Origin: Lepidurus packardi
Taxonomy: Eukaryota > Arthropoda > Branchiopoda > Notostraca > Triopsidae
Direction: 5' to 3'
Length of the DNA stretch: 64,000 nucleotides
Assembly (NCBI GenBank): GCA_023053545.1
Contig: JAKZAN010000006.1
Location: 11,477,412 to 11,541,411, forward strand
Shown here: positions 1 to 64,000 of the stretch, in pieces
Numbering within the stretch: position 1 is the first letter of the stretch
Layout of the letters: every line of letters begins with the position of its first letter
Program-made: the position numbers and the translations under genes
Notes under the pieces: model-generated
What the model saw: the letters and a program-made list of their open reading frames with translations, nothing else
Databases searched by the model: none
Told to the model about the DNA's origin: nothing

Positions 1-379
1 ACCAAGCTTTAGCTTGTTGTCCTATAACGAAGCTGAAAAGACATGCATGTAGTGTGTGATGGACAGGCATCTATACCTTTCCTCTCTGCATGCAATCATA
101 ATCTTATGGTAAGGCAAAGGGGAGAAAAATAACACAAAACAAGCTCAAGAATGCGTCTCCGCGAGCGGCATTGCGAACGTAATGGCGGTTCCATTATTCG
201 GGTAAAGGGACAGCGAACAAGCTTAGAAGTTATGCCGTGCCAAAACTGGCATTACCATGTTTAATGCCGATGCTTATCTCGCTTTTTCTTTTCTTTTTTT
301 TTCCTCAACCTGCTCTCTTGTGTGTCGCCGTTTCTGTCATTCCGACCGTCTAACCATCTTGGGATTCGGTGGACATCAG
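1..379. other. Sequence before the first recognised exon
   Basis: I see no recognisable coding sequence here. The stretch from about 281 to 350 is strongly pyrimidine-rich and leads into an AG at 378-379, which fits an intron ending at the grainyhead-like exon that follows. In-frame open sequence extends upstream of 380, so the true exon edge could be slightly earlier. Confidence 0.5.
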
Positions 380-481
380 GGCTTGCCGCTGCATATTCAA
401 ATCGACATATACGACGATCCCCGAGACAACAGCCCTGTGTCCCATCGTGCTTACTGTCAAATCAAGGTTTTCTGTGATAAG
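380..481 (+). CDS. GRHL: Grainyhead-like (GRHL/CP2 family) exon, part of DNA-binding domain
   Basis: This 34-codon exon begins after the AG at 378-379 and ends before a strong donor (gtaagac at 482). It encodes [13 protein letters not shown], then [13 protein letters not shown]. The last block is the hallmark of the grainyhead/CP2 DNA-binding domain and is closest to the GRHL branch rather than TFCP2. Grainyhead proteins are nuclear transcription factors controlling epithelial identity and barrier repair; that role is family knowledge. The exon ends on a complete codon, in phase with the next visible exon at 2575. No stop or frameshift is seen. Upstream and downstream exons of the gene are outside the window or unrecognised. 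Confidence 0.88.
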
Positions 482-2574
482 GTAAGACATTTGATTCCAT
501 GTTTTTATGGCTTTGTAATTTTCCTTGTTCTTATGTTGTGTGTGTGTGTGTATCGTTTCCATGCACTACTGTTGCTGTAAAGGAATGGTTACGAAACAAA
601 GTTCAAAAGTCTAGTTTTTTACACGGTTTTTTAGAAAGTGTTTAACAACGTGGTTCGTTTGGATGCAAGAAGAAAGTAAGCACCAAGTTTGTTTAAAATT
701 TATTTTGGAGCCAGAAAGGTGTGGGGAAAGGAGAAAGACGCGTCTTTTAGAGTGTGTATACACCGCCTTTCGAATCTTTCCATAGAAAAACACCATTCCA
801 AAGCATTCATCATCCGAAGAAGAAATCTCGCATCTTTTTCGCGTAGTTTAGTCGGTTCCAGCTACTTTCCCTTGCCTTCTGTAAATCATGCATACACATT
901 GAGAAAAGCTGAGGTAAAGCTCCACAGGACAAAATAAACCCCGAATTTATTAAGACACGTAGCAATCACTATTTCTCCAAGACTATGAGAAAAAAAAGAC
1001 TACTAAGTTTACTTGAGGGTGTCTTTGTTGTCGTAGTAGACAATAACCAAAAATTCGTACACGCGAAGTCGATTGAAAACATTGTTTGTAGCAGCTTAAC
1101 CCCCCATCTATTGGGCCAAAACAGCGTGAAACCTAAGACGAGAAGCTGCCGTAACTCATAATCGGACGACTTTACGACGGTCGTAGCTTGGCAGGGGTTT
1201 AAAAGTTTACATTCGTATCCGACATCAATGTTTTTAAGAACCCCGAGATTTGCATAATAAACACCCGTGTATCGCCAAGCCGGAAGACAGAACATCAAAA
1301 TTTCTGCGAGCGTCATACATATCATTCATTCAAAATAGGGGCGAAAAGAGCCGTGACTTGGGAAAACTACTGCTTGCTGTCTTTTCCCCTTCACCTGTAG
1401 GTAAAGCAATACAAAACAAGACTTTTTGCTTACGTTCGAAGCGTACCTAACGCGTATTCCGCTACGGCTCATCAGCTAGATGCGACAGGTGCGCTGTGTG
1501 GAACTTGTAAACGATGATGCTCGTGAGTACGGTACATTAGCCTTGTCTGAACTCATCTCCTCTTCCTCGCCATCATTAACTATGCATAGCCAATAAGCAA
1601 ACCCAAGGGCTGTTGTATAAATGACTTGGCTTGTGTGTCGATTGTGATGCCCTCCAAGTGGTATTACTTTACTTTAACTTTGTGGCCTTTTATGTTCTTC
1701 TTTTTCTTTTGGGTCGAGTAAAACATATAGCTGTATAGCCATACCCCCCAACCGCATGCAAACTCGAAAAGTAGTAAGAACCTGAAAGGGGCCACAGTTG
1801 AGCGCACCGGTCATGATTAATATCCCAGCTATAAATCTATCAAAGGGAAGCTTACCACTAAATTAAACAGATTCTTTAAATTAAATATTCCCTAGAGTGA
1901 CGAAGCAAATATTCATTACCCTAAAAGACCGCACCCAAAAACCGTATTACCGGAGAGCATATGTAGTTATTTTCAAGCCATATGATACGTTTTATCAGAT
2001 CGTGAGATTTTACTTCTATCAAATTGTATTCTTTTGGAAGTCATAAAAAACCCAAATGACCACGTGCACAAGATTACAATCGGCCATGAAAATCTATCAA
2101 GTCTCCAGATTCTAACGTTCTTACGATACGCAGACGGTTTCGTTGCGCTATCCCGAACGTGTTACTTCCACTGAAACTGCGCTTGATAAAGGAATAATAT
2201 AAATAAAAACCACAGATTTTGGGGACAAAAGGTTTAAAGTTTGGGGGACTGTAAAATTTGCAAGTACAGGATAGAAGACCAAGGAGTAATAAAAGACGGT
2301 TATAAATGGCCAATTGGCCTCAACTATAAATGTCACTTGACCTTTGTCTTTGTCTGTTGGTTCTGCTGGAATTTCACATTTTTTTAACCAATCCATGTTC
2401 ACTTTTACGAGCATTTCTACCCGAGTGCTAAGTATCAAGACAGTTTTTGCAGAGACAGGATGACAACGAAACTCACTTTTTTTTAGGACAAACGGTCTTG
2501 TTGTATTCCCTAAGTTTCGGTAGAAGTTCAATAATGACAGTTCTTTTTACTTTCTTGTTTGCTTTGGCAAATAG
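482..2574 (+). other. GRHL intron, about 2.1 kb
   Basis: This stretch is bounded by the donor at 482 (gtaaga) and a pyrimidine-rich acceptor ending in AG at 2573-2574. I found no further exon or element in it. Short open stretches on both strands resemble no family I know. It is much longer than the 48-85 bp introns seen elsewhere in the window, so it may hide old repeats. Confidence 0.55.
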
Positions 2575-2639
2575 GGCGCTGAGCGCAAAACGCGCGACGA
2601 TGAACGCCGAGCTGCCAAACGCAAAATGACGGCCACGGG
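2575..2639 (+). CDS. GRHL: GRHL second visible exon, part left of the P-element insertion
   Basis: This is the first 65 bp of a 61-codon exon. It starts on a complete codon after AG at 2573-2574 and encodes GAERKTRDDERRAAKRK, matching the basic block that follows the CQIKVFCDK motif in grainyhead proteins. The reading frame runs into the P element at 2640. The last 8 bp (2632-2639) are one copy of the target-site duplication. The exon resumes at 6743 in frame once the element and one duplication copy are ignored. Without removal of the element this allele cannot encode the full DNA-binding domain. Confidence 0.85.
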
Positions 2640-2722
2640 CACAGTATAGAGGTTTACACAGTATGGTAACAGGGCTATCTTCCAATGTTAAGGTTTTCTC
2701 ACGACCTTCTCGGTCCCCAGAG
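2640..2722 (+). repeat. P element left terminal inverted repeat
   Basis: This is the inverted counterpart of 6651-6734, starting CACAGTATAGAGGTTTACAC. A handful of substitutions separate the two arms over roughly 83 bp. The arms begin exactly where the duplicated target GCCACGGG ends. Confidence 0.9.
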
Positions 2723-2956
2723 TAATATTCATCTAAAAGGCCAGAAGACGAAAGGGTACATTCGCAAACCTCCCAGTGCAGTTCAAAAAAGGTCACGACG
2801 GTTTACAAAGCGCGTAATTTAAATCTATTGCTTTAAACTATGTGAGCTTAAAATAAAAGATGAATTAACTAGGTCAAAGCACAACACGTATATACATTCT
2901 AGACTATTTCGCGTTACCCAGGTTGCAGCACGAGGAGGCAGTCTATTTTGCAACCC

Positions 2957-3016
2957 ATACATAGGTGTTTTATAGTATACAGGTTTAACCCCATATACTA
3001 TAAAATACCCATGTAT
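2957..3016. repeat. AT-rich hairpin inside P element
   Basis: Two 23-base arms at 2957-2979 and 2994-3016 are near-perfect inverted copies separated by 14 bases. They lie between the left terminal repeat and the 3' end of the transposase coding region. This could be a subterminal structure or an independent small foldback. Confidence 0.6.
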
Positions 3017-3095
3017 ATTAATGTCTATATGTGTTGTTATGACTATTTATGTCTATATACGAGTTATCCATTACATTGGTACTTTACAACTATTC

Positions 3096-3782
3096 CTAAA
3101 TGTTACTAACTTTTGCAAGTTTAGTATTTTTCTTAACACGTTTAACTACGTCTCTTTCTGCTACAGCTACATTTTCTTCTTTAAGTGTATAGTAAATCCT
3201 AACTCGAACGAACAAATTAAAAAAATAATCAACTGGAAAAGCTTCGCATGTCAGTTCAGATAAACCAAGCAGTTTAAGTTTAGCAACAATAACACTAACT
3301 ATCCCTGGCTCACAAAAGGATTCCTGATAAGTTTCCTGAAAAACGGACTCACACTTAAAAAGATACTGAATAAAGGCCTCGCTCGGGACTATTAAGCTTC
3401 CACATGAAGGTCGCTTACTGTACGCCCTGTAAATCCTAACTCGAACGAACAAATTAAAAAAATAATCAACTGGAAAAGCTTCGCATGTCAGTTCAGATAA
3501 ACCAAGCAGTTTAAGTTTAGCAACAATAACACTAACTATCCCTGGCTCACAAAAGGATTCCTGATAAGTTTCCTGAAAAACGGACTCACACTTAAAAAGA
3601 TACTGAATAAAGGCCTCGCTCGGGACTATTAAGCTTCCACATGAAGGTCGCTTACTGTACGCCTTTTCCTCAGTGTACATACGAGCGGATGCTGGGTTAC
3701 ACTGTACAGTGCGAGACTTGCAAAACTGACAATCATTTACGCTGAAAAATTTTACGCAAAAAATACCCAACAACGTAAACAA
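3096..3782 (-). pseudogene. P transposase C-terminal part with internal tandem duplication
   Basis: This continues the transposase after a frameshift near 3745-3760, where the upstream frame ends and this one carries on. It encodes a Cys-rich segment (NDCQFCKSRTVQC) followed by a 79-residue unit present twice in direct, in-frame order. The unit begins around AYSKRPSCGSL and ends around NLFVRVRIY. Such doubling is not part of the family design. The last residues, after the second copy, resemble nothing specific. It acts, if at all, as the C-terminal tail of the transposase encoded upstream on the minus strand. Confidence 0.75.
3191..3664. repeat. Tandem duplication of a 237-bp coding unit
   Basis: The segment starting at 3192 repeats from 3429 with an offset of 237 bases and essentially no differences. 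Because 237 is 79 codons, the duplication keeps the reading frame. Near-identity suggests a recent event or an assembly artefact. Confidence 0.92.
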
Positions 3783-4296
3783 AACCCGTCTCCTCTAACT
3801 CGTCCGGATGCCACTCAACTTCTTCTCTTAGCGCCTCTGTTCCCTCGCGAAATTTGGCGTTTTCTTGAAAATCACAATTACCTGAACTATTGTCAGACAT
3901 CCGCTGAATCTTGGCAAACAAATTCTTCTTGTACAGGTTAAGGAATCGAAGTGGTGTAGGGTTGCAGGAAAGCCCACCGCTCGCTCTAATGCTACCAAAC
4001 AAATGTTCTAAGTTGTCCTGGTTGAAGTTTCTTAAGTGGAGATTGTCAATCACATTGTTTTTATATAAATGTCTAACATTAACCGATAACAGCCAGCCAT
4101 TTACACATTTAATAAGCTTCGTGACATTCTTACCAGCCTTAGAAATAGCTTTAATGGAACGCAGAAAGTTTGAAAGCTTCTGAATTGTTATCCAGTGAGG
4201 GCTACTAAAAACAGTGGGGATGAAAATTGGACGTCGCAAAGCTTTGCGATCAACAGATGACAAACCATTAAAAATATCAAACAAACTGTCAAACAA
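3733..4296 (-). pseudogene. P transposase, insertion-domain and C-terminal block
   Basis: This encodes NQDNLEHLFGSIRASGG and NPTPLRF, the characteristic THAP9/P-element block with conserved Asn-Gln-Asp and Gly-Gly. It then continues into GFVYVVGYFLRKIF, where the reading frame is lost. It is in the same frame as the upstream core at 4420-5343, but the two are separated by an in-frame TAA and by an expanded TTTGATA-type repeat. In intact family members these parts form one protein. Confidence 0.8.
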
Positions 4297-4352
4297 ACAA
4301 ATATCAAACAGATATCAAACAAATATCAAACAAATATCAAACAAACTATCAA
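4276..4352. repeat. Short tandem repeat within P transposase coding region
   Basis: Units close to atatcaaacaa (TTTGATATTTG on the coding strand) occur about six times. The flanking codons spell the family sequence SLFDSLFDI, so the array looks like a local expansion of one or two coding units. It shifts or lengthens the protein here. Confidence 0.8.
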
Positions 4353-4419
4353 ACAAACTGAAATTTAAGAGGAACTCTGCGGTTTGAAGAGCTTGAACCG
4401 GTAGCTTGTTAAACCGAAC

Positions 4420-5343
4420 TTAAGTTCGGATTCCTGCGGCAACAGTATGACTGCAAACCTGCGAAGCTAGTTTAACCTTCATCTTCAGAAAACTAGTTGT
4501 GTTAATATGCTGTAGAGTTAACTTCCTAGCTAAACGGAATTTTTGTTTACGATCTATTTCAAAAAACATACGTAAGTGACCCCACTTTGCTACGTTAATT
4601 TTGGCCGAACCGAATACCATGTAATACTTAACGAGGTTGTTTCTGATACTTTTTAACAAGTGGGGTGCGTCGAAAAGAAAAAAGACATTTTTAGAATTGT
4701 GTAAGAAAAAGGGCTTAAGAAGAGATACTCCCATGTTCCTAGCAGCTTTCTGGTTGTTGGGACCCTGGTCACAAACTGTCGCTATAACCTCGCACTTTGC
4801 TTCAGCTAGCTTGTCTATAAATTTTTTAACTAACTTAACTAGAAGAGAAGCAGCACAGCTTCCGTTTACAAAAAAGTATCCAACGGGTAGTTTCCAGTGT
4901 CCATCAATTGACTTGACCATAGAAACTAAAACAGAGTTCGCTACTTTAGCAGCATTTCCTGTCTGACAATATTCGTAACCTATAACTGAATCAGAGCCTA
5001 TCTCGTAATCAAGAGATGTCTTTAATGACATCTCATCAAAGGAAAAAACACACATGCGTTCAGAACGGGTAAAAGAATTCATTTTAACCTTTAAAAACTT
5101 AAAAACAATTTCGCTAAAACCTGGCCTTATCTTAACTCGAGACACATACTTTCTTAACAGTGAAGTTGAGGGCAAAACAAACGTGTTCCTCCACTGGTTA
5201 TAAGCTCTTCGACTAACTAAATAAAAGCCAATTGCGTCTGCTACCTCCGTTATTAAATAGCGGCGCCTCCTACAACCGTTTAATGCGTTACGAACAGTAC
5301 ACGCAACGAGATTACAAGCTGGTGGAGTCAAATAAGTTGACAA
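4420..5343 (-). pseudogene. P transposase catalytic (RNase H-like) core
   Basis: This is an open stretch of 307 codons. It begins with the region linking the coiled coil to the core (AYNQWRNTFVLPS, RPGFSEIVFKFL) and continues with SFDEMSLK, which carries the first acidic residue of the P-type catalytic domain. It runs on through CDQGPNNQK and FDAPHLLKSIRNNL, both typical of THAP9-like transposases. It ends at a TAA directly after SHTVAAGIRT, where homologues continue, so the stop looks like a mutation. The upstream THAP reading frame overlaps it by 16 bases in another frame, implying a frameshift or a small intron. Confidence 0.85.
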
Positions 5344-6050
5344 AAAAGCAAGATAGTAACAATGGATAAAGGGGCAGAGATCTTCTGTTCTAATTCTACA
5401 TTTTTCTCCACCTCGTTTGCTAACTTGGTTTTAAGGGCTTTGACTTTCCTTTGCTTGTATTTTAAATTGTGTTTAACTAATTTTGAAGCAGAACGGGTTT
5501 TCTTTAACTGTACTCTTAACATTGATACTAATTTTTCAGCATGCGCAAGTTTTTTGGAAACAGCAGCACAATCGGCACGCAAACAAGATGCCTGGGGTAA
5601 GGTTGGGATTTGGGAAGTAGAAAAGTTACCATATTCAAATTCACTATCCAATTCCAAACCATCTAAAGAGGCATGAAAACCGTCAAGATCGATAGTCTCG
5701 GGGTGAATGTCCCGAGTACTACTAATTTCTGGTGAAGCTGGGGAAACAGGCGTTTCTTTAGAGGGTAGTTTTTGCGCATAGTTGTGATCACTATAAATGG
5801 GTGTAAAATCACCACAGGGTTCGCAAACAGGAATAAATGGATGTTGCGAGCAAAGAGATGGCTTACAACTACGAAAATGATCTGAGCAGATTCGTAAATG
5901 CTTTTTTGAAAATACTGCGCACTCTTTAGGAAGAGCCTCTAACCATAATTCCGAACAACTATCCTTCGGAATACAAAAAAAACTCCTTCCTGCTGCTTTT
6001 CTGTAGGATGCGTTCTTGCAAAAAGGAACACAACAAATTACTCTAGGCAT
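5328..6050 (-). CDS. P element THAP-domain and coiled-coil N-terminus
   Basis: The start chosen is the ATG at 6050-6048, because MPRVICCVPFC is the standard beginning of a THAP domain. The C2CH zinc-binding pattern is visible: Cys pair near residues 6-11, a conserved Trp in WLEALPK, then ICSDHF. A Ser/Thr/Pro-rich linker follows. Then comes a Lys/Leu-rich coiled coil (KLAHAEKLVSMLRVQLKK onward) of about 70 residues, as in P transposases, where it mediates multimerisation. The THAP finger binds the element ends. The frame closes at 5328 just after the coiled coil. Confidence 0.85.
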   Translation of the reverse strand: MPRVICCVPFCKNASYRKAAGRSFFCIPKDSCSELWLEALPKECAVFSKKHLRICSDHFRSCKPSLCSQHPFIPVCEPCGDFTPIYSDHNYAQKLPSKETPVSPASPEISSTRDIHPETIDLDGFHASLDGLELDSEFEYGNFSTSQIPTLPQASCLRADCAAVSKKLAHAEKLVSMLRVQLKKTRSASKLVKHNLKYKQRKVKALKTKLANEVEKNVELEQKISAPLSIVTILLFCQLI

Positions 6051-6074
6051 GTTTAAGTAAACTAGCTTAACCAC

Positions 6075-6650
6075 TATTGGACACTAAATCTCGGTTTGCT
6101 AAAAACTCACTTATATTACACTGCTGGATTAATGTACATTTTTTAATGACTTAATGAAAATTGTTTACTGTACTTCGTCTTGAAAAAGGCAAACTACAGA
6201 GTCGTGTTAAGAAAACGGTGAAAATTTTCTTTAAAATAAATTGAAAGTGAGCTATGTGAAATTTGCAACAAACTGCACGGAAGCGCAATAACAATTGGTA
6301 GGAGTCGATGGGGCGACGCTATTTATAAGGCATTCAAAAACACAGAAGTAGGAAGTACTTGCATTTCTTTAGGGGTTAGCAAGCAATGTGAACTTGAAAT
6401 GGATTAGTGTAAGACTTATTATCAAAAAATAGCATAGGCATTTTTCCAAAAACACTTTCAAATGCGCGCGTTGCCGGTAGGACCCTACGTCAGCCCAAAA
6501 CTCCCTAGAGTGCCCGAGAGAGTCCCCCGTTTTGTGAATGTTTTGTTCTCTTCTCGAACCCTTTCTCTAGTAGATTAGGAATGCCTACATGGGGGTACAT
6601 GGCACAGTATGGGAATCCATCCCCCATATAAGCCTTCGTACCCTCAGATC
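6075..6650. other. P element 5' non-coding region
   Basis: This lies between the THAP start codon and the right terminal repeat. No reading frame of note is present. A second cacagtatgg-like motif occurs at 6603-6612, resembling the terminal sequence and possibly a subterminal transposase site. Confidence 0.5.
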
Positions 6651-6734
6651 CTCTTGGGACCGAGAGATTTGTGAGAAAACCTTAACATTGGAAGGATACC
6701 CCTGTTACCATACTGTGTAAACCTCTATACTGTG
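6651..6734 (-). repeat. P element right terminal inverted repeat
   Basis: The reverse complement matches 2640-2722 and ends CTATACTGTG, immediately followed by the second TSD copy GCCACGGG at 6735-6742. Confidence 0.9.
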
Positions 6735-6742
6735 GCCACGGG

Positions 6743-6860
6743 ACGCAACAAGCCATTGGACGATTTATACCAGACCTCGTGTGAACGATCCGAGTTCTAC
6801 TCCATGGCCGATTTGAGCAAACTCCCTGCTCTTTTCACGCCCTCCGAAGACATGGACAAG
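6743..6860 (+). CDS. GRHL: GRHL second visible exon, part right of the P-element insertion
   Basis: Continues the exon from 2639: 65 plus 118 bp give 183 bp, exactly 61 codons. It encodes LDDLYQTSCERSEFYSMADL and ALFTPSEDMDK, a strongly grainyhead-like segment. A donor (gtaaac) follows at 6861. No stop or indel is present in either half, so the exon was intact when the P element landed. Further exons are not found downstream, where a non-LTR fragment begins within about 50 bp. Confidence 0.85.
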
Positions 6861-6909
6861 GTAAACATTAAACATTTGCTCTTCATTTCCAGTAACGTTT
6901 GCTTATTCA

Positions 6910-7673
6910 GTCAGCTGAACTTACAGCAATTGAAATAGCGTTAGATTCGGTAGCGACAAACCCCCCCCCCCCCCGACAAATTTGTCATTCTAACAGACTC
7001 AAAGGCGGCGCTAGCTATACTAAAAAGCTGGGGTTGCAGAACTCATTTTGATCTCAGCCAACAAATTCAGGGAAAAATAAGAAGCTTAGGAGTAGATGGT
7101 TACACAATCAATTTACAATGGATCCCCGCCCATATTGGCATCCCTGGTAATGAAGCAGCGGATCAAGCAGCAAAGAGAGGAAGAACCTCCAGCAATGAAA
7201 GAACAAACGGGCTGACAAGACACGAGCTAAAAACAATCACCAAGCAAAACATCGAAAGAGAGTTTTTTAACGAAATCAAACTGACTACGTCACAGGCCAT
7301 TGTATTAAAGACAGAAAATCTAGGATCCAATAAATGGAGGACCATCAAAAGAAGAAGAGAAGCTGCTGCTGTATTAAGTCTCAGATGTGGTCATGGCAAG
7401 ACCGGATCGTGGATGCACAGATTTCATCTACAGGATAGCCCGCTGTGCCGAATCTGTGGTGTGGCAGACGAAACCGGGAAGCATCTAGTCATGGAATGCC
7501 CAACCCTGAGAGCGGAGCGCAACGCTTTATTCAGCAAACTGCGAAGCAAAAACATACCAGTGGACTTCGAAGAAATTCTAGGATTCGGAAACAGAACAGT
7601 GCATGATCGGTTTTTTATACAAAACAATTTTATCAAGTTCATAACACAAACGAAGATTTTAGATTTCATCTGA
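6910..7673 (+). pseudogene. Non-LTR retrotransposon RNase H / zinc-knuckle tail, 5'-truncated
   Basis: The fragment begins at AELTAIEIALDS and is interrupted by a poly-C run at 6961-6974 that probably spoils the frame. It continues with ILTDSKAALAILKSWG, WIPAHIGIPGNEAADQAAKRG and a terminal CRICGVADETGKHLVMECP. These are RNase H acidic and His motifs followed by the CCHC-type knuckle of I/Jockey-like elements. It is a paralogue of the fragment at 27247-28329. The 3' UTR reaches about 7790 and shares a gaagncgac-type stretch with that copy. Confidence 0.8.
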
Positions 7674-7782
7674 AGATGCGAAAGTACCAAACAGTGAGAG
7701 TATGTTAAAAAAGAAAGCCGAAGGCGATAATGTGACGCGATAGCGACATGGTTCGCTTCAGAAATACAAAACAACAATATAG

Positions 7783-7952
7783 CGGGCATGTTTTATAATC
7801 GAAAATTTTTGTCGTGTTATCCGTTCTTAACAAGTGTAATTTTTTAATTTTTTTATGTATTGATAATCCATACTCCCATGTGCAACGATGTATACATAGC
7901 GGGCACGCTTTATAATAAAAAATGTTTGTCGTGTTATCCGTTCTTAACAAAG
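7783..7952. repeat. Direct repeat pair, about 54 bp
   Basis: Two copies, around 7783-7836 and 7897-7952, share atagcgggca and ttgtcgtgttatccgttctt with a few substitutions. The intervening 60 bp are A/T-rich. This may be the tail repeat of the preceding retroelement or a small minisatellite. Confidence 0.7.
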
Positions 7953-8089
7953 ACACAAAATATAAGTCCTGTCGCTAAATTTTAGCTTGTACTGTTCTGC
8001 CATAAGAATGTGAATAAAAATTTGCACGATTGTGCTGCTGTTTCGCCTTTATAGACCAAATACAATCTGAAAACGAAACTTTCTACTCT

Positions 8090-8425
8090 TACAGTAACGA
8101 ACTTACTGATCGCTACATGGACTTTGCAAACTGACCAAATCACATTGCTTTTCCATTGTTGGGCCAATCCTGTCATTTGAAGCCTACTTCTACTCTTAAG
8201 TAGGGTTCTCAACACGATATCCCTTCTTAATTCCCTAGTCAATTAAAGGAGCAGGTTATGTAATTAAATAACCTGCTCTTTTAATTGATTGAGGAGTTTA
8301 GAAGGAATTCCCTACCTAAGTGTAGTAGGCTAGAAATGACAGGATTGGTCTGAACAAAGGAGAAGCAATGTGATTGGTCAGTTTGCAAATTCCATGTAGC
8401 GATCAATAAGTTCGTTACTGAACAT
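8090..8425. repeat. Foldback (MITE-like) element
   Basis: The left arm, from about 8094, is mirrored by the right arm ending about 8420, centred on 8263 where gcaggttat faces ataacctgc. The arms, about 165 bp each, share blocks such as gatcgctacatgg and caatcctgtcattt in inverted order with scattered mismatches. No coding capacity. No clear TSD could be assigned. Confidence 0.85.
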
Positions 8426-8429
8426 CTTT

Positions 8430-9126
8430 TTGCAAAAGTTATTAGTAAATAATGTTGATACACTGTAGTGGAATAGGCTTTGTAAAGCTATCTTGTCCTT
8501 CCCCAAAAGAATTAGCATACAAAGGTTGCTATTAGATTAACTACTGAGTGTGATCTAATGCTCTCAGCTGGCTCCACGAGTCCAGAACGATGAGTAAACA
8601 GAGACACACGCCGGCTTTGACGTCTAAAGACAGCGTAGAGGGAGGGCAAGCCTGTTTTTGGCAGCACCAATAACGTGTAACAAGACCAAAACGAAATGTC
8701 CCGTCTAGGACGATTATTTCCTTGTGCATATTGCAACGTGATTGGCATGATACATGGAAAAGCACTACCGGGTAAGTCTACGCTAAGTATTTGAGTTTCA
8801 AAGTAGTTTCAAACCGTCCAGAGTCACGCATTCAAGATGAGTATGGACCGCGTTTTCCGAAAGCGCTTCGCGCCACAACCGTCGGTTAAGTTGGAGCTGA
8901 GTTGAGTTGTCAGTGTGTTGGAGAAAGAAGTAAAGGGGGGAGTAGTTAGCGCCGAGTAGAGGAGTGATTACGCAACTGTTGGTGTGAAGGAAATACAGCT
9001 GATCGGTTAGTTTGGGTTAAAACGTTTTAACCCAAAGAGATTAACACAGAGATTAACACAGAGATTAACAAATGCATAAAAATAGGCGTTTTTGAAATTG
9101 AGTATGTGATAATAATAAACGGAAGA
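8430..9126. other. Intergenic region downstream of CNPPD1
   Basis: No convincing gene. The only structure is a short tandem array of agagattaacac units at about 9040-9070. An open minus-strand stretch at 8512-8765 resembles nothing I recognise. Confidence 0.5.
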
Positions 9127-9594
9127 CTAGCCCGCCCAGCGTAGTCCCGAAACGAATGGGTAAACGTTAAGCCAACGAGACATGTCAGGTTTAGTCTGGA
9201 AAGGAGATTCGCGGAAGAAAGTCGTCCAAACATCCACAGGCTTACAGGTATAATGGTCCCTTGTTTCTTCCTGCGAATTCACATGTTTCCAAAATGGTAT
9301 TCCACCGAGCCCCAAGCCAAGTCTCGCAGTCAAGTCAGAAGTCAATTCAGGCACGGTATCATTCATAAGGTTGTTCAAGGTGGTTTCCAGGTTTAGACGA
9401 CTGTCATCTCCGACCGAGTCAGAAATCAGACGAGTATCAGTTAGTAAATCCATAGTAGTGGTAGTTGACGTAGACAAATCCAAGCTGACCAAAGTTGTTG
9501 ACGGTTGGTACACTGGCAAATGGGAAACCAACAATGCTGAGCCAATTAAGGTCAACACGCTAGCTGCGTAGGCTGTTATGCGTGCCAAACTCAC
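9127..9594 (-). CDS. CNPPD1: CNPPD1 last exon
   Basis: The exon begins after a pyrimidine-rich acceptor (tttgtttag) and runs to a TAG at 9129-9127. It encodes ARITAYAASVLTLIGSALLV, a hydrophobic segment matching the predicted membrane-like helix after the cyclin fold in CNPPD1. A Ser/Thr-rich region follows, then a C-terminus ending RWLNVYPFVSG, comparable to the short conserved tail of animal CNPPD1. The protein is a cyclin Pas1/PHO80-domain protein of poorly known function. A 50-bp intron (9595-9644) joins it in phase to the preceding exon. No disruption is seen. Confidence 0.82.
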   Translation of the reverse strand: MSLARITAYAASVLTLIGSALLVSHLPVYQPSTTLVSLDLSTSTTTTMDLLTDTRLISDSVGDDSRLNLETTLNNLMNDTVPELTSDLTARLGLGLGGIPFWKHVNSQEETRDHYTCKPVDVWTTFFRESPFQTKPDMSRWLNVYPFVSGLRWAG

Positions 9595-9644
9595 CTAAAC
9601 AAAGCAATAGAAGTTATGAGTTCGCTAGCAACTTTTCATTTTAC

Positions 9645-9848
9645 AGTTATAACTTTAGCAGTTAGTACGTTCCAAGATTCCGTCAGAACCGCCTCATTTG
9701 CCAAGATGTTTAAATCAGTAAACGTCAGCCAGCCTCGTTTATGTCCTTCTCTGCAAGCAACCTCTTCTTCTATGGACGTTAAAATATCAGCAAAACCCTG
9801 GTCATCCACATATAATTTCCAGTCGTTTTGAGAGAATATATTAAAACC
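9645..9848 (-). CDS. CNPPD1: CNPPD1 internal exon (cyclin domain)
   Basis: Sixty-eight codons including NDWKLYVDD, HKRGWLTFTDLNILANE and LTESWNVLTAKVIT, which align with the second part of the CNPPD1 cyclin fold, where RRGWYTYTDL is a family landmark. The 3' edge is a GTAAAA donor at 9644. The 5' edge is uncertain: using the AG at 9850-9849 leaves an intron of only 28 bp and adds eight residues before the conserved DWKLY. No other AG fits between there and DWKLY. Confidence 0.8.
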
Positions 9849-9876
9849 CTATTCCGAAAGTAAAGACAAATCATAC

Positions 9877-9990
9877 TATAGCGGCAAGGAAATCACATTC
9901 AAGTTGGTTGAGTTCAGAAATGTCAATGTCAGCACTGGCGGCCCATTCGTCGTCTTCTCCATCGTCATGAAGAAACTTGGATGCGACAAG
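9877..9990 (-). CDS. CNPPD1: CNPPD1 internal exon (cyclin domain start)
   Basis: Exactly 38 codons between acceptor tttgtctcag (AG at 9992-9991) and donor GTATGA at 9876. It encodes LVASKFLHDDGEDDEW and ISELNQLECDFLAAI, the cyclin-like helices in which CNPPD1 proteins read VASKYLYDEGE and LNALE. More upstream exons should lie beyond 10,000 on this strand but were not found before the repeats begin. Confidence 0.85.
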
Positions 9991-10019
9991 CTGAGACAAA
10001 ATGTTACTATAGCGTGGTA

Positions 10020-10170
10020 GAATAACTGTAGTTGCATACACTGTAGTTGAATGTAGTTGGATAACTGTAGTTGAATAACTGTAGTTGCATATGAGAGAAA
10101 TGAAAATCGTGACGCTCTATCTTTAGACTGTACAGGTTTTATACAGTCTACAGATAGAGACAGGTTGTTT
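10020..10170. repeat. Minisatellite and hairpin in CNPPD1 upstream intron
   Basis: About five copies of a tgtagttg(a/c)ata unit at 10027-10094 are followed by a hairpin at about 10112-10163 whose arms contain ctctatct and agactgta with their complements. No coding content. Confidence 0.75.
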
Positions 10171-10240
10171 AGCGTTGTCTACATTGATCCAGCTATTAAT
10201 TGATGGGAAATTGTTGGAGTAGGCTAGTGGTTTTCCATCT

Positions 10241-10561
10241 ATGGATCCACATAGATTCCCATTGCCAGGGGAACGGGACCGGTTTCGTCAGCGGGGAAAG
10301 AAGACCCTAACTCCAATTTGGACGAACTACGCGTTGAAAAATATCCATGACGTTGATGCAGTGCGGTTAAATACTCTTGGTTCCATCTTTTCCAAGAATG
10401 CCGGAGAAGTTCACGAATTCGTAGGGCAGCTTGTGGAGTTTAGTGTCATCGCCGAACGTGTGTACAGAATTTTCAATACCATGCACTTTAGGTCAACTTT
10501 CGCACAAAAATTATATATTAAAGGGTATGGTCAACTTTTCCTCTTTAAAGAAGATGTATAA
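10241..10561 (+). CDS. Unidentified open reading frame, 106 codons
   Basis: ATG-initiated stretch encoding a basic N-terminus (RFRQRGKK) and a central helix-prone part (GSIFSKNAGEVHEFVGQLVE). I do not recognise a family. It stands between the CNPPD1 5' region and a dispersed repeat, on the opposite strand to CNPPD1. It may be a first exon of a divergently transcribed gene or a chance frame; there is no second exon to support it. Confidence 0.25.
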   Translation: MDPHRFPLPGERDRFRQRGKKTLTPIWTNYALKNIHDVDAVRLNTLGSIFSKNAGEVHEFVGQLVEFSVIAERVYRIFNTMHFRSTFAQKLYIKGYGQLFLFKEDV

Positions 10562-10740
10562 TGAAAGAGTTATTGATCTGCAAGGAAGTTTTTGTCACTA
10601 TTTTTGCACGAAAAGGTTTGAAAATGGGAGCACAGGAAAAACACGACTGCACTCTCCATCGCCGTTTTCTACCCCGAACTGTCTTGCTCTCTCAGTGCAC
10701 GTCATGTTTCTGTTGTGTCTTGGACTGTCGCTATGCGTAG

Positions 10741-10860
10741 GGCTAATTTTCCCAACACTGAGCCGAACTAACCACCGACCGAAACTGCAGAAGAACTAAA
10801 CGCGTGTCCCGACTTAGCTTCTTTGTATAATGTAGTCGGGTACCACTGGTACTTATACCT
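10741..10860 (-). repeat. Dispersed repeat, copy A
   Basis: The reverse complement of this segment matches 62402-62528 over about 115 bp, including gggtaccactggtac, aaactgcag and ttttcccaacact. In the other copy a TATA-like box (cagtataaaaagg) is present. This could be a solo LTR or retroelement promoter; no flanking duplication was found. Confidence 0.75.
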
Positions 10861-11139
10861 CGGTTTTTCTCCGACGCGGTAACGAGGTCATTTCATAAAA
10901 TGCATTTTTCTGATCCGAAACCAAATCCAATATGGATTCGTACATGTAAATTATGGGTCCATCCGTAAACGGAAGGTCATCGTTTTTGGCGTCCGAGTGT
11001 TATGCGGAAACCGATCCTGGTAATTTTGCGTCCGTGCGTTATGCTGAAACTTATCACCCCTTAGCCTTAGTCGCTGCTCTGGAATCTTCATCAGAGGATA
11101 GGGACCATCATCCATTGTCGGAGGACCAGGCACCTGACC

Positions 11140-11791
11140 GAAAAAACATGCCACCAACCAGAAAGATTGGGACAAGTGGTTGGATGTAGTTGTATTAGCG
11201 TATAGGACCGCAGAGCATGCCGTTACAGGTTACAGTCCCTTTAAGTTAGTGTTTGGGAGACAGGCAAGGGTCTCCTTAATCTCTGAGTTACTAGACGACT
11301 CTTCTGAGGTCGAGGAACAGAGTTCATATGATGATTATGTAAAGGAGTTATGTAAGGGGTTGTCAGAGGCCAGAGGGTTAGCTTTAGGTTCTGTTCATTC
11401 TTTGACCTGTAAAGATGTAGATGGGGATCGGAACAATTTCCGGTTGGGGGACGAGGTATTTTTAAAAGTGTTTCAACCCAAACGAGGGTTGCTGTCTAAA
11501 TTGGCTCCTAGGGCGGTGGGCCCGTTCCGGATTATCCGTTGCTTGCCCCCGGATTTTGTCATTCAGCGAGGGCGTGTCCGTAAGTTGGTGCATGGATCTA
11601 ACTTACGTCGCGTATCGGATGGAATACGACTGATGGCAACAGTGAAGCCCCGAAGCCCAGACGAAGTCCCGTGTGGTGAAGCCAATTTGGATTCAGAAAG
11701 TGGTACGTCTGAAGATGGTTTCCTGACTAAAAATTTCACCAGCAGTCGAGGCCGTAGACGAGTGCCGAACCGAAGATACCTCGACGATTGA
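11140..11791 (+). pseudogene. Gypsy-1 integrase C-terminal fragment
   Basis: Starts within the integrase core at NQKDWDKWLD and continues AYRTAEHAVTGYSPFKLVFG, the Ty3/Gypsy block just past the catalytic Glu. Then come a coiled region and the chromodomain-like beta segment (GPFRIIRCLP, GSNLRRV). It ends in a stop at 11789-11791. Everything upstream (gag, protease, RT) is missing. The 3' LTR follows about 80 bp later. Confidence 0.82.
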
Positions 11792-11869
11792 ACCCTCCCC
11801 CCCAGCTCCAGTTGTGTGTGTATGTTCGTGTTTTCTTTTGTTTATGGGGTGTGAAATAGAGGTGGAGGA

Positions 11870-12271
11870 TGTTGAGATCCCCACACGTGGTGATACCCCT
11901 GGCTTTCCTCCGACGTGGACAAGTTCTTCTGGTAGGGGTTTAGAAGTTGTGTAGAAGTTGTGTTGTCCTTCAGGAGAACTATGTAAGTCCACGTCGGTGG
12001 AAGGCCGAGGGTATAAGTACAAGTGGCACACGACGCGGGTATAAAAGGTGAAGCCTGGGTCGCGCCAAGGGGCAGTCTACCCGCAGTTGTTATTATGTGC
12101 TGTATTTCGACTGAGACGAAACACTTGGGTTCTGTCAGGACAGTGTTTTTGGTCTGTGAGTACAAGTGTGCTGTTTCTCTGCTTTCTTTTTACTAAATAA
12201 AACTATTAAAACCGCCTGCCTACGTCTACCTTGTTAAGTTATTGAGTTTAAATAAAAGTAAGAAATTCAGC
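11870..12271 (+). mobile_element. Gypsy-1 3' LTR
   Basis: A purine-rich tract (gaggtggagga) directly precedes TGTTGAGATCCCC at 11870, the usual polypurine tract/LTR junction. Inside are a TATA box (gtataaaagg at about 12039), AATAAA at about 12196 and a GT-rich tail. The right edge is placed near a CA at 12271-12272, where sequence shared with the 23.3-kb LTR begins. No partner LTR is present. Confidence 0.65.
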
Positions 12272-12336
12272 ACATCCATCCCTTAAACACAACGCAGGCT
12301 TTCTTTATATCTTTTCGAATTTTCCTCCGTGAAATT
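12272..12336 (+). mobile_element. Partial LTR (BEL/Pao-like), 3' end only
   Basis: These bases match 23335-23398 with about one mismatch (acatccatccc through cctccgtgaaat). At the other locus the sequence ends an LTR downstream of BEL/Pao RT. Here it is followed at once by a primer-binding site, so it is the end of a 5' LTR whose beginning is replaced by the Gypsy-1 LTR. Confidence 0.75.
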
Positions 12337-12339
12337 ATT

Positions 12340-12357
12340 TGGTGCCGTGACCAGGAT
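12340..12357 (+). promoter_or_regulatory. Primer-binding site complementary to tRNA-His
   Basis: TGGTGCCGTGACCAGGAT is the complement of a tRNA 3' end reading ATCCTGGTCACGGCACCA. Eukaryotic tRNA-His begins GCCGTGA, so its acceptor stem fits. The site lies a few bases after the partial LTR, as expected for a retrotransposon. Confidence 0.7.
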
Positions 12358-12358
12358 G

Positions 12359-13380
12359 TCTTCGGAAAGGGCTGATATCGATACATCCGAGAAATATCGC
12401 TACATCCGAGACACCCCAAGAAGCAAGCGTTGTGAGAATGAAGAAGACTTTAGTTTCAGTTTACCCTCAAACTGCAATCTTCACCAAAAACTCGCTTTTA
12501 TAAAACGGCATCCCATTCAGCCTATGTCATTTAGCGAGGTAGATTCTATGCCGTACGTGCCCCAAAAATTGTATAGTCGTTCCCTCGTGAACGGAGGTGA
12601 AGTGTAGAGGTCATGGTTAACAGTCAGAGTTGAACACAGGCAAACTAAGAGCCTCTATTGTAGCATATGCATTGCCTTCTCTGAGAAACCTTCCACATTC
12701 AAGACTGGATTCACCGACTTTCGTCACGCGTACCAACTTGTGGAGCGTCATGAAAATTCTCAAACCCATCGTGACAGTGTTCAAGCATTTATTATGCACA
12801 AGCAGAACGGAGCTATTGATATGCTCATTAACAAAGATCTTGTTAACTTAAGAGCCTCGCAGATTCAAAAGAACGTTGACGTTTTATATCGAGTGTTTGA
12901 AATCGTCAAACACCTCGCTAAACAGGGACTCCCTTTTAGAGGTCATGGGACTAGTGAATCCCTTTACTACCTTTATGACGTGTCTTCTAATCATGGAAAC
13001 TTTCTTGAAACAGTTAAGTTGGTTTCACTTTTCGACAGCGTTCTTAACGGGCATCTGCAGAAATCTGTCGAATTAAGTGAAAATCGAAAGCTTGCACTGT
13101 CAGGTAAAGAGACTGTAAGTTCCGGAGGAGGAAATTTAGTCACATTTCTTTCTAAGACAACTGTAGACAAGGTAATTGAAGCTATGTTGATTGGAATTCG
13201 GAAAAAGATCATCCAGCGCATTGGTGGCAAAAAGTTCAGCATTCAGTTAGATTCCACACAAGATGTCAGTGTAGTAAATCAAGGAATGTTAATAGTTCGG
13301 TTTGTTTTCAATGAACGTCGTGAGGAAAGACTGTTAGCTGTTTTGGATGTCCAAGATAGCACAGGTACTGGCATGCATGT
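12359..13380 (+). pseudogene. hAT-1: TTF/DUF4371-type hAT transposase, N-terminal part
   Basis: One reading frame with a single in-frame TAG at 12605-12607. Before the stop: HPIQPMSFSEV. After it: YCSICIAFSEKPSTF, GFTDFRHAYQLVERHENS and FRGHGTSESLY, then NLVTFLSKTTVDKVIEAM and SIQLDSTQDVS. The last holds the first catalytic Asp region of ZMYM1-like hAT transposases. The remainder of the core and the dimerisation domain are missing; at about 13375 the sequence passes abruptly into Gypsy-2. No terminal repeats found. Confidence 0.78.
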
Positions 13381-14096
13381 ATGTAAGCTCGAATCAACGG
13401 GACTGGGATGAATTCTTGGAATACATCACTTTCGCGTACAACACTACCGAGCAAGAATCAACAGGCTATACCCCGTTCTATTTAGTCCACGGTAGGGAAC
13501 CAGCATTGCCCATAGATGTAGCCTTAGGGGTTACCGTTGAACCATTCCCCTTAACCGAGGGTGAGGACGGACCTGGTGAAAGAGTCCGAAACAGATTGAC
13601 AGAGGCATTCCTCATAGTTAGGGAGCGTCTAAGTGTTACTCGAGGGAAACAAAAGGATCGGTATGATGGGAGACATGTAGAGAGAAACTATGAAACCGGG
13701 GACATGGTATGGGTTTATACACCTGTTAGAAAAATAGGAAAGTCGGATACACTTTTACACCGATTTCACGGGCCCTACGAGATCATCCGTAGGACGTCGC
13801 TGGTAGATTATGAGGTCAAAGGCGTAAAGCGTAGAAAAACTTCCGACATTGTCCATGTTTCTAGACTAAAGCTATACTATCCCCGGATGATACAGTTGAA
13901 CGCAGATGAAGAATACGTAGAATTGGAACCACCGGAGCCGATACAATCATCGCCTACCCCGGAGACTAGGTCTCCGTCTCCGATAAACGAACACGAAAGG
14001 CACGTCGGAGGATCAAATAGTGAAGCATCTCGACAGGAGTTTAGAAGATCGAACTGTACTAGGAAAGCAACCCGATTCTTTGGGTACGATGAATAA
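13372..14096 (+). pseudogene. Gypsy-2 integrase C-terminal fragment
   Basis: Begins MYVSSNQRDWDEFL and FAYNTTEQESTGYTPFYLVH, the region after the integrase catalytic Glu. It continues with the GPY/chromo-like module (YDGRHVERNYETGDMVWV, HGPYEIIRRT, VHVSRLKLYY) and a Pro/Ser-rich tail. It closes normally at 14096. The upstream polyprotein is missing; the join with hAT-1 lies around 13375. Its LTR is at 14890-15253. Confidence 0.85.
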
Positions 14097-14889
14097 TACA
14101 TAATTCTGGTAAAGACGAGTTGGCCCAGTGAAAAAGGAGAAGTAGAGGGGTAGAGTGTTGATCAACAGGCATACGTGACAGTAGTTATTTCCCAAGGATA
14201 AGACGGGGATAACAAACCATGGTGTGAGAATTGTAAGAAAGCGCTCTGGTTCGGAGATTCGACCCATCGGGTTTGGGAACTGGTAGTTACACAGTAATGG
14301 AACTCTTCAAATTAGTCTTACCAGTTAAAAAGGGGAGCCTATGGTCAAACCCCGCTACACTAACCATCCAGGATGATTTCGTACCAGAGGTGTGTAGCGC
14401 TTGCGTGATCTACTCCGTATTTTGGGTAATACCCATTGAACCGAATAAGTTATAAAGTTATACGCAAACACGGTTGTAGTACCCTATTTACTATGCATGT
14501 TCGATCACTAATTTAAAACCCCTAACCCCTGGCCAACCTGTCCAAATCGAACCTTGCCACCGAAGACAATAATTGGATCCAACGTTGTTATTGTTACTTG
14601 TGTATGTGACTCCAAGATGTGTGTGTGACTCCAAGATGTGTGAGTGACTCCAAGAAAACCCCAAGATAAGCTTGGGAATGGGTCAAATTCAAAGCCAATG
14701 AAGAAGTGATTATGATTCCGTCTTAGAAATGTAGAACATCAAGATAGCCCCGTATGTGAAATGATGATAGCCCCGTATCTAACGTTACGATATTTGGATA
14801 TTTCCTATTTTTGTGTGTGTTTTGTTGTTCATTTGTGTGAATACTTGTGAAAGCTCACCGAGGACGGTTGAGCCCAAGAGGGGAGCAAT
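14097..14889 (+). other. Gypsy-2 3' untranslated region
   Basis: No gene seen between the polyprotein stop and the LTR. It contains a short tandem array of tgactccaagatgtg units at about 14605-14658 and ends in the polypurine tract aagaggggagcaa just before the LTR. Confidence 0.6.
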
Positions 14890-15253
14890 TGTGACGAAAT
14901 TGTTGTAATGGTGGTGGTATTTGTCCTTGTCCTTCTCTTTAATCTTTCCTTCCTTTGACTACTTAACCTTCACCTTTCCTGCTTATTTTTTTAGTAACCT
15001 TGGGTCATTCTTCCTTTTCTTCCTACATTCTTGACCTGAGGTTATACTCTATTCCTATAAAGGGGTATGTTTTTGGTGGGTGGCGGAGAGCCAGAAGTGA
15101 GTACTAAGGGGATAGTGAGAGTGGTTAGTGGGGTCAGAAGAGCAAGAAAAGCGTTAAATCTGCAGAGTGATAGTTGGGAAAATCAGTCAAATATACGCGA
15201 CTTTCCGAACTCTGGTTACGTATTTTTCTTGTGAGTAGAAAAATTGCGTGACA
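14890..15253 (+). mobile_element. Gypsy-2 3' LTR, 364 bp
   Basis: Bounded by TGTGACGAAATTG at the left, directly after the polypurine tract, and ...GCGTGACA at the right. Internal TATA-like cctataaagg lies at about 15054. The 5' LTR is absent, so no flanking duplication can be verified. Confidence 0.75.
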
Positions 15254-15314
15254 ATATTACGGAAAAGTATGTACATACATAGTACTCAGAATTGAAAAAT
15301 GTTAAAAGGGAACA

Positions 15315-16559
15315 TTGAATAGGGGTCGTCTTAGGCATGGAGATTACAACAATTTAATGCGTGAGTTACGGATGAACGTCTCCGGTAACGGCCCTTTAGG
15401 ATTTGTGGAATGGCTTCGGTTGACACCAGCGCAGTTTGATGAATTGCTTTCTTTGGTGGAGCCAATTATTGTAAAAAACGACACTAACTTCAGAAAGAGC
15501 CTTCCTTCAGGTCTGCGGCTTGGTGTAACTTTGAGGTAGAGCGATTTCAATCACTACATTATTCTAAATCAGAATATGTCTAGATACTTGAGCACAGGCG
15601 ATATGCAAAAGTCAATTGCGTATTCTTATCGCATCAGCGCTCCGTCGGTCTCACTAATATTAAGGGAAACGGCAGTGGCTATATGGGAAGCCTTACAACC
15701 CAAGGTTTTGTCCATTCCGTCTAGAAGGCAATGGAATAAAATAATGGAAGATTTTTGGAACATTTGGAATTTTCCGAATTGCGTAGGAGCAATAGACGGA
15801 AAGCATATAAAAATCCAATGCCCCCGTAACAGTGGATCATCGTATTTCAGCTACAAAGGTGATTTCAGCATAGTTCTGCTTGCCATATGTGATGCACGTT
15901 ACAGATTCACATACGTGGATATCGGGGGCTATGGAAGTTTAAGTGACGGTGGCATATTTGCATCTTCAAAGCTGGGTAGAGCTCTAAGAAGAAATATTTT
16001 AGGCATCAGCGCTCAAAGTACGCTCCCAAATACTGATGAACAAATGTCTGTGTTTTTCGTCGGTGACGAGGCGTTTGGCCTTAGTGAACGAATGATGCGC
16101 CCGTACTCAAGGAGAGATTCCAGAAACTTTAGTGAGGAACAGAAAATTTTTAACTATAGACTATCGAGGGCGCGTCGAACCATTGAAAACACCTTTGGCA
16201 TCGTCGCAAGCCGATGGAGACTTCTACGAAACGCTATTGTCGCTGATGTTGACAACATTATAAGTTACGTCAAGACAATAGTTTGTTTACACAATTACCT
16301 AAAAAGTGAAGACGATTCAAAGCCTCCGGCTCAGCGTTTTTACTTCCCACCTGTATGTGTGGACCAAGAAGACCAAAACGGAAACGTGGCGCTTGGAGAG
16401 TGTAGGAGACAAGTCGAACGTCTTCGAGATGTTAGAAGACTTGGCAGTAACAACGCTAGCAGGACAGCATATGCTCAACGAGATACATTAGCTGGCTTTT
16501 TTACAACACCCTTAGGAAGCTTGCCTTGTCAACTAAATGTTGTAAATCGGGGAAACTGA
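15315..16559 (+). CDS. PIF/Harbinger-type DDE transposase
   Basis: Two in-frame blocks, separated by a 48-bp GT-AG intron (15536-15583), join the family sequence TLR to YLSTGDMQKS. The core contains CVGAIDGKHIKI (first Asp), FFVGDEAFGLS (second Asp) and RRTIENTFGI (Glu), the DDE_Tnp_4 triad. After intron removal no stop is seen from 15315 to the TGA at 16557-16559. An upstream start or exon may be missing; the first ATG is at 15357. No Myb/SANT partner gene or clear terminal repeats were found, and a Gypsy inserts about 170 bp downstream. Confidence 0.85.
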
Positions 16560-16731
16560 AATGAAATAAATTTCTTGTGTTATCGCGAACTTGCTGTTTA
16601 TGGCAACTTTAGTCTTTACTGTTTAACTGCTGGCTGGTGTAAATAGTCTTTTAAGTTATGGGCTTTACTTCCACTATTTCTCCGGGATGTATAATGGATA
16701 TAAAATATATAACGGATATATAATATATAGT

Positions 16732-16844
16732 TGTTGTGGGCTTGGTAGCGTGGCACGGTGCCACCGTGCTTGGGGGACGACCTCTATGGGGGAGTGGCCC
16801 CGCCTCCGGGGGAATACAGATTATTCTTGAATCAGACTACAACA
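16732..16844 (+). repeat. Gypsy-3 5' LTR
   Basis: Very short LTR of 113 bp, GC-rich, with an internal palindrome (agcgtggcacggtgccaccg). No obvious TATA box, suggesting an initiator-type promoter. Confidence 0.92.
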
Positions 16845-16930
16845 TGGCGCAGCCTGCCTGAAGTAAATAGAGTGAATTTTCGCGAATATCGGAAGCATCT
16901 ATCGTCAGAAAGTTATTATTCGTAAAGAAA

Positions 16931-18240
16931 ATGGCCCAGGGTACACGATCGAACAGTCAAAGGCAAGGTAGTGTTTCAGTTCCGGGTATAAAGCCCCCGA
17001 AATTAGACTTGCCGACAGACCAAAGGTTTGAGGCCTTCCAACTGTGGAAACAAAAGTGGTCTGATTACGTGATCTTGGCGGACTTAGAAGCCCAGCCTAG
17101 TGTTTTCCAGAAAGCTGTGCTGCGTTCCTGTTTTAGCGACGACGTTTTAAAGGCTTATAATGGTCTGAAGGTGGCAGCGGATGAGTCGGCTCAAGGCATC
17201 GTGGATGCATTAAACATCTTTGTCAAGGGAACTATCAACGAGACATTCGAACGCTACACGTTTAATCGGCGATGCCAGCGCCCAAGAGAAGCCATCGATG
17301 ACTTCGTGACTGACCTAAAAGACAAGATCAAGAACTGCAACTATTGTAGCAGCTGTGAGGAGTCCATCTTGCGGGACAGGGTGGTTGCCGGCGTGATAAG
17401 TAAGCAGACCAGGCAGCGCCTCCTCGAAGAAAATGACTTGTCCTTCAGGAAAGCCTGTGACCTTGCGAGGGCACAAGAGTCGTCAAAAGCGCAGGCAGAT
17501 GAGATTAGCAAGAGCACGGAGCAACATGAGCTGAGCGTTCAGCGTGTTAAAGCCGGAAGAGGCAACAAGGTTCGCAAACCCCATGACAAGTGCGACTACT
17601 GCGGTAGGGAACACCCACGAGGGAGAGAATCATGCCCAGCGTTTGGTAGGCGATGCAGGAGCTGTGGAAAGAACAACCACTTTGCGGGAAGCAGATTTTG
17701 CAGACGCGAAAAGATCCAAGAAGTTGCCAAAGACACAGAGTTGGAAGATGACGAGGAATGTGGTCCTATATTCCTTGGTACAATATCAACACCGAAAAAC
17801 CAACAGTGGGTTATCCAGCTGGGTGTAGATGGCAAGAAGATATCTTTTAAGGTCGACACGGGAGCGGACGTTACCGTCATTCCAGAGAAGACGTGGAGGG
17901 AGATGGATGAACCGAAGTTGCGCCCCACGAAGAAGAATCTCTACGGTCCAGTTGAACAGAAGTTAACGGTGAAGGGAGTCCTTGCAGCAGAGCTGACCAG
18001 GGGGAAGGCTACCACGCAAGAACAAATTTACGTTGTCCGAGGCCTAAAGCAGCCCCTGGTAGGGCGGCCGGCAATCGAAAGTCTGAAAATTGTTAAACTG
18101 CAGGTGGACTTGGTAAGATCGGACGAAGATGTTGTCGCGAATCACCCAAATCTTTTCAACGGACTGGGGAAATGGGAAGAAGAGTACGCCATTAAACTCA
18201 AGCCTGATGCGCAGCCCTACTGTCTTCATACTCCGAGCAG
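16931..18240 (+). CDS. Gypsy-3 Gag-protease
   Basis: Starts at ATG 16931, 87 bp after the 5' LTR. The gag capsid-like region (FEAFQLWKQKWSDY) is followed by two Cys/His knuckles (CDYCGREHPRGRESCP, CRSCGKNNHFAGSRFC). A retropepsin with VDTGADVTVIP follows, then the pre-RT segment up to KPDAQPY near 18220. There the sequence jumps to integrase. The frame then continues about ten chance codons and stops at 18271. Confidence 0.88.
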
Positions 18241-18893
18241 TTTACTAGTCACAAGTTCCAAGATTTCTTAGAAGAATGGAACATTGACCACGTAACCTCT
18301 AGTCCCTACTATCCCAAGTCAAACGGACTCGCCGAAGCTGCTGTGAAAGTCGTAAAAAGAATTCTCAAGAAGTCGAAGTCCCTGACGGAATTTCAACAAG
18401 GCCTACTGGTTTATCGAAACACCCCTCTCAAATTGGGAAGGTCGCCAGCTGAGCTTCTTATGGGAAGAAAACTCCAAGACTTCTTACCTGCATTCCAACG
18501 TCAAAAGGAGAATGCTATTAGCCGCAAAGCAGCATGTGAATCAGAGAAGCATTACAACAAGACAGCGAAGGAGTTGCCCCCGCTTGCTCCGGGAACAAGG
18601 GTCCTGGTCCAGCACCATCTGACGAAATTGTGGAAAGAAGACGGCACGGTCCTTCGACAAATTGGCCCGAGATCTTATGAGGTGAAAATGTCTAATGGAG
18701 CAATTTTCCGACGGAACAGAGTCCACCTCAAGAGGTTCCAAACCACTATCAGGGTGCCATCGGAACCAATAATTTACCAGCGCACCCAAGCAAGGAGTGA
18801 AAGAAAGGCGGAGGAAGGAGGGGGAGCAGGAGATGGGCAACATGTTACGAGAACGGGGAGAAAGTGCAGACAGAAAAAGATCTTTGACTTGTG
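18228..18893 (+). pseudogene. Gypsy-3 integrase C-terminal portion
   Basis: The frame differs from gag. It reads FQDFLEEWNIDHV and SSPYYPKSNGLAEAAVK (the catalytic Glu region), then GRSPAELLMGRKL and the GPRSYEV/HLKRF module, ending at 18893. The first two catalytic Asp positions and the zinc finger are lost in the deletion. It cannot act as an integrase by itself. Confidence 0.85.
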
Positions 18894-18980
18894 AAATGTA
18901 ATCTCTCTTATGCTAACCCCGCAATATTATTTTGATTTGATCTCGTAATAAGTTAATGTATGTACCCTGACAAGGGGAGA

Positions 18981-19093
18981 TGTTGTGGGCTTGGTAGCGT
19001 GGCACGGTGCCACCGTGCTTGGGGGACGACCTCTATGGGGGAGTGGCCCCGCCTCCGGGGGAATACAGATTATTCTTGAATCAGACTACAACA
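18981..19093 (+). repeat. Gypsy-3 3' LTR
   Basis: Same 113 bases as the 5' LTR with no difference seen. It follows the polypurine tract and precedes the second ATAGT. Confidence 0.92.
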
Positions 19094-19098
19094 ATAGT

Positions 19099-19300
19099 GA
19101 ATATATATAAGACTATGTATAATTACCTATAGGCTATAAAAATAATATCAATTTAAATAATTCATAATAATGTTCATAAGTAGTTCAAGTCAAATCAAAA
19201 TCAATGTTTACAAACACACGTGGCCCTACCCACCACTTTTGTGATTGGTGGAAGCAGGCCTGTCAGCCAGAAAAGTTGAGCGCTGCTGGACTCTTTACAT
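19099..19300. other. AT-rich spacer between Gypsy-3 and hAT-2
   Basis: Continues the AT-rich sequence interrupted by Gypsy-3, possibly the far end of the PIF element. No coding sequence. Confidence 0.4.
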
Positions 19301-20772
19301 CAGAGGTTGTCAACCTGTGAGCCGCGGCTCCCAGGGGAGCCTCGACCATAACCTAGGGGAGCCGCGAGTCTTATGCAAAAGCAAATAATCTATCAAAGAC
19401 TGTTCCACTTTCGCTAGCTTTGGAAAAATCAAATCCCTGTAATAGCGCGTGATTGTGTTTCTGAGCCATAAAACTTCATCGTAGAAACGTTGCGATAGAC
19501 TGAAATCATGTCTACTACTACCTGAGTGTAAAAAATAACGTCAATTTCCCAAATATGGCAGTAAGCTACAAGTTATGCGCTAGCAACGCCTAGCGGACAA
19601 GCTAGACATTCTTGTTGTTTTCGTCTGTAGCGTAGTAGCTTAGATTTTTCGCATGTGATTCTTTATCTAAATGTGTTTCTTTGTGCAACTTCCTAGTCAA
19701 AATGGATAAATATCTAACGACAGGAGTAAAACGGGTGATTGAAGACAATTCGTATAGTTCTAAAGACGAACAGAAACGTAAAATTCGCAAATACGACGAT
19801 TGTTATTTGGATTTTGGATTTACGTTCACTGTTGTAGGTGACGAAGAACGTCCACAGTGTGTAATTTGTTGTAAAGTATTGGCTTCTGATTGCATGCTCC
19901 CCAGCAAGCTAAAACGTCATTTAGAGACAGTCCATGGTAGTTTAGTGAATAAACCACATGAGTTTTTTGCTCGGAAATTGGAGGAATTCAGGCAACAGAA
20001 AGCTAGTTTCACAAAACAAGCTACAATTCCTTCCAAGGCTCTTTCCGTGTCATATAAAGTCGCTTACCGTGTAGCAAAGAGCAAGAAACCTCACACCATA
20101 GCACAGGACCTAATTTTACCTCCTGCGATGGACATGGTGTCCATTATGATTAGCGAGTCGGCTGCTAAACAATTGCTCAGTATACCTTTGTCCAACAACA
20201 CCATTAGTCGTCGAATTCTTGATATTGCAGAAGATATCAACGAACAACTAATCCAGAAACTCACTTGTGATTTTGCCATACAGTTAGACGAGGCTACTGA
20301 TTCGCATAATGATGCGCATCTCATTTGCTATGTACGTTATATTGATGAAAGAAATTCCAAGTTTTATGAAGACCTTCTCTTCTGCAAAGGAATTAAATCT
20401 GGAACCAAAGCGAAAGATCTTTTTGAAATTCTGCAGTCTTTCATGGAAGAGAATAGCATCAACTGGGAGAAATGTGTAGGTATCTGCACATATGGAGCTC
20501 GTTCTATGTTGGGGCGTTACGGCGGTTTGCAAGCTTTGATCCGTGACAAAGCTCCTTTCTGTGTTTGGACTCACTGTATCATTCACAGAGAAGTACTGGC
20601 ATCGAAAAACCTTAGCACTGCCCTTAATAAAGTCCTCACATCGGCAACGGAAGTCGTGAATTTCATAAAAACACGGCCATTGAAGTCGAGGCTTTTCGGA
20701 CAGATATGCCGTGACATGGGAGCGGAGCATACTTCGTTGCTATATTACTGCAATTCTCGCTGGCTTCTTTTT
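19301..20772 (+). mobile_element. hAT-2: hAT (Charlie/ZBED-like) transposon, 3'-truncated
   Basis: The left end CAGAGGTTGTCAACCTGTG matches the typical hAT-Charlie terminal form. A GC-rich subterminal region follows (gccgcggctccc and its inverse). The transposase gene begins at 19702. The right terminus is missing, because BEL/Pao sequence starts at about 20773. The 8 bp before the left end are ctttacat. Confidence 0.8.
19702..20772 (+). pseudogene. hAT-2 transposase, BED finger and partial core
   Basis: The ATG at 19702 gives MDKYLTTGVKR. A BED-type finger follows (PQCVICCKVLASDCMLPSKL...RHLETVHG). The core contains FAIQLDEATDSHNDAHL (first Asp), then CVWTHCIIHREVLASK, ending at LLYYCNSRWL. 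The ZBED5/SCAND3-like family normally continues about 250 residues with the insertion and dimerisation domains, lost here at the BEL junction. No stop appears before the break. Confidence 0.85.
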
Positions 20773-22479
20773 GGGAATATCGAATTTAACGTCGACCAAC
20801 TCTGAAACCTAGACTCTTTGGGTATGACTCTGGAAAGTGATTACAACTCTTCCTTCCTCGTTTATTATCTACAAGATTCCGTAAGCATGCGTGATGGTCG
20901 TTACGTAGCCAAGCTCCCTTGGAAACCGCTTCACCCCCCTCTTCCAAACAACTTCGAAATCAGCCTAAAGCGTCTTTTCGCTCTATGTAATCGTTTACAA
21001 AAGGACCATAAGCTCCTCTTCGCTTATCACGAAATCATTCAGTATCAAGAACGGAAGGGATTGATTGAAAGAATTGACTTTTCGCCCACTGAAGAGAAGG
21101 CAACTCATTATATTCCTCATCGCGCGGTGCTCAAGGCGTCGAGTAGTACACCTGTAAGAACTGTCTACGATTGTTCGTGTAAGTCGAGTTCAAGTTCCCC
21201 TAGTCTGAATGACTGCCTCGAAGCAGGCCCTTCCCTCTTGAGTGATCTCTCTGGAATTCTTATCAGCTTTCGTATTGGCACCTTCGCTTGTACCGCTGAC
21301 ATTGAAAATGCGTTTCTGCAAGTATCTCTTCACCCCGATGATCAAGACTTTGTTCCTTTTTTGTGGAAAGAGAACCCCTTTGATCCGAAATCAAAAATCA
21401 ACTGTTTTCGTTTTCGCGTCGTACTATTTGGAGCCGCAAGTTCTCCGTTTATGCTTAATGCTGTCGTCGCTCTCCATCTCGAGAAGTACCTAAACGTCGT
21501 TGCTGACGACCTAAAGCGTAACCTTTATGTCGACAACGTGGCGACCAGTTTGAATAACGAAGATGATTTGCTGAACTACTTTTTTGAATCTCGATCCATT
21601 TTTGCTGAAGCGGGTATGAATCTTCGTGATTGGGCTACTAATAGTCGTCGTCTTTCCTCTTTAACCCATGACTTGGGACTCTCTACGAACAGGCACCTAG
21701 TTAAGGTCCTCGGTCTCAATTGGGACAGTCAGCGTGATACTCTTAACCTTGTCAATCGTGATCTCACCATTGACCCTCCCTCACCCAAAAGGAAAATTTT
21801 ACAACTAACAGCGGGTATCTACGATCCTCTTGGCATTATTGGGCCGGTTTTGATTCGGGCTAAATTCCTCCTACAGGAGCTGTGGAAATTGAAGTCTGAT
21901 TGGGATACTCCCATTCCTGATGAACTTGAGAAAACCTTGAATTTGTTAACCTTGGATCTGTCCGCTGTTCTCGAAGCCACGATCTCTCGCCCTTACTTCT
22001 CTGAAGAAGTCCACTCCTTCGATTTGCATATCTTTGCTGACGCTAGTCTCAAGGGTTATGGTGCTTGCGCCTACTTCGTTTCTGAGAAAGAATCTAGTCT
22101 TGCCTTTGCTAAGGCCAAGGTTGCTCCTGTGAAAACCCTCACTTTACCCCAACTTGAGCTTACTGCTCTCCTTATTGCTTGCAGGCTCGGCATTCGGTTA
22201 TCGGAAATGCTGAAACCTACCGGAATGTTGAAATCTGTGAAAGTTTGGACCGATTCTCAAATTGCGATTCATTGGACAAGTAATCTTTGTCAGAAGAAGA
22301 TTTACGTTTCTCATCGAGTTCAAGAAATCCGAAAACTCTGCTCCTTATTAGACGCCGAAATACGTTTCTGCCCTGGTTTTTCTAATCCGGCTGATTTATG
22401 TACGCGTGGCGTCACTGCCAAGGAAATTCTGAAGAACGATCTCTGGTTAAAAGGACCCCGTTGGTTGTGTCCAAAGTGA
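20773..22479 (+). pseudogene. BEL/Pao reverse transcriptase-RNase H
   Basis: A long open frame from about 20818 follows a TGA at 20802-20804. It contains RYVAKLPWKPLHP, RTVYDCSCKS, SLNDCLEAGPSLL, ACTADIENAFLQV, FGAASSPFMLNA and NLYVDNVATS (RT active site in its BEL form). RNase H follows (FADASLKGYGACAYF, TLPQLELTALLIA, VWTDSQIAIHW). Gag and protease are absent upstream, replaced by hAT-2. Not autonomous. Confidence 0.9.
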
Positions 22480-23184
22480 ATGGCTAACATGGGATGAAAC
22501 TGTTCTGTCCGTTTTTGAAGATCAAGAGGTTGTTACACTAGCCCTCACAATGTCTTCTTGTGACGACTTTGAAACCTTGTTCAACTCCTGGTCTAAACTC
22601 AAGAAAATCACCAGCTGGATTTTCCGTTCCGTTAGAAATTGTCGCTCTCCTTCTAGTCTACGAACATCTGGCCTTCTAACTCTTCAGGAGCTGAATCGTG
22701 TCGAACTATTGCTCGTACGTCGCGCACAGTTTCGACATTTCCAAGAAGAATTTGCGGAGTTGGAGAAGGGGAGTCAGAGATCTACTTCTGATTAAACAAC
22801 TAAATCTGTTCCTTTCTGATGGAGTGATAAAATGTCGTGGTAGAATTCAAAACGCTGCTGTTTCGGAAAGTGCAAAACACCGGTCAATGTTGAAACAACT
22901 GCTGATAATTTGCGTGTATCTGATTTTATTGATCCGAAATCTAATTTTGATGTTCTAGTTGGTTCTCATGTTTTAAAACCTGTTTCTGACGTATTGCTAC
23001 CTGCTTCTGAAGTTGTACAATTTGATTCCCGTTCGCATCTTAACTCGCAACCAGTTTGCAATGATATTGTACGCGGGTGTCCTCGCAGAAGAGCGCAGAC
23101 CCAGGCCAAACAACTTATTCGTGGCTGGGTTCGGGAACTTCAGGATGAAGATTATTGCGCGTGGGAGGATGTTGCGGAGTGATT
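22480..23184 (+). pseudogene. BEL/Pao integrase remnant
   Basis: Pieces in shifting frames: a spacer (ITSWIFRSVRNC), the start of the zinc-binding region (DGVIKCRGRIQNAAVSE), then directly the C-terminal tail (RRRAQTQAKQLIRGWV, ending YCAWEDVAE). The catalytic core is deleted near 22885-22915. The stop lies just inside the 3' LTR, as is common in this superfamily. Confidence 0.8.
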
Positions 23185-23398
23185 CGAATGTGGAGATATA
23201 CCATTTGTAAGCCTAGTGAGAAGTTTGGTTTTCGGGGTTGGCTCACATTCTTAGCTCTGACTTTACAAGACGTTTTTCGTAAAACTCTTAAATCAATACA
23301 TGTATATTTTAACTAAAATCCGTGATTCCTGAAGACATCCATCCCTTAAACACAACGCAGGCTTTCTTTATATCTTTTCGAAATTTCCTCCGTGAAAT
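23170..23398 (+). mobile_element. BEL/Pao 3' LTR
   Basis: Begins TGTTGCGGAG after the purine tract gtgggagga. Its final 64 bp are the same as 12272-12335. The left boundary is by analogy only. Confidence 0.65.
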
Positions 23399-23551
23399 AT
23401 ACTACTGTAAGGTTGTCAATTGCCTTTAATGTTGTTAACCTTGTAACGTTATACCTACGTAGTTATTTTTTGTATACGATGACCTGACAGTGTTGTGACT
23501 TCACCTTGATGAGATGGATCTATTGACGCATCAAGAACACATTAGTAGACC
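23399..23551. other. Short unique spacer
   Basis: Nothing recognised between the BEL LTR and the Harbinger-1 left end. Confidence 0.4.
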
Positions 23552-24008
23552 AAGAGTGTGTTTCCACTGCCGGCTGAACTCGAGTTCAAGTGGGATTTCA
23601 ACTCGAGTTCCCGAACTCACATGTTTCCACTGGCCAAACTCTAGTTCGAAGTGGGGTTTGGTGAGAGGTTTCGAAACCACTTTTCGGATCAGGGGTCTGG
23701 GCCAGCAGTGGTGAGTTGAGGATCGTTTCGCGTCAAGACTAGAGAGGGAGTGACTTGTAATGTAAATAAAGCAGTTGTATGTTTTGTGACCAGCGTGTTG
23801 AACTTTTCATCGATAGACTTTGCGTTTCAAGTAAGAATCACTTTAAATACACAACAGTCATAAATACTTGCCACACATAAATCGCCTTTTAGCCATCACG
23901 TTGTTTTACTCTTTTTATCGTGATTCCCATTGATATCAGAAAAGTGAAGTTGTGTCGCACACTACAAGGAACCGCACTTATTTTTGTTATGTTTGTTTTA
24001 GCGAAAGT

Positions 24009-24362
24009 ATGAGTGACCCCAAGAAGAAGAGGATGATGTGGGGAACTGAAGAGACAAAGTTGCTAATTCAGCTCTGGGGTGATGCCGAGATGCAAAAAAA
24101 GTTTGACGGGATGAAGCGAAAGGAACCGCTGTACAAAGAGTTGGTGGCCAAGATGTCGGAATCAAATTACACGCGAACATGGGAGCAAATCAAGGAAAAA
24201 GTGCGCAACCTTAAGAGAGATTACCGCGATAGTCTGAAGGCTATAACGCAGAGTGGAGCGGGTGATTTCTGCATGGACGACCACCCTTACTATGAAGAAA
24301 TGAACAAGATAATGGGAGATCGACCGAGCTCTAATCCTATTGAGATTTTAGACTCCCTCTAG
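24009..24362 (+). CDS. Harbinger-1 Myb/SANT-like DNA-binding protein
   Basis: The ATG at 24009 gives MSDPKKKRMMWGTEETKLL, a trihelix/MADF-like SANT domain with conserved Trp residues (MMWG, QLWGD, RTWEQIK) and NLKRDYRD in the third helix. In Harbinger elements this partner protein brings the transposase into the nucleus and helps bind the ends. The frame stops at TAG 24360-24362. The coiled-coil exon at 24482 likely belonged to the same gene, so the stop may be a mutation or the splice may lie before it. Confidence 0.75.
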   Translation: MSDPKKKRMMWGTEETKLLIQLWGDAEMQKKFDGMKRKEPLYKELVAKMSESNYTRTWEQIKEKVRNLKRDYRDSLKAITQSGAGDFCMDDHPYYEEMNKIMGDRPSSNPIEILDSL

Positions 24363-24481
24363 CCCGTTCCGTCTCTACCTTTCTCCATTCCTTCTTCAGT
24401 TACTCCTGTTAACGATCCCCTAGCCATGGATGAAGACTTCTAATTTTTACAGAGTGATACTGAAGGTGCATACTTTACTTT

Positions 24482-24871
24482 ATGCTTAGCACGAGTATAT
24501 TTTTTACTATACTAGAAGCACGCAATGGATCTTCATGCTCTCACGACGCAGTGCTGCCTCCGAAGAGGAAAAATAGAAAAGTTGATCTGATGAATATCGA
24601 GACTCTTATTCAAGGGTTTGCTGAAAGAGACACGGAGTTCATGGAGCAGCAAAGGCAAATTCAGAGTAGCATCAAAGAAAGGACGGAAAAGGAAGATGCC
24701 TGGCGCCTAAAGGAGCAGGAGTATCGCGACAAGGAGGCCGAACGCCTTGCTAGGGATGAAGAGCGATGCAAAAAAGACGAAGATAGGAAAGACAAGACGT
24801 TGGAGCTTATGGCTTTGTTGGTAGGGAACGTCTGCTCTAAGAAAAAGACGTCCCGTTCTCAAAGAAAATAA
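24482..24871 (+). CDS. Harbinger-1 coiled-coil exon of the Myb-type protein
   Basis: Encodes LIQGFAERDTEFMEQQR and a long charged helix rich in Glu, Lys and Arg, ending KKKTSRSQRK. It is about 70% alike to 31595-31996. The true exon probably starts after actatactag near 24524; the codons before that are intronic by comparison with the other copy. It is the C-terminal part of the Myb/SANT partner, likely for oligomerisation. Confidence 0.7.
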   Translation: MLSTSIFFTILEARNGSSCSHDAVLPPKRKNRKVDLMNIETLIQGFAERDTEFMEQQRQIQSSIKERTEKEDAWRLKEQEYRDKEAERLARDEERCKKDEDRKDKTLELMALLVGNVCSKKKTSRSQRK

Positions 24872-24982
24872 GAGCATGTTTCCTTTCATGTCATGTATTA
24901 GAGATGATCTCAACTTACCAGTGCAATACAAAGCCGTGCATTTCTAGAAAGTAGACGTTCGCAAAAATTTGAAAGTTGGAAA

Positions 24983-26218
24983 TTATAAATTTGCACACAA
25001 GGTACGACGAATCAATTCCGGGTTTGCAGCGGCTTGTGGGATGCGTGGATCTGGAATAACTTCGGCAGGTCCGTCATTCTCTACAGCCATCTGGAAGCAA
25101 GAGTCAAACGTGTCGCCCTGCTCTTCGCAAATGTTGTGAAGAATGCAACACGCGTATATGACCCTGTTAATCCGACGGATATTGGTGTCGTTTCTTTTGA
25201 GGAGACACCTCCATCTACACTTTAGCTTCCCGATGGCCCGTTCAACTACCATGCGATCACTGCTCAGAATGTTGTTAAAGCGTTCTTTCTCAGCAGTGAT
25301 CGCATGGGTAGGGTAAGGCTTCATGAGCCAAGTAAGGATCGGATATGCTGCATCGCCAATAAGGTAATACGGGACGTTGACGTCCACGATGAGCTTCGTG
25401 GTGTCATGAAACAACGTTCCCTGCTGGCCAAGCTGGTACAGTTTGCTGTTGACGAAAATTCGTGCATCGTGAACCGAGCCTGGCCAGCCAGCGTTGATAT
25501 TGATGAAGCGCCCTGAGAAGTCGACCACCACTTGGAGGACGAGAGTGTATCCCCCCTTTCGTACGCAATAATAGTCCGCACGGTATTTTGGCGGGGCCAA
25601 AATAGGAATATGCGTACCATCAATGGCACCAACGCACTGGGGGAGATTTCTACGCTCAAAGCTAGACACCGTTTCTTCCAGACGCTGGCCAGTTGGCATT
25701 GATATGATGGAGTCGCCTAGTAGAACTACCAGGGCATCGCAGGTCTCATGAAAGGCCCGCCATGCTGTAGTTCGGCCTATACCAAAGAGACCACCCAACG
25801 TCCGAAACTCAATATTTGTTCCAAGGCGCCATAATGTGATCGCAACCCGTTTTTCGCAAGAAACAGGTACTCGGTAGTTAGTCGTCTTTTTGGCAAGCTT
25901 TTCGCGAAGAAGATTGGAAAGGTAATGGAAGGTACGACGGGTCACACGGATGTTAAGCTTCCATTCCTTGTCCGTCCACCTTTCATTCATGATCTCTGTC
26001 CAAAAAGTGTCCGTTCTCTTAAATACCCATACCGATCGATGACAGGCTCTACTGGTTAATATTTTGTGAACCATGGTGAACTGCATCAACAACCGTTTCC
26101 TGCGAATTTCTCTAATACTTGACAGAGCCAACAGGATTTCGAAGTCGCTATTTTCGATACCGTGGTTTGAAAGCCTCGACGTAAGACACGCTGAAACGCG
26201 ATCTAGATATTGTACCAA
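24983..26218 (-). CDS. Harbinger-1 DDE transposase
   Basis: Uninterrupted 411 codons. Contains the helix-turn-helix-like N-terminal half (EKRVAITLWRLGT, LGGLFGIGRTTAWRAF), then CVGAIDGTHIPI (Asp), WPGSVHDARIF, YYLIGDAAYPI (Asp) and MVVERAIGKLKCRW (Glu). It ends with the family's CCILHNIC block and an acidic tail. The length equals that of typical Harbinger nucleases. All catalytic residues are in place, so this copy may still be active. A first ATG lies within the initial ten codons. Confidence 0.9.
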   Translation of the reverse strand: MVQYLDRVSACLTSRLSNHGIENSDFEILLALSSIREIRRKRLLMQFTMVHKILTSRACHRSVWVFKRTDTFWTEIMNERWTDKEWKLNIRVTRRTFHYLSNLLREKLAKKTTNYRVPVSCEKRVAITLWRLGTNIEFRTLGGLFGIGRTTAWRAFHETCDALVVLLGDSIISMPTGQRLEETVSSFERRNLPQCVGAIDGTHIPILAPPKYRADYYCVRKGGYTLVLQVVVDFSGRFININAGWPGSVHDARIFVNSKLYQLGQQGTLFHDTTKLIVDVNVPYYLIGDAAYPILTWLMKPYPTHAITAEKERFNNILSSDRMVVERAIGKLKCRWRCLLKRNDTNIRRINRVIYACCILHNICEEQGDTFDSCFQMAVENDGPAEVIPDPRIPQAAANPELIRRTLCANL

Positions 26219-26590
26219 GTATTTTAATTAATATGCATATCTAACGTATAATATAGTAGTTTATTACTGCTCTGCGACGCAGCAAAGTCCAGCAACATCT
26301 TCTGAAGTAAAAGGAATATAAAACTTTCATCCATTTCCCAAGAATTCGAGTTTGCGCTACAATAGTTTGACAATTTTGTTGTTGTTTATATATATGTCTT
26401 GCTTTTTATTAATATCACTCACTGTGATAGAACGATTTGAAGCTTATAATTACAGGTTGAATCGATATCAAGCTCAACTCGAGTGAATAATATTATGTCA
26501 ATGGGGACGCAAGTTGACTAAACCAAACACCGGTGCTGAGTTCTGGGAACTCAACACCGGTGTCGAGCTTTCAGTGGAAACACACTCTTA

Positions 26591-27131
26591 GGGTGCGTTC
26601 CAATTTCGAACTCGACTAGGGAGTTGAGTTTTCCGGACTCGGGCTGAGTAAACCCGCGTCCCAATAGGCACATGTACTATTCAATCGGGTTATGGTTGGA
26701 ATCGATTGTACAATGACACAGTACAATCGATTGTACAATCAGAGACAATGAATCGCTGTATTGCACTCAACGATACAATACTACTTCATTTAAAATTTAA
26801 AAGTGAAAATTTAAGGAAAGGTTAATATTTCTAAAAAAATACCTTTTTATGTGACGATACAATAAGATAATATAACTGTAAACGAAAAGAGTGAAAATGC
26901 TTGAAAAGCTTTGTTTTGTTTACATGGAACCACGACTCGGCCTAGCACCCAGACGCGAAACGTCCCCCAACTCGCTTCTGCTGTGCTCAACCCTGATCCA
27001 AAGTGGAGTCGAACAACCCTTCCCCAAACTCCGCTTTGAACCCGAGTTTGGCCACTTGAAACAGGCGAGTTCTTTAACCCGAGTTGAAAACCCACTTCAA
27101 CCCGGGTTGAGTCCCCAATTGGAACGCACCC
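26591..27131. mobile_element. Harbinger-type MITE, 541 bp
   Basis: Ends are GGGTGCGTTCCAATT and its inverse, flanked by TTA on both sides (26588-26590, 27132-27134), the classical PIF/Harbinger duplication. The interior, read in reverse, resembles Harbinger-1 left-end sequence (gatcaggg, gagttggggg, catgtaaa). It has no coding capacity and probably used the Harbinger transposase. Confidence 0.88.
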
Positions 27132-27134
27132 TTA

Positions 27135-27246
27135 GGGTGCGTTCCAATTGGGGTGCGTTAGGGTGCTTTAGGTGCGTTAGGGTGTTAGAGAAGTTTTATC
27201 ACTACAAAAAAGAAGAATTTTACTTGAACAAACATATTTTAAGAGA
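27135..27246. repeat. Degenerate gggtgcgtt tandem units
   Basis: Immediately after the MITE, the terminal motif is repeated three to four times in shortened form (ggtgcgttagg, ggtgctttagg). This may be the remains of a second MITE copy or slippage at the target. Confidence 0.55.
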
Positions 27247-28329
27247 ATGACAGAGTGCCACAAAGATGACTTGGTGGTACAAGAGAGGGTTAATAAGAGA
27301 TCCTTAATGAAGGGTGATATGTTTAAAAATCTGTTACCACGATGGGAATTTGAAGGGTATCTAACACAAACCGAAATTCCAGAATTTAGGAAGGAAAAGA
27401 GCCATATACAAACAGTGCAAGAAGTTTTATTTGTTCTAGAGAAGTATTATGGAGGTTACAAAAGAGTGTTTACAGATGGTTCGAAGGACAGAGAGGGAAA
27501 CACGGGGTGCGGCGTATACATGGAGGAAACCGAAGAGACAAGAGTATACGCTTTGAATCATTCGCCGACAGTAATGGCAACGGAACTACACGCCATATTA
27601 AAAGCCGTGGACTGGATAGAAGAAAAAGATCAAGACAAATACATTATATTAACTGATTCAAAATCGGCGGTATACCTCATGGACAGTTGGGGGAACCGAT
27701 CTTATTATGGTATCGTGCAAGAGATCCAAACCAAGATAAAACGTTTAAAGATAGCGGGGTATATCATAAAGGTGCAGTGGATTCCGGCACATAAAGGGAT
27801 CAGCGGAAACGAAACAGCCGATGGAGCAGCAAAAGAAGGAAGGCGGTCAAGAGTGGAGATTGAGCACAGAACAACCAGCCAGGAACTGAAAACAAAACTA
27901 AAAAAGAAAATCGAACAACAGTACATAGAAGAGCTAAAAGCAAGAACGGAACAGAAATTGGTGCAGAACACAGATCACTTCGGAACTAACAAGTTGAAAA
28001 ACAGCAGGAAAAGAAGAGAAGCCATTGTTTTATTAAGATTAAGGTGTGGCCACGGGAGGTTCGGATCATGGCTAAACAGGTGTAACTTGATTGAAGACGA
28101 TACATGCCGGTACTGTGGGGAAGAGGAAGAAAACCCAGAACATTTAATAATGAGATGCGACAGATTCAAGGAAGAAAGGGAGGAATTTCGTAGAAAGCTA
28201 GAAATCAACCACATAGACTGGAGTTTGGATAATGTTCTAGCACTGGAGGGTGAGAAGAGGAAACAGAACATAGCGCAAACTGCGTTGATAAAGTATTTGA
28301 AAGCAACCGATCTAATTTCAATCATCTAG
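27247..28329 (+). pseudogene. Non-LTR retrotransposon RNase H / zinc-knuckle fragment
   Basis: Open for 360 codons. It has an RNase H domain with VFTDGSKDREGNTGCG, TELHAILKAVDW, ILTDSKSAVYLMDSW and WIPAHKGISGNETADGAAKEG, followed by CRYCGEEEENPEHLIMRCDRF. This is the C-terminus of an I/Jockey-like element. RT and endonuclease are absent: a typical 5' truncation. A 3' UTR runs to about 28465 and ends in caaaatacaata repeats. Paralogue of 6910-7673. Confidence 0.82.
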
Positions 28330-28465
28330 TCAAAAAAGGAATTTTATACCACCACGATCTACTTGTAACCCATTGAAGTATCTGTTGAAAGAAAGTCGAA
28401 GACGACAATGCGTTGCGAATGCGACGTTGGTTGTCTATAAAAAACAAAATACAATACAAAATACA

Positions 28466-28640
28466 ATACCTCGCCTGTTTCCACTGGCTTAACCCGGGTT
28501 CAAGTGGGGTTGGGAGACGGGTCCTTCAACTCCATTTCGGATCAGGGGTTTAGGCCAGCGGTGGTGGGTTGGGGGAGTTTCACGTCGTGATGCTAGGTGG
28601 AGTCGTGGTGCAATGTAAATAAAGTCGTTGTTGATTTCAT
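28466..28640. repeat. Solo Harbinger-type terminal fragment
   Basis: Similar to 23562-23790: tgtttccactgg, ggatcagggg, ggtgggttg, atgtaaataaag occur in the same order. It has only one end of the element. Confidence 0.7.
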
Positions 28641-28712
28641 GCCTCAAATTTTCCCTGCACAAACCGTTCAGTAACCATACACGTAATCATATCAAGTAAA
28701 ATATATTTAATT

Positions 28713-28967
28713 TGTATAATGGTGTGGCGTGAGGCCCAGGAGATAGCCCGTAGCCATCCTTCCTCTGCGTACTTTCCTTTGTACTCTTTTCTCTTTCTCC
28801 TCTTTTTCCGTTTTTTACTCGTTGTTGACGGGTCGTTTTTTGTATGGTCGGTGGCGAGTGGTGCTTGTTTTGGCAGTCGGTCTTTGGTACGAACTCGAGA
28901 ACAAACGGTGACTTTACTCTCTCCAAGCAAAGGGGTTTAGTAGATTAATTCGGCTACTTGCTACACA
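28713..28967 (+). mobile_element. Gypsy-4 5' LTR (boundary tentative)
   Basis: The right edge is set by ...CTACACA followed by the primer site. The left edge TGTATAATGG is a guess from the TG...CA rule. Long pyrimidine tracts lie inside. No 3' copy in the window. Confidence 0.5.
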
Positions 28968-28969
28968 TT

Positions 28970-28988
28970 TGGTGGCAGCGGTGGGATT
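28970..28988 (+). promoter_or_regulatory. Primer-binding site complementary to tRNA-Leu
   Basis: TGGTGGCAGCGGTGGGATT is the complement of a tRNA end AATCCCACCGCTGCCACCA, which fits a tRNA-Leu starting GGTAGCG. It marks the start of Gypsy-4 internal sequence. Confidence 0.75.
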
Positions 28989-29288
28989 TCCGTTGCTGTC
29001 TATTGCACGCAGGCTGCATTTTTCGTGGAAAATTAGGCTGGTTGGTGAGTGGCTGCGATCTGTTAGGAGTGATAGGAGTCCTGGGTGTGGTCGCTGCACG
29101 GTCTTTTGAAAACGCGTACGAGGTGGGCCGCGGAGCGCCTTAAATTGCCTTGGTTACAGAGACGCAGTTGACCTCAACCTGCCTATTACATCCGCGACGA
29201 CCTTTGATTCCCCTTATTTTAAGCCAAAACCACCAGTCCTAAAAATCACCCGGTTCTTTCTGCCGGTTTTGATATTCCCTCGAACGGA

Positions 29289-31528
29289 TTGTCAACGTCG
29301 GCCCTGGTGCCTCACATGTATGGGGTAGATCTGGGTGACGTATCGAGTGACAGTTCCTGTCAAAGTGACGGTGACCCAGACCCAACCAAAAGACGGGTTT
29401 CGGGAACCCTACTGAGGAGCGGCAGGTTGCTTCCTCGTACCCCCTCGACACTGCTTTGCCTTTCGTCCGACTCTTCCACGATGGCGAAGTCAGAAGAGTC
29501 AGGAGAGACGTCGCGGGCGATGGTGGCCATGATGGCTCAATTCCAGCAGTTCTTAGCCCAGCAGCAGACGCAACAGCACGCACCTGCGCTTGCCCTCCCG
29601 GCATACAATGGGGACAGCGATGTAGCGACTCGGAAAGACGCGTATCCTCTCCCCAGAGTGGACGACGTTCTTGATCGACTGGCAGGGGCGTCGTACTTCA
29701 GTACGCTGGATATGTGCCACGGATATTGGCAGGTGGGCATGGCCGAGGCCTCTTCCAATACAAGCGTATGCCCCAAGGATTGTGCAACGCCCCTGCATCC
29801 TTTCAGCGTCTATTGGACCGGGTCCTCGGAAGCCTTAAGTGGCGCTTTTGTTTAGTTTACCTGGATGACATCATGGTGTTTTCTCTGACCTTTGAGGAGC
29901 ATCTTGAACGGTTGTCATCTGTACTGATTTCCCACAGGCAAGCAGGATTGTTGCTCAAACCGAGCAAATGCTTTCTCGCCAGTCGGAAGATCTTATTTCT
30001 GGGACACGTTATATCGGGAGATGGCATTCGGCCGGATCCTAACAAGATTGAAGCAGTTTCAAATCATCCAACCCCTAGGAACGTCCGCGACGTGCGGAGC
30101 TTCCTGGGCTTAGCTTCTTATTACCGCCGATTCGTTCCAGGCTTCGCAAACACCGCGAGTTCGCTGAACGATTTGTTGAAGAAAGATGTCGGTTGGACTT
30201 GGGAGAGCAATCAGGAGCTGGCCTTCCGAAGTCTGATTGCCGCTCTGACCTCCTCTCCTACCTTGGTACACTACGACGAGAACGCTTCCCTCGTTTTGCG
30301 AACGGACGCCAGTGGTACTGGGTTGGGAGCAGTGTTGTCACAGCTGGACGGCGATAAGGAAGGGGTCGTCAGTTACCTTAGCCGTAGATTGTCCGATGCC
30401 GAAAGGAAATGGCACAGCAATGAGCTCGAATGCATGGCCGTCGTCTGGGCCGTTCAGAAGCTCAGGTCTTATTTGCTGGGAAAACACTTCACACTGCAGA
30501 CAGACAATAGCGCAGTGATGTGGCTTTTTAAGAAAAAAAAACATCACAGGGAAGTTCGCGCGGTGGGTACTGGCTCTACAAGAGTTCGATTTTGAAATCC
30601 GACACATCAAGGGCAGCCAGAACGTTGTCGCCGATGCGCTATACAGGATCCCCGAGATGAGCCCAACGCCCGTGTGTGCGGCAATGGTCGTCCAGAGGGA
30701 TGATTTCTTACTACAGCAGAGAAGCGACCAGCAACTGTCTGCCATTATGGAGTCTCTGGAGGCTGGAGAATCTGAGCACTCCCGCAGTTATGTTACGAAG
30801 GAAGGCGTTCTTTATCATACCACCGGACCAGGGTAGAAAACTGCGTTTGGTCGTACCTCGCTGTCTGCGAAGGACCGTACTCTCAGAATGTCACGACAGT
30901 ATTAGTGGGGGTCATCTGGGCATCGCGAAAACCTTCGATAAGGTTGCGAATCGGTATTGGTGGACGAAAATGACGAAACACGTGCAGGATTACGTAAGGT
31001 CCTGCATTAGATGCCAGACTTTCAAGCCTATGACAGGGAAACCCATGGGCAAATTGTAGTCGATAACACTCCTGAATATCCCGTTTCTAACTATGGGAAT
31101 CGATCATGTTGGGCCCCTTCGGACGACAATGCGGGGTAATCAGCACGTGTTGGTGGCGGTAGATTATGCGACCCGTTGGGTGGAGGCCTCGGCTGTTCCG
31201 GATACCTCAGCGTCGGTGGCGACTGAGTTCCTCCTGAATCAAGTAGTCTATCGTCACGGTGCACCGGATAAGCTGATCAGTGATCGAGGGACGGCTTTCA
31301 CTGCGCAAATATTCGAAAAAGCATTGGAAACCATTGGAGTCCGTCATGCGATGGCGGCAGCGTACCACCCGCAGACCAACGGCCTGTGCGAGCGGACTAA
31401 CAAAAGCCTGATGGCAGTAATGGCCCTTTGTATTGGCGGAATTGAACGGGATTGGGACCTTTTCGTCCCTGGTGCCGTATTCGCGCTTAACACCTCACGT
31501 CAGGAGACAACCAAGTACTCCCCGTTTT
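29289..31528 (+). pseudogene. Gypsy-4 gag-pol, internally deleted and frameshifted
   Basis: Short gag-like start (around MAKSEESGETSRAMVAMMAQ) jumps near 29625 straight into RT (AYPLPRVDDVLDRL, YFSTLDMCHGYWQV). A second small deletion lies near 29740. RT continues with MPQGLCNAPASFQRLL and VYLDDIMVFS. RNase H has RTDASGTGLGAVL; a frameshift follows in an A-run near 30530. The integrase zinc region (GGHLGIAKTF, CIRCQ) and core (GIDHVGPL, ISDRGTAFT, QTNGLCERTNK) end at 31528, where Harbinger-2 begins. Stops lie in between. Not functional. Confidence 0.85.
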
Positions 31529-31594
31529 GACGATCAACTAGATGAAGATTTCTCAGCCTTACCGAGTGATATTGAAGGTAATGTACTTTTATAA

Positions 31595-31996
31595 ATGCTT
31601 AGCACGAAGTTATTTGTCTGTATATTAGAAACACGCAACGAATCTTCTAGCTCCCGCGACACAGTGCCGCCCCCGAAAAAAAGGTCAAAACAAAATTATT
31701 TGAAGATTATCGAGGACCTCATGCAGGGATTTGCTGAACGGGATGCACAGTTTTTAGAGCAGCACAGGCAGATACAAAGTGATATCAAAGAACGAAATGA
31801 CAAGGAAGAGGCTTGGCGCATGAAACAGCTAGAGAACGAGGGACAACGTATTGCAAGAGAAGCAGCGCGCCTTGCAAAGGAAGAAGAACGCGTCAAGGAA
31901 GAGGAAGAAAGGAAGGACAAGATGCTTGATCTAATGGCTATGCTGGTCGGAAACGCCTGCGCAGAAAAGAAGCCAGCCCGTTCTCAACGGAAATGA
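31595..31996 (+). pseudogene. Harbinger-2 coiled-coil exon of Myb-type protein
   Basis: Exon from about 31628 (after tgtatattag) encodes LMQGFAERDAQFLEQHR and a Glu/Lys/Arg coiled coil ending KKPARSQRK. It pairs with the Harbinger-1 exon at 24482. The Myb/SANT exon upstream is lost. Confidence 0.7.
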
Positions 31997-32099
31997 ATCT
32001 TTCTCGTAATTTATTTCTGAAATTATCCCAGTTCTGAAGTGCAATACATTACTCGTTCATTTTAAGTGCAATTTCTAGTTTCAACTAGAATTGAAACTT

Positions 32100-32893
32100 C
32101 TACGGAGTATACCATACATGTGCAGATAGGGCATTACGGATAGTATCTTGGTTTATGGCGGCTTGTGGAACAAAGGGATCTTGCACAACTTCAGCTGGAC
32201 CTTCTACAGCCATCTGAAAGCACGAGTCGAACGTGTCGCCCTGCTCTTCACAAATATTGTGAAGAATGCAACAAGCATAAATGACCCTATTTATGCGGCG
32301 AATATTTGTGTCATTTCTTTTCAGAAGACACCGCCATCTACCCTTCAGTTTACCAAAGGACCGTTCAACTGTCATGCGATTACTGCTCAGTATATTGTTA
32401 AAACGTTCATTCTGAGCAGTAATGGCATGGGCAGAGTAAGGCTTCATAAGCCAAGTAAGAAGGGGATACGCAGCGTCACCTATAAGGTAGAAAGGGATGT
32501 TGACGCCACTGATAAGCTTCGTGGTGTCAGGGAACAGCATATTCTGCTGGGCAAGCTGGTGCAGTTTGCTGTTAGCAAAAATTCTCGCATCGTGCACCGA
32601 ACCAGGCCAGCCAACGTTTATGTTAATAAAACGCCCGGAAAAATCAACCACCGTCTGGAGTACAACCGTGTAGTCAGCTTTACGAACACAGTAGTAGTCC
32701 GCACGGTACTTTTTCGGGCCCAAAATAGGGATGTGCGTGCCGTCTATAGCTCCAACACACTGTGGAAGTTTTTTTCGACGCAAGTTTGACTCCGTTTCTT
32801 CCAGGCGCTGACCTTTGGGAATAGTTATGATAGTGTCACCGAAGAGAATTACCAGGGCAGCGCAGGTCTCATGCAAAGACCGCCATGCTGTTG
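32100..32893 (-). pseudogene. Harbinger-2 transposase, N-terminally truncated
   Basis: 258 open codons with CVGAIDGTHIPI, WPGSVHDARIF, FYLIGDAAYPL and MTVERSFGKLKGRW, so the full DDE triad is present. The first about 150 residues are replaced by MULE sequence at about 32894. About 80% identical to the Harbinger-1 protein by eye. Confidence 0.85.
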
Positions 32894-32894
32894 T

Positions 32895-34182
32895 CCCATG
32901 GTGGAAAATACATTAAACACCGGGTACATACATCTGGTGCGATCGACTGGAAATGCTCCGTTTATGGAAAAAATTTCAAGTGCTATGGCGCGATCAAGCA
33001 AACCGGCTCACAGTTTACAGTTGTTCGCGAGCATCAATGCAATAGCCTTGTCCCAGGAAGGGACAAAGAAATTGTAATGAAGAAAGACATGAAGGATATA
33101 GAAGGATATAGAGAAAATTCCAACAGACCAATTCCAATCCGCCCAAAATATCGTGGAGGATATTCTGATCAGCCGTCCAGCCCAGGAGACATTGCCAATG
33201 GCACTACCGAAATTTGCCTCCCTTGTTCGGCTAACCAACAGGGCTAGGGAACAGCAAAGACCAAAACACCCAATGGCCCTGGACTTCGACCTACTTGTGG
33301 ATCATGTACCACAAGGATTCCTACAGGATGACATAAATGGACCCCATCTGCGGCGGCACTTAATTTTCGCTACAGCTACGATGTTAACACTGCTGGCGAA
33401 CGCATCACAATGGTTTTGTGACGCAACATTCTACGTTGTCAGGCTTCCGTTTGCTCAATTGTTTTCTATCCATGCTTTCATTAAACATGGAGATAAAACG
33501 AAACAGGTATATTGCAAAGTGTCTTACCTAGAAAACAACCTTCACTATAGTTTTTAAGGTGTCTTTACTCACTTTATTACTTTATTTAAGGTGCCGTTGG
33601 TTTTTGCCTTAATGTCCGGAAAAAGCAAAAAGGACTATGAAGAGGTCCTTTTAGCAATTATACGCCGTTGCCCTCACTTACCACGCGTTTCCGGCATATT
33701 AATGGATTTTGAAGCAGCTTTTTGGCAAGCAGCAAAGGTGGTGTTGCCCGCTGTTAATCTCCGTGGATGCTCCTTCCACTGGAGCCAAGCGGTATACAGA
33801 AAAATTCAAGAAGTAGGACTTCAAACCCAGTATCGCGGCGACCAAGGAATACATCGATTTTCTCGGTAAGAAGGCCTTGCATTTTTTGCAGTCTTTGTTA
33901 AATCCAAACTAATGTTGTTCAACTACAGGAGGATACTGGCCCTTCAGTTTCTTCCGGCAGAACATATACGCCCCGCTTTCGGGAGTCTACGGAAGAAAAC
34001 AGAACATCCACTGCTGGGTCAATTGTGCGACTACGTTGAACGAACCTGGGTGAATTCTACCATGTGGCCACCGGAGGTCTGGTCTGCCTTCAATCAAACA
34101 ATCAGGACAAATAACGACCTTGAATCCTGGCACGCACGACTAAACAGAAAGGCGCAAAAAAAAGGATTAAATCTTTATTTAT
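32895..34182 (+). pseudogene. FLYWCH-type MULE transposase, part left of Gypsy-5
   Basis: A FLYWCH-like finger (IDWKCSVYGKNFKCYGAI...HQC) is followed by MULE core sequence: WFCDATFYVVRLPFAQLFS (first Asp), GILMDFEAAFWQAA (second Asp) and CSFHWSQAVYRKIQ. Two GT-AG introns are visible: 33507-33590 (84 bp) joins DKTKQ to VPLVFALMSGK, and 33866-33928 (63 bp) joins HRFS to RILALQFLP. The end, NNDLESWHARLNRKAQKKG, is the family C-terminal motif. The coding sequence is cut at 34182 by a Gypsy and resumes at 41896. A frameshift exists near 33155-33245. Confidence 0.83.
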
Positions 34183-34441
34183 TTGTAGTGACCTGACTCC
34201 CTGGTCAGGTTGGCCCCGCCCGACAAGGCGGATATAAACAAACCAGGTACAATACAGGAGTGATAACCCTCAATCAATCAAATATCTCAAGCTAAAATAA
34301 CCATCCAAGTAACCAAACAGTGTCATCACCAACGATACCACATTTGGCGACGAGGATAAAAGTTTTCAGCACCGTAGCAGTTAAGTTTGGCCTCAATTTT
34401 ATGGTACCTAGCCTAGCAGCCAGCAGCCCATAAAAAATCAC

Positions 34442-34984
34442 ATGGCGGAAGGATTGCCTCATTTTCCAAGCTTTGATCCTTATGGAGAGCCGCGAACAGT
34501 CGGAGAAAGATGGGAAAGTTATTTAATGCGTTTTAACACGTATTTAACTGCTTTTAACATCAAGACAGATGAACGCCAGAAAGCGTTACTGCTATTTTAC
34601 GCTGGGGAAGTCGTGCAGAAGATCGCAGGCACGTTGGATCACACCCCAAGGAAGCTGGAAGGCAAGACCGAAACTGCAGTCGAAGCGCTAACGAGGGCAT
34701 TATCTGAACGATTTAACCCGAGCGTTAACACCGACTACGAAACATATCGTTTCCGTCAGTTGTCACAGAAGACCAACGAAACACTGGACAATTTCTACAC
34801 AAGGCTGCAGCAACAGGTACCCTACTGCAAGTTCAAAGATCCTAATGCAGAAGTCAGGACACAGATCATACAGAACTGCGTGTCACACAAACTTCGGAAG
34901 CAGATTCTAGAAAACCCGGACATGAAGCTCGAGGATATTTTAAAGAAGGCTCGCACGATGGAACTATCTACATTGTATGCCTAA
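34442..34984 (+). CDS. Gypsy-5 Gag
   Basis: The ATG at 34442 gives MAEGLPHFPSFDPYGEP. It encodes the retrotransposon gag capsid with RWESYLMRFNTYLTAF, AVEALTRALSERFNP and ETLDNFYTRLQQQ. It ends at TAA 34982-34984, but the next codons are in the same frame and open straight into Pol. Either Pol is made by stop readthrough, or the TAA is a point mutation. Confidence 0.88.
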   Translation: MAEGLPHFPSFDPYGEPRTVGERWESYLMRFNTYLTAFNIKTDERQKALLLFYAGEVVQKIAGTLDHTPRKLEGKTETAVEALTRALSERFNPSVNTDYETYRFRQLSQKTNETLDNFYTRLQQQVPYCKFKDPNAEVRTQIIQNCVSHKLRKQILENPDMKLEDILKKARTMELSTLYA

Positions 34985-34987
34985 GAG

Positions 34988-37516
34988 ATGGCAGGGTCAC
35001 AACAGGAGCAGCAACACGTGAATAAGGTGACCGCAAAGGAGAAAACGCCGCGTCAGCCCAACAAGGGGAAGCAATGCCGTTTCTGCGGGAATGAATTCCA
35101 CGAAAAGCTCGAACTCTGCCCAGCACGTGGAAAACAGTGTAAGTCATGCGGAAAAAACAACCATTTCAGCCGGTGTTGTCTAAGCAAGAAAAACGAGCAC
35201 GTTGATCAACATGGGAATAGTCGTCCTCAAAAGCAGCAAGTGCGGCAGATCGTCACCGAGGAGGGAACTTCCAGTGAAGAAGAATGCATTTGGTCGCTGA
35301 GAACACTGCCAGAAGATGGAACCATGGGCGAAGCAGAGCGCATTTTGCGCATTTTAACGTCCCACCCAAAGGACCTAGAGATCGTAACAACGATTGGCAC
35401 CACACAAGTACGGATGTTGATTGACACCGGCACAACCGTTAACATCCTGGACAATGAAACGCATAAGCAATTGGGATCACCAGCCCTAACACCTGCAAAC
35501 GTCAAGCTCTTTCCATGGGGAAGCCCCCACCTAAGCGTTGCAGGGGAGATTTACCAAAACATCACATCTAACGGGATAACAATCCAGGCACTTTTCCTAG
35601 TACACCCAACAATCCCAGGCAACTTGTTGTCCTACAAGACAGCCAAAGCTTTACGTCTCATCGAAATAGTCAACACGCTGGAGGAAGAAAGCACCGCAAT
35701 TGATCTCTTGTCCCTCCAACAGCAATATCCAAACCTATTTGCCAAGTCTGGAAAATTGAAAGACACAACGATCAAACTCCACGTAGACCCGAATGTGACG
35801 GCCAAAGCACAGCCACACCGTCGAGTTCCCGTCCATCTACGTCGACAGGTAGAAGAACAGCTTGTGGAGATGGAGAAGCTTGGCATCATAGAAAAGGTCA
35901 CCGGACCTACACCGTGGGTCTCACCGATCGTAGTCGTGCCAAAACCGAAAGCACCCGGTAAAATTCGTATATGTGTAGACATGAGAGAAGCCAACAAAGC
36001 CGTAAAGAGAGAGCGCCATTTAACACCGACATTGGACGAAGTCTTGGCCGAGCTGGATGGAGCCATGGTATTTTCAGTACTGGATCTTAAGCATGGTTAT
36101 CACCAGCTGGAACTGGCTGAGGAGAGTCGCTATATCACGACGTTCTCCACCCACTGCGGATTAAGGCGTTACACACGGCTATCGTTTGGAATCAACGCCG
36201 CGGCTGAAATATTTCAAGAAGCAATACGGCAAACATTGGCAGGACTTCCCGGACAGCTCAACATCAGCGACGACATATTAGTCTTCGGGAGATCGGTAGA
36301 AGAACACAACAAGCGTCTTCATTACGTCTTTGACCGACTGAACAGCAGTGGCCTCTGTCTAAATTGGCAGAAATCGAAGATCGGCCGCAATCAGGTCACG
36401 TTTTTTGGATTTCAGTTCAGCCAGAACGGTATTAAGCCCGATCCTAAGAAAGTAGAAGCGTTGTTTAATACAACAAATCCGTCCAACGAAGCAGAGCTTC
36501 GAAGCTTCTTAGGGATGACGAATTATCTTGCGCGTTTCATTCCGGGATATGCGACGATCACAGCGCCACTCAGAAGCCTGTTGAAGAAACAGACCAAGTA
36601 CGACTGGACCCCCAATTGTGACATGGCTGTACAAAAGCTCAAGAGCATTCTTACAACCGACCCCCAAGTTGCTTTCTTTAATCCAAACTTGCCGACCACC
36701 ATCATCACAGATGCCAGCCCTGTCGGTGTAGCAGCGATCTTGTTGCAAGAGGAAAATGGCAAGGAAAGGGTCGTGGCGTATGCAAGTCGCTCGTTGACGG
36801 CCACGGAACAGCGTTATTCGCAGTTGGAAAGGGAGGGCCTCGCAGTCGTCTGGGCCTGTGAGCACTTTCATTTGTATGTTTTCGGAAAACCCATCACGGT
36901 TAGAACAGACCATAAGCCGCTGGTAGGCTTATTCAACAAATCTCTTAACCGCGTGAACGCGCGTATTGAACGCTGGGCGCTACGTCTTTTGCCTTACAAT
37001 GCGACAATTCAACACATAGCTGGAGCCACTAACCCCGCCGACTTCATGTCAAGGCAACCAACAGTATCGGATCGGAACGCGGTAGCCAGCTCCTGTGCTG
37101 ATGCGTTCGTGAATCTCTTAAGTCAGAGCCGCCTGCCCACTGCCCTCAAGCTATCCGAGGTAGCAAAAGCAACGGAGCAAGACGAAGTACTACAGCTAGT
37201 CAAGCGAGCTATCGTCACAGGGAACTGGAGCCCTGTCAAGAAACGTAACGCAGTTTACTTTCAACGTAGAAACGAGTTAACGTTTGACGCCGACAACAAC
37301 GTAATTTTAAAAGGACGCAAGATTTGTATTCCAGAAGAGCAGCAAGAGCGCATCATTCAGATAGCACACGAAAGCCATATGTGCATGACTAAAACCAAGC
37401 AACGTCTGCGCCTACATGTCTGGTTTCCCGGCATGGACCGCATGGTCGAAACGATCATTGAAATCTGCCGTGAGTGCCAAAATGTGCCAAAATGCAAAAG
37501 TGCAAATGTGCACTGA
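34988..37516 (+). pseudogene. Gypsy-5 Pol: zinc knuckles, protease, RT, RNase H
   Basis: Same frame as gag. Two Cys/His knuckles (CRFCGNEFHEKLELCP, CKSCGKNNHFSRCC), protease with IDTGTTVNIL, and RT with FSVLDLKHGYHQLEL, SFGINAAAEIFQ and NISDDILVFG follow. RNase H has TDASPVGVAAIL and REGLAVVWACEHF. The integrase zinc finger has HESHMCMTKTKQRLR and CRECQ. The frame ends early because a 10-bp tandem duplication (37475-37494) shifts it. Without those ten bases the frame would run on into the integrase. Confidence 0.88.
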
Positions 37517-38483
37517 AGATGGCTCAAAAGAACCAGTATGCCGCACACCATTACCTGATGAACCCTGGACGGACCTAAGTATGGACCTTTTTAGTCTGCC
37601 GAACGGCGATAAAGCGTTTGTCATAATCGACAAGTATTCCCGATTCCCAGAGGTGGCGATTCTTGAACACACCAGCGCCAAAGACATCATCAAGGTGCTA
37701 GATGCCAAATTCGCACGTTTTGGGATACCAGCGACTATCGCCTCAAACAATGGACCACCGTTCCAAAGTGAAGAGCTAAAACAGTATCTTCAACGTATTG
37801 GTGTCGAACACCGCCGTATAACACCATACTGGCCCGCCCCTAACGGCGACGTTGAACGATTCATGAGGAATCTAAACAAACTGGTCAGATCCTCAGTTGC
37901 GGAGAACGTGGACTGGAAGGAGAAGTTGCAACCTTTCCTTCTAGCCTATCGTTCAGCACCTCACCGGATGACTGGGCACAGCCCAGCTAGCCTACTATTT
38001 GGAAGACAGGTGAAAACCAAGCTCCCTCAGCTTAGCAATGCACATCAGCAACCCCGAAAGGAAGAAGTGAAGAACCAGGACCGGAAAGCCAAAGAGAAAA
38101 TGAAAGCCAATGCGGATCGGCATAACCATGCCAGGCAGAAGAGCTTCATCGTAGGGGAAAAAGTCCTCTTGAAAGACCAAAGGGCTATCCCAAACAAAAT
38201 GCTGCCAGGATATAACACCAAACCCTACACAGTAATTGCAGCAAAAGGAACGATGATCACAGCCCAACGTGGAAGCGAACAAGTCACGCGCAATGCCAGC
38301 TTATTCAAAAGATTTACCGGAAATGAAGAAAGTCAAAGAGTGGAACCGAGACAAACTGAAATAGAAGATTTACGCCCAGTCCCGCAAGCGGTGATTGCTG
38401 AGCCAATAAGTGAAACCCCTCGCTGGACTCGGCAACGGGAAACTCGTCCCCCTACATACCTGAAAAAAAAGGGAGAGATGTAG
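37495..38483 (+). pseudogene. Gypsy-5 integrase core and C-terminus
   Basis: After the 10-bp duplication the frame continues DEPWTDLSMDLFS (first Asp), IPATIASNNGPPFQ and APNGDVERFMRNL (Glu), then HNHARQKSFIVGEKVLL and the C-terminal module. The second catalytic position, normally SDNGPPF, reads SNNGPPF here, so the Asp is replaced by Asn. It ends at TAG 38481-38483, overlapping the start of the 3' LTR. Confidence 0.85.
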
Positions 38484-39013
38484 TGACCTGACTCCCTGGT
38501 CAGGTTGGCCCCGCCCCGACAAGGCGGATATAAACAAACCAGAAGCCTTTTCCAGCGACGGTTCAATTGTGCTGTGCCACGATTGTGCAAGGAACAAGCT
38601 ATTCCAGCGTTTTTGTGCGTGCTTTTTGTGCCGCGCAATCTTGTTCCAGCGACTGTGCCTTGGACTGTGCGTCCAGTTGTGCTTCGAATCGAGGGAACAG
38701 CTAAAAAGCTGTGCCGCAGTTCTGTGACCCGTTTCACTAGCGCGAAAATTTGAAGGGTGAAGGGAAAATGGAAGAGAAAATGACGTTCGTGCGATTACTG
38801 TTTGTAAATTAATGAAAGCTTGTTTTTGGAAATACAAGAGAAAAGTGTGAAAGGAAGTTTCGATTTGACTAATTGACTTATGTGAACAGGGACAGCCTTA
38901 ATTTGACCTTAACCTTGTATATCCGAATTCTTCTTTCGCTCTTTCTTGTATATATATTCCATCTTTGCTGTGAATACATTTAGTCTTTTAACTTGTGCCT
39001 ACATAACTACACT

Positions 39014-40136
39014 ATGGATGATCTTACCATTGATGAAATTTGTGACAAAGGAACTGTAGTTGAACACGATGAAGACCATTATGTTTTCAGTTTCACATTT
39101 GACAACGGTAAGTATTGAACATTTTTTTAGCAAAAAAGTTTCTAAGAAAATGTTTGCCTTTTACCTTATACAGGTACCTCACAACTCTACGGTGTTCCGA
39201 TTGAATGTATCCCCGAATATATTCTGAACCGCAATTACCCTACCGTACCAGAAGACAATGATCCACAACCAGCACAAGCTGCAGTAAACGAAATAAACGA
39301 AGATTTGTGGATGAACAAACGGAGCAAAGAAGCCCGAGCTAAGGATCACGAAGCCCGTTTGAAGCTAATCGCAATTCTCTCACAGCGACGTTCGGAGATG
39401 CAAGATAAAAAAACGTCCAGGCTGGTCTTCTGGAGTCGTGTTGCGGACCAACTACGCCAAGAAGGCGTTAACTTGCCGAACCCTGACGCGTGGAAGAAAG
39501 TGTACACCCAGTGGAGGAAGATGAAATCAACGTACTCTGGTTTCGTTGACAAATCGAAGAACCGAACGGGCAATGGCCACGTCGCTCCTCCTCTGTACTA
39601 TGAGGAACTGCATGCTTTTCTAGGTAAGCATTTTAAAACTCGAATGCAAATAAATACAAATTCAAGAGTATTTCCATTTAGGCGAAACTCATTCGATTAC
39701 TCCAGTGGCTTTGTCGGACTCCCTGCATCGTGAGGTACGAGTACCTGATGCTTCAAAGGACCCTGATACGTTCAACACTGTGGAGGATGAAGATACAGCT
39801 GATACACCATGCGTTTCTAGGCCCAGAAAACCTAACCGCGGAAATGAGCAGTCTGCAAGCGCATTGAAATGTATGGAGGATTTAAAGAATATCGAAGAGA
39901 GAAAGTATAACTTTTTGAAGGTATGCTTAAATTAGACGCGAGTGTTGTAGAACTAAATAATTTTGTATTCGGTATAGGAGCGTGAAGAAAAAAGAAATGC
40001 GAGAATTGAAGAAGAAGCCCGTTATCGAAGAGAAATGGACGCTCAGAAGCTGAAAGTAGCGGCGGACTTGGTAGACGCAATTAGAAATCTTCATAAAAAA
40101 GGACGCAAGAGACAACGTAGCACTGATTCCGAATAG
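39014..40136 (+). CDS. Harbinger-3 Myb/SANT-like partner protein (four exons)
   Basis: Exons 39014-39107, 39174-39623, 39682-39920 and 39978-40136, with introns of 66, 58 and 57 bp, all GT-AG and in phase. The protein starts MDDLTIDEICDKGTVVEHD. A SANT/MADF-like domain spans exon 2 (RLVFWSRVADQLRQEG, AWKKVYTQWRKMKSTYSGF), followed by an acidic linker. A charged C-terminal helix in exon 4 (EREEKRNARIEEEARY) ends with the basic KKGRKRQRS, a likely nuclear signal. In this superfamily the partner is needed for nuclear import and end recognition. Confidence 0.88.
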
Positions 40137-40212
40137 TTACTTGTACTGCGTTGCAATGGCATATACTTTTATCTTTATGATCCGGTCGTTATCTTTATGA
40201 TCTAAATACACT

Positions 40213-41468
40213 TCAATTTCCAAGTAACTGGACAAGGCTATTTCGCTTCTGCATTCCACATATTTCATTAATCGCTCCTGCTTCGTCTTCGGGTCCATCG
40301 TCATCCTCAAGCGGGTCAACATCATTTTCATTGAATAAATCCACGTCTCTTTGCCGAATGCGTAGGTTGTGTAGAACACAGCAAGAAACTATAATCCGGA
40401 TCACTCTTCTAACATGCGCTTTTACGTACAGGAGTCTTCGCCAAATCATTTTCAAATCGCCGAAAGAATTCTCTATCGTTACTCTTGTGGACGAGTGCTT
40501 CCGATTAAACTTCCTCTTCTCGGGAGTATTCGCGCTTGAATGCTTGAAGGCTGGGATGAGCCAGTCAAGGCACGGAAATGCGGAGTCACCAAGAATATGG
40601 TAGGTGTCGTTCCGGAACAGACTTCTTCGATCAGTTGAAGCTGTTCTGAAGAGGCCTGAATTTCGAAAAACACGGGCATCGTGAACACTTCCTGGGTACC
40701 CGGCAAAAATGTAGGAGAATGCACGATTAGGAAGACACACAGCCAAAAGAATTACAGAATGAGAAAATTTTCTGTTCAAATAAGACTTCTGATCAATTGA
40801 CGTAGCGTCTATCCTAATATGTGATCCATCAATGGCACCAATAACATTAGGGAAACCAGCGCGAAAAGAAAAATGGTCGGCAACAGACGGTTGTTCTTCA
40901 GGAGCTGGCCACTTGATAAATTCATGCTGATGCTGCTCAAGAATTGATGTTATTCTGTCAATTGAACGCCACACAGATGAAACTGTGCGGCCAAACAGCA
41001 CCGATATTTCCCGCATGGTACACTGATTAGCCAGGTACCATACGGTAATATAACACATTTCTTCCACGTCCATGGGCTGGTAGCCACCACTTGCTGCGGT
41101 TCTTGGGCAATTGACCTCGCAGAAGGATACGAGGCAGGCAAATGTGGAACGGGTCATGCGAAAGTGGCTCCGAAAAATATCCTCCAAGAAATGCGAAACT
41201 ACATGTTTCAGGAAACTGCCACAGATATTTCTAGGTTATTAAAACTATAGGCAAAATAATAAGCGGTGTAAATCACATACCCCGAATTCCTAGCAAGTTG
41301 AGAATTATTCTTGACATGTAACACGTTGCAAGCAAGAGAAAATGCTGTACTTGAGCTCCCATCATCGTCGAAATCTTCATCTTCCATTAGTTCCAAAGAA
41401 GACTCTTCAACTAGCAAGTTCTGCAAAACTTCGTTAGCACAGAGGGCCAAAGCTTGTGATTCTAGCAT
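40213..41468 (-). CDS. Harbinger-3 DDE transposase (two exons)
   Basis: Exon 1 is 41468-41281, starting MLESQALALCANEVL, with an acidic stretch (LMEDEDFDDDGSSS). A 50-bp intron (41280-41231) leads to exon 2, 41230-40213. The core contains NVIGAIDGSHIRI (Asp), YPGSVHDARVF, YHILGDSAFPC (Asp) and RVTIENSFGDLK (Glu), then CCVLHNLRIRQRD. It is only distantly like Harbinger-1, so it belongs to another lineage. The complete triad and lack of lesions suggest possible activity. Confidence 0.92.
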
Positions 41469-41895
41469 ATTTTCTTAGACGCTGAAACGGAAAGAACATA
41501 AAAGGTTTACTAAACAATCAGAAAAACACGGAGTGCACACTTACCGTGATTATTTAGTGAGTATTATGAAGAGTTTTACTTTGTTTACACTGGCTTTGGC
41601 TTGTCGACCATTTGAAATGTACGCACTTTCACACGGAACAAGCTGTTCCAGCGCTTTTGCTGGCACACAACAACAAATGTCTGAGAAACGCAAACATTGT
41701 GCCGCACAGTTCTGTTCCAGCGACGAACATGTAAACAATTGTGACGGCACAACGCACAATTGAACCGTCGCTGGAAAAGGCTTCAGGTACAATACAGGAG
41801 TGATAACCCTCAATCAAGAGCATCATCCTATCAAATATCTCAAGCTAAAATAACCATCCAAGTAACCAAACAGTGTCATCACCAACGATACCACA

Positions 41896-42136
41896 TTTAT
41901 TAATTGAGCTGCTAAACAAGGAAGCTGCAATTGTGAATTTATGTTTACAACTAATAACAGATGACAAGTTATGCAGGGTACAAAGGAAAGGCCAACAGGA
42001 AATCGAAGCAAAACTACAAGACTACTACTATTTAATAAGTACTATTAAACTACTATTTAATAAGTACACTGAAATGCAAATAGATACTAATGAATCATTG
42101 AAACAATGTTCTTATATTTATAACCCTTTTTTGTAA
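41896..42136 (+). pseudogene. MULE transposase, part right of Gypsy-5
   Basis: Directly after the second TTTATT the MULE frame continues (ELLNKEAAIVNLCLQLIT, RVQRKGQQEIEAKLQDYY) in the frame left at 34182. The link is made by treating Gypsy-5 plus one TTTATT copy as an insertion. The last part is distorted by a ctactattTAATAAGTA repeat and leads into an inverted copy of itself. Confidence 0.75.
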
Positions 42137-42262
42137 GCTTTGTTTGCTTTTATTATAGTGTTTTCATTTCAGTGTACTTATTAAATAGCTCTTGTAGTTT
42201 TGCTTCGATTGTCATTTGTTATTAGTTGTAAACATAAATTCACAATTGCAGCTTCCTTGTTC
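41915..42262. repeat. Inverted duplication of MULE 3' coding sequence
   Basis: The left arm (41915-42076) reads aacaaggaagctgcaattg...actgaaatg; the right arm (42165-42262) is its inverse. The right arm lacks 34 bp that the left arm has (from gttatgcaggg) and some ctactattaa repeats. The loop is about 90 bp. Confidence 0.88.
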
Positions 42263-42579
42263 TTGTTCCGTTTTTATTCCCTGTATTTTTTTATTGTGCA
42301 GTTATTTCCCTGTATTTGTGAAGTTATTGACGCACTGTACTTACAGACGAAAATATTTAATAAAGTTGTACGTCCGGATTTCACCGTTGTGCCAAAAAGA
42401 ACCCACAGCCTCCACCCAACCGTTCAAAACAATTGTATCTTCCAAATCTAGGAAGCCGCGAAGCCATGGCATTCAATTACAAAATTAAAACGTATATTCG
42501 AAGATTTAAACAGACAAATTGCAATATACACATAACACCACATAATATGATGGCCTGGATGTCTGTCTATACTATAGAT

Positions 42580-42690
42580 GGCATGTGATGAAGTGTCATT
42601 GTGATGAAGTGTCTTTGTGATGAAGTGTCAGGGCATGTTAAAAGGTGGCGTGTGATGAAGTGTCATTGTGACGAACCGTCTCGTACCCCC
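42580..42690. repeat. Minisatellite of gtgatgaagtgtc units
   Basis: At least four near-identical units within 110 bp, in two blocks. Not a CRISPR-like array: no constant unique spacers. Confidence 0.8.
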
Positions 42691-42929
42691 TAGTAATGCG
42701 CGGAGACGACGTGAAGTCTACAAACATCTTGTGAAGCAGAAGAAAAATTATTTTTTTGTCCATTTTCCAAATATATTTGGTCTCAATTCACAATGTTTGA
42801 ATTCTTTGTCTTTTTGTTTACAATATTCTTTGCTTAACATTATATCATCTTATGTGATCAAACGATTAGTGATCTTCGATTACAAGTTAAGCCGATTTCA
42901 ACCTTAACCCGATTGAATAGTATCTATGC

Positions 42930-43017
42930 CAATTGGGACAGAGTTGAGGGAGCCCCGACTCCGGAGGTGAGTTCGTGAACTCAACTCCGGAGTCGGGGCG
43001 GCAGTGGAAACACAGCC
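42930..43017. repeat. Solo Harbinger-type end with long palindrome
   Basis: gccccgactccgga...gttc faces gaac...tccggagtcggggc around 42975, followed by gcagtggaaacaca. It is organised like the right end of Harbinger-1 (26526-26587). Confidence 0.75.
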
Positions 43018-43967
43018 CTACTGGAACAACAAGATGTGGTGAAGAAACACCAAAACATGTAGAGACAACTCCTTAAAACGCTGGACCTAGACCTGCAGGC
43101 TCGGGCCTAATGCATCAACCCCCACCATGACCCGCAAGACAAATTCGAAGAGGATCCTCTTAACGTTCGAGAGCCGACAAGCCAGGAATGATGCAGAAAT
43201 CCACCAAAAAAGTAACAAACGAATCATATGACTAAAACGCAACCAACAAATTTAAATATCACATCATTCAAAAACTCTGGAGAAAGAGTCGAAAAACTTG
43301 CGTGCATATAGTCTTTGACGGCAATACAACAGAGAAAGAATATGCTATTCCTCCAGACAAAAAGTCCATAATTAGCCAAAGACCTACAAAAAGACAGAGT
43401 ACGCAAAGTACTAAGGAAATTTGGCTTCCAATTTCTGAAATGGAAATCAAGACGAACAAAAGATTCCATTTGGTGTCTGGTGGGTCCTCATAAGAAAATT
43501 CCACACAATTATTGCTTAAAGACTCAACCATTTTCTGCCCTTTCAGACCAGGCAGAAAGGCTTCAAAAAGATGGAATTGCTGGAAATGCCTTCTTGATGG
43601 ACTACTTCCTCCGCCATACGACCCAAATCTCAACCCACTTTTCATTGGCATTATAGACATCAAGAAGGCTTCTGATTCAGTGAACCATGAAGCTATAATA
43701 ACAGACATACAAAACAGAGGAGCCTCTGATGAACTAGTCGAATATTTACTTAATAACTACAACGGAAGCACTACCACGCTTTCTCAAATGGCATCAGTCT
43801 CTGTTCGAATTTTAACACAAACAAGGATACCCACTGTCCCCCTGTGTCTTTAATACTGTCCTAGACCTAGTCTTTGAATCCCTACCTCAGACCATTGGAT
43901 TCAGTACCCCATTCGGATAAATCGGCAACATGGCATACGCTTACGACTCAAATTTACTAGCTTCGAC
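43018..43967 (+). pseudogene. R2-like non-LTR retrotransposon, RT left of hAT-3
   Basis: From about 43590 the plus strand shows an RT fragment: GIIDIKKASDSVNHEAII, ASDELVEYLLNNYNGST, and in another frame PLCLFNTVLDLVFESLP and MAYAYDSNLLAS (the degraded active-site region). Several stops are present. The element resumes right after hAT-3 at 47217. Upstream, 43090-43500 looks like decayed ORF sequence of the same or another element; I cannot assign it. Confidence 0.7.
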
Positions 43968-43975
43968 CCCAGGAG

Positions 43976-46900
43976 CAGGGGCGCCCCCCCCCCCCCCCCC
44001 TCCCGAAAACTTGCCTGAATTTTTCATCTGACTGACACTTATTCTCTTGTGTGCAAGTAAGCTCAGTGGCAGCATAAAAAAAAGTGGCCCACACACAGAT
44101 TAAGCATGGTGCAGCCCCTGGTGCAGCACATTAGACCATCACTCACAACATGACACAGATGCAGTGGGTGTGTGACGTCGGGCTTTAAGATTGGATAAAA
44201 GCACCCTAGGTCGTAGTTCTACTCAAAGAGGCCCCTTGCCTGGACAATCAAACAGAGGAACCTGCCCCCTTCTACCATTCACACACTTACACACACAAAC
44301 GCTGCTGATGTTTGCCAGTATTGTCTGTTAATGTCAAACAGATTGTTCCTCGCTGGGACAGGAATGAAGCGACAAACAACGCAGACCACACTGTTTAGTT
44401 TCATTACTAAACGACCAAAGTTGGATGTTCTAGAGACTGTAGACCCAATTGTGAATAAGGCTGCGCCCGGATCAACATTGATAGAGCAGTCATCACAAGA
44501 TGAACAAGTGTTTGCAGTTACGCCTCCTTCTCCTCCTCCTACTCTTCCGTCAGACATTAGTGCTTGCCTATCAATGTCTGCCCTCCTCATATCCGCTTCA
44601 ATCTTCTAGCGAATCCCTGGATGCCTGGCGAGGATTATAATTTCCCTGGCGTACAAGAGGGTGGTAAGAATAGACGGTTCCAGGTCGGTTGGTTCAAACG
44701 CTTCCCTTGGCTAGTCTACAGCCGAAGTGAAGAAGGCGCTTTCTGTAAGGTTAGTAGGGTATGTTTGTTCTTGACTTGTCGGATACTTGATATTAATTAT
44801 ATGCTTACTAAAAATTTTTAGTTCTGCGTAGTTTTTGCGCCGGAGAACGTACGTAACCAGGCTCTAAAAACGCTGGTCTCAAAACCGCTGAATCGCTACA
44901 AAGATGCTATAGAGATTTGCAGTGCGCACGAGCAATGTAACTATCATAGAGAAACCACGTTGAAAGCAGAGGAATTCATCAAGCGGTATACCGATCCATC
45001 AGCTGACATCATACACACCTTGGAATCTACTCGAAAAGAACAGGTGGAGGAAAACCGTCGAAGGTACAGGGAATGGTACTTGGAATTGTTTAGAATTACA
45101 AGATATATGTAAGTTAATGTCCTTCTTTCAGACGCTTGCCTGTAATAAAGACATTGATATTCTGTGGACGTCAAAACCTACCGCTGCGCGGTCATAGAGA
45201 TTCAGGAAATCTTCAAGGTAAAGCTGACTCTCCTGAGGTCAACGATGATGTATTCCGAGCAGCGCTTCGTTTCCGCTTGGATGCTGGTGACACAACCTTG
45301 AAGAAGCACTTAGACAATTCTGCTGCAAACGCCACATATCCGAGTTGGCAAACTCAGAATGAAATTATCGATGCTTGTGGACTCATCCTTGCACGTGCTG
45401 TTGCTGAAGAGGCTCGTCAAGCGAAGTTTTACAGTGTCCTCGTCGACGAGACGACAGATTCATCTACAAAAGAACAGTGCTCCATCTCCCTCCGCTACAT
45501 CAAGGACAACGCTGTTCAAGAAAGATTTCTGGCATTTCGTGATCTGCAGGGTGTTATGACAGCAGCGTCTATTGCAAGAACGATTATCAGCAAGTTGACA
45601 GAACTGGAAATGGACGTGTCGTCAATTCGCGGCCACGGATATGATGAGGCGTCTACCATGAGTGGAAAGCTTAACGGCGTTCAAGCTGAAATCAAGAAGG
45701 TATCTCCGGCAGCACCATATGTTCACTGCGCGAACCATCTTCCGAACTTAGCTGTTCAGAAAGCTTGCTCTCTACCAGCTATTCGCAATGCTCATGGCCA
45801 CGTACAAGAAGTTGCCAATTTCTTCAATGCTTCAGCCAAACGTACTACATGTTTGCAGTCAAAAGTGGAATCAACTTTCTCACAGAAGAAACTGAAGAAT
45901 CTCTGCCCAACTCGTTGGGTTGAAGGTCACTCGGCACTCATCAGATTCGCGGAAATGGTGTGCCCTGTGTTTGAAGCCTTGGAGAGCTCTCACTGCAAGG
46001 TAGGTCGTAGGTGTACAGTGAAAACTGAAAAGGCTCTGATGTAAGAAATAAACACAAGCATAAGTGCATTATGTGATTTCTTCTCTTTGTAGGCCATACA
46101 CAAGCTACCATTCTGGTTCGAGGACTTGGTAGTTCTGACTTCTTCGTACCGTTATTTGTGATGGAGGATATGTGTGGCCTACTCCTTCCTTTGCCTACAT
46201 CGCTGCAGTCATCCACAGCGGACATCATTGGGGGCATGACACTTGTGGACGAAATAATCCAAATTATAGAAGGACAAAGATCAAATGCTGAGAACGAATT
46301 TAAGGATATCTAGAAAAAGCTCGCTGCTGTTTGTGAGAAACTGGAAATCGACCTTAAATTACCACGACGTGTTGGAAGGCAGATTCACCGGGCCAACTAC
46401 CAAACAACATCTCCAGAGGAGTATTACAGGTATGTATATATTAATGATTTCATTCATCCTTTGTTATATTTTTAGAGCAACCTTTGCTTAGAAATGTTAA
46501 CTGGTTATTTGCAGACAGGCCATTTACATCCCTTATCTGGAAAGCATGGTCAACCAGTTGAAAGATCGATTTGCCCCAAATGAACGAGTCTGCATTCAGA
46601 TTCAACATCTGCTTCCAAGGTTTTTTGACCAAGGATCCTTCAATGACCTGGAGGAGACACTTGAGTACTACGCCTGCGATCTTGGTCACACATCTACTGT
46701 TCGTGGTGAATACTTCCGCTGGAAAGCCAAACGGTAGAATGTCCCAATGGCGGAGCGGCCAGATACCGCAGTTGATGCTCTGCAACATTGTCAACATTCT
46801 ATCTATCCACAGATCAATACGCTGCTCAAACTATTCATCACGCTGCCCCTTTCTTCCGCGACAGCCGAGAGATCCTTCTCAACTATGTGCAGACTCAAAT

Positions 46901-47208
46901 CTTATCTACGCACCACAATGGGCCAGACAAGGCTGAATGGGCTTGCCCAGATGACCATCAATCGTGACCTCAACATCAATGAAGAAACCGTCATCGACAT
47001 TTTATCACAAAAGAAACGTCGGCTGAATTTCACATTGTAAATTACCATTTCAAATTACAAGTCTTATGGTTTGTTATTTTTAATCATTGCTGAAACTGCC
47101 TGAAAGCCTTGACTTTTGTGGGTCGGAAATATCTTAGTAAAACTCCTTACTAATCAGTGTCTGTCTCCTGCCCCCCCCCCCCAGAAAAAAATCCTGGCTG
47201 CGCCCCTG
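43976..47208 (+). mobile_element. hAT-3: hAT transposon with exact TSD, 3,233 bp
   Basis: Ends CAGGGGCGC and GCGCCCCTG, with identical 8-bp flanks CCCAGGAG at 43968-43975 and 47209-47216, diagnostic of hAT. Poly-C runs stand near both ends (43984-44000 and 47171-47182), both C on plus. The transposase gene inside is interrupted by several lesions. The insertion split an R2-like RT. Confidence 0.92.
44364..47040 (+). pseudogene. hAT-3 transposase gene (TTF-type, multi-exon, damaged)
   Basis: The ATG at 44364 gives MKRQTTQTTLFSFITKRPK. A TTF-type finger follows in another frame (NPWMPGEDYNFPG, FPWLVYSRSEEGAFC), so a frameshift lies near 44570-44610. Introns at 44750-44821 and 45064-45131 are in phase. 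The main exon (45132-45999) has KFYSVLVDETTDSSTKEQ (first Asp), VHCANHLPNLAVQKAC and CPTRWVEGHSALI. Later pieces show a frameshift near 46095, a TAG at 46309-46311 and another at 46736. It ends with the hAT dimerisation motif LPLSSATAERSFSTM. Confidence 0.82.
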
Positions 47209-47216
47209 CCCAGGAG

Positions 47217-48110
47217 GTTTACAAGACCAACTAGACCTCATTATTAAGCTGCTTAAGATGCGGGGTTTAGAAATCAATGCCGATAAGTGTCAGACTATCA
47301 GCATGATACCATTGGGAAAATGAAGAAAAATGATTATTAGAAAAGACCTAAAATGTAAAGTTGACAACGTTCAGATCCCTGCATTGGATCCAGATAAAAT
47401 GTGGGCATATCTTGGAATCCCTTTTTGCCACGTCGGACGTATGAAGAATTATAACCCAGAATTACTAGGGCTCCTAACACGACTAGAGAAAGCACCCCTC
47501 AAAACCCAACAAAGGTTGTTTATCTTCTGAAATTTTCTGCTACCAAGAATTTACCACAGCTTAGTGCTTTCCCGATTCCGTAAGGGAGAACTAGAAGGTT
47601 TTGATGTTTCTATTCGATCATACTTACGCAAATGGCTCAGACTTCCCAAAGACGTTACAGTTGCCTAATTTCACACAAAAATCCGTGATGGAGGTCTGGG
47701 AATCCCACGTCTTTCTTTCCATGTCCCGTTATTACGACTTCGGCGACTTAAAAATAAACCAAAATCAGACGATCTAATTATAGCGCGCATAGCTAACTCA
47801 AGACGAAAGCCCAAAAGAAACTACAACATTAAATCATGGTTAAACTTCGATAAACCTTGTGAAACAACAGATGATTTAAGAAACTATTGGCGACGAACCC
47901 TGACAGCGTCTACAGATGGACAACATGTAGCATATAGTCATAACTTCCCTGCTGGAAACTCGTGATTTGGCGATGGAATATTACATTCAAGACCACATGT
48001 TTTTGTGACCTAATCAAACTAAAAATCAACGCTCTCACGTCAGCCCTCGGATGCGCCCGTGGTAGAGAAGCTTCAAGTCCAAAATGTCGATTTGGTTCGC
48101 TCTACTACCA
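47217..48110 (+). pseudogene. R2-like non-LTR retrotransposon, part right of hAT-3
   Basis: Continues with GLQDQLDLIIKLLKMRGLEI, then WAYLGIPFCHVGRM and YHSLVLSRFRKGELEGFD. RKWLRLPKDVTVA and IRDGGLGIPRLSF follow; these are thumb and linker motifs of R2/NeSL-type elements. Stops and frame changes at several points. The end near ALGCARGREASSPKC fits the Arg/Cys-rich segment before the C-terminal endonuclease, which is absent. Confidence 0.72.
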
Positions 48111-48269
48111 ATAATGGGGAAGATATAGGAAAAGGTCATAGACCGCAAACTCAACTGGAACAAGACAACTTCCTGTCAAACATGCTATGCTGTTTCAGAC
48201 CAGGAAGTTCCACCCACAGGCGCTCTTGAAACACTTAGCAATGCGGTGCTTGAAAGTTTTTACCGACAG

Positions 48270-48460
48270 AAAGACATAAAGCCCTACTGCTAGATATCAA
48301 AGGCGCCTTTGACAATGTGGACCATGACAGGCTGGTGATGGAGCTTCGGAAAACAGAAGTTCCTTCTGAAACAGCAGGCTGGATCAAGGGCTTGTTGGAA
48401 AACCCCAAAGCATTAATGGCATACGGGTCAGAAAAAAACGAAATATAATCAATCCAGAAA
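48270..48460 (+). pseudogene. Second non-LTR RT fragment
   Basis: LLDIKGAFDNVDHDRLVMEL and WIKGLLENPKAL are the RT palm start of an I/Jockey-like element. It is followed by frameshifted remnants (about 48540-48600). Different clade from the R2-like piece just upstream. Confidence 0.65.
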
Positions 48461-48808
48461 GGTGTACGTAAGGTTTCCCAATCTCTAAAATTATCTTACT
48501 GGCCTATATCAACGAGAAACTGAGTCATCAAACGTAAGCGCAAAAGAGCTTAACATTTTTGCAGACGATTAATTGCTTCCAATCTCAAGCTCATCCAGTG
48601 AGGGAAATAGTAGACTAAACCCACACCCTGTCAGCCCTCGGAAAAGTGGGCGAACCGACTCTGACTGGAATTCACGAAAGAGAAGACCGAACTAATCCAC
48701 TTCTCGAAAAGACGAACGCGGGAATAAGCATCTCTTGTCTGGGTAACCTCAGTGATCCAGCCGAAAGAGGTAGTAAGATACCATGGCATGACATGACTCT
48801 ATGATGCT

Positions 48809-49470
48809 ATGCAACAAACGTATAGCCCACGTCGCAATACAGCAACCACACTGCAGACAGGATTCGAAAACTATCGAAAGTCTCGAAGTCAATCGACTGT
48901 TCCGCACGTTCATTTTCAGGCAACGGTCATAGCAAACTGCGTTTACCTCCTATTGAGCTGCTCCTGGAAAGGTTATTACGACATTTTCCACCGGAGCAGC
49001 CGAAACAGAAGAAAACACCTACTGAGAGAGCAAGATGCCTCATGTCGACCGCCTGGACAGGTATACACGCACAAGCAGATTACAAGCAATTAAATGGATC
49101 ATGCGAACCATGCGGGTTTCAGTCCATTGGAACTAGTCTATGGACGTCTCCCGAAGTTGCCAGAAGAAAACACTTATCCATGGCCAGAAGAGGCGCCCGA
49201 ATCCTACGAGCCAAGAATGATGCAGAAATAAAACTCAAAGAAACTTCAACTCAAAACTCTTTGGCCAGTCAAGACGATTATACCGAAGCTGCAACTGGAT
49301 GTTATTATACACCAGCTGCCCAAAAACTCACACGAGCAAGAGATCGCTCAACAGCTGAACCGCAAAAATGAAAGTCTGGAACTTGAAATCACTGCTGAAG
49401 CCATCAAGAAACACACCTGTAGCAGCTGTGAACAGTACAATCAAATCATTCGATTAAAAACAGCAACACA
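48809..49470 (+). other. Decayed non-LTR ORF1-like region
   Basis: Open but unrecognised stretches. The part 48955-49095 resembles 50300-50460 (gagctgct..tggaaag, ccgcctggacaggtatacac), so both belong to one repeated family. No clear domain. Confidence 0.45.
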
Positions 49471-49474
49471 AAAT

Positions 49475-49810
49475 TAAATGGTTTAACCCATCAAGCACCA
49501 AGGCATTCGGATCTGTACGTCTCTCCTGCACTTCCGCCGAAACTAAAGACCGATTCCTTAACCAAGGCTTTCTCTTCGCCTTTAGCAGGAGGGTACAGGT
49601 CGAAGACCGCCGAAAAGAAAACCTACTCCAATGCTTTAACTGCCATGTTACAGTCACACTGCCTTTCAATGTAAAGAACTCAAATACATATGCAAAAAGC
49701 TCTCGGAATCACATGACAAATAACTTTGCCGATAATGCGCGAAAGTGCCGAAACTGTGGAGACAACCACTACTCGTTTGATAATACTTGCCCAACACGAA
49801 TTGCCGAAAG
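49475..49810 (+). pseudogene. ORF1-like zinc-knuckle fragment
   Basis: In one or two frames: FNPSSTKAFGSVRLSC, FLFAFSRRVQVEDRRKEN, LLQCFNCH and CRNCGDNHYSFDNTCP. The order and residues parallel the ORF1 of the CR1-like element at 54456-55793 (NPSSKKAYGSLLVSC, FAFNRRIKVEDNNPP), so it is a related ORF1 remnant. Confidence 0.7.
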
Positions 49811-50699
49811 ACAAAAACATGGCCAACCCGGACACAATGGAACTGCCGCTAATAAAGAAATACAATCCACTTAGTAAACGTGAAATCGGTGAAACCAGCT
49901 TAGCTCTTAATCCAGAATACAAAGAAATTTTTTTTAAAAAAAACATAACGAGATCTAAAGAGGACTATCAGGGCATAGCAATTACCAGCATAACTTATAA
50001 AATAATGCTGGTAATAATAATAATGAGAATAATGGTCACACAAAGGAAAAAAGGGTATTCATCGGGAGAGGTTGGACAACCGTGGGCCGAGTGGAAATCA
50101 AAGCAATTCAGAGGGATCGGCGGGGAATGAAAATGATTGGCGAAACAGTACTCCTAGAGTATTGAAATTTTGTATAGTGTTGGGTTTTAGGGAGTTCCTG
50201 CACAAAAGGAGGGACTTTCCATTTGGGGGGAGTGCTCTTTTCCCATCACTAACACTAACCGGAGACCCCCTAACGCCGGTTTAGGATAATATACTACCGA
50301 GCTGCTACTGGAAAGTACGGTATTAAGACACTTTCCACCGAAGCAGAAGAGACACGAGTCACGCACCTCCTGCTCGGAGAGAGCAAGGTGCCTACTGTCG
50401 ATCGCCTGGACAGGTATACACCTAAAAGCCAAGCAGAAGCCCTGAAATGGATCAAGGAAACAGTAACGAAAAGTGGAAAAGCCGACGGGAAACAATTCAG
50501 AACCCCTTACAAACCGATACATCTCCTAAGAATTTTGTGGAGAAACCGTTTACACTGTAGCACGTTAACAATTTTGTCAAATCTCACAATAATCCCAAAT
50601 ACGACAGCCTTTTTAGATTTAATCAACAACCAAAAAAAAAAAACTCCCGGACGCCATTATACATTCCGTCATCTCTCCTAACCCAACCCTGAACTTTAC

Positions 50700-52600
50700 A
50701 CAATGTCGAAAATGTCAAAATTAAAACCGAAAAGTACCCTTGAGCAAAGGAACGGCCTTCCTTAAATGGAAATGTTCAAAGCCATAAGCACGAACACTCT
50801 CAGCTCTCTTCAACAAATCTCTCTTTGGATGAAAAATAACTTCAAAGGTTCAGCTTTTCTCTCTGTTTGAATCCTTTTTACAATAAATTCCTCATTTAGT
50901 AAAAAAAAAAAAAAAAAAAAAATGCGATTTTTTGTTGCAGAGAGAACAGAAACTAGTCCATCATTGTGTCAGGAGCAGGCAAAACTATTTCTGGCAAGTA
51001 CGCAATTCGTTATTTTGTTCTGCCAGTGAAATGCAAGAGGAGAAGACATTTTTGGCTTCGAATATGACGTAATAACACTGAAATTTCAATAAAAGTGGCC
51101 GTTAATAGCCGAGGCCTAAGATGACATTTAAATGAAAAAAAATTTAAGTCAGAAACCGCCAACAACCTCAAAAACCCTGATTCATTCTTACTACAACACC
51201 AAGTAATAGCCGCCTTCGACGTTAAATGCTTCAACGAAAAGAATAACTCGAATATTTTAGCAGCAGCTGAGACACCTCGTGTCAAGACACGAACACTCTC
51301 AGCTAAAACAACCTTTGAAGAATCCAGACAAACTCAACAAAAGTACACGCAGAGAAGAACCCAGATGGCTGCAAAAAGGCTGCTGGTTCACTGAAAAGTT
51401 AGCTGCCCTGGGCGGTACCTATTTGACGAGAGAAACAAAAACTCAATGAAAACAATTATTAATATCTTATTACCAAATTAAAGCTAGCATGCATTGTACG
51501 AATATTGTTTAAAAAGCATTAAATTAAATAGTGTTACATGGAAATCAAACCAATCTACCAATAAAAAATGGCAATGAAACTGGAAAGTCCTGACGTTTTT
51601 CCACTACCGTGCTAAAAATTCCCCGTAAAAGTGAACGCTTACCACGTGCAGTTTATTACGCCAATTTCAACGCGCGCACTCTATCCCAGCGTATGCTAGT
51701 AAGCTCTCCTTATGTTAAATAGAAAAAAAAAGTATAAATACAAAAATCCTTCATTTTTCTAAACATTTCGTTTGTTTAGAAAAATCTAAACGTGGTCTAA
51801 ACGTTGGAGCAACGTTTGACTGTGGGGCAACGGACAGCCTGTTATCGCTCTTAAAAATGACAAGAACGGGCTTTACTGGCATACTTAGAGGTTAAACTTG
51901 GTACATTAATTAAGTCTAAGAGAATGCGAATATTCCCCACTTGTTTCTTATCTCTAAAACTTCCAAAAAGTTCCACTTTTTAAGCCACTTATTCTGACAA
52001 AACACGCTAAACGCCAACAGGAGAGGCTTCCTTTAGGAGTTGCCACTCAGCCACAGCTGCGTTCCAGTTGCGCAATAGGACTCGGGCGCCATTATGAGAG
52101 AATTTTGGCATTAACGGTGCAAACGGAACTAGTTTGTTTTGAAATATTTCCCTTTTTCTAACTCACTTATTCAATAGTGATAATTAACTATTTAATTTAA
52201 CTGCGCTCTATAAAATTGATGGGAATGGGAGAAGATTTTAATTTAATTCAAAAAACTAATTGTAGAGAGCTAATTGAAATAACTCAAGTAACTAACGATT
52301 AGCCAAGTAAGAAATAAACTGTTTACCAACTACATGTAAAAACGATATTTTAGCAAAAGGTTTAACTCAAGCCGTTTCTTTATGTACTGGTAATGAAGCC
52401 TTAGATTCTAAATTAATAATAAATTGATAAAAAAAAATGACAGATTACTTGTCACGTAATTGGCCCTGTAGTTTGGTAACACGGATGGCACGATTTCTTT
52501 CGAAACGTTGACTATATCCTCAAGTTGCTGCTGTAAATTGTCGACTAGCAAAAATTCCAATAAATATCTTTTTGACTTTTTCTTTTTGTGCCCAAACATG
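50700..52600. other. About 1.9 kb without recognised gene
   Basis: AT-rich. A run of about 21 A at 50901-50922 may be a retroposon tail. At 52408-52590 (minus), after cgattttcag, there is an open stretch (DNLQQQLEDIVNV) that might be another decayed myosin exon, but the match is too weak to call. Confidence 0.4.
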
Positions 52601-52684
52601 AATACCTGAAAATCGAGCGGCTATTAGGTAAAACATATTCCTTAACCTCTTCTTCTCATGTAATGACGAAAATCATGTTGGCCT

Positions 52685-52846
52685 CAATTGTAGATATCCA
52701 AGTAGATATCCAAACCGTAGATATCCAAGACGCCGATAACCGAAAGGATTTGACATTACTAGCCAAAGATTTGTTGATCAGGGTCACTTTTTTTTAAATA
52801 AAAGCCAATAAATATGCTTAGCTAGGGCGGCACGCGTACATATCGC
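52685..52846 (-). pseudogene. MYO5: Class V myosin-like motor exon, damaged
   Basis: After tcttttaag (AG at 52848-52847) one frame reads RAALAKHIYWLLF and LINKSLASNVKSF, matching the motor segment before switch II. A 5-base excess then shifts the frame, and VIGVLDIYG, the switch II motif, appears. It is followed by a triplicated ttggatatctac and a stop. An intact motor would continue into the FETF segment. Downstream motor exons were not identified. Confidence 0.72.
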
Positions 52847-52930
52847 CTTAAAAGAAAAGAAAAAGTCGAAATTTTGACTTTATATACGGACTTTTATTTA
52901 TTTGAAAGGACAAAACTGAGCGTTTTTTAC

Positions 52931-53057
52931 CTCTACTAAGTTCAATGGCTCTGTAAGCAGTTCTCGCTTAGTAACAATCTGGCGATAACGCAACCATTTA
53001 CGCAAATCCTCCTTATATTCAATTTCCAAACCCATCAAGTGGCAGAAATCATCCAGC
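52931..53057 (-). pseudogene. MYO5: Class V myosin-like motor exon
   Basis: Encodes LDDFCHLMGLEIEYKEDL, WLRYRQIVTKRE and LTEPLNLVE, the region where MYO5 reads IFCDLMGVD and WLCHRK. The donor gtaaaa is at 52930. The acceptor is ambiguous: AG at 53059-53058 keeps phase with the preceding exon, while the better-looking ttttattttag at 53082 does not. Confidence 0.75.
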
Positions 53058-53211
53058 TGATCATCCAGCAGTATCAGGAAACTAAAATAAAATTGAAATC
53101 TTAATTAGTTGAACTCCAAAATTCGAAAACTTGAAAATTCTTCTTAAAAAGGGCTTAAAACGTAAATACTTATTTTAAAACATAAATACTTAAAACGTTT
53201 ATACGAATTAC

Positions 53212-53425
53212 CTGGACGGTGCAGCTCTCTCCATCCGCTTCTTGAATCTGCACGTTTCCTAGGTGCAAAATAGCCCCCAAAATCCTGAAAATATTCTTCT
53301 GGATCTCATCATTAAACCCAATGAATGGAAGTCGCGACTGGTGTGCGTGAACCCCTCCAAATCCTTTACCCCATCAAGGTAAGGACTCCCGCCTTGGTTC
53401 ATGTAGTGAAAGCTGTCTTGATGGC
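53212..53425 (-). pseudogene. MYO5: Class V myosin-like motor exon with 1-nt frameshift
   Basis: Encodes HQDSFHYMNQGGSPYLDGV and, after a single missing base near 53315, EIQKNIFRILGAILHLGNVQ, clearly myosin motor and closest to class V. A 94-bp intron (53519-53426) links it in phase to KDLRLG at the end of the exon that finishes at 53520. The start of that upstream exon cannot be defined, and its other residues do not look like myosin. The frameshift argues for a pseudogene or a sequence error. Confidence 0.8.
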
Positions 53426-53794
53426 CTAAAAAGGACAATAAATATAAAGAAGTGATTAAAAACACAACAAAATTGCATTTAACGCGATACAAAAGCAAAT
53501 TCAGAGCATATCGACTCACCTAAGCGTAAATCCTTGGATGAAAATCGCGTTGGCCTTAATAAACCCGCTTTCTGAAACTTCAGAGCGACACTTGTGAGAG
53601 ATCTGTTTCCACACTGGAAGCCAGTTTTGACGAAAAAGCTTTCAAGGTTAGTCCTGCTCACTTTTTTTGTGAGAAACTAATTCAATTTAAAAAAAATAAA
53701 TAAAACTAATTAAATATCTAAAAATCGTCAGCTAATTACCATCTGTTGCTCTCACTTTCTCGTATTCATTGATCCGTATTCATTGACATCATTG

Positions 53795-54201
53795 ACTAGT
53801 ACTTGGCCAATTGCTCCTTTATGAACTTGCTGTAGGTGGCATCAAAGATAACCAAAGTTTGGCCGTAAGATTGTCGTAATTGTGCAGCATAAACAGTTCT
53901 TCTTCCACTTTTCGTAAATCTTCATAATCTTCTTCCGTTCCTTTGCTTCTAGCAATAAGGCACAACCCCGGTTTCCAAACAGCCTAGCGGGGTCTTTATC
54001 CCGTGCCTCTAGGATCCAGGCACTCTGGTATTTGACAACTTCCGTCTCGTGCAATTCAAGCAAATTGTCACTCCACTCCTCGGATTTCATCGGTTCAAAC
54101 GAACAACGTGCATGTGGATCAACCACGAATCGGTCCCAGCAGTTCTCTAATTCATCAAGTAAACGTTCGACGAAGACTTGCAGATTCTGCCGCCTTAACT
54201 C
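53795..54201 (-). pseudogene. PRC1: PRC1/Ase1-like exon
   Basis: After AG at 54203-54202 it reads LRRQNLQVFVERLLDELENC and EEWSDNLLELHETEVVKY. Then, with about 20 residues missing relative to the family, it reads DKDPARLFGNRGCALLLEAK and ERKKIMKIYEK. The spectrin-fold signature RLF.NRG..LL.E.K is typical of PRC1/MAP65 microtubule bundlers of the anaphase midzone. The frame changes near 53880, after which SYGQTLVIFDATYSKFIKEQ resembles the following helix. The frame change and the missing residues suggest decay. Confidence 0.68.
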
Positions 54202-54455
54202 CTTACAACACTTGGGGGGTGTTATATGAGCAGACGTGCAGACGTGATTCCGTGTGCTCTCGAACTTTTGCCTTTTCTGTACGATACGAGTCAGTAAAAG
54301 TCTCTAAAACATAGTTCTCCTGTTGAGTTAAGTGTTCTTGTTAAAATTTTCATAAGTGTTGGATCCCTGACAGTGTTGGATTGCCTGTGGTTAATTTGTT
54401 ACAATTCTCATAAGTGCTGGTCTGCCTGTGGTTGTTTTGCTGACGGGGCCTGCCT

Positions 54456-55793
54456 ATGGAGGGGGCGGTCCCCGAACAAACTCGAAAGAAAACAATGGAA
54501 AACGTTTGCTTTCAAGCGCATGAACAGGCTACCAAAACTACAGAAATTGTTCGTTCCCAAACGCAAGACCAGGCCAACATGGTTCGATGTATCACCTGTC
54601 AAAACACGTTTGTAAAAGATCATCCTGCTGCGAAGAACTGCAAGAGTTGTCGCCAGCAAAAAACGGCCGTATCGAGCGGTGAACCTTTGCGAAAACGTTC
54701 GGAGTCAGATCCATCATTACCTCTTCAATTGCAGGAATTTCAAAAGGGTCTAAAAGAAAGAGTCAGCTGTCTGGAAGCTAAGGTCGATACCTTACTTCCC
54801 CTAGCGGAATTAGTCCCAATTCTGATAGACGAAATTCGACTTCTGAGAGAGGAGCTGGCCAAACGTCCTCAAGCTCCTCATGAGCTAGTGACCAGGCACT
54901 GGCCTAATCAAGCACCAGCCACCCCTCAATTAGGCAAGGATAATCAAGATGATGATGGAGAGTTGGAAACGCTCTTTATACAGCAAGAAGATGTTAAAAA
55001 GAGAGCCAGCAAGGTTCCCCGTATGGGTTTACTTAAAATGATTGACGACGACTTCAGGGCTGCTAAGATCCCAAATCCTGTACTGGCACACCTAACACAA
55101 AGAGGGAATATAAAACTCGTCTTTAAGAGTCACGATGAAAAGCTTGAAGCGGAACCGTTACTCAAGAAAGTAGTCTTACCCACACTTGGCCCGGTAAGAA
55201 TGATCTCAAGAAAATTGAACTTAAGCGTAGTAGTACACCAACTACCTAGGGACCAGAATTACCAAGAAATTTGTCAACATCTGTCCGAAAAAAATTCAAG
55301 TCTGAACGTCGTATTCAATGCAGAAAAAGTTAAATGGCTAAATCCCAGCAGTAAGAAGGCCTATGGGTCTCTATTGGTCTCGTGTGACTGCATTGAGAAG
55401 AAGGCAAATCTGCTGCGGGCTGGAATGCTCTTTGCCTTTAATAGGCGAATTAAAGTAGAAGACAACAACCCCCCTCAGTATCATCAATGCTTTCACTGTC
55501 AAGCATACGGCCACGTAGCCGCGGTATGCCGAGATAAAGAACCAACTTGTGGAAAATGTGCCCAAAAACATGACACAAGGAAATGTTTGGAGGATACCAA
55601 AAAATGTGTGAATTGCAAAGGTGAACACTTTGCTTTTGACGCAAGTTGCCCTATTAGACAGAAAGAGAAGAAGGAGAGAGAACAAAAATCGCACAATGCG
55701 CGCTCAGGCGCTGGTAACTATCCTAGTTTATCCACGAACCAGCGTGTAGAAAAATCGTCGAACGCAGTTGCACCTATCTCTCAGCAGGATTGA
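54456..55793 (+). CDS. CR1-like ORF1 (RNA-binding, Gag-like)
   Basis: ATG at 54456, 445 residues. An N-terminal Cys pair region (CITCQNTFVKDHPAAKNCKSC) may be a zinc finger. A coiled coil follows (SCLEAKVDTLLPLAELV, LIDEIRLLREELAKR). A basic globular middle comes next, and then three Cys/His knuckles near the C-terminus (CFHCQAYGHVAAVC, CGKCAQKHDTRKC, CVNCKGEHFAFDASC). It binds element RNA in the ribonucleoprotein particle. Uninterrupted. Confidence 0.87.
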   Translation: MEGAVPEQTRKKTMENVCFQAHEQATKTTEIVRSQTQDQANMVRCITCQNTFVKDHPAAKNCKSCRQQKTAVSSGEPLRKRSESDPSLPLQLQEFQKGLKERVSCLEAKVDTLLPLAELVPILIDEIRLLREELAKRPQAPHELVTRHWPNQAPATPQLGKDNQDDDGELETLFIQQEDVKKRASKVPRMGLLKMIDDDFRAAKIPNPVLAHLTQRGNIKLVFKSHDEKLEAEPLLKKVVLPTLGPVRMISRKLNLSVVVHQLPRDQNYQEICQHLSEKNSSLNVVFNAEKVKWLNPSSKKAYGSLLVSCDCIEKKANLLRAGMLFAFNRRIKVEDNNPPQYHQCFHCQAYGHVAAVCRDKEPTCGKCAQKHDTRKCLEDTKKCVNCKGEHFAFDASCPIRQKEKKEREQKSHNARSGAGNYPSLSTNQRVEKSSNAVAPISQQD

Positions 55794-55850
55794 CATAACT
55801 CCAGGGCAAAGCCTTCCAGATTAAAGACCAAGAACCGGGATTTAAAATGT

Positions 55851-57041
55851 ATGTTCTTTAACTCTGATTCTCTTTTAAACAAAATTGAAGAAACGAGACT
55901 ACTTGCACAATCTGAAGAGCCAGACATTATAGCAATTGTGGAGGTTAAACCTAAAAACTGCAGGTTCAAACCTACAGCTGCTGAATTATCAATCAGTGGA
56001 TACAACACGCTTGACATCAATTTGGATAGTGACCTTGGGCGTGGCGTTATTTGTTATAGTAAAAACAATTTGAGAGTGTACCCCGTACCCCAACGTGAAT
56101 CTGTGCCCCAAGAAATGTTATGGTTACGAATCAGTCATTTAAATGGAATGAATACGATCTTCGGTGTGTGTTATAGAAGTCCTTACAGCACCGCAGAAAA
56201 TGATAAGGAGATTTGCGCTGAAATTTCGGAAATGACAGCTTCCCCAAATCAAAATATAGTCATAGTGGGTGACTTCAATCTCCCTAAAGCTAATTGGCAA
56301 CACCGTTATACACACTCGCAACAAATTAATCCTGAAAACGTATTTCTTAATTGTTTCAACAATAACTTCCTTGACCAATTAATTGAGGAACCCACTCGAG
56401 TCCGTGGAAAAAACAAACCGAGCTTGCTCGATCTTCTACTTGTAAGTAACCCCGAGGTTGTGACATATGTTGAAGTCCAGTCGCCAATCGGAAAATCGGA
56501 TCATGCTGTAATAACTTTTATCCTGCAAACTAACCGACTGGAAAAGAAGAATATACAACGGCCGAACTACTATAAAGGCAACTACCAGGAGATAAGAAGA
56601 GTCCTTTCCAAAGTCAACTGGGATCAAGCATTTCAAGACTTAGAATCCATGGATGATCTGTACAGCAAGTTCCTGCGCACAGTAAAATCTGTGGAATATT
56701 GCTTCATACCGCCTAGACGACATAGTAGTAGAGCAGCAGTTTCTAGGGAAACATTGAAATTAATAGCCGAAAAAAGGGATGCCTGGAATGCCTTCAAATC
56801 AAACAAAGATGACTCTTCATTGGAGTTAAATTACCGACGCTTCCGCAATAAAGTGCGCAAAGCCACCAGACAGGAAGTAAACAGAAGAGAAAGTCTACTG
56901 GCAAAAAATTTAAAAGACAATCCCAAAATCTTCTGGAAACATGTCAATGCGAAAAGAAAGAACGGAACCATTATACCTCCATTACTAGATGAAACCACGA
57001 GACTTACTGTTTCTGAACCGATTGAAAAGGCAATGTACTAA
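55851..57041 (+). CDS. CR1-like ORF2, apurinic-type endonuclease part
   Basis: MFFNSDSLLNKIEETRLL starts the AP-like endonuclease. DIIAIVEVKP (Glu), FGVCYRSPYS, IVIVGDFNLPKANW and SPIGKSDHAVI carry the metal-binding and catalytic residues in order. A linker follows (IFWKHVNAKRKNG), then EKAMY and a stop at 57039-57041. One deleted base near 57031 separates it from RT; homologues have NRHFSVVFT here, found in the next frame. Confidence 0.87.
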   Translation: MFFNSDSLLNKIEETRLLAQSEEPDIIAIVEVKPKNCRFKPTAAELSISGYNTLDINLDSDLGRGVICYSKNNLRVYPVPQRESVPQEMLWLRISHLNGMNTIFGVCYRSPYSTAENDKEICAEISEMTASPNQNIVIVGDFNLPKANWQHRYTHSQQINPENVFLNCFNNNFLDQLIEEPTRVRGKNKPSLLDLLLVSNPEVVTYVEVQSPIGKSDHAVITFILQTNRLEKKNIQRPNYYKGNYQEIRRVLSKVNWDQAFQDLESMDDLYSKFLRTVKSVEYCFIPPRRHSSRAAVSRETLKLIAEKRDAWNAFKSNKDDSSLELNYRRFRNKVRKATRQEVNRRESLLAKNLKDNPKIFWKHVNAKRKNGTIIPPLLDETTRLTVSEPIEKAMY

Positions 57042-57043
57042 AC

Positions 57044-58678
57044 CGACACTTCTCTGTTGTATTTACGCGCGAAATAGATATAACAGAGGTTGATTCTTGT
57101 GTCTCGGAAGATCCTTTTCCCCCACTCAATATTTGCGCGTCAATGGTTTTAGAGAAACTTAACAGGTTGGATACATCCAAGTCCCCTGGCCCGGACATGT
57201 TACACCCTAAAGTCCTCAAGGAAGCTGCTGCTGTCCTAGTCAAACCGCTTACTTTCATTTATCGAAAATCCATTTCCTCTGGCCAACTCCCGACAATATG
57301 GAATAGTGCTGTTGTTACCCCAATCTTTAAATCCGGGAAACGTGACTTACCCTCAAATTATAGGCCTATTAGTTTAACTTGTGTAACGTGCAAAATCCTC
57401 GAATCAATTATTGCTGACCACATTTTGACCGAATTTAGACACAGAAAAATATTATCAGATAAACAGTTCGGATTTTTACCTGGACGCTCCGCTGAAAGTC
57501 AACTTTTACTAGCTGTCGAGAACTGGAAAAAGAATGCGGATAAGGGGCTCCAAACTGATGTTATATATCTGGACCTTAAAAAGGCGTTCGACAAAGTACC
57601 CCATGGTAGACTTATTCAAAAATTAGTTGACTACGGTCTCGGTCCTAGTACCTCACCCACCCTGACTAAATGGATTAAAAGTTTCTTAACGAATCGGACG
57701 CAGTCAGTTTGTGTTGAAGGTGAAGTCAGTGACTTAGTGATAGATGTCCTAAGCGGAGTTCCCCAGGGCTCGGTTCTGGGTCCGTTACTATTTAACATAT
57801 ATATAAATGACCTAACAGACAAAATTGAGTCGACAGTCTTTCTTTACGCGGATGATACCAAAATTAGTAACGTAATTAACTGCCCGGAGGATATGATTAA
57901 GCTCCAAGATGACATTAAAAGTATTGAGCTTTGGATGGAGAAATGGCTGATGGAATTGAACATCCCAAAGTGTCACCAACTGAGGATTGGAAATGAATCT
58001 GTCACAAGTAGTTATGTCCTGGGTGGCGAAGTAATTGCCAAGACCGACTGTGAACGGGATCTTGGAGTCCTGATTGACACAAAACTTAATTTTCACCAAC
58101 ATTACGCGAGCATTGCGGCTAAAGCAACGAGAGTGGCTGGACTAATTAGACGAAACTTCACCTGTGTGGATAAAACAATGTTGTCCACGCTGTATAAAAC
58201 GCTCGTTAGACCTATTCTTGAGTACGGCCACTGTGTAACGCGCCCGTTCTTCAACAGGGACCTAGAAGCCCTAGAAAAAGTTCAAAGGAGAATAACCAAA
58301 TTTCCTGGAAATCTTCGTCACCTCTCCTATACAGATAGACTCAAAGCCTTGAACCTGCCAACTCTGGCATATAGGTTTCTACGGGGTGACCTGATAGAAG
58401 CGTTTAAATTGTGTCACGCCTATTATGAAAATGTGTCCGCCGAACAAATATTGTGCTTCAACCAAAGCAATTGTCGTGGCCATATCCTAAAACTTAAGAC
58501 AGAACGATTCCTCAAAGATGTAGGCCGCTGGACCTTCCAAAACCGAATCGTAGATGAATGGAATAGCCTACCAGAAAAAGTGATCGAATCCTCCTCCTCA
58601 CAGACATTTAAAAAATCACTAGATGAGCATTTTGGCTCAAAAATGTTTGACCCGTTACAATTTCGTAGAGATAAATAG
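57044..58678 (+). CDS. CR1-like ORF2, reverse transcriptase part
   Basis: Picks up in the other frame with NRHFSVVFT. RT motifs follow: KSPGPDMLHPKVL, SNYRPISLTCVTCKILE, VIYLDLKKAFDKVPH (first Asp), LSGVPQGSVLGPLLFNIYIN and VFLYADDTKIS (active-site pair). The thumb has ERDLGVLIDTKLNF, and the C-terminal part has RFLRGDLIEAFK. It ends at TAG 58676-58678. Only the upstream single-base deletion disables it. Confidence 0.9.
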   Translation, partial: RHFSVVFTREIDITEVDSCVSEDPFPPLNICASMVLEKLNRLDTSKSPGPDMLHPKVLKEAAAVLVKPLTFIYRKSISSGQLPTIWNSAVVTPIFKSGKRDLPSNYRPISLTCVTCKILESIIADHILTEFRHRKILSDKQFGFLPGRSAESQLLLAVENWKKNADKGLQTDVIYLDLKKAFDKVPHGRLIQKLVDYGLGPSTSPTLTKWIKSFLTNRTQSVCVEGEVSDLVIDVLSGVPQGSVLGPLLFNIYINDLTDKIESTVFLYADDTKISNVINCPEDMIKLQDDIKSIELWMEKWLMELNIPKCHQLRIGNESVTSSYVLGGEVIAKTDCERDLGVLIDTKLNFHQHYASIAAKATRVAGLIRRNFTCVDKTMLSTLYKTLVRPILEYGHCVTRPFFNRDLEALEKVQRRITKFPGNLRHLSYTDRLKALNLPTLAYRFLRGDLIEAFKLCHAYYENVSAEQILCFNQSNCRGHILKLKTERFLKDVGRWTFQNRIVDEWNSLPEKVIESSSSQTFKKSLDEHFGSKMFDPLQFRRDK

Positions 58679-58828
58679 TTACAAAGAGGCTTTATAAAGC
58701 CTTATATGTTGCAATAAATAATAATAATAATAACACTCGAACTCCACTTCCTAGTAAACACAAAGCTGAGGAAAAAGGTCATAGTTAAGCCTCAATTTCG
58801 TATAAGTACTGGATGTTATCTTACTTAC

Positions 58829-58954
58829 TGCATGTCCGGACCTTTTTCAAACCATCGTAAATACTAGCAGAATCAGTTTGATGCTGCAATGGAATGTCGA
58901 ATTGGTTCCAAAGTTGAGTAAGGTCAACCGCTGTTGGATTGTAAGTCTCGGTTG
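58829..58954 (-). pseudogene. PRC1: Possible PRC1-like upstream exon
   Basis: TAVDLTQLWNQFDIPLQHQT resembles the LWxxLxIP-type helix repeated in PRC1/Ase1. A strong donor (gtaagtaag) stands at 58828. The acceptor (gtccaag) is weak. Same strand as 54201-53795, so the CR1-like element would lie in the intron between. Confidence 0.45.
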
Positions 58955-59146
58955 CTTGGACAAGTAGTCGTTTTCACGTTAGTTGTGTCTGTAATGTAAG
59001 CTGCTTCCCCGCCAGATCGTTTGTTTTTTCCGACAATGTTCTTCAACGCCGACATTTTTTAACGCCACACTATTCACTATTTTCAATAGTAACACGGAAA
59101 CGAAAACTTAACAGACGTAACAATCGAAGATTACCAAAGAAAGAAA

Positions 59147-59362
59147 ATGAAAAGTCCCCCAAATCAGGTTAAAGTCACAGTACAGATCAAAATCAAAAAG
59201 TTAGCAGTCAAAATCAAGAAAAGGTTTGATTGGGGTGTGCTTTGGTCTGACTTGTACACTTCAAAGATTGAATTTGGGTCCTTTAATGTGATTGTTGTGA
59301 TTTGTGTGATTTACCACATTGCCAAGAAAAGCTGTATGAAAAACACGCAGGAAACTTTGGTT
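59147..59362 (+). repeat. Dispersed repeat R, copy 1 left part
   Basis: Similar to 63453-63658: gtcaaaatcaagaaaa, tggtctgacttgt, gaatttgggtc and gcaggaaactttggtt in order. It is cut at 59362 by MITE-2 and resumes at 62282. No recognisable protein; unknown class. Confidence 0.82.
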
Positions 59363-59521
59363 GGGTAAGAGAAGATAGCCAAAACCTGTTTTTACTAATC
59401 CTGTAAACTTACCACAACTGCCCTCTAGTGACAATTCCCCACACGAAAATTCACCCCGGTATGATCATTTAATACTGACATAGTGGGAAACCCACCTTAA
59501 GGTAATTGGGAGGGAAGGGGG

Positions 59522-61560
59522 TAGGGGTCGTAATCGATTGGTCAGACATCGATTATTAATCGATTAGTACCGATGATCGATTACTAAATTGACTAATCGA
59601 TTAGTAGTGCTTACACTGACCGAATCTATCTTCTTGCAGAGCTTTATCCAACTTTTCCCTCTTTTTTTACACGGTTTTTGGTGATTATTGCAATCCATTG
59701 TCCCTTATGGCGTCTTGCAAAGATAAAATACCTACGCAGTTACTTGCACAAAGTGATTCTGAGTCAGAGAGCGAATCCTCTATGGAAAGTGAGCTTTCAA
59801 AAACACCGGAGTCAGCTACAAAGCGTAGTCGAACGGCTAAGCGCTCGTGGGTCCACCACTACTTTCTCTCCCATCCTACAATAGCAAACAAACTAATCTG
59901 TACCTACCAAAATTGCAACACTGTACTTTAGAAGAAAGGTAGCATGTAACATTTAACAATTAGGATTAAAATAAAGTGGCTAACGTGGCTGTTTAGGAAA
60001 TACAACCAACCAAATGAACCAACTCCAGTACCGGCATCATCTCAGTAAAGAAAAACATGAAGAAAAAATATCGGGAGTTGAACGCCCTCTTAGCAGAAAT
60101 CAAGACATTCGTCAGGTCCTCGCAATTTCTGTTAAAGACGCGCAGTCGTTTACCGATAAGTCTCAAATGCAACATACTCGCCGTTGGTTGCGTTTTGTAG
60201 TGGACGACCAGCAGCCACTTCATATTCTACAGAATCCTCACTTTGATGCATTTTTAAAGAAGCTGAATCCAAAATGGCGAACGCCATCCGTCCATTCCAC
60301 AAGGCAAGAAATTTTAAATTGCACCACTCTTGCAAGAAGGGAACTCAAGAAGATTTTAGAAACGGAAGCGAATAAAGTTGCTATGACGTCCGATATATGG
60401 ACGTCAGTTGCAAATGATTCGTATGTCAGTATCACGCTGCACTGGATTTCGGAAATTTTTGAATTTCGCTCTGTTAATTACGCTACAGTGCAAATTCAAA
60501 GCCCCCATACAGGGGAAAGTATCCCTGAAGAACTTTCTCACGAGCTTGAAAGACTGGAGATTAAGCACAAGATAATTGCCGGAGTAACGAATGGTGCTGC
60601 TAACATGAAAAAGGCGTTCAATGACTTTTATTTCGAAGACATCGAACATTTTGTTTGTGCAGCTCATACGCTGCAGTTAGTTGTCTGGGAGCAACTGGAT
60701 ATTCTAGTTCAGAAGGAGGAGCCGCAAGTTTTGCACACGCAAAACTGAAAACAAACTGGCGCAGTTTTAATCCTCCTTCGATGACGACGAGGAAACAGTT
60801 GACGAAATCTCCCAGTACAGAGTACTGAAAAAAGTCAGGATAACTGAAAATCCTCTAGAATGGTGGAGGAATCACTCACCGACCTATCCTCGCCTTTCTT
60901 TGCTGGCACAAATGTTCCTCTGCGTTCCCGCAACATCCGTTTCGTCCGAAAGAAATTTCAGTGATGCTGGCAATACAATCACGAAGAAGCGGGCGAATTT
61001 TTCTCCAGAATTAGTTGATGATCTCCTTTTCCTAAGGAGCTCACTGCGCCACTTTGACGTTTTCGCTCTTAGAAATAAGGAGTGACGCGTTCCTGTTGTG
61101 TTTTGCAGTCAAAATGATTCAGATTGATGTAATGAGTGTTCCTGGTTTTCCTTGAAGTGTTTCTTGTAGTAACTACAAACACATCATAAGCTTTCTTTAC
61201 GTCTTTTTGACAATCATACGTCCACTTGGTGCAAATAAACGGAAATTTTCAGTAAAAAATAGTTCGCTTTTAAGAAAATGTGACAGTAGTCGCTAACAAA
61301 TCGATTGCCCTAACAAAGTGCTAATCGTTGAGCTAGTCGTTAGGGAAATATGGACTGCAGTGGTTGATAATCGATAATTAATCGTAGTTCAATAATCAAT
61401 TATTAGTAATCAATTTTTAAAAAATGGCACTAATCGCTAAGTAATCGATTAGTAGTAATCGATTAAGAAAATTATGTGCTAATCGTTAACTAATCGGCAA
61501 TCGAATTTTTTTTCCTTTCGATTAATCGATTAGTGAAATCCTAATCGATTACGACCCCTA
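59522..61560 (+). mobile_element. hAT-4, 2,039 bp, inside MITE-2
   Basis: TIR TAGGGGTCGTAATCGATT (18 bp) on both ends. TSD GAAGGGGG at 59514-59521 and 61561-61568. Subterminal regions contain many copies of taatcgatta. Coding sequence lacks the middle of the transposase. Confidence 0.93.
59710..61085 (+). pseudogene. hAT-4 transposase remnant
   Basis: An N-terminal acidic stretch (SESESSMESELS) and a BED-like beginning (RSWVHHYFLSHPTIANKLIC) stop at TAG 59929-59931. From 60014 a core fragment runs VAMTSDIWTSVANDSYVSIT (first Asp), EHFVCAAHTLQLVVWEQL. It breaks near 60748, then NPLEWWRNHSPTYPRLSLL, PATSVSSERNFSDAG and ELVDDLLFLRSSL form the dimerisation domain, ending at TGA 61083-61085. The part carrying the later catalytic residues is missing. 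Confidence 0.85.
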
Positions 61561-62281
61561 GAAGGGGGGCAAGGTTACTGGAACCAAGGTTCTATCATCG
61601 GGCAGGGCTGGCATAGGGAATACTTTGTCCAATGACGTAGCGTCTTTCCTGAAAGCGCGCGGATTTTGAGACACGGGAAGCGACTACGTTCTGTTGCTAT
61701 ATTCTTAATATATGAAATGTTTGCTCATGTTTAATCATAATACATTTGAATACAAACTACAACTCGTTTTCACAATGTGTTCACGTTTTGTTTGTGTACA
61801 GGGAGTCAGGAACGACATCTCTCCCGAAATAATAAGAAAGCATCGGGCGGGGCTAGCGTGGGAAGTGGAGGAAGGCTTTAAGGCGGGTTTCCACTAAGTC
61901 AGTATTGTAGCGTAAATTTTGATTTACACTGTTTAAGAATGGGGAGATTACATAAGTTAATTATACAAAGCACGCATGAAGGAGGGAAAAGTAACTTTGG
62001 CTAAGGACTTTAACTTTCGTATTTGCAACTATCAAATCTGGCGCGCTCGCACAATTGCTCCCGTTGTCTTCGATAGTCCCACTCGACTCTACCCTCCACT
62101 CTTGGCCTTTGATAGGCGTTCTTCTTGCCTCTCGCACGCCATCTGCCGCTACAGTATTAAATTATCATACTGTGGTGAATTTTCGTGTAGGGAATTGTCA
62201 TTAGAGGGCAGTTGTGGTGAGTTTACAGGATCAGCAAAAACAGGTTTTGGCTGTGGGGAATCTTCTCTTACCCCTTTGGTT

Positions 62282-62365
62282 TTTGAGAAGAGATATAATA
62301 AATAAAACTGTAAAAAGCTATCCGGATTTACTAAATTAGTAATAAAGTTTCGTGTTGTAGCCAAA
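62282..62365 (+). repeat. Dispersed repeat R, copy 1 right part
   Basis: Resumes tttgaga..ataataaataaaactg and aaaaagctatcc, matching 63653-63735. Together with 59147-59362 it forms one copy. Confidence 0.82.
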
Positions 62366-62401
62366 GCAACTTGCGCTCAACGGCAACGCCACGTTTTTTC
62401 T

Positions 62402-62528
62402 ATGTACCAGTGGGCTCTATGTACCAGTGGTACCCAACAGCAGTATAAAAAGGAAGCCAAGTCGGGCCACGCGTTTGCTTTTTCTGCAGTTTTGGCCGTT
62501 GGTTAGTTCAGCACAGTGTTGGGAAAAT
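62402..62528 (+). repeat. Dispersed repeat, copy B, with TATA-like box
   Basis: Inverse of 10741-10860. Contains cagtataaaaaggaagc about 60 bases before ttggttagttcagcacag. May be a promoter or LTR of a retroelement whose body is lost. Confidence 0.75.
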
Positions 62529-62795
62529 TAAACTAATACTACATTAAAGTAAATTTTTAGTTCAAAATAATAATAATATTAAAATTACGCGTTTTTTCAA
62601 AAAAGTAAGAGTAATTTTTTTAAAGTCATGCATTAATTTTTTTTTTAAATTCAATACCAACGTAGGATTCCGCCTATTGTTGGTGTTTTTTACTAAAGCT
62701 CTATTTTTACATAGCTCTTTTAAGCTTATGATCTAAATCTACACATGAAGGGAAGGGAATTTAACCGGGGAGTTTACTAAACTCCTAAATCCTGT
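62529..62795. other. AT-rich spacer
   Basis: No feature recognised. Confidence 0.4.
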
Positions 62796-63420
62796 TTTTA
62801 GCTTCCTTGAAAAACTCGCAAACAGCTGGAAGATTTGTTTGATTGTTTAAAAGCGTTTCGGTGTTCAAATGGAGTTTGCGGCAACTTAATTGTCTGAGTA
62901 GCTCGAAGTCTGTTCAGTCGTCGGCAGTGGTACGGCAGTGGTACAGTAGGTGGGCAATGTCCTGTCGAGTCTGGTCTTGGCAAGAACCACGATGGTTGTC
63001 TGTTTTCTTGATTCTTCGTAAGTAGGATTTGGCAGGGCCTGTGCGTAACTGAGTTATTGTTGATATTACAGGTTTGGGTTGTTTTAACGTTGTAATGGAT
63101 TTGTGTAATGGTTCTTGAATGGTTCGCCAAGTTCTTGAACGCATTTTTTTGTTAATATCCAGAGATGTGAGCATTGGTCCATGGTATGTATGTCAATTTG
63201 TTTTAGGCCTCTTTTTTGTTTAGTGGGGGGTGAGCCAAATTGTCTCCAGGTTGCTTCTCGCTCGTTCGTAGCACTTGTTTCAGCTCTTTCTTTTTTGTAG
63301 TTGTGGAGGGGTCGGCCATTTATCCCAGTACAATTTCTGAAAAGCGTTTTTTCCAATAAAAAATTTAGCGGGGGTAGGCCAGTTTCGACTTCTATGGCTG
63401 TCGTAGTGGTGGATCTTAAT
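62796..63420 (-). pseudogene. Non-LTR retroelement C-terminal fragment
   Basis: On minus, in changing frames: STTTTAIEVETGLPPL, ITQLRTGPAKSYLRRIKKTD, then QDIAHLLYHCRTTADDR, matching the lsqLRtGh...YL.Ri....C..C.....HlL..C pattern after RNase H in I/Jockey-like elements. Several stops. No RT seen. Confidence 0.6.
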
Positions 63421-63452
63421 GCGCCTATTGTTGGGAATTCTGACCGAAAACG

Positions 63453-63760
63453 ATGACTAAAGGGTGGTTCACACTACCATTCAAAATCAAAAATCACCAG
63501 TCAAAATCAAGAAAATCACTGACTGGGGGCGTGGTTTGGTCTGACTTGTGCCATTCAAATAAGATAGAATTTGGGTCTTTTGATTGTTGTGATTTGTGTG
63601 ACTTGCCACATTACCAAGGAAAGTTGTATGAAAAACATGCAGGAAACTTTGGTTTTTGAGCAGCTAAATAATAAATAAAACTGTAAAAAGCTATCCAGAT
63701 TTACTGAATTAATATTATAAAGTTTTATGTTGCAGTTTTATGTTTTGGCTACAACATAAA
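63453..63760 (+). repeat. Dispersed repeat R, copy 2 (uninterrupted)
   Basis: Begins about gggtggttcacactacc at 63461 and runs through aaactttggtttttgagc to ttttatgttttggctac. Serves as the empty-site reference for MITE-2. Confidence 0.82.
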
Positions 63761-64000
63761 ACTTGCCGGGAAAAGGCACAGTTGGTGAATATCCACTATT
63801 TATACTCTTTTTGAATGCTATACTAATGGACCCGGCAAAAAAATAGTGGATTGCTATGTCTTGTCATATAATGGCTATTCCTGATTACCATGTATTTTTC
63901 ATTGGCCAATTAACCCAGGTTACTATTACTTTGGCATTTTTCCCATTCATTTCCCATGAACTTTGGCATGACTTCCTATAGACTTTTAATAAATTTTCCA
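63761..64000. other. End of window
   Basis: AT-rich; no feature recognised. Confidence 0.4.

Follow-up and report, generated by a model that had tools for sequence, protein, structure and literature searches.

A P-superfamily transposon in an exon of a probably decayed grainyhead duplicate of Lepidurus packardi

The window, i.e. the whole stretch of 64,000 nucleotides analysed here from contig C5 of Lepidurus packardi, contains an exon of a grainyhead (grh) gene, called x6, which is cut into two parts by a transposon. The left part (2575..2639, + strand, 65 nt) has an AG acceptor before it and ends with the first copy of an 8-bp target-site duplication (TSD); the right part (6743..6860, + strand, 118 nt) is followed by a GT donor. 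Joined together, the two halves make 183 nt, or 61 codons, in frame. The exon of the window copy (hereafter W) was read across the insertion and aligned with the uninterrupted x6 of another copy, E: 5 mismatches and no gaps were found over the 183 nt. The exon is likewise uninterrupted in four further copies (A to D), with 183/183 nt aligned gap-free. This gap-free match to uninterrupted copies indicates that the insertion is precise and that the split is no chance pattern; a precisely split 183-bp, 61-codon exon had been announced in the preliminary description of this DNA, and the reading frame, the AG/GT edges and the alignments agree on it. The residue differences between W and E in x6 are E9D, S14A and R26P, and at S14 it is E which deviates from four outside arthropod proteins. 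A typed query composed of x6 and the neighbouring exons matched the structures of GRHL1 and GRHL2, and both halves of x6 find matches in arthropod grainyhead proteins. The exon lies at the end of the DNA-binding region, its homology being to the edge of that region in grainyhead and to the linker.

The inserted element (2640..6734) is 4,095 bp long and lies on the - strand, its transposase frames being antisense to the grh exon. It is flanked by two identical copies (8/8) of the TSD GCCACGGG, at 2632..2639, which is also counted as exon sequence, and at 6735..6742. The terminal inverted repeats (left, 2640..2722, + strand, about 83 nt; right, 6651..6734, - strand, about 84 nt) pair over approximately 83 nt; the two arms, one of 43 nt (95%) and one of 44 nt (89%), are shifted against each other by a 1-nt indel. 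These coordinates and the pairing of the ends bear out the first account of the element, which gave 4,095 bp, inverted ends of about 83 bp and exact GCCACGGG duplications. Both the terminal inverted repeats and the 8-bp TSD are characters of the P superfamily. The transposase is recognized in three stretches of the - strand: a frame with a THAP domain (5328..6083); a frame, different from that of the THAP part, with the N-terminal part of RNase H and the GTP-binding insertion domain (4420..5430); and a frame with the C-terminal part of RNase H (3733..4314). The THAP domain (PF05485) scores 31.8 bits for a cut-off of 23.9, and PF21787, PF21788 and PF21789 (TNP-like RNase H N, GTP-binding insertion and RNase H C) all exceed their cut-off, in two frames. 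The transposase core gave 110 protein matches, some of which are named "Transposable element P transposase" at their source, with an identity of only about 40% to the best of them. The coding parts are spread over three frames, through introns or lesions, and a P copy on contig C1 shows small indel differences there. Two identical 235-nt units (3192..3663, 237 nt from start to start) sit in the 3' coding part; the C1 copy is longer at this place and arranged in another way. The duplication, the ends and the domains are features which passages of PMC7776569 describe for P elements. This is an ordinary P insertion. The two identities first proposed, a P element and a grainyhead-like exon, are upheld by the domains, the TSD and the GRHL1/GRHL2 matches.

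The distribution of grh sequences in the 108.6-Mb genome was analysed with the left and the right part of x6 as queries. The exon is present at six places, five of which are without insertion: apart from W, these are copies A (C5:12.388 Mb), B (C1:11.748 Mb), C (C6:0.123 Mb), D (C4:0.952 Mb) and E (C1:6.478 Mb). A seventh locus, F (C16:0.595 Mb), was read over 6 kb and shows 3' exons only. Genome-wide, x9 matched in 4/4 scored candidates (E, F, C and A) and x2 gave 3 matches (E, and D in two pieces), none of them at the window locus. A second gene copy had been put forward at the outset, with a genome search for other GRHL loci as a check; five more x6 places and locus F came out of this search, and at one locus all recognised exons are open. 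Introns were duplicated along with the exons, which points to a duplication at the DNA level; a processed (RNA-derived) duplication was rejected on the same ground. The six copies other than E lie 0.09 to 2.3 Mb from the nearest contig end and E lies 6.5 Mb from it, contigs being assumed to be whole chromosomes. Between A and C, 68 differences were counted over 12,387 (99.4% alike); the two copies have 12 kb or more in common, through a recent segmental duplication involving two contig ends. Two more loci of the CP2 family are present on C5 (7274480-7274650 and 7296961-7297131), 22.5 kb apart and with identical profile scores; they are possibly tandem TFCP2-like genes or an assembly duplicate.

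Locus E matches arthropod grh from the N-terminal motif LNVDLPSPDSGIG to the last exon and its stop codon, including the linker, all DNA-binding exons and the small exons located between x6 and x7 and at x8. The matched stretches contain no internal stop, and in the homology model the exons are present and open from the N-terminal motif to the stop codon. E is probably the grh gene that works, and we infer that it is expressed and sufficient.

In copy W the set of DNA-binding-domain and C-terminal exons is incomplete, and what is present is not all open. Its x1 carries a 1-bp deletion and a TAA stop, and its N-terminal exon is partial. Exons x2, x7, x8 and x9 were not found in W across the 94 kb read, in which only matches of 12-22 nt occurred; exon loss was judged on these 94 kb, x2, x9 and the CP2 profile being also searched genome-wide. 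Just downstream of x6, where E has x7-x9, lies an RNase H / zf-RVT fragment of a non-LTR-type retroelement (6954..7673, + strand). Homology to D resumes at 7779..8612 (+ strand), and homology to the 3' flank of E from 7866, beyond the lost x7-x9. A single loss of x8-x9 common to W and D was considered; the two copies have a tandem-duplicated stretch beside the junction in common, but their upstream sides differ. The P element aside, x3, x4, x5 and x6 are open and have kept their splice dinucleotides; x5 (380..481, + strand, 102 nt), with both of them present, has a single mismatch to E (T10I). The claim that both exon halves are lesion-free was thus correct for x6 and does not extend to those exons of W which are broken or absent. 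Judged by these losses, W would now be a non-functional grh fragment, and we infer that it is silent; of the unexpressed duplicate which the preliminary description had envisaged, the duplicate part is what was found. W may nevertheless have worked for a while, because x3-x6 are open and its exons diverge less from E (16/599, 2.7%) than its non-exon DNA (360/9,117, 3.9%); selection on E would by itself be expected to produce half of this contrast.

The five other copies, E excepted, are all damaged too. A stop interrupts x7 in both A and C, and a second one lies in x9 of A. In B just x5 and x6 were found in 40 kb, both splice dinucleotides of x5 being changed. F retains 138/205 nt of x7, with a stop. 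D has x1-x6 and a 77-nt piece of x7, and its x9 was not found in the region read. Exon x2 of D contains a 910-bp internally deleted P derivative (R_D 11952-12861, about C4:943,651-944,560) with the 8-bp duplication TCTTGGAT on both sides, and P-family insertions in an exon therefore concern 2/7 grh copies (x6 of W and x2 of D). The 294 kb formed by regions A-E and W contain five P elements (A 1, B 1, D 2, W 1; none in C and E), 2/5 of them inside grh exons. As W was picked for its insertion and D provides the sole independent exonic event, these numbers are weak evidence for an exonic preference. It would be a very unlikely scenario that decaying dispersed grh copies are preferred landing places of P elements and that the antisense element of W drives antisense transcripts or small RNAs over an exon which shares 97% identity with that of the working grh, so that the pseudogene would be tied to the regulation of its parent.

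TSDs were compared among the eight elements with both ends read: 8/8 positions agree in six (the window element, L006, L007, L018, the C1 copy and the D x2 copy), 7/8 in L008 and 6/8 in L003. L006, L007, L018, L003 and L008 are short P derivatives, 795-1,453 bp long, whose ends are intact, and 3/5 of them have perfect 8-bp duplications. Genome counts of P copies are to be read as "at least", 40 of 446 candidates having been scored, 34 of which are element ends alone.

The age of the insertion was considered relative to that of the duplication. The window element and the most similar long P copy (C1:9.30 Mb), which are the two most complete copies, show 44 differences over 3,065 + 789 + 251 columns, or about 1.1%. 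W differs from D by 244/8,357 (2.9%); the divergence between D and A (636/4,689) was left out of the timing, as matches of about 78% to other repeats, outside grh, enter into it. The divergence between P copies being lower than that of W from D and than the 3.9% separating W from E outside exons, the P insertion is probably later than the duplication and late in the history of W, if rates are alike. The insertion had at first been called recent, and this stands in the sense that the element appears younger than the duplication.

With a probability of about 0.92, we read the locus as a P-superfamily transposon inserted in x6 of a decayed, dispersed grh duplicate, the working gene probably being E. 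The insertion, the five places without it and the lesions are read directly from the DNA. The history that we propose would begin with a duplication at the DNA level which spread grh segments over several chromosomes; point lesions, deletions and insertions of transposons would then have eroded the copies, and the P element would have entered x6 of W by cut-and-paste, duplicating 8 bp of the exon. Cut-and-paste transposition is the known reaction of the P superfamily. The order of events could also be reversed, the P insertion itself having killed a duplicate that still worked, with the missing exons and the x1 lesions following later. The otherwise clean x6 of W, the lower divergence from E in exons than outside them and the P-family insertion in x2 of D would all suit this order. 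We nevertheless consider it rather unlikely, as an insertion as late as 1.1% against 2.9% leaves less time for later losses, and the losses, which comprise x2, x7-x9 and a piece of the N-terminal exon, are not small.

Three other explanations are far less probable than that. The precise split of the exon could suggest that an essential grh allele is disrupted, recently or in the heterozygous state; we give this extremely little credit, for x6 is uninterrupted at five other places, E has all recognised exons open and lies on C1 whereas W lies on C5, and W is broken at several further places. Disruption of an essential gene was in fact rejected once the copies and locus E had been found. No more credible is a new grh isoform into which the element would be spliced or truncated, an idea of the preliminary description: the splice dinucleotides of x5 and x6 do remain, but x1 is broken by a frameshift and a stop, x2 and x7-x9 are missing from the 94 kb read, and the transposase is antisense to grh, so that it finds little support. 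As for an assembly artefact with junctions absent from the organism, its probability is minimal in view of the exact 8-bp duplication, the full inverted ends and the same architecture in copies of the family elsewhere.

The surroundings of W are crowded with other transposons throughout the 64 kb. Among the ten window frames scanned, 8 match DDE_Tnp_4, Pao-type, reverse-transcriptase or endonuclease domains, one matches a zinc finger and DUF4371, and one has no match. From 15540 to 58678 the window is a dense mix of transposons, with DDE_Tnp_4 (three frames), Pao-type and other reverse transcriptases, and non-LTR endonuclease/reverse transcriptase.

On the decayed-duplicate reading, the insertion most likely disrupts nothing essential. 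The puzzle of an essential gene dissolves because five uninterrupted copies of x6 exist and E has all its recognised exons open, and the surprise vanishes because the transposon sits in a decayed duplicate. A false alarm is removed in this way: what seemed to strike an essential developmental regulator struck a broken duplicate. What is left is a small natural record of decay among the duplicates of a single regulator, two copies having each received an exonic P-family insertion of its own, together with a 4.1-kb P element seen in an arthropod. Its importance would be greater only if the grh copies are transcribed.

Three known systems can be compared with this locus. By x6 and its neighbouring exons, W is alike GRHL1/GRHL2 and arthropod grainyhead, i.e. 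the grainyhead/GRHL factors of the CP2 DNA-binding family; it differs from them in that exons which a full DNA-binding domain and the C-terminal part require are missing. The closest known system for the element is the P superfamily (Drosophila P; zebrafish Pdre2/THAP9-type). According to passages of PMC7776569, Drosophila P has inverted ends of 31 bp and a length of 2.9 kb, compared with about 83 nt and 4.1 kb in the window element. With duplicated (unprocessed) pseudogenes, the grh copies share retained introns, a frameshift, stops, exon loss and transposon insertions; the notable difference here is that six damaged copies are scattered, at 0.09-2.3 Mb from contig ends.
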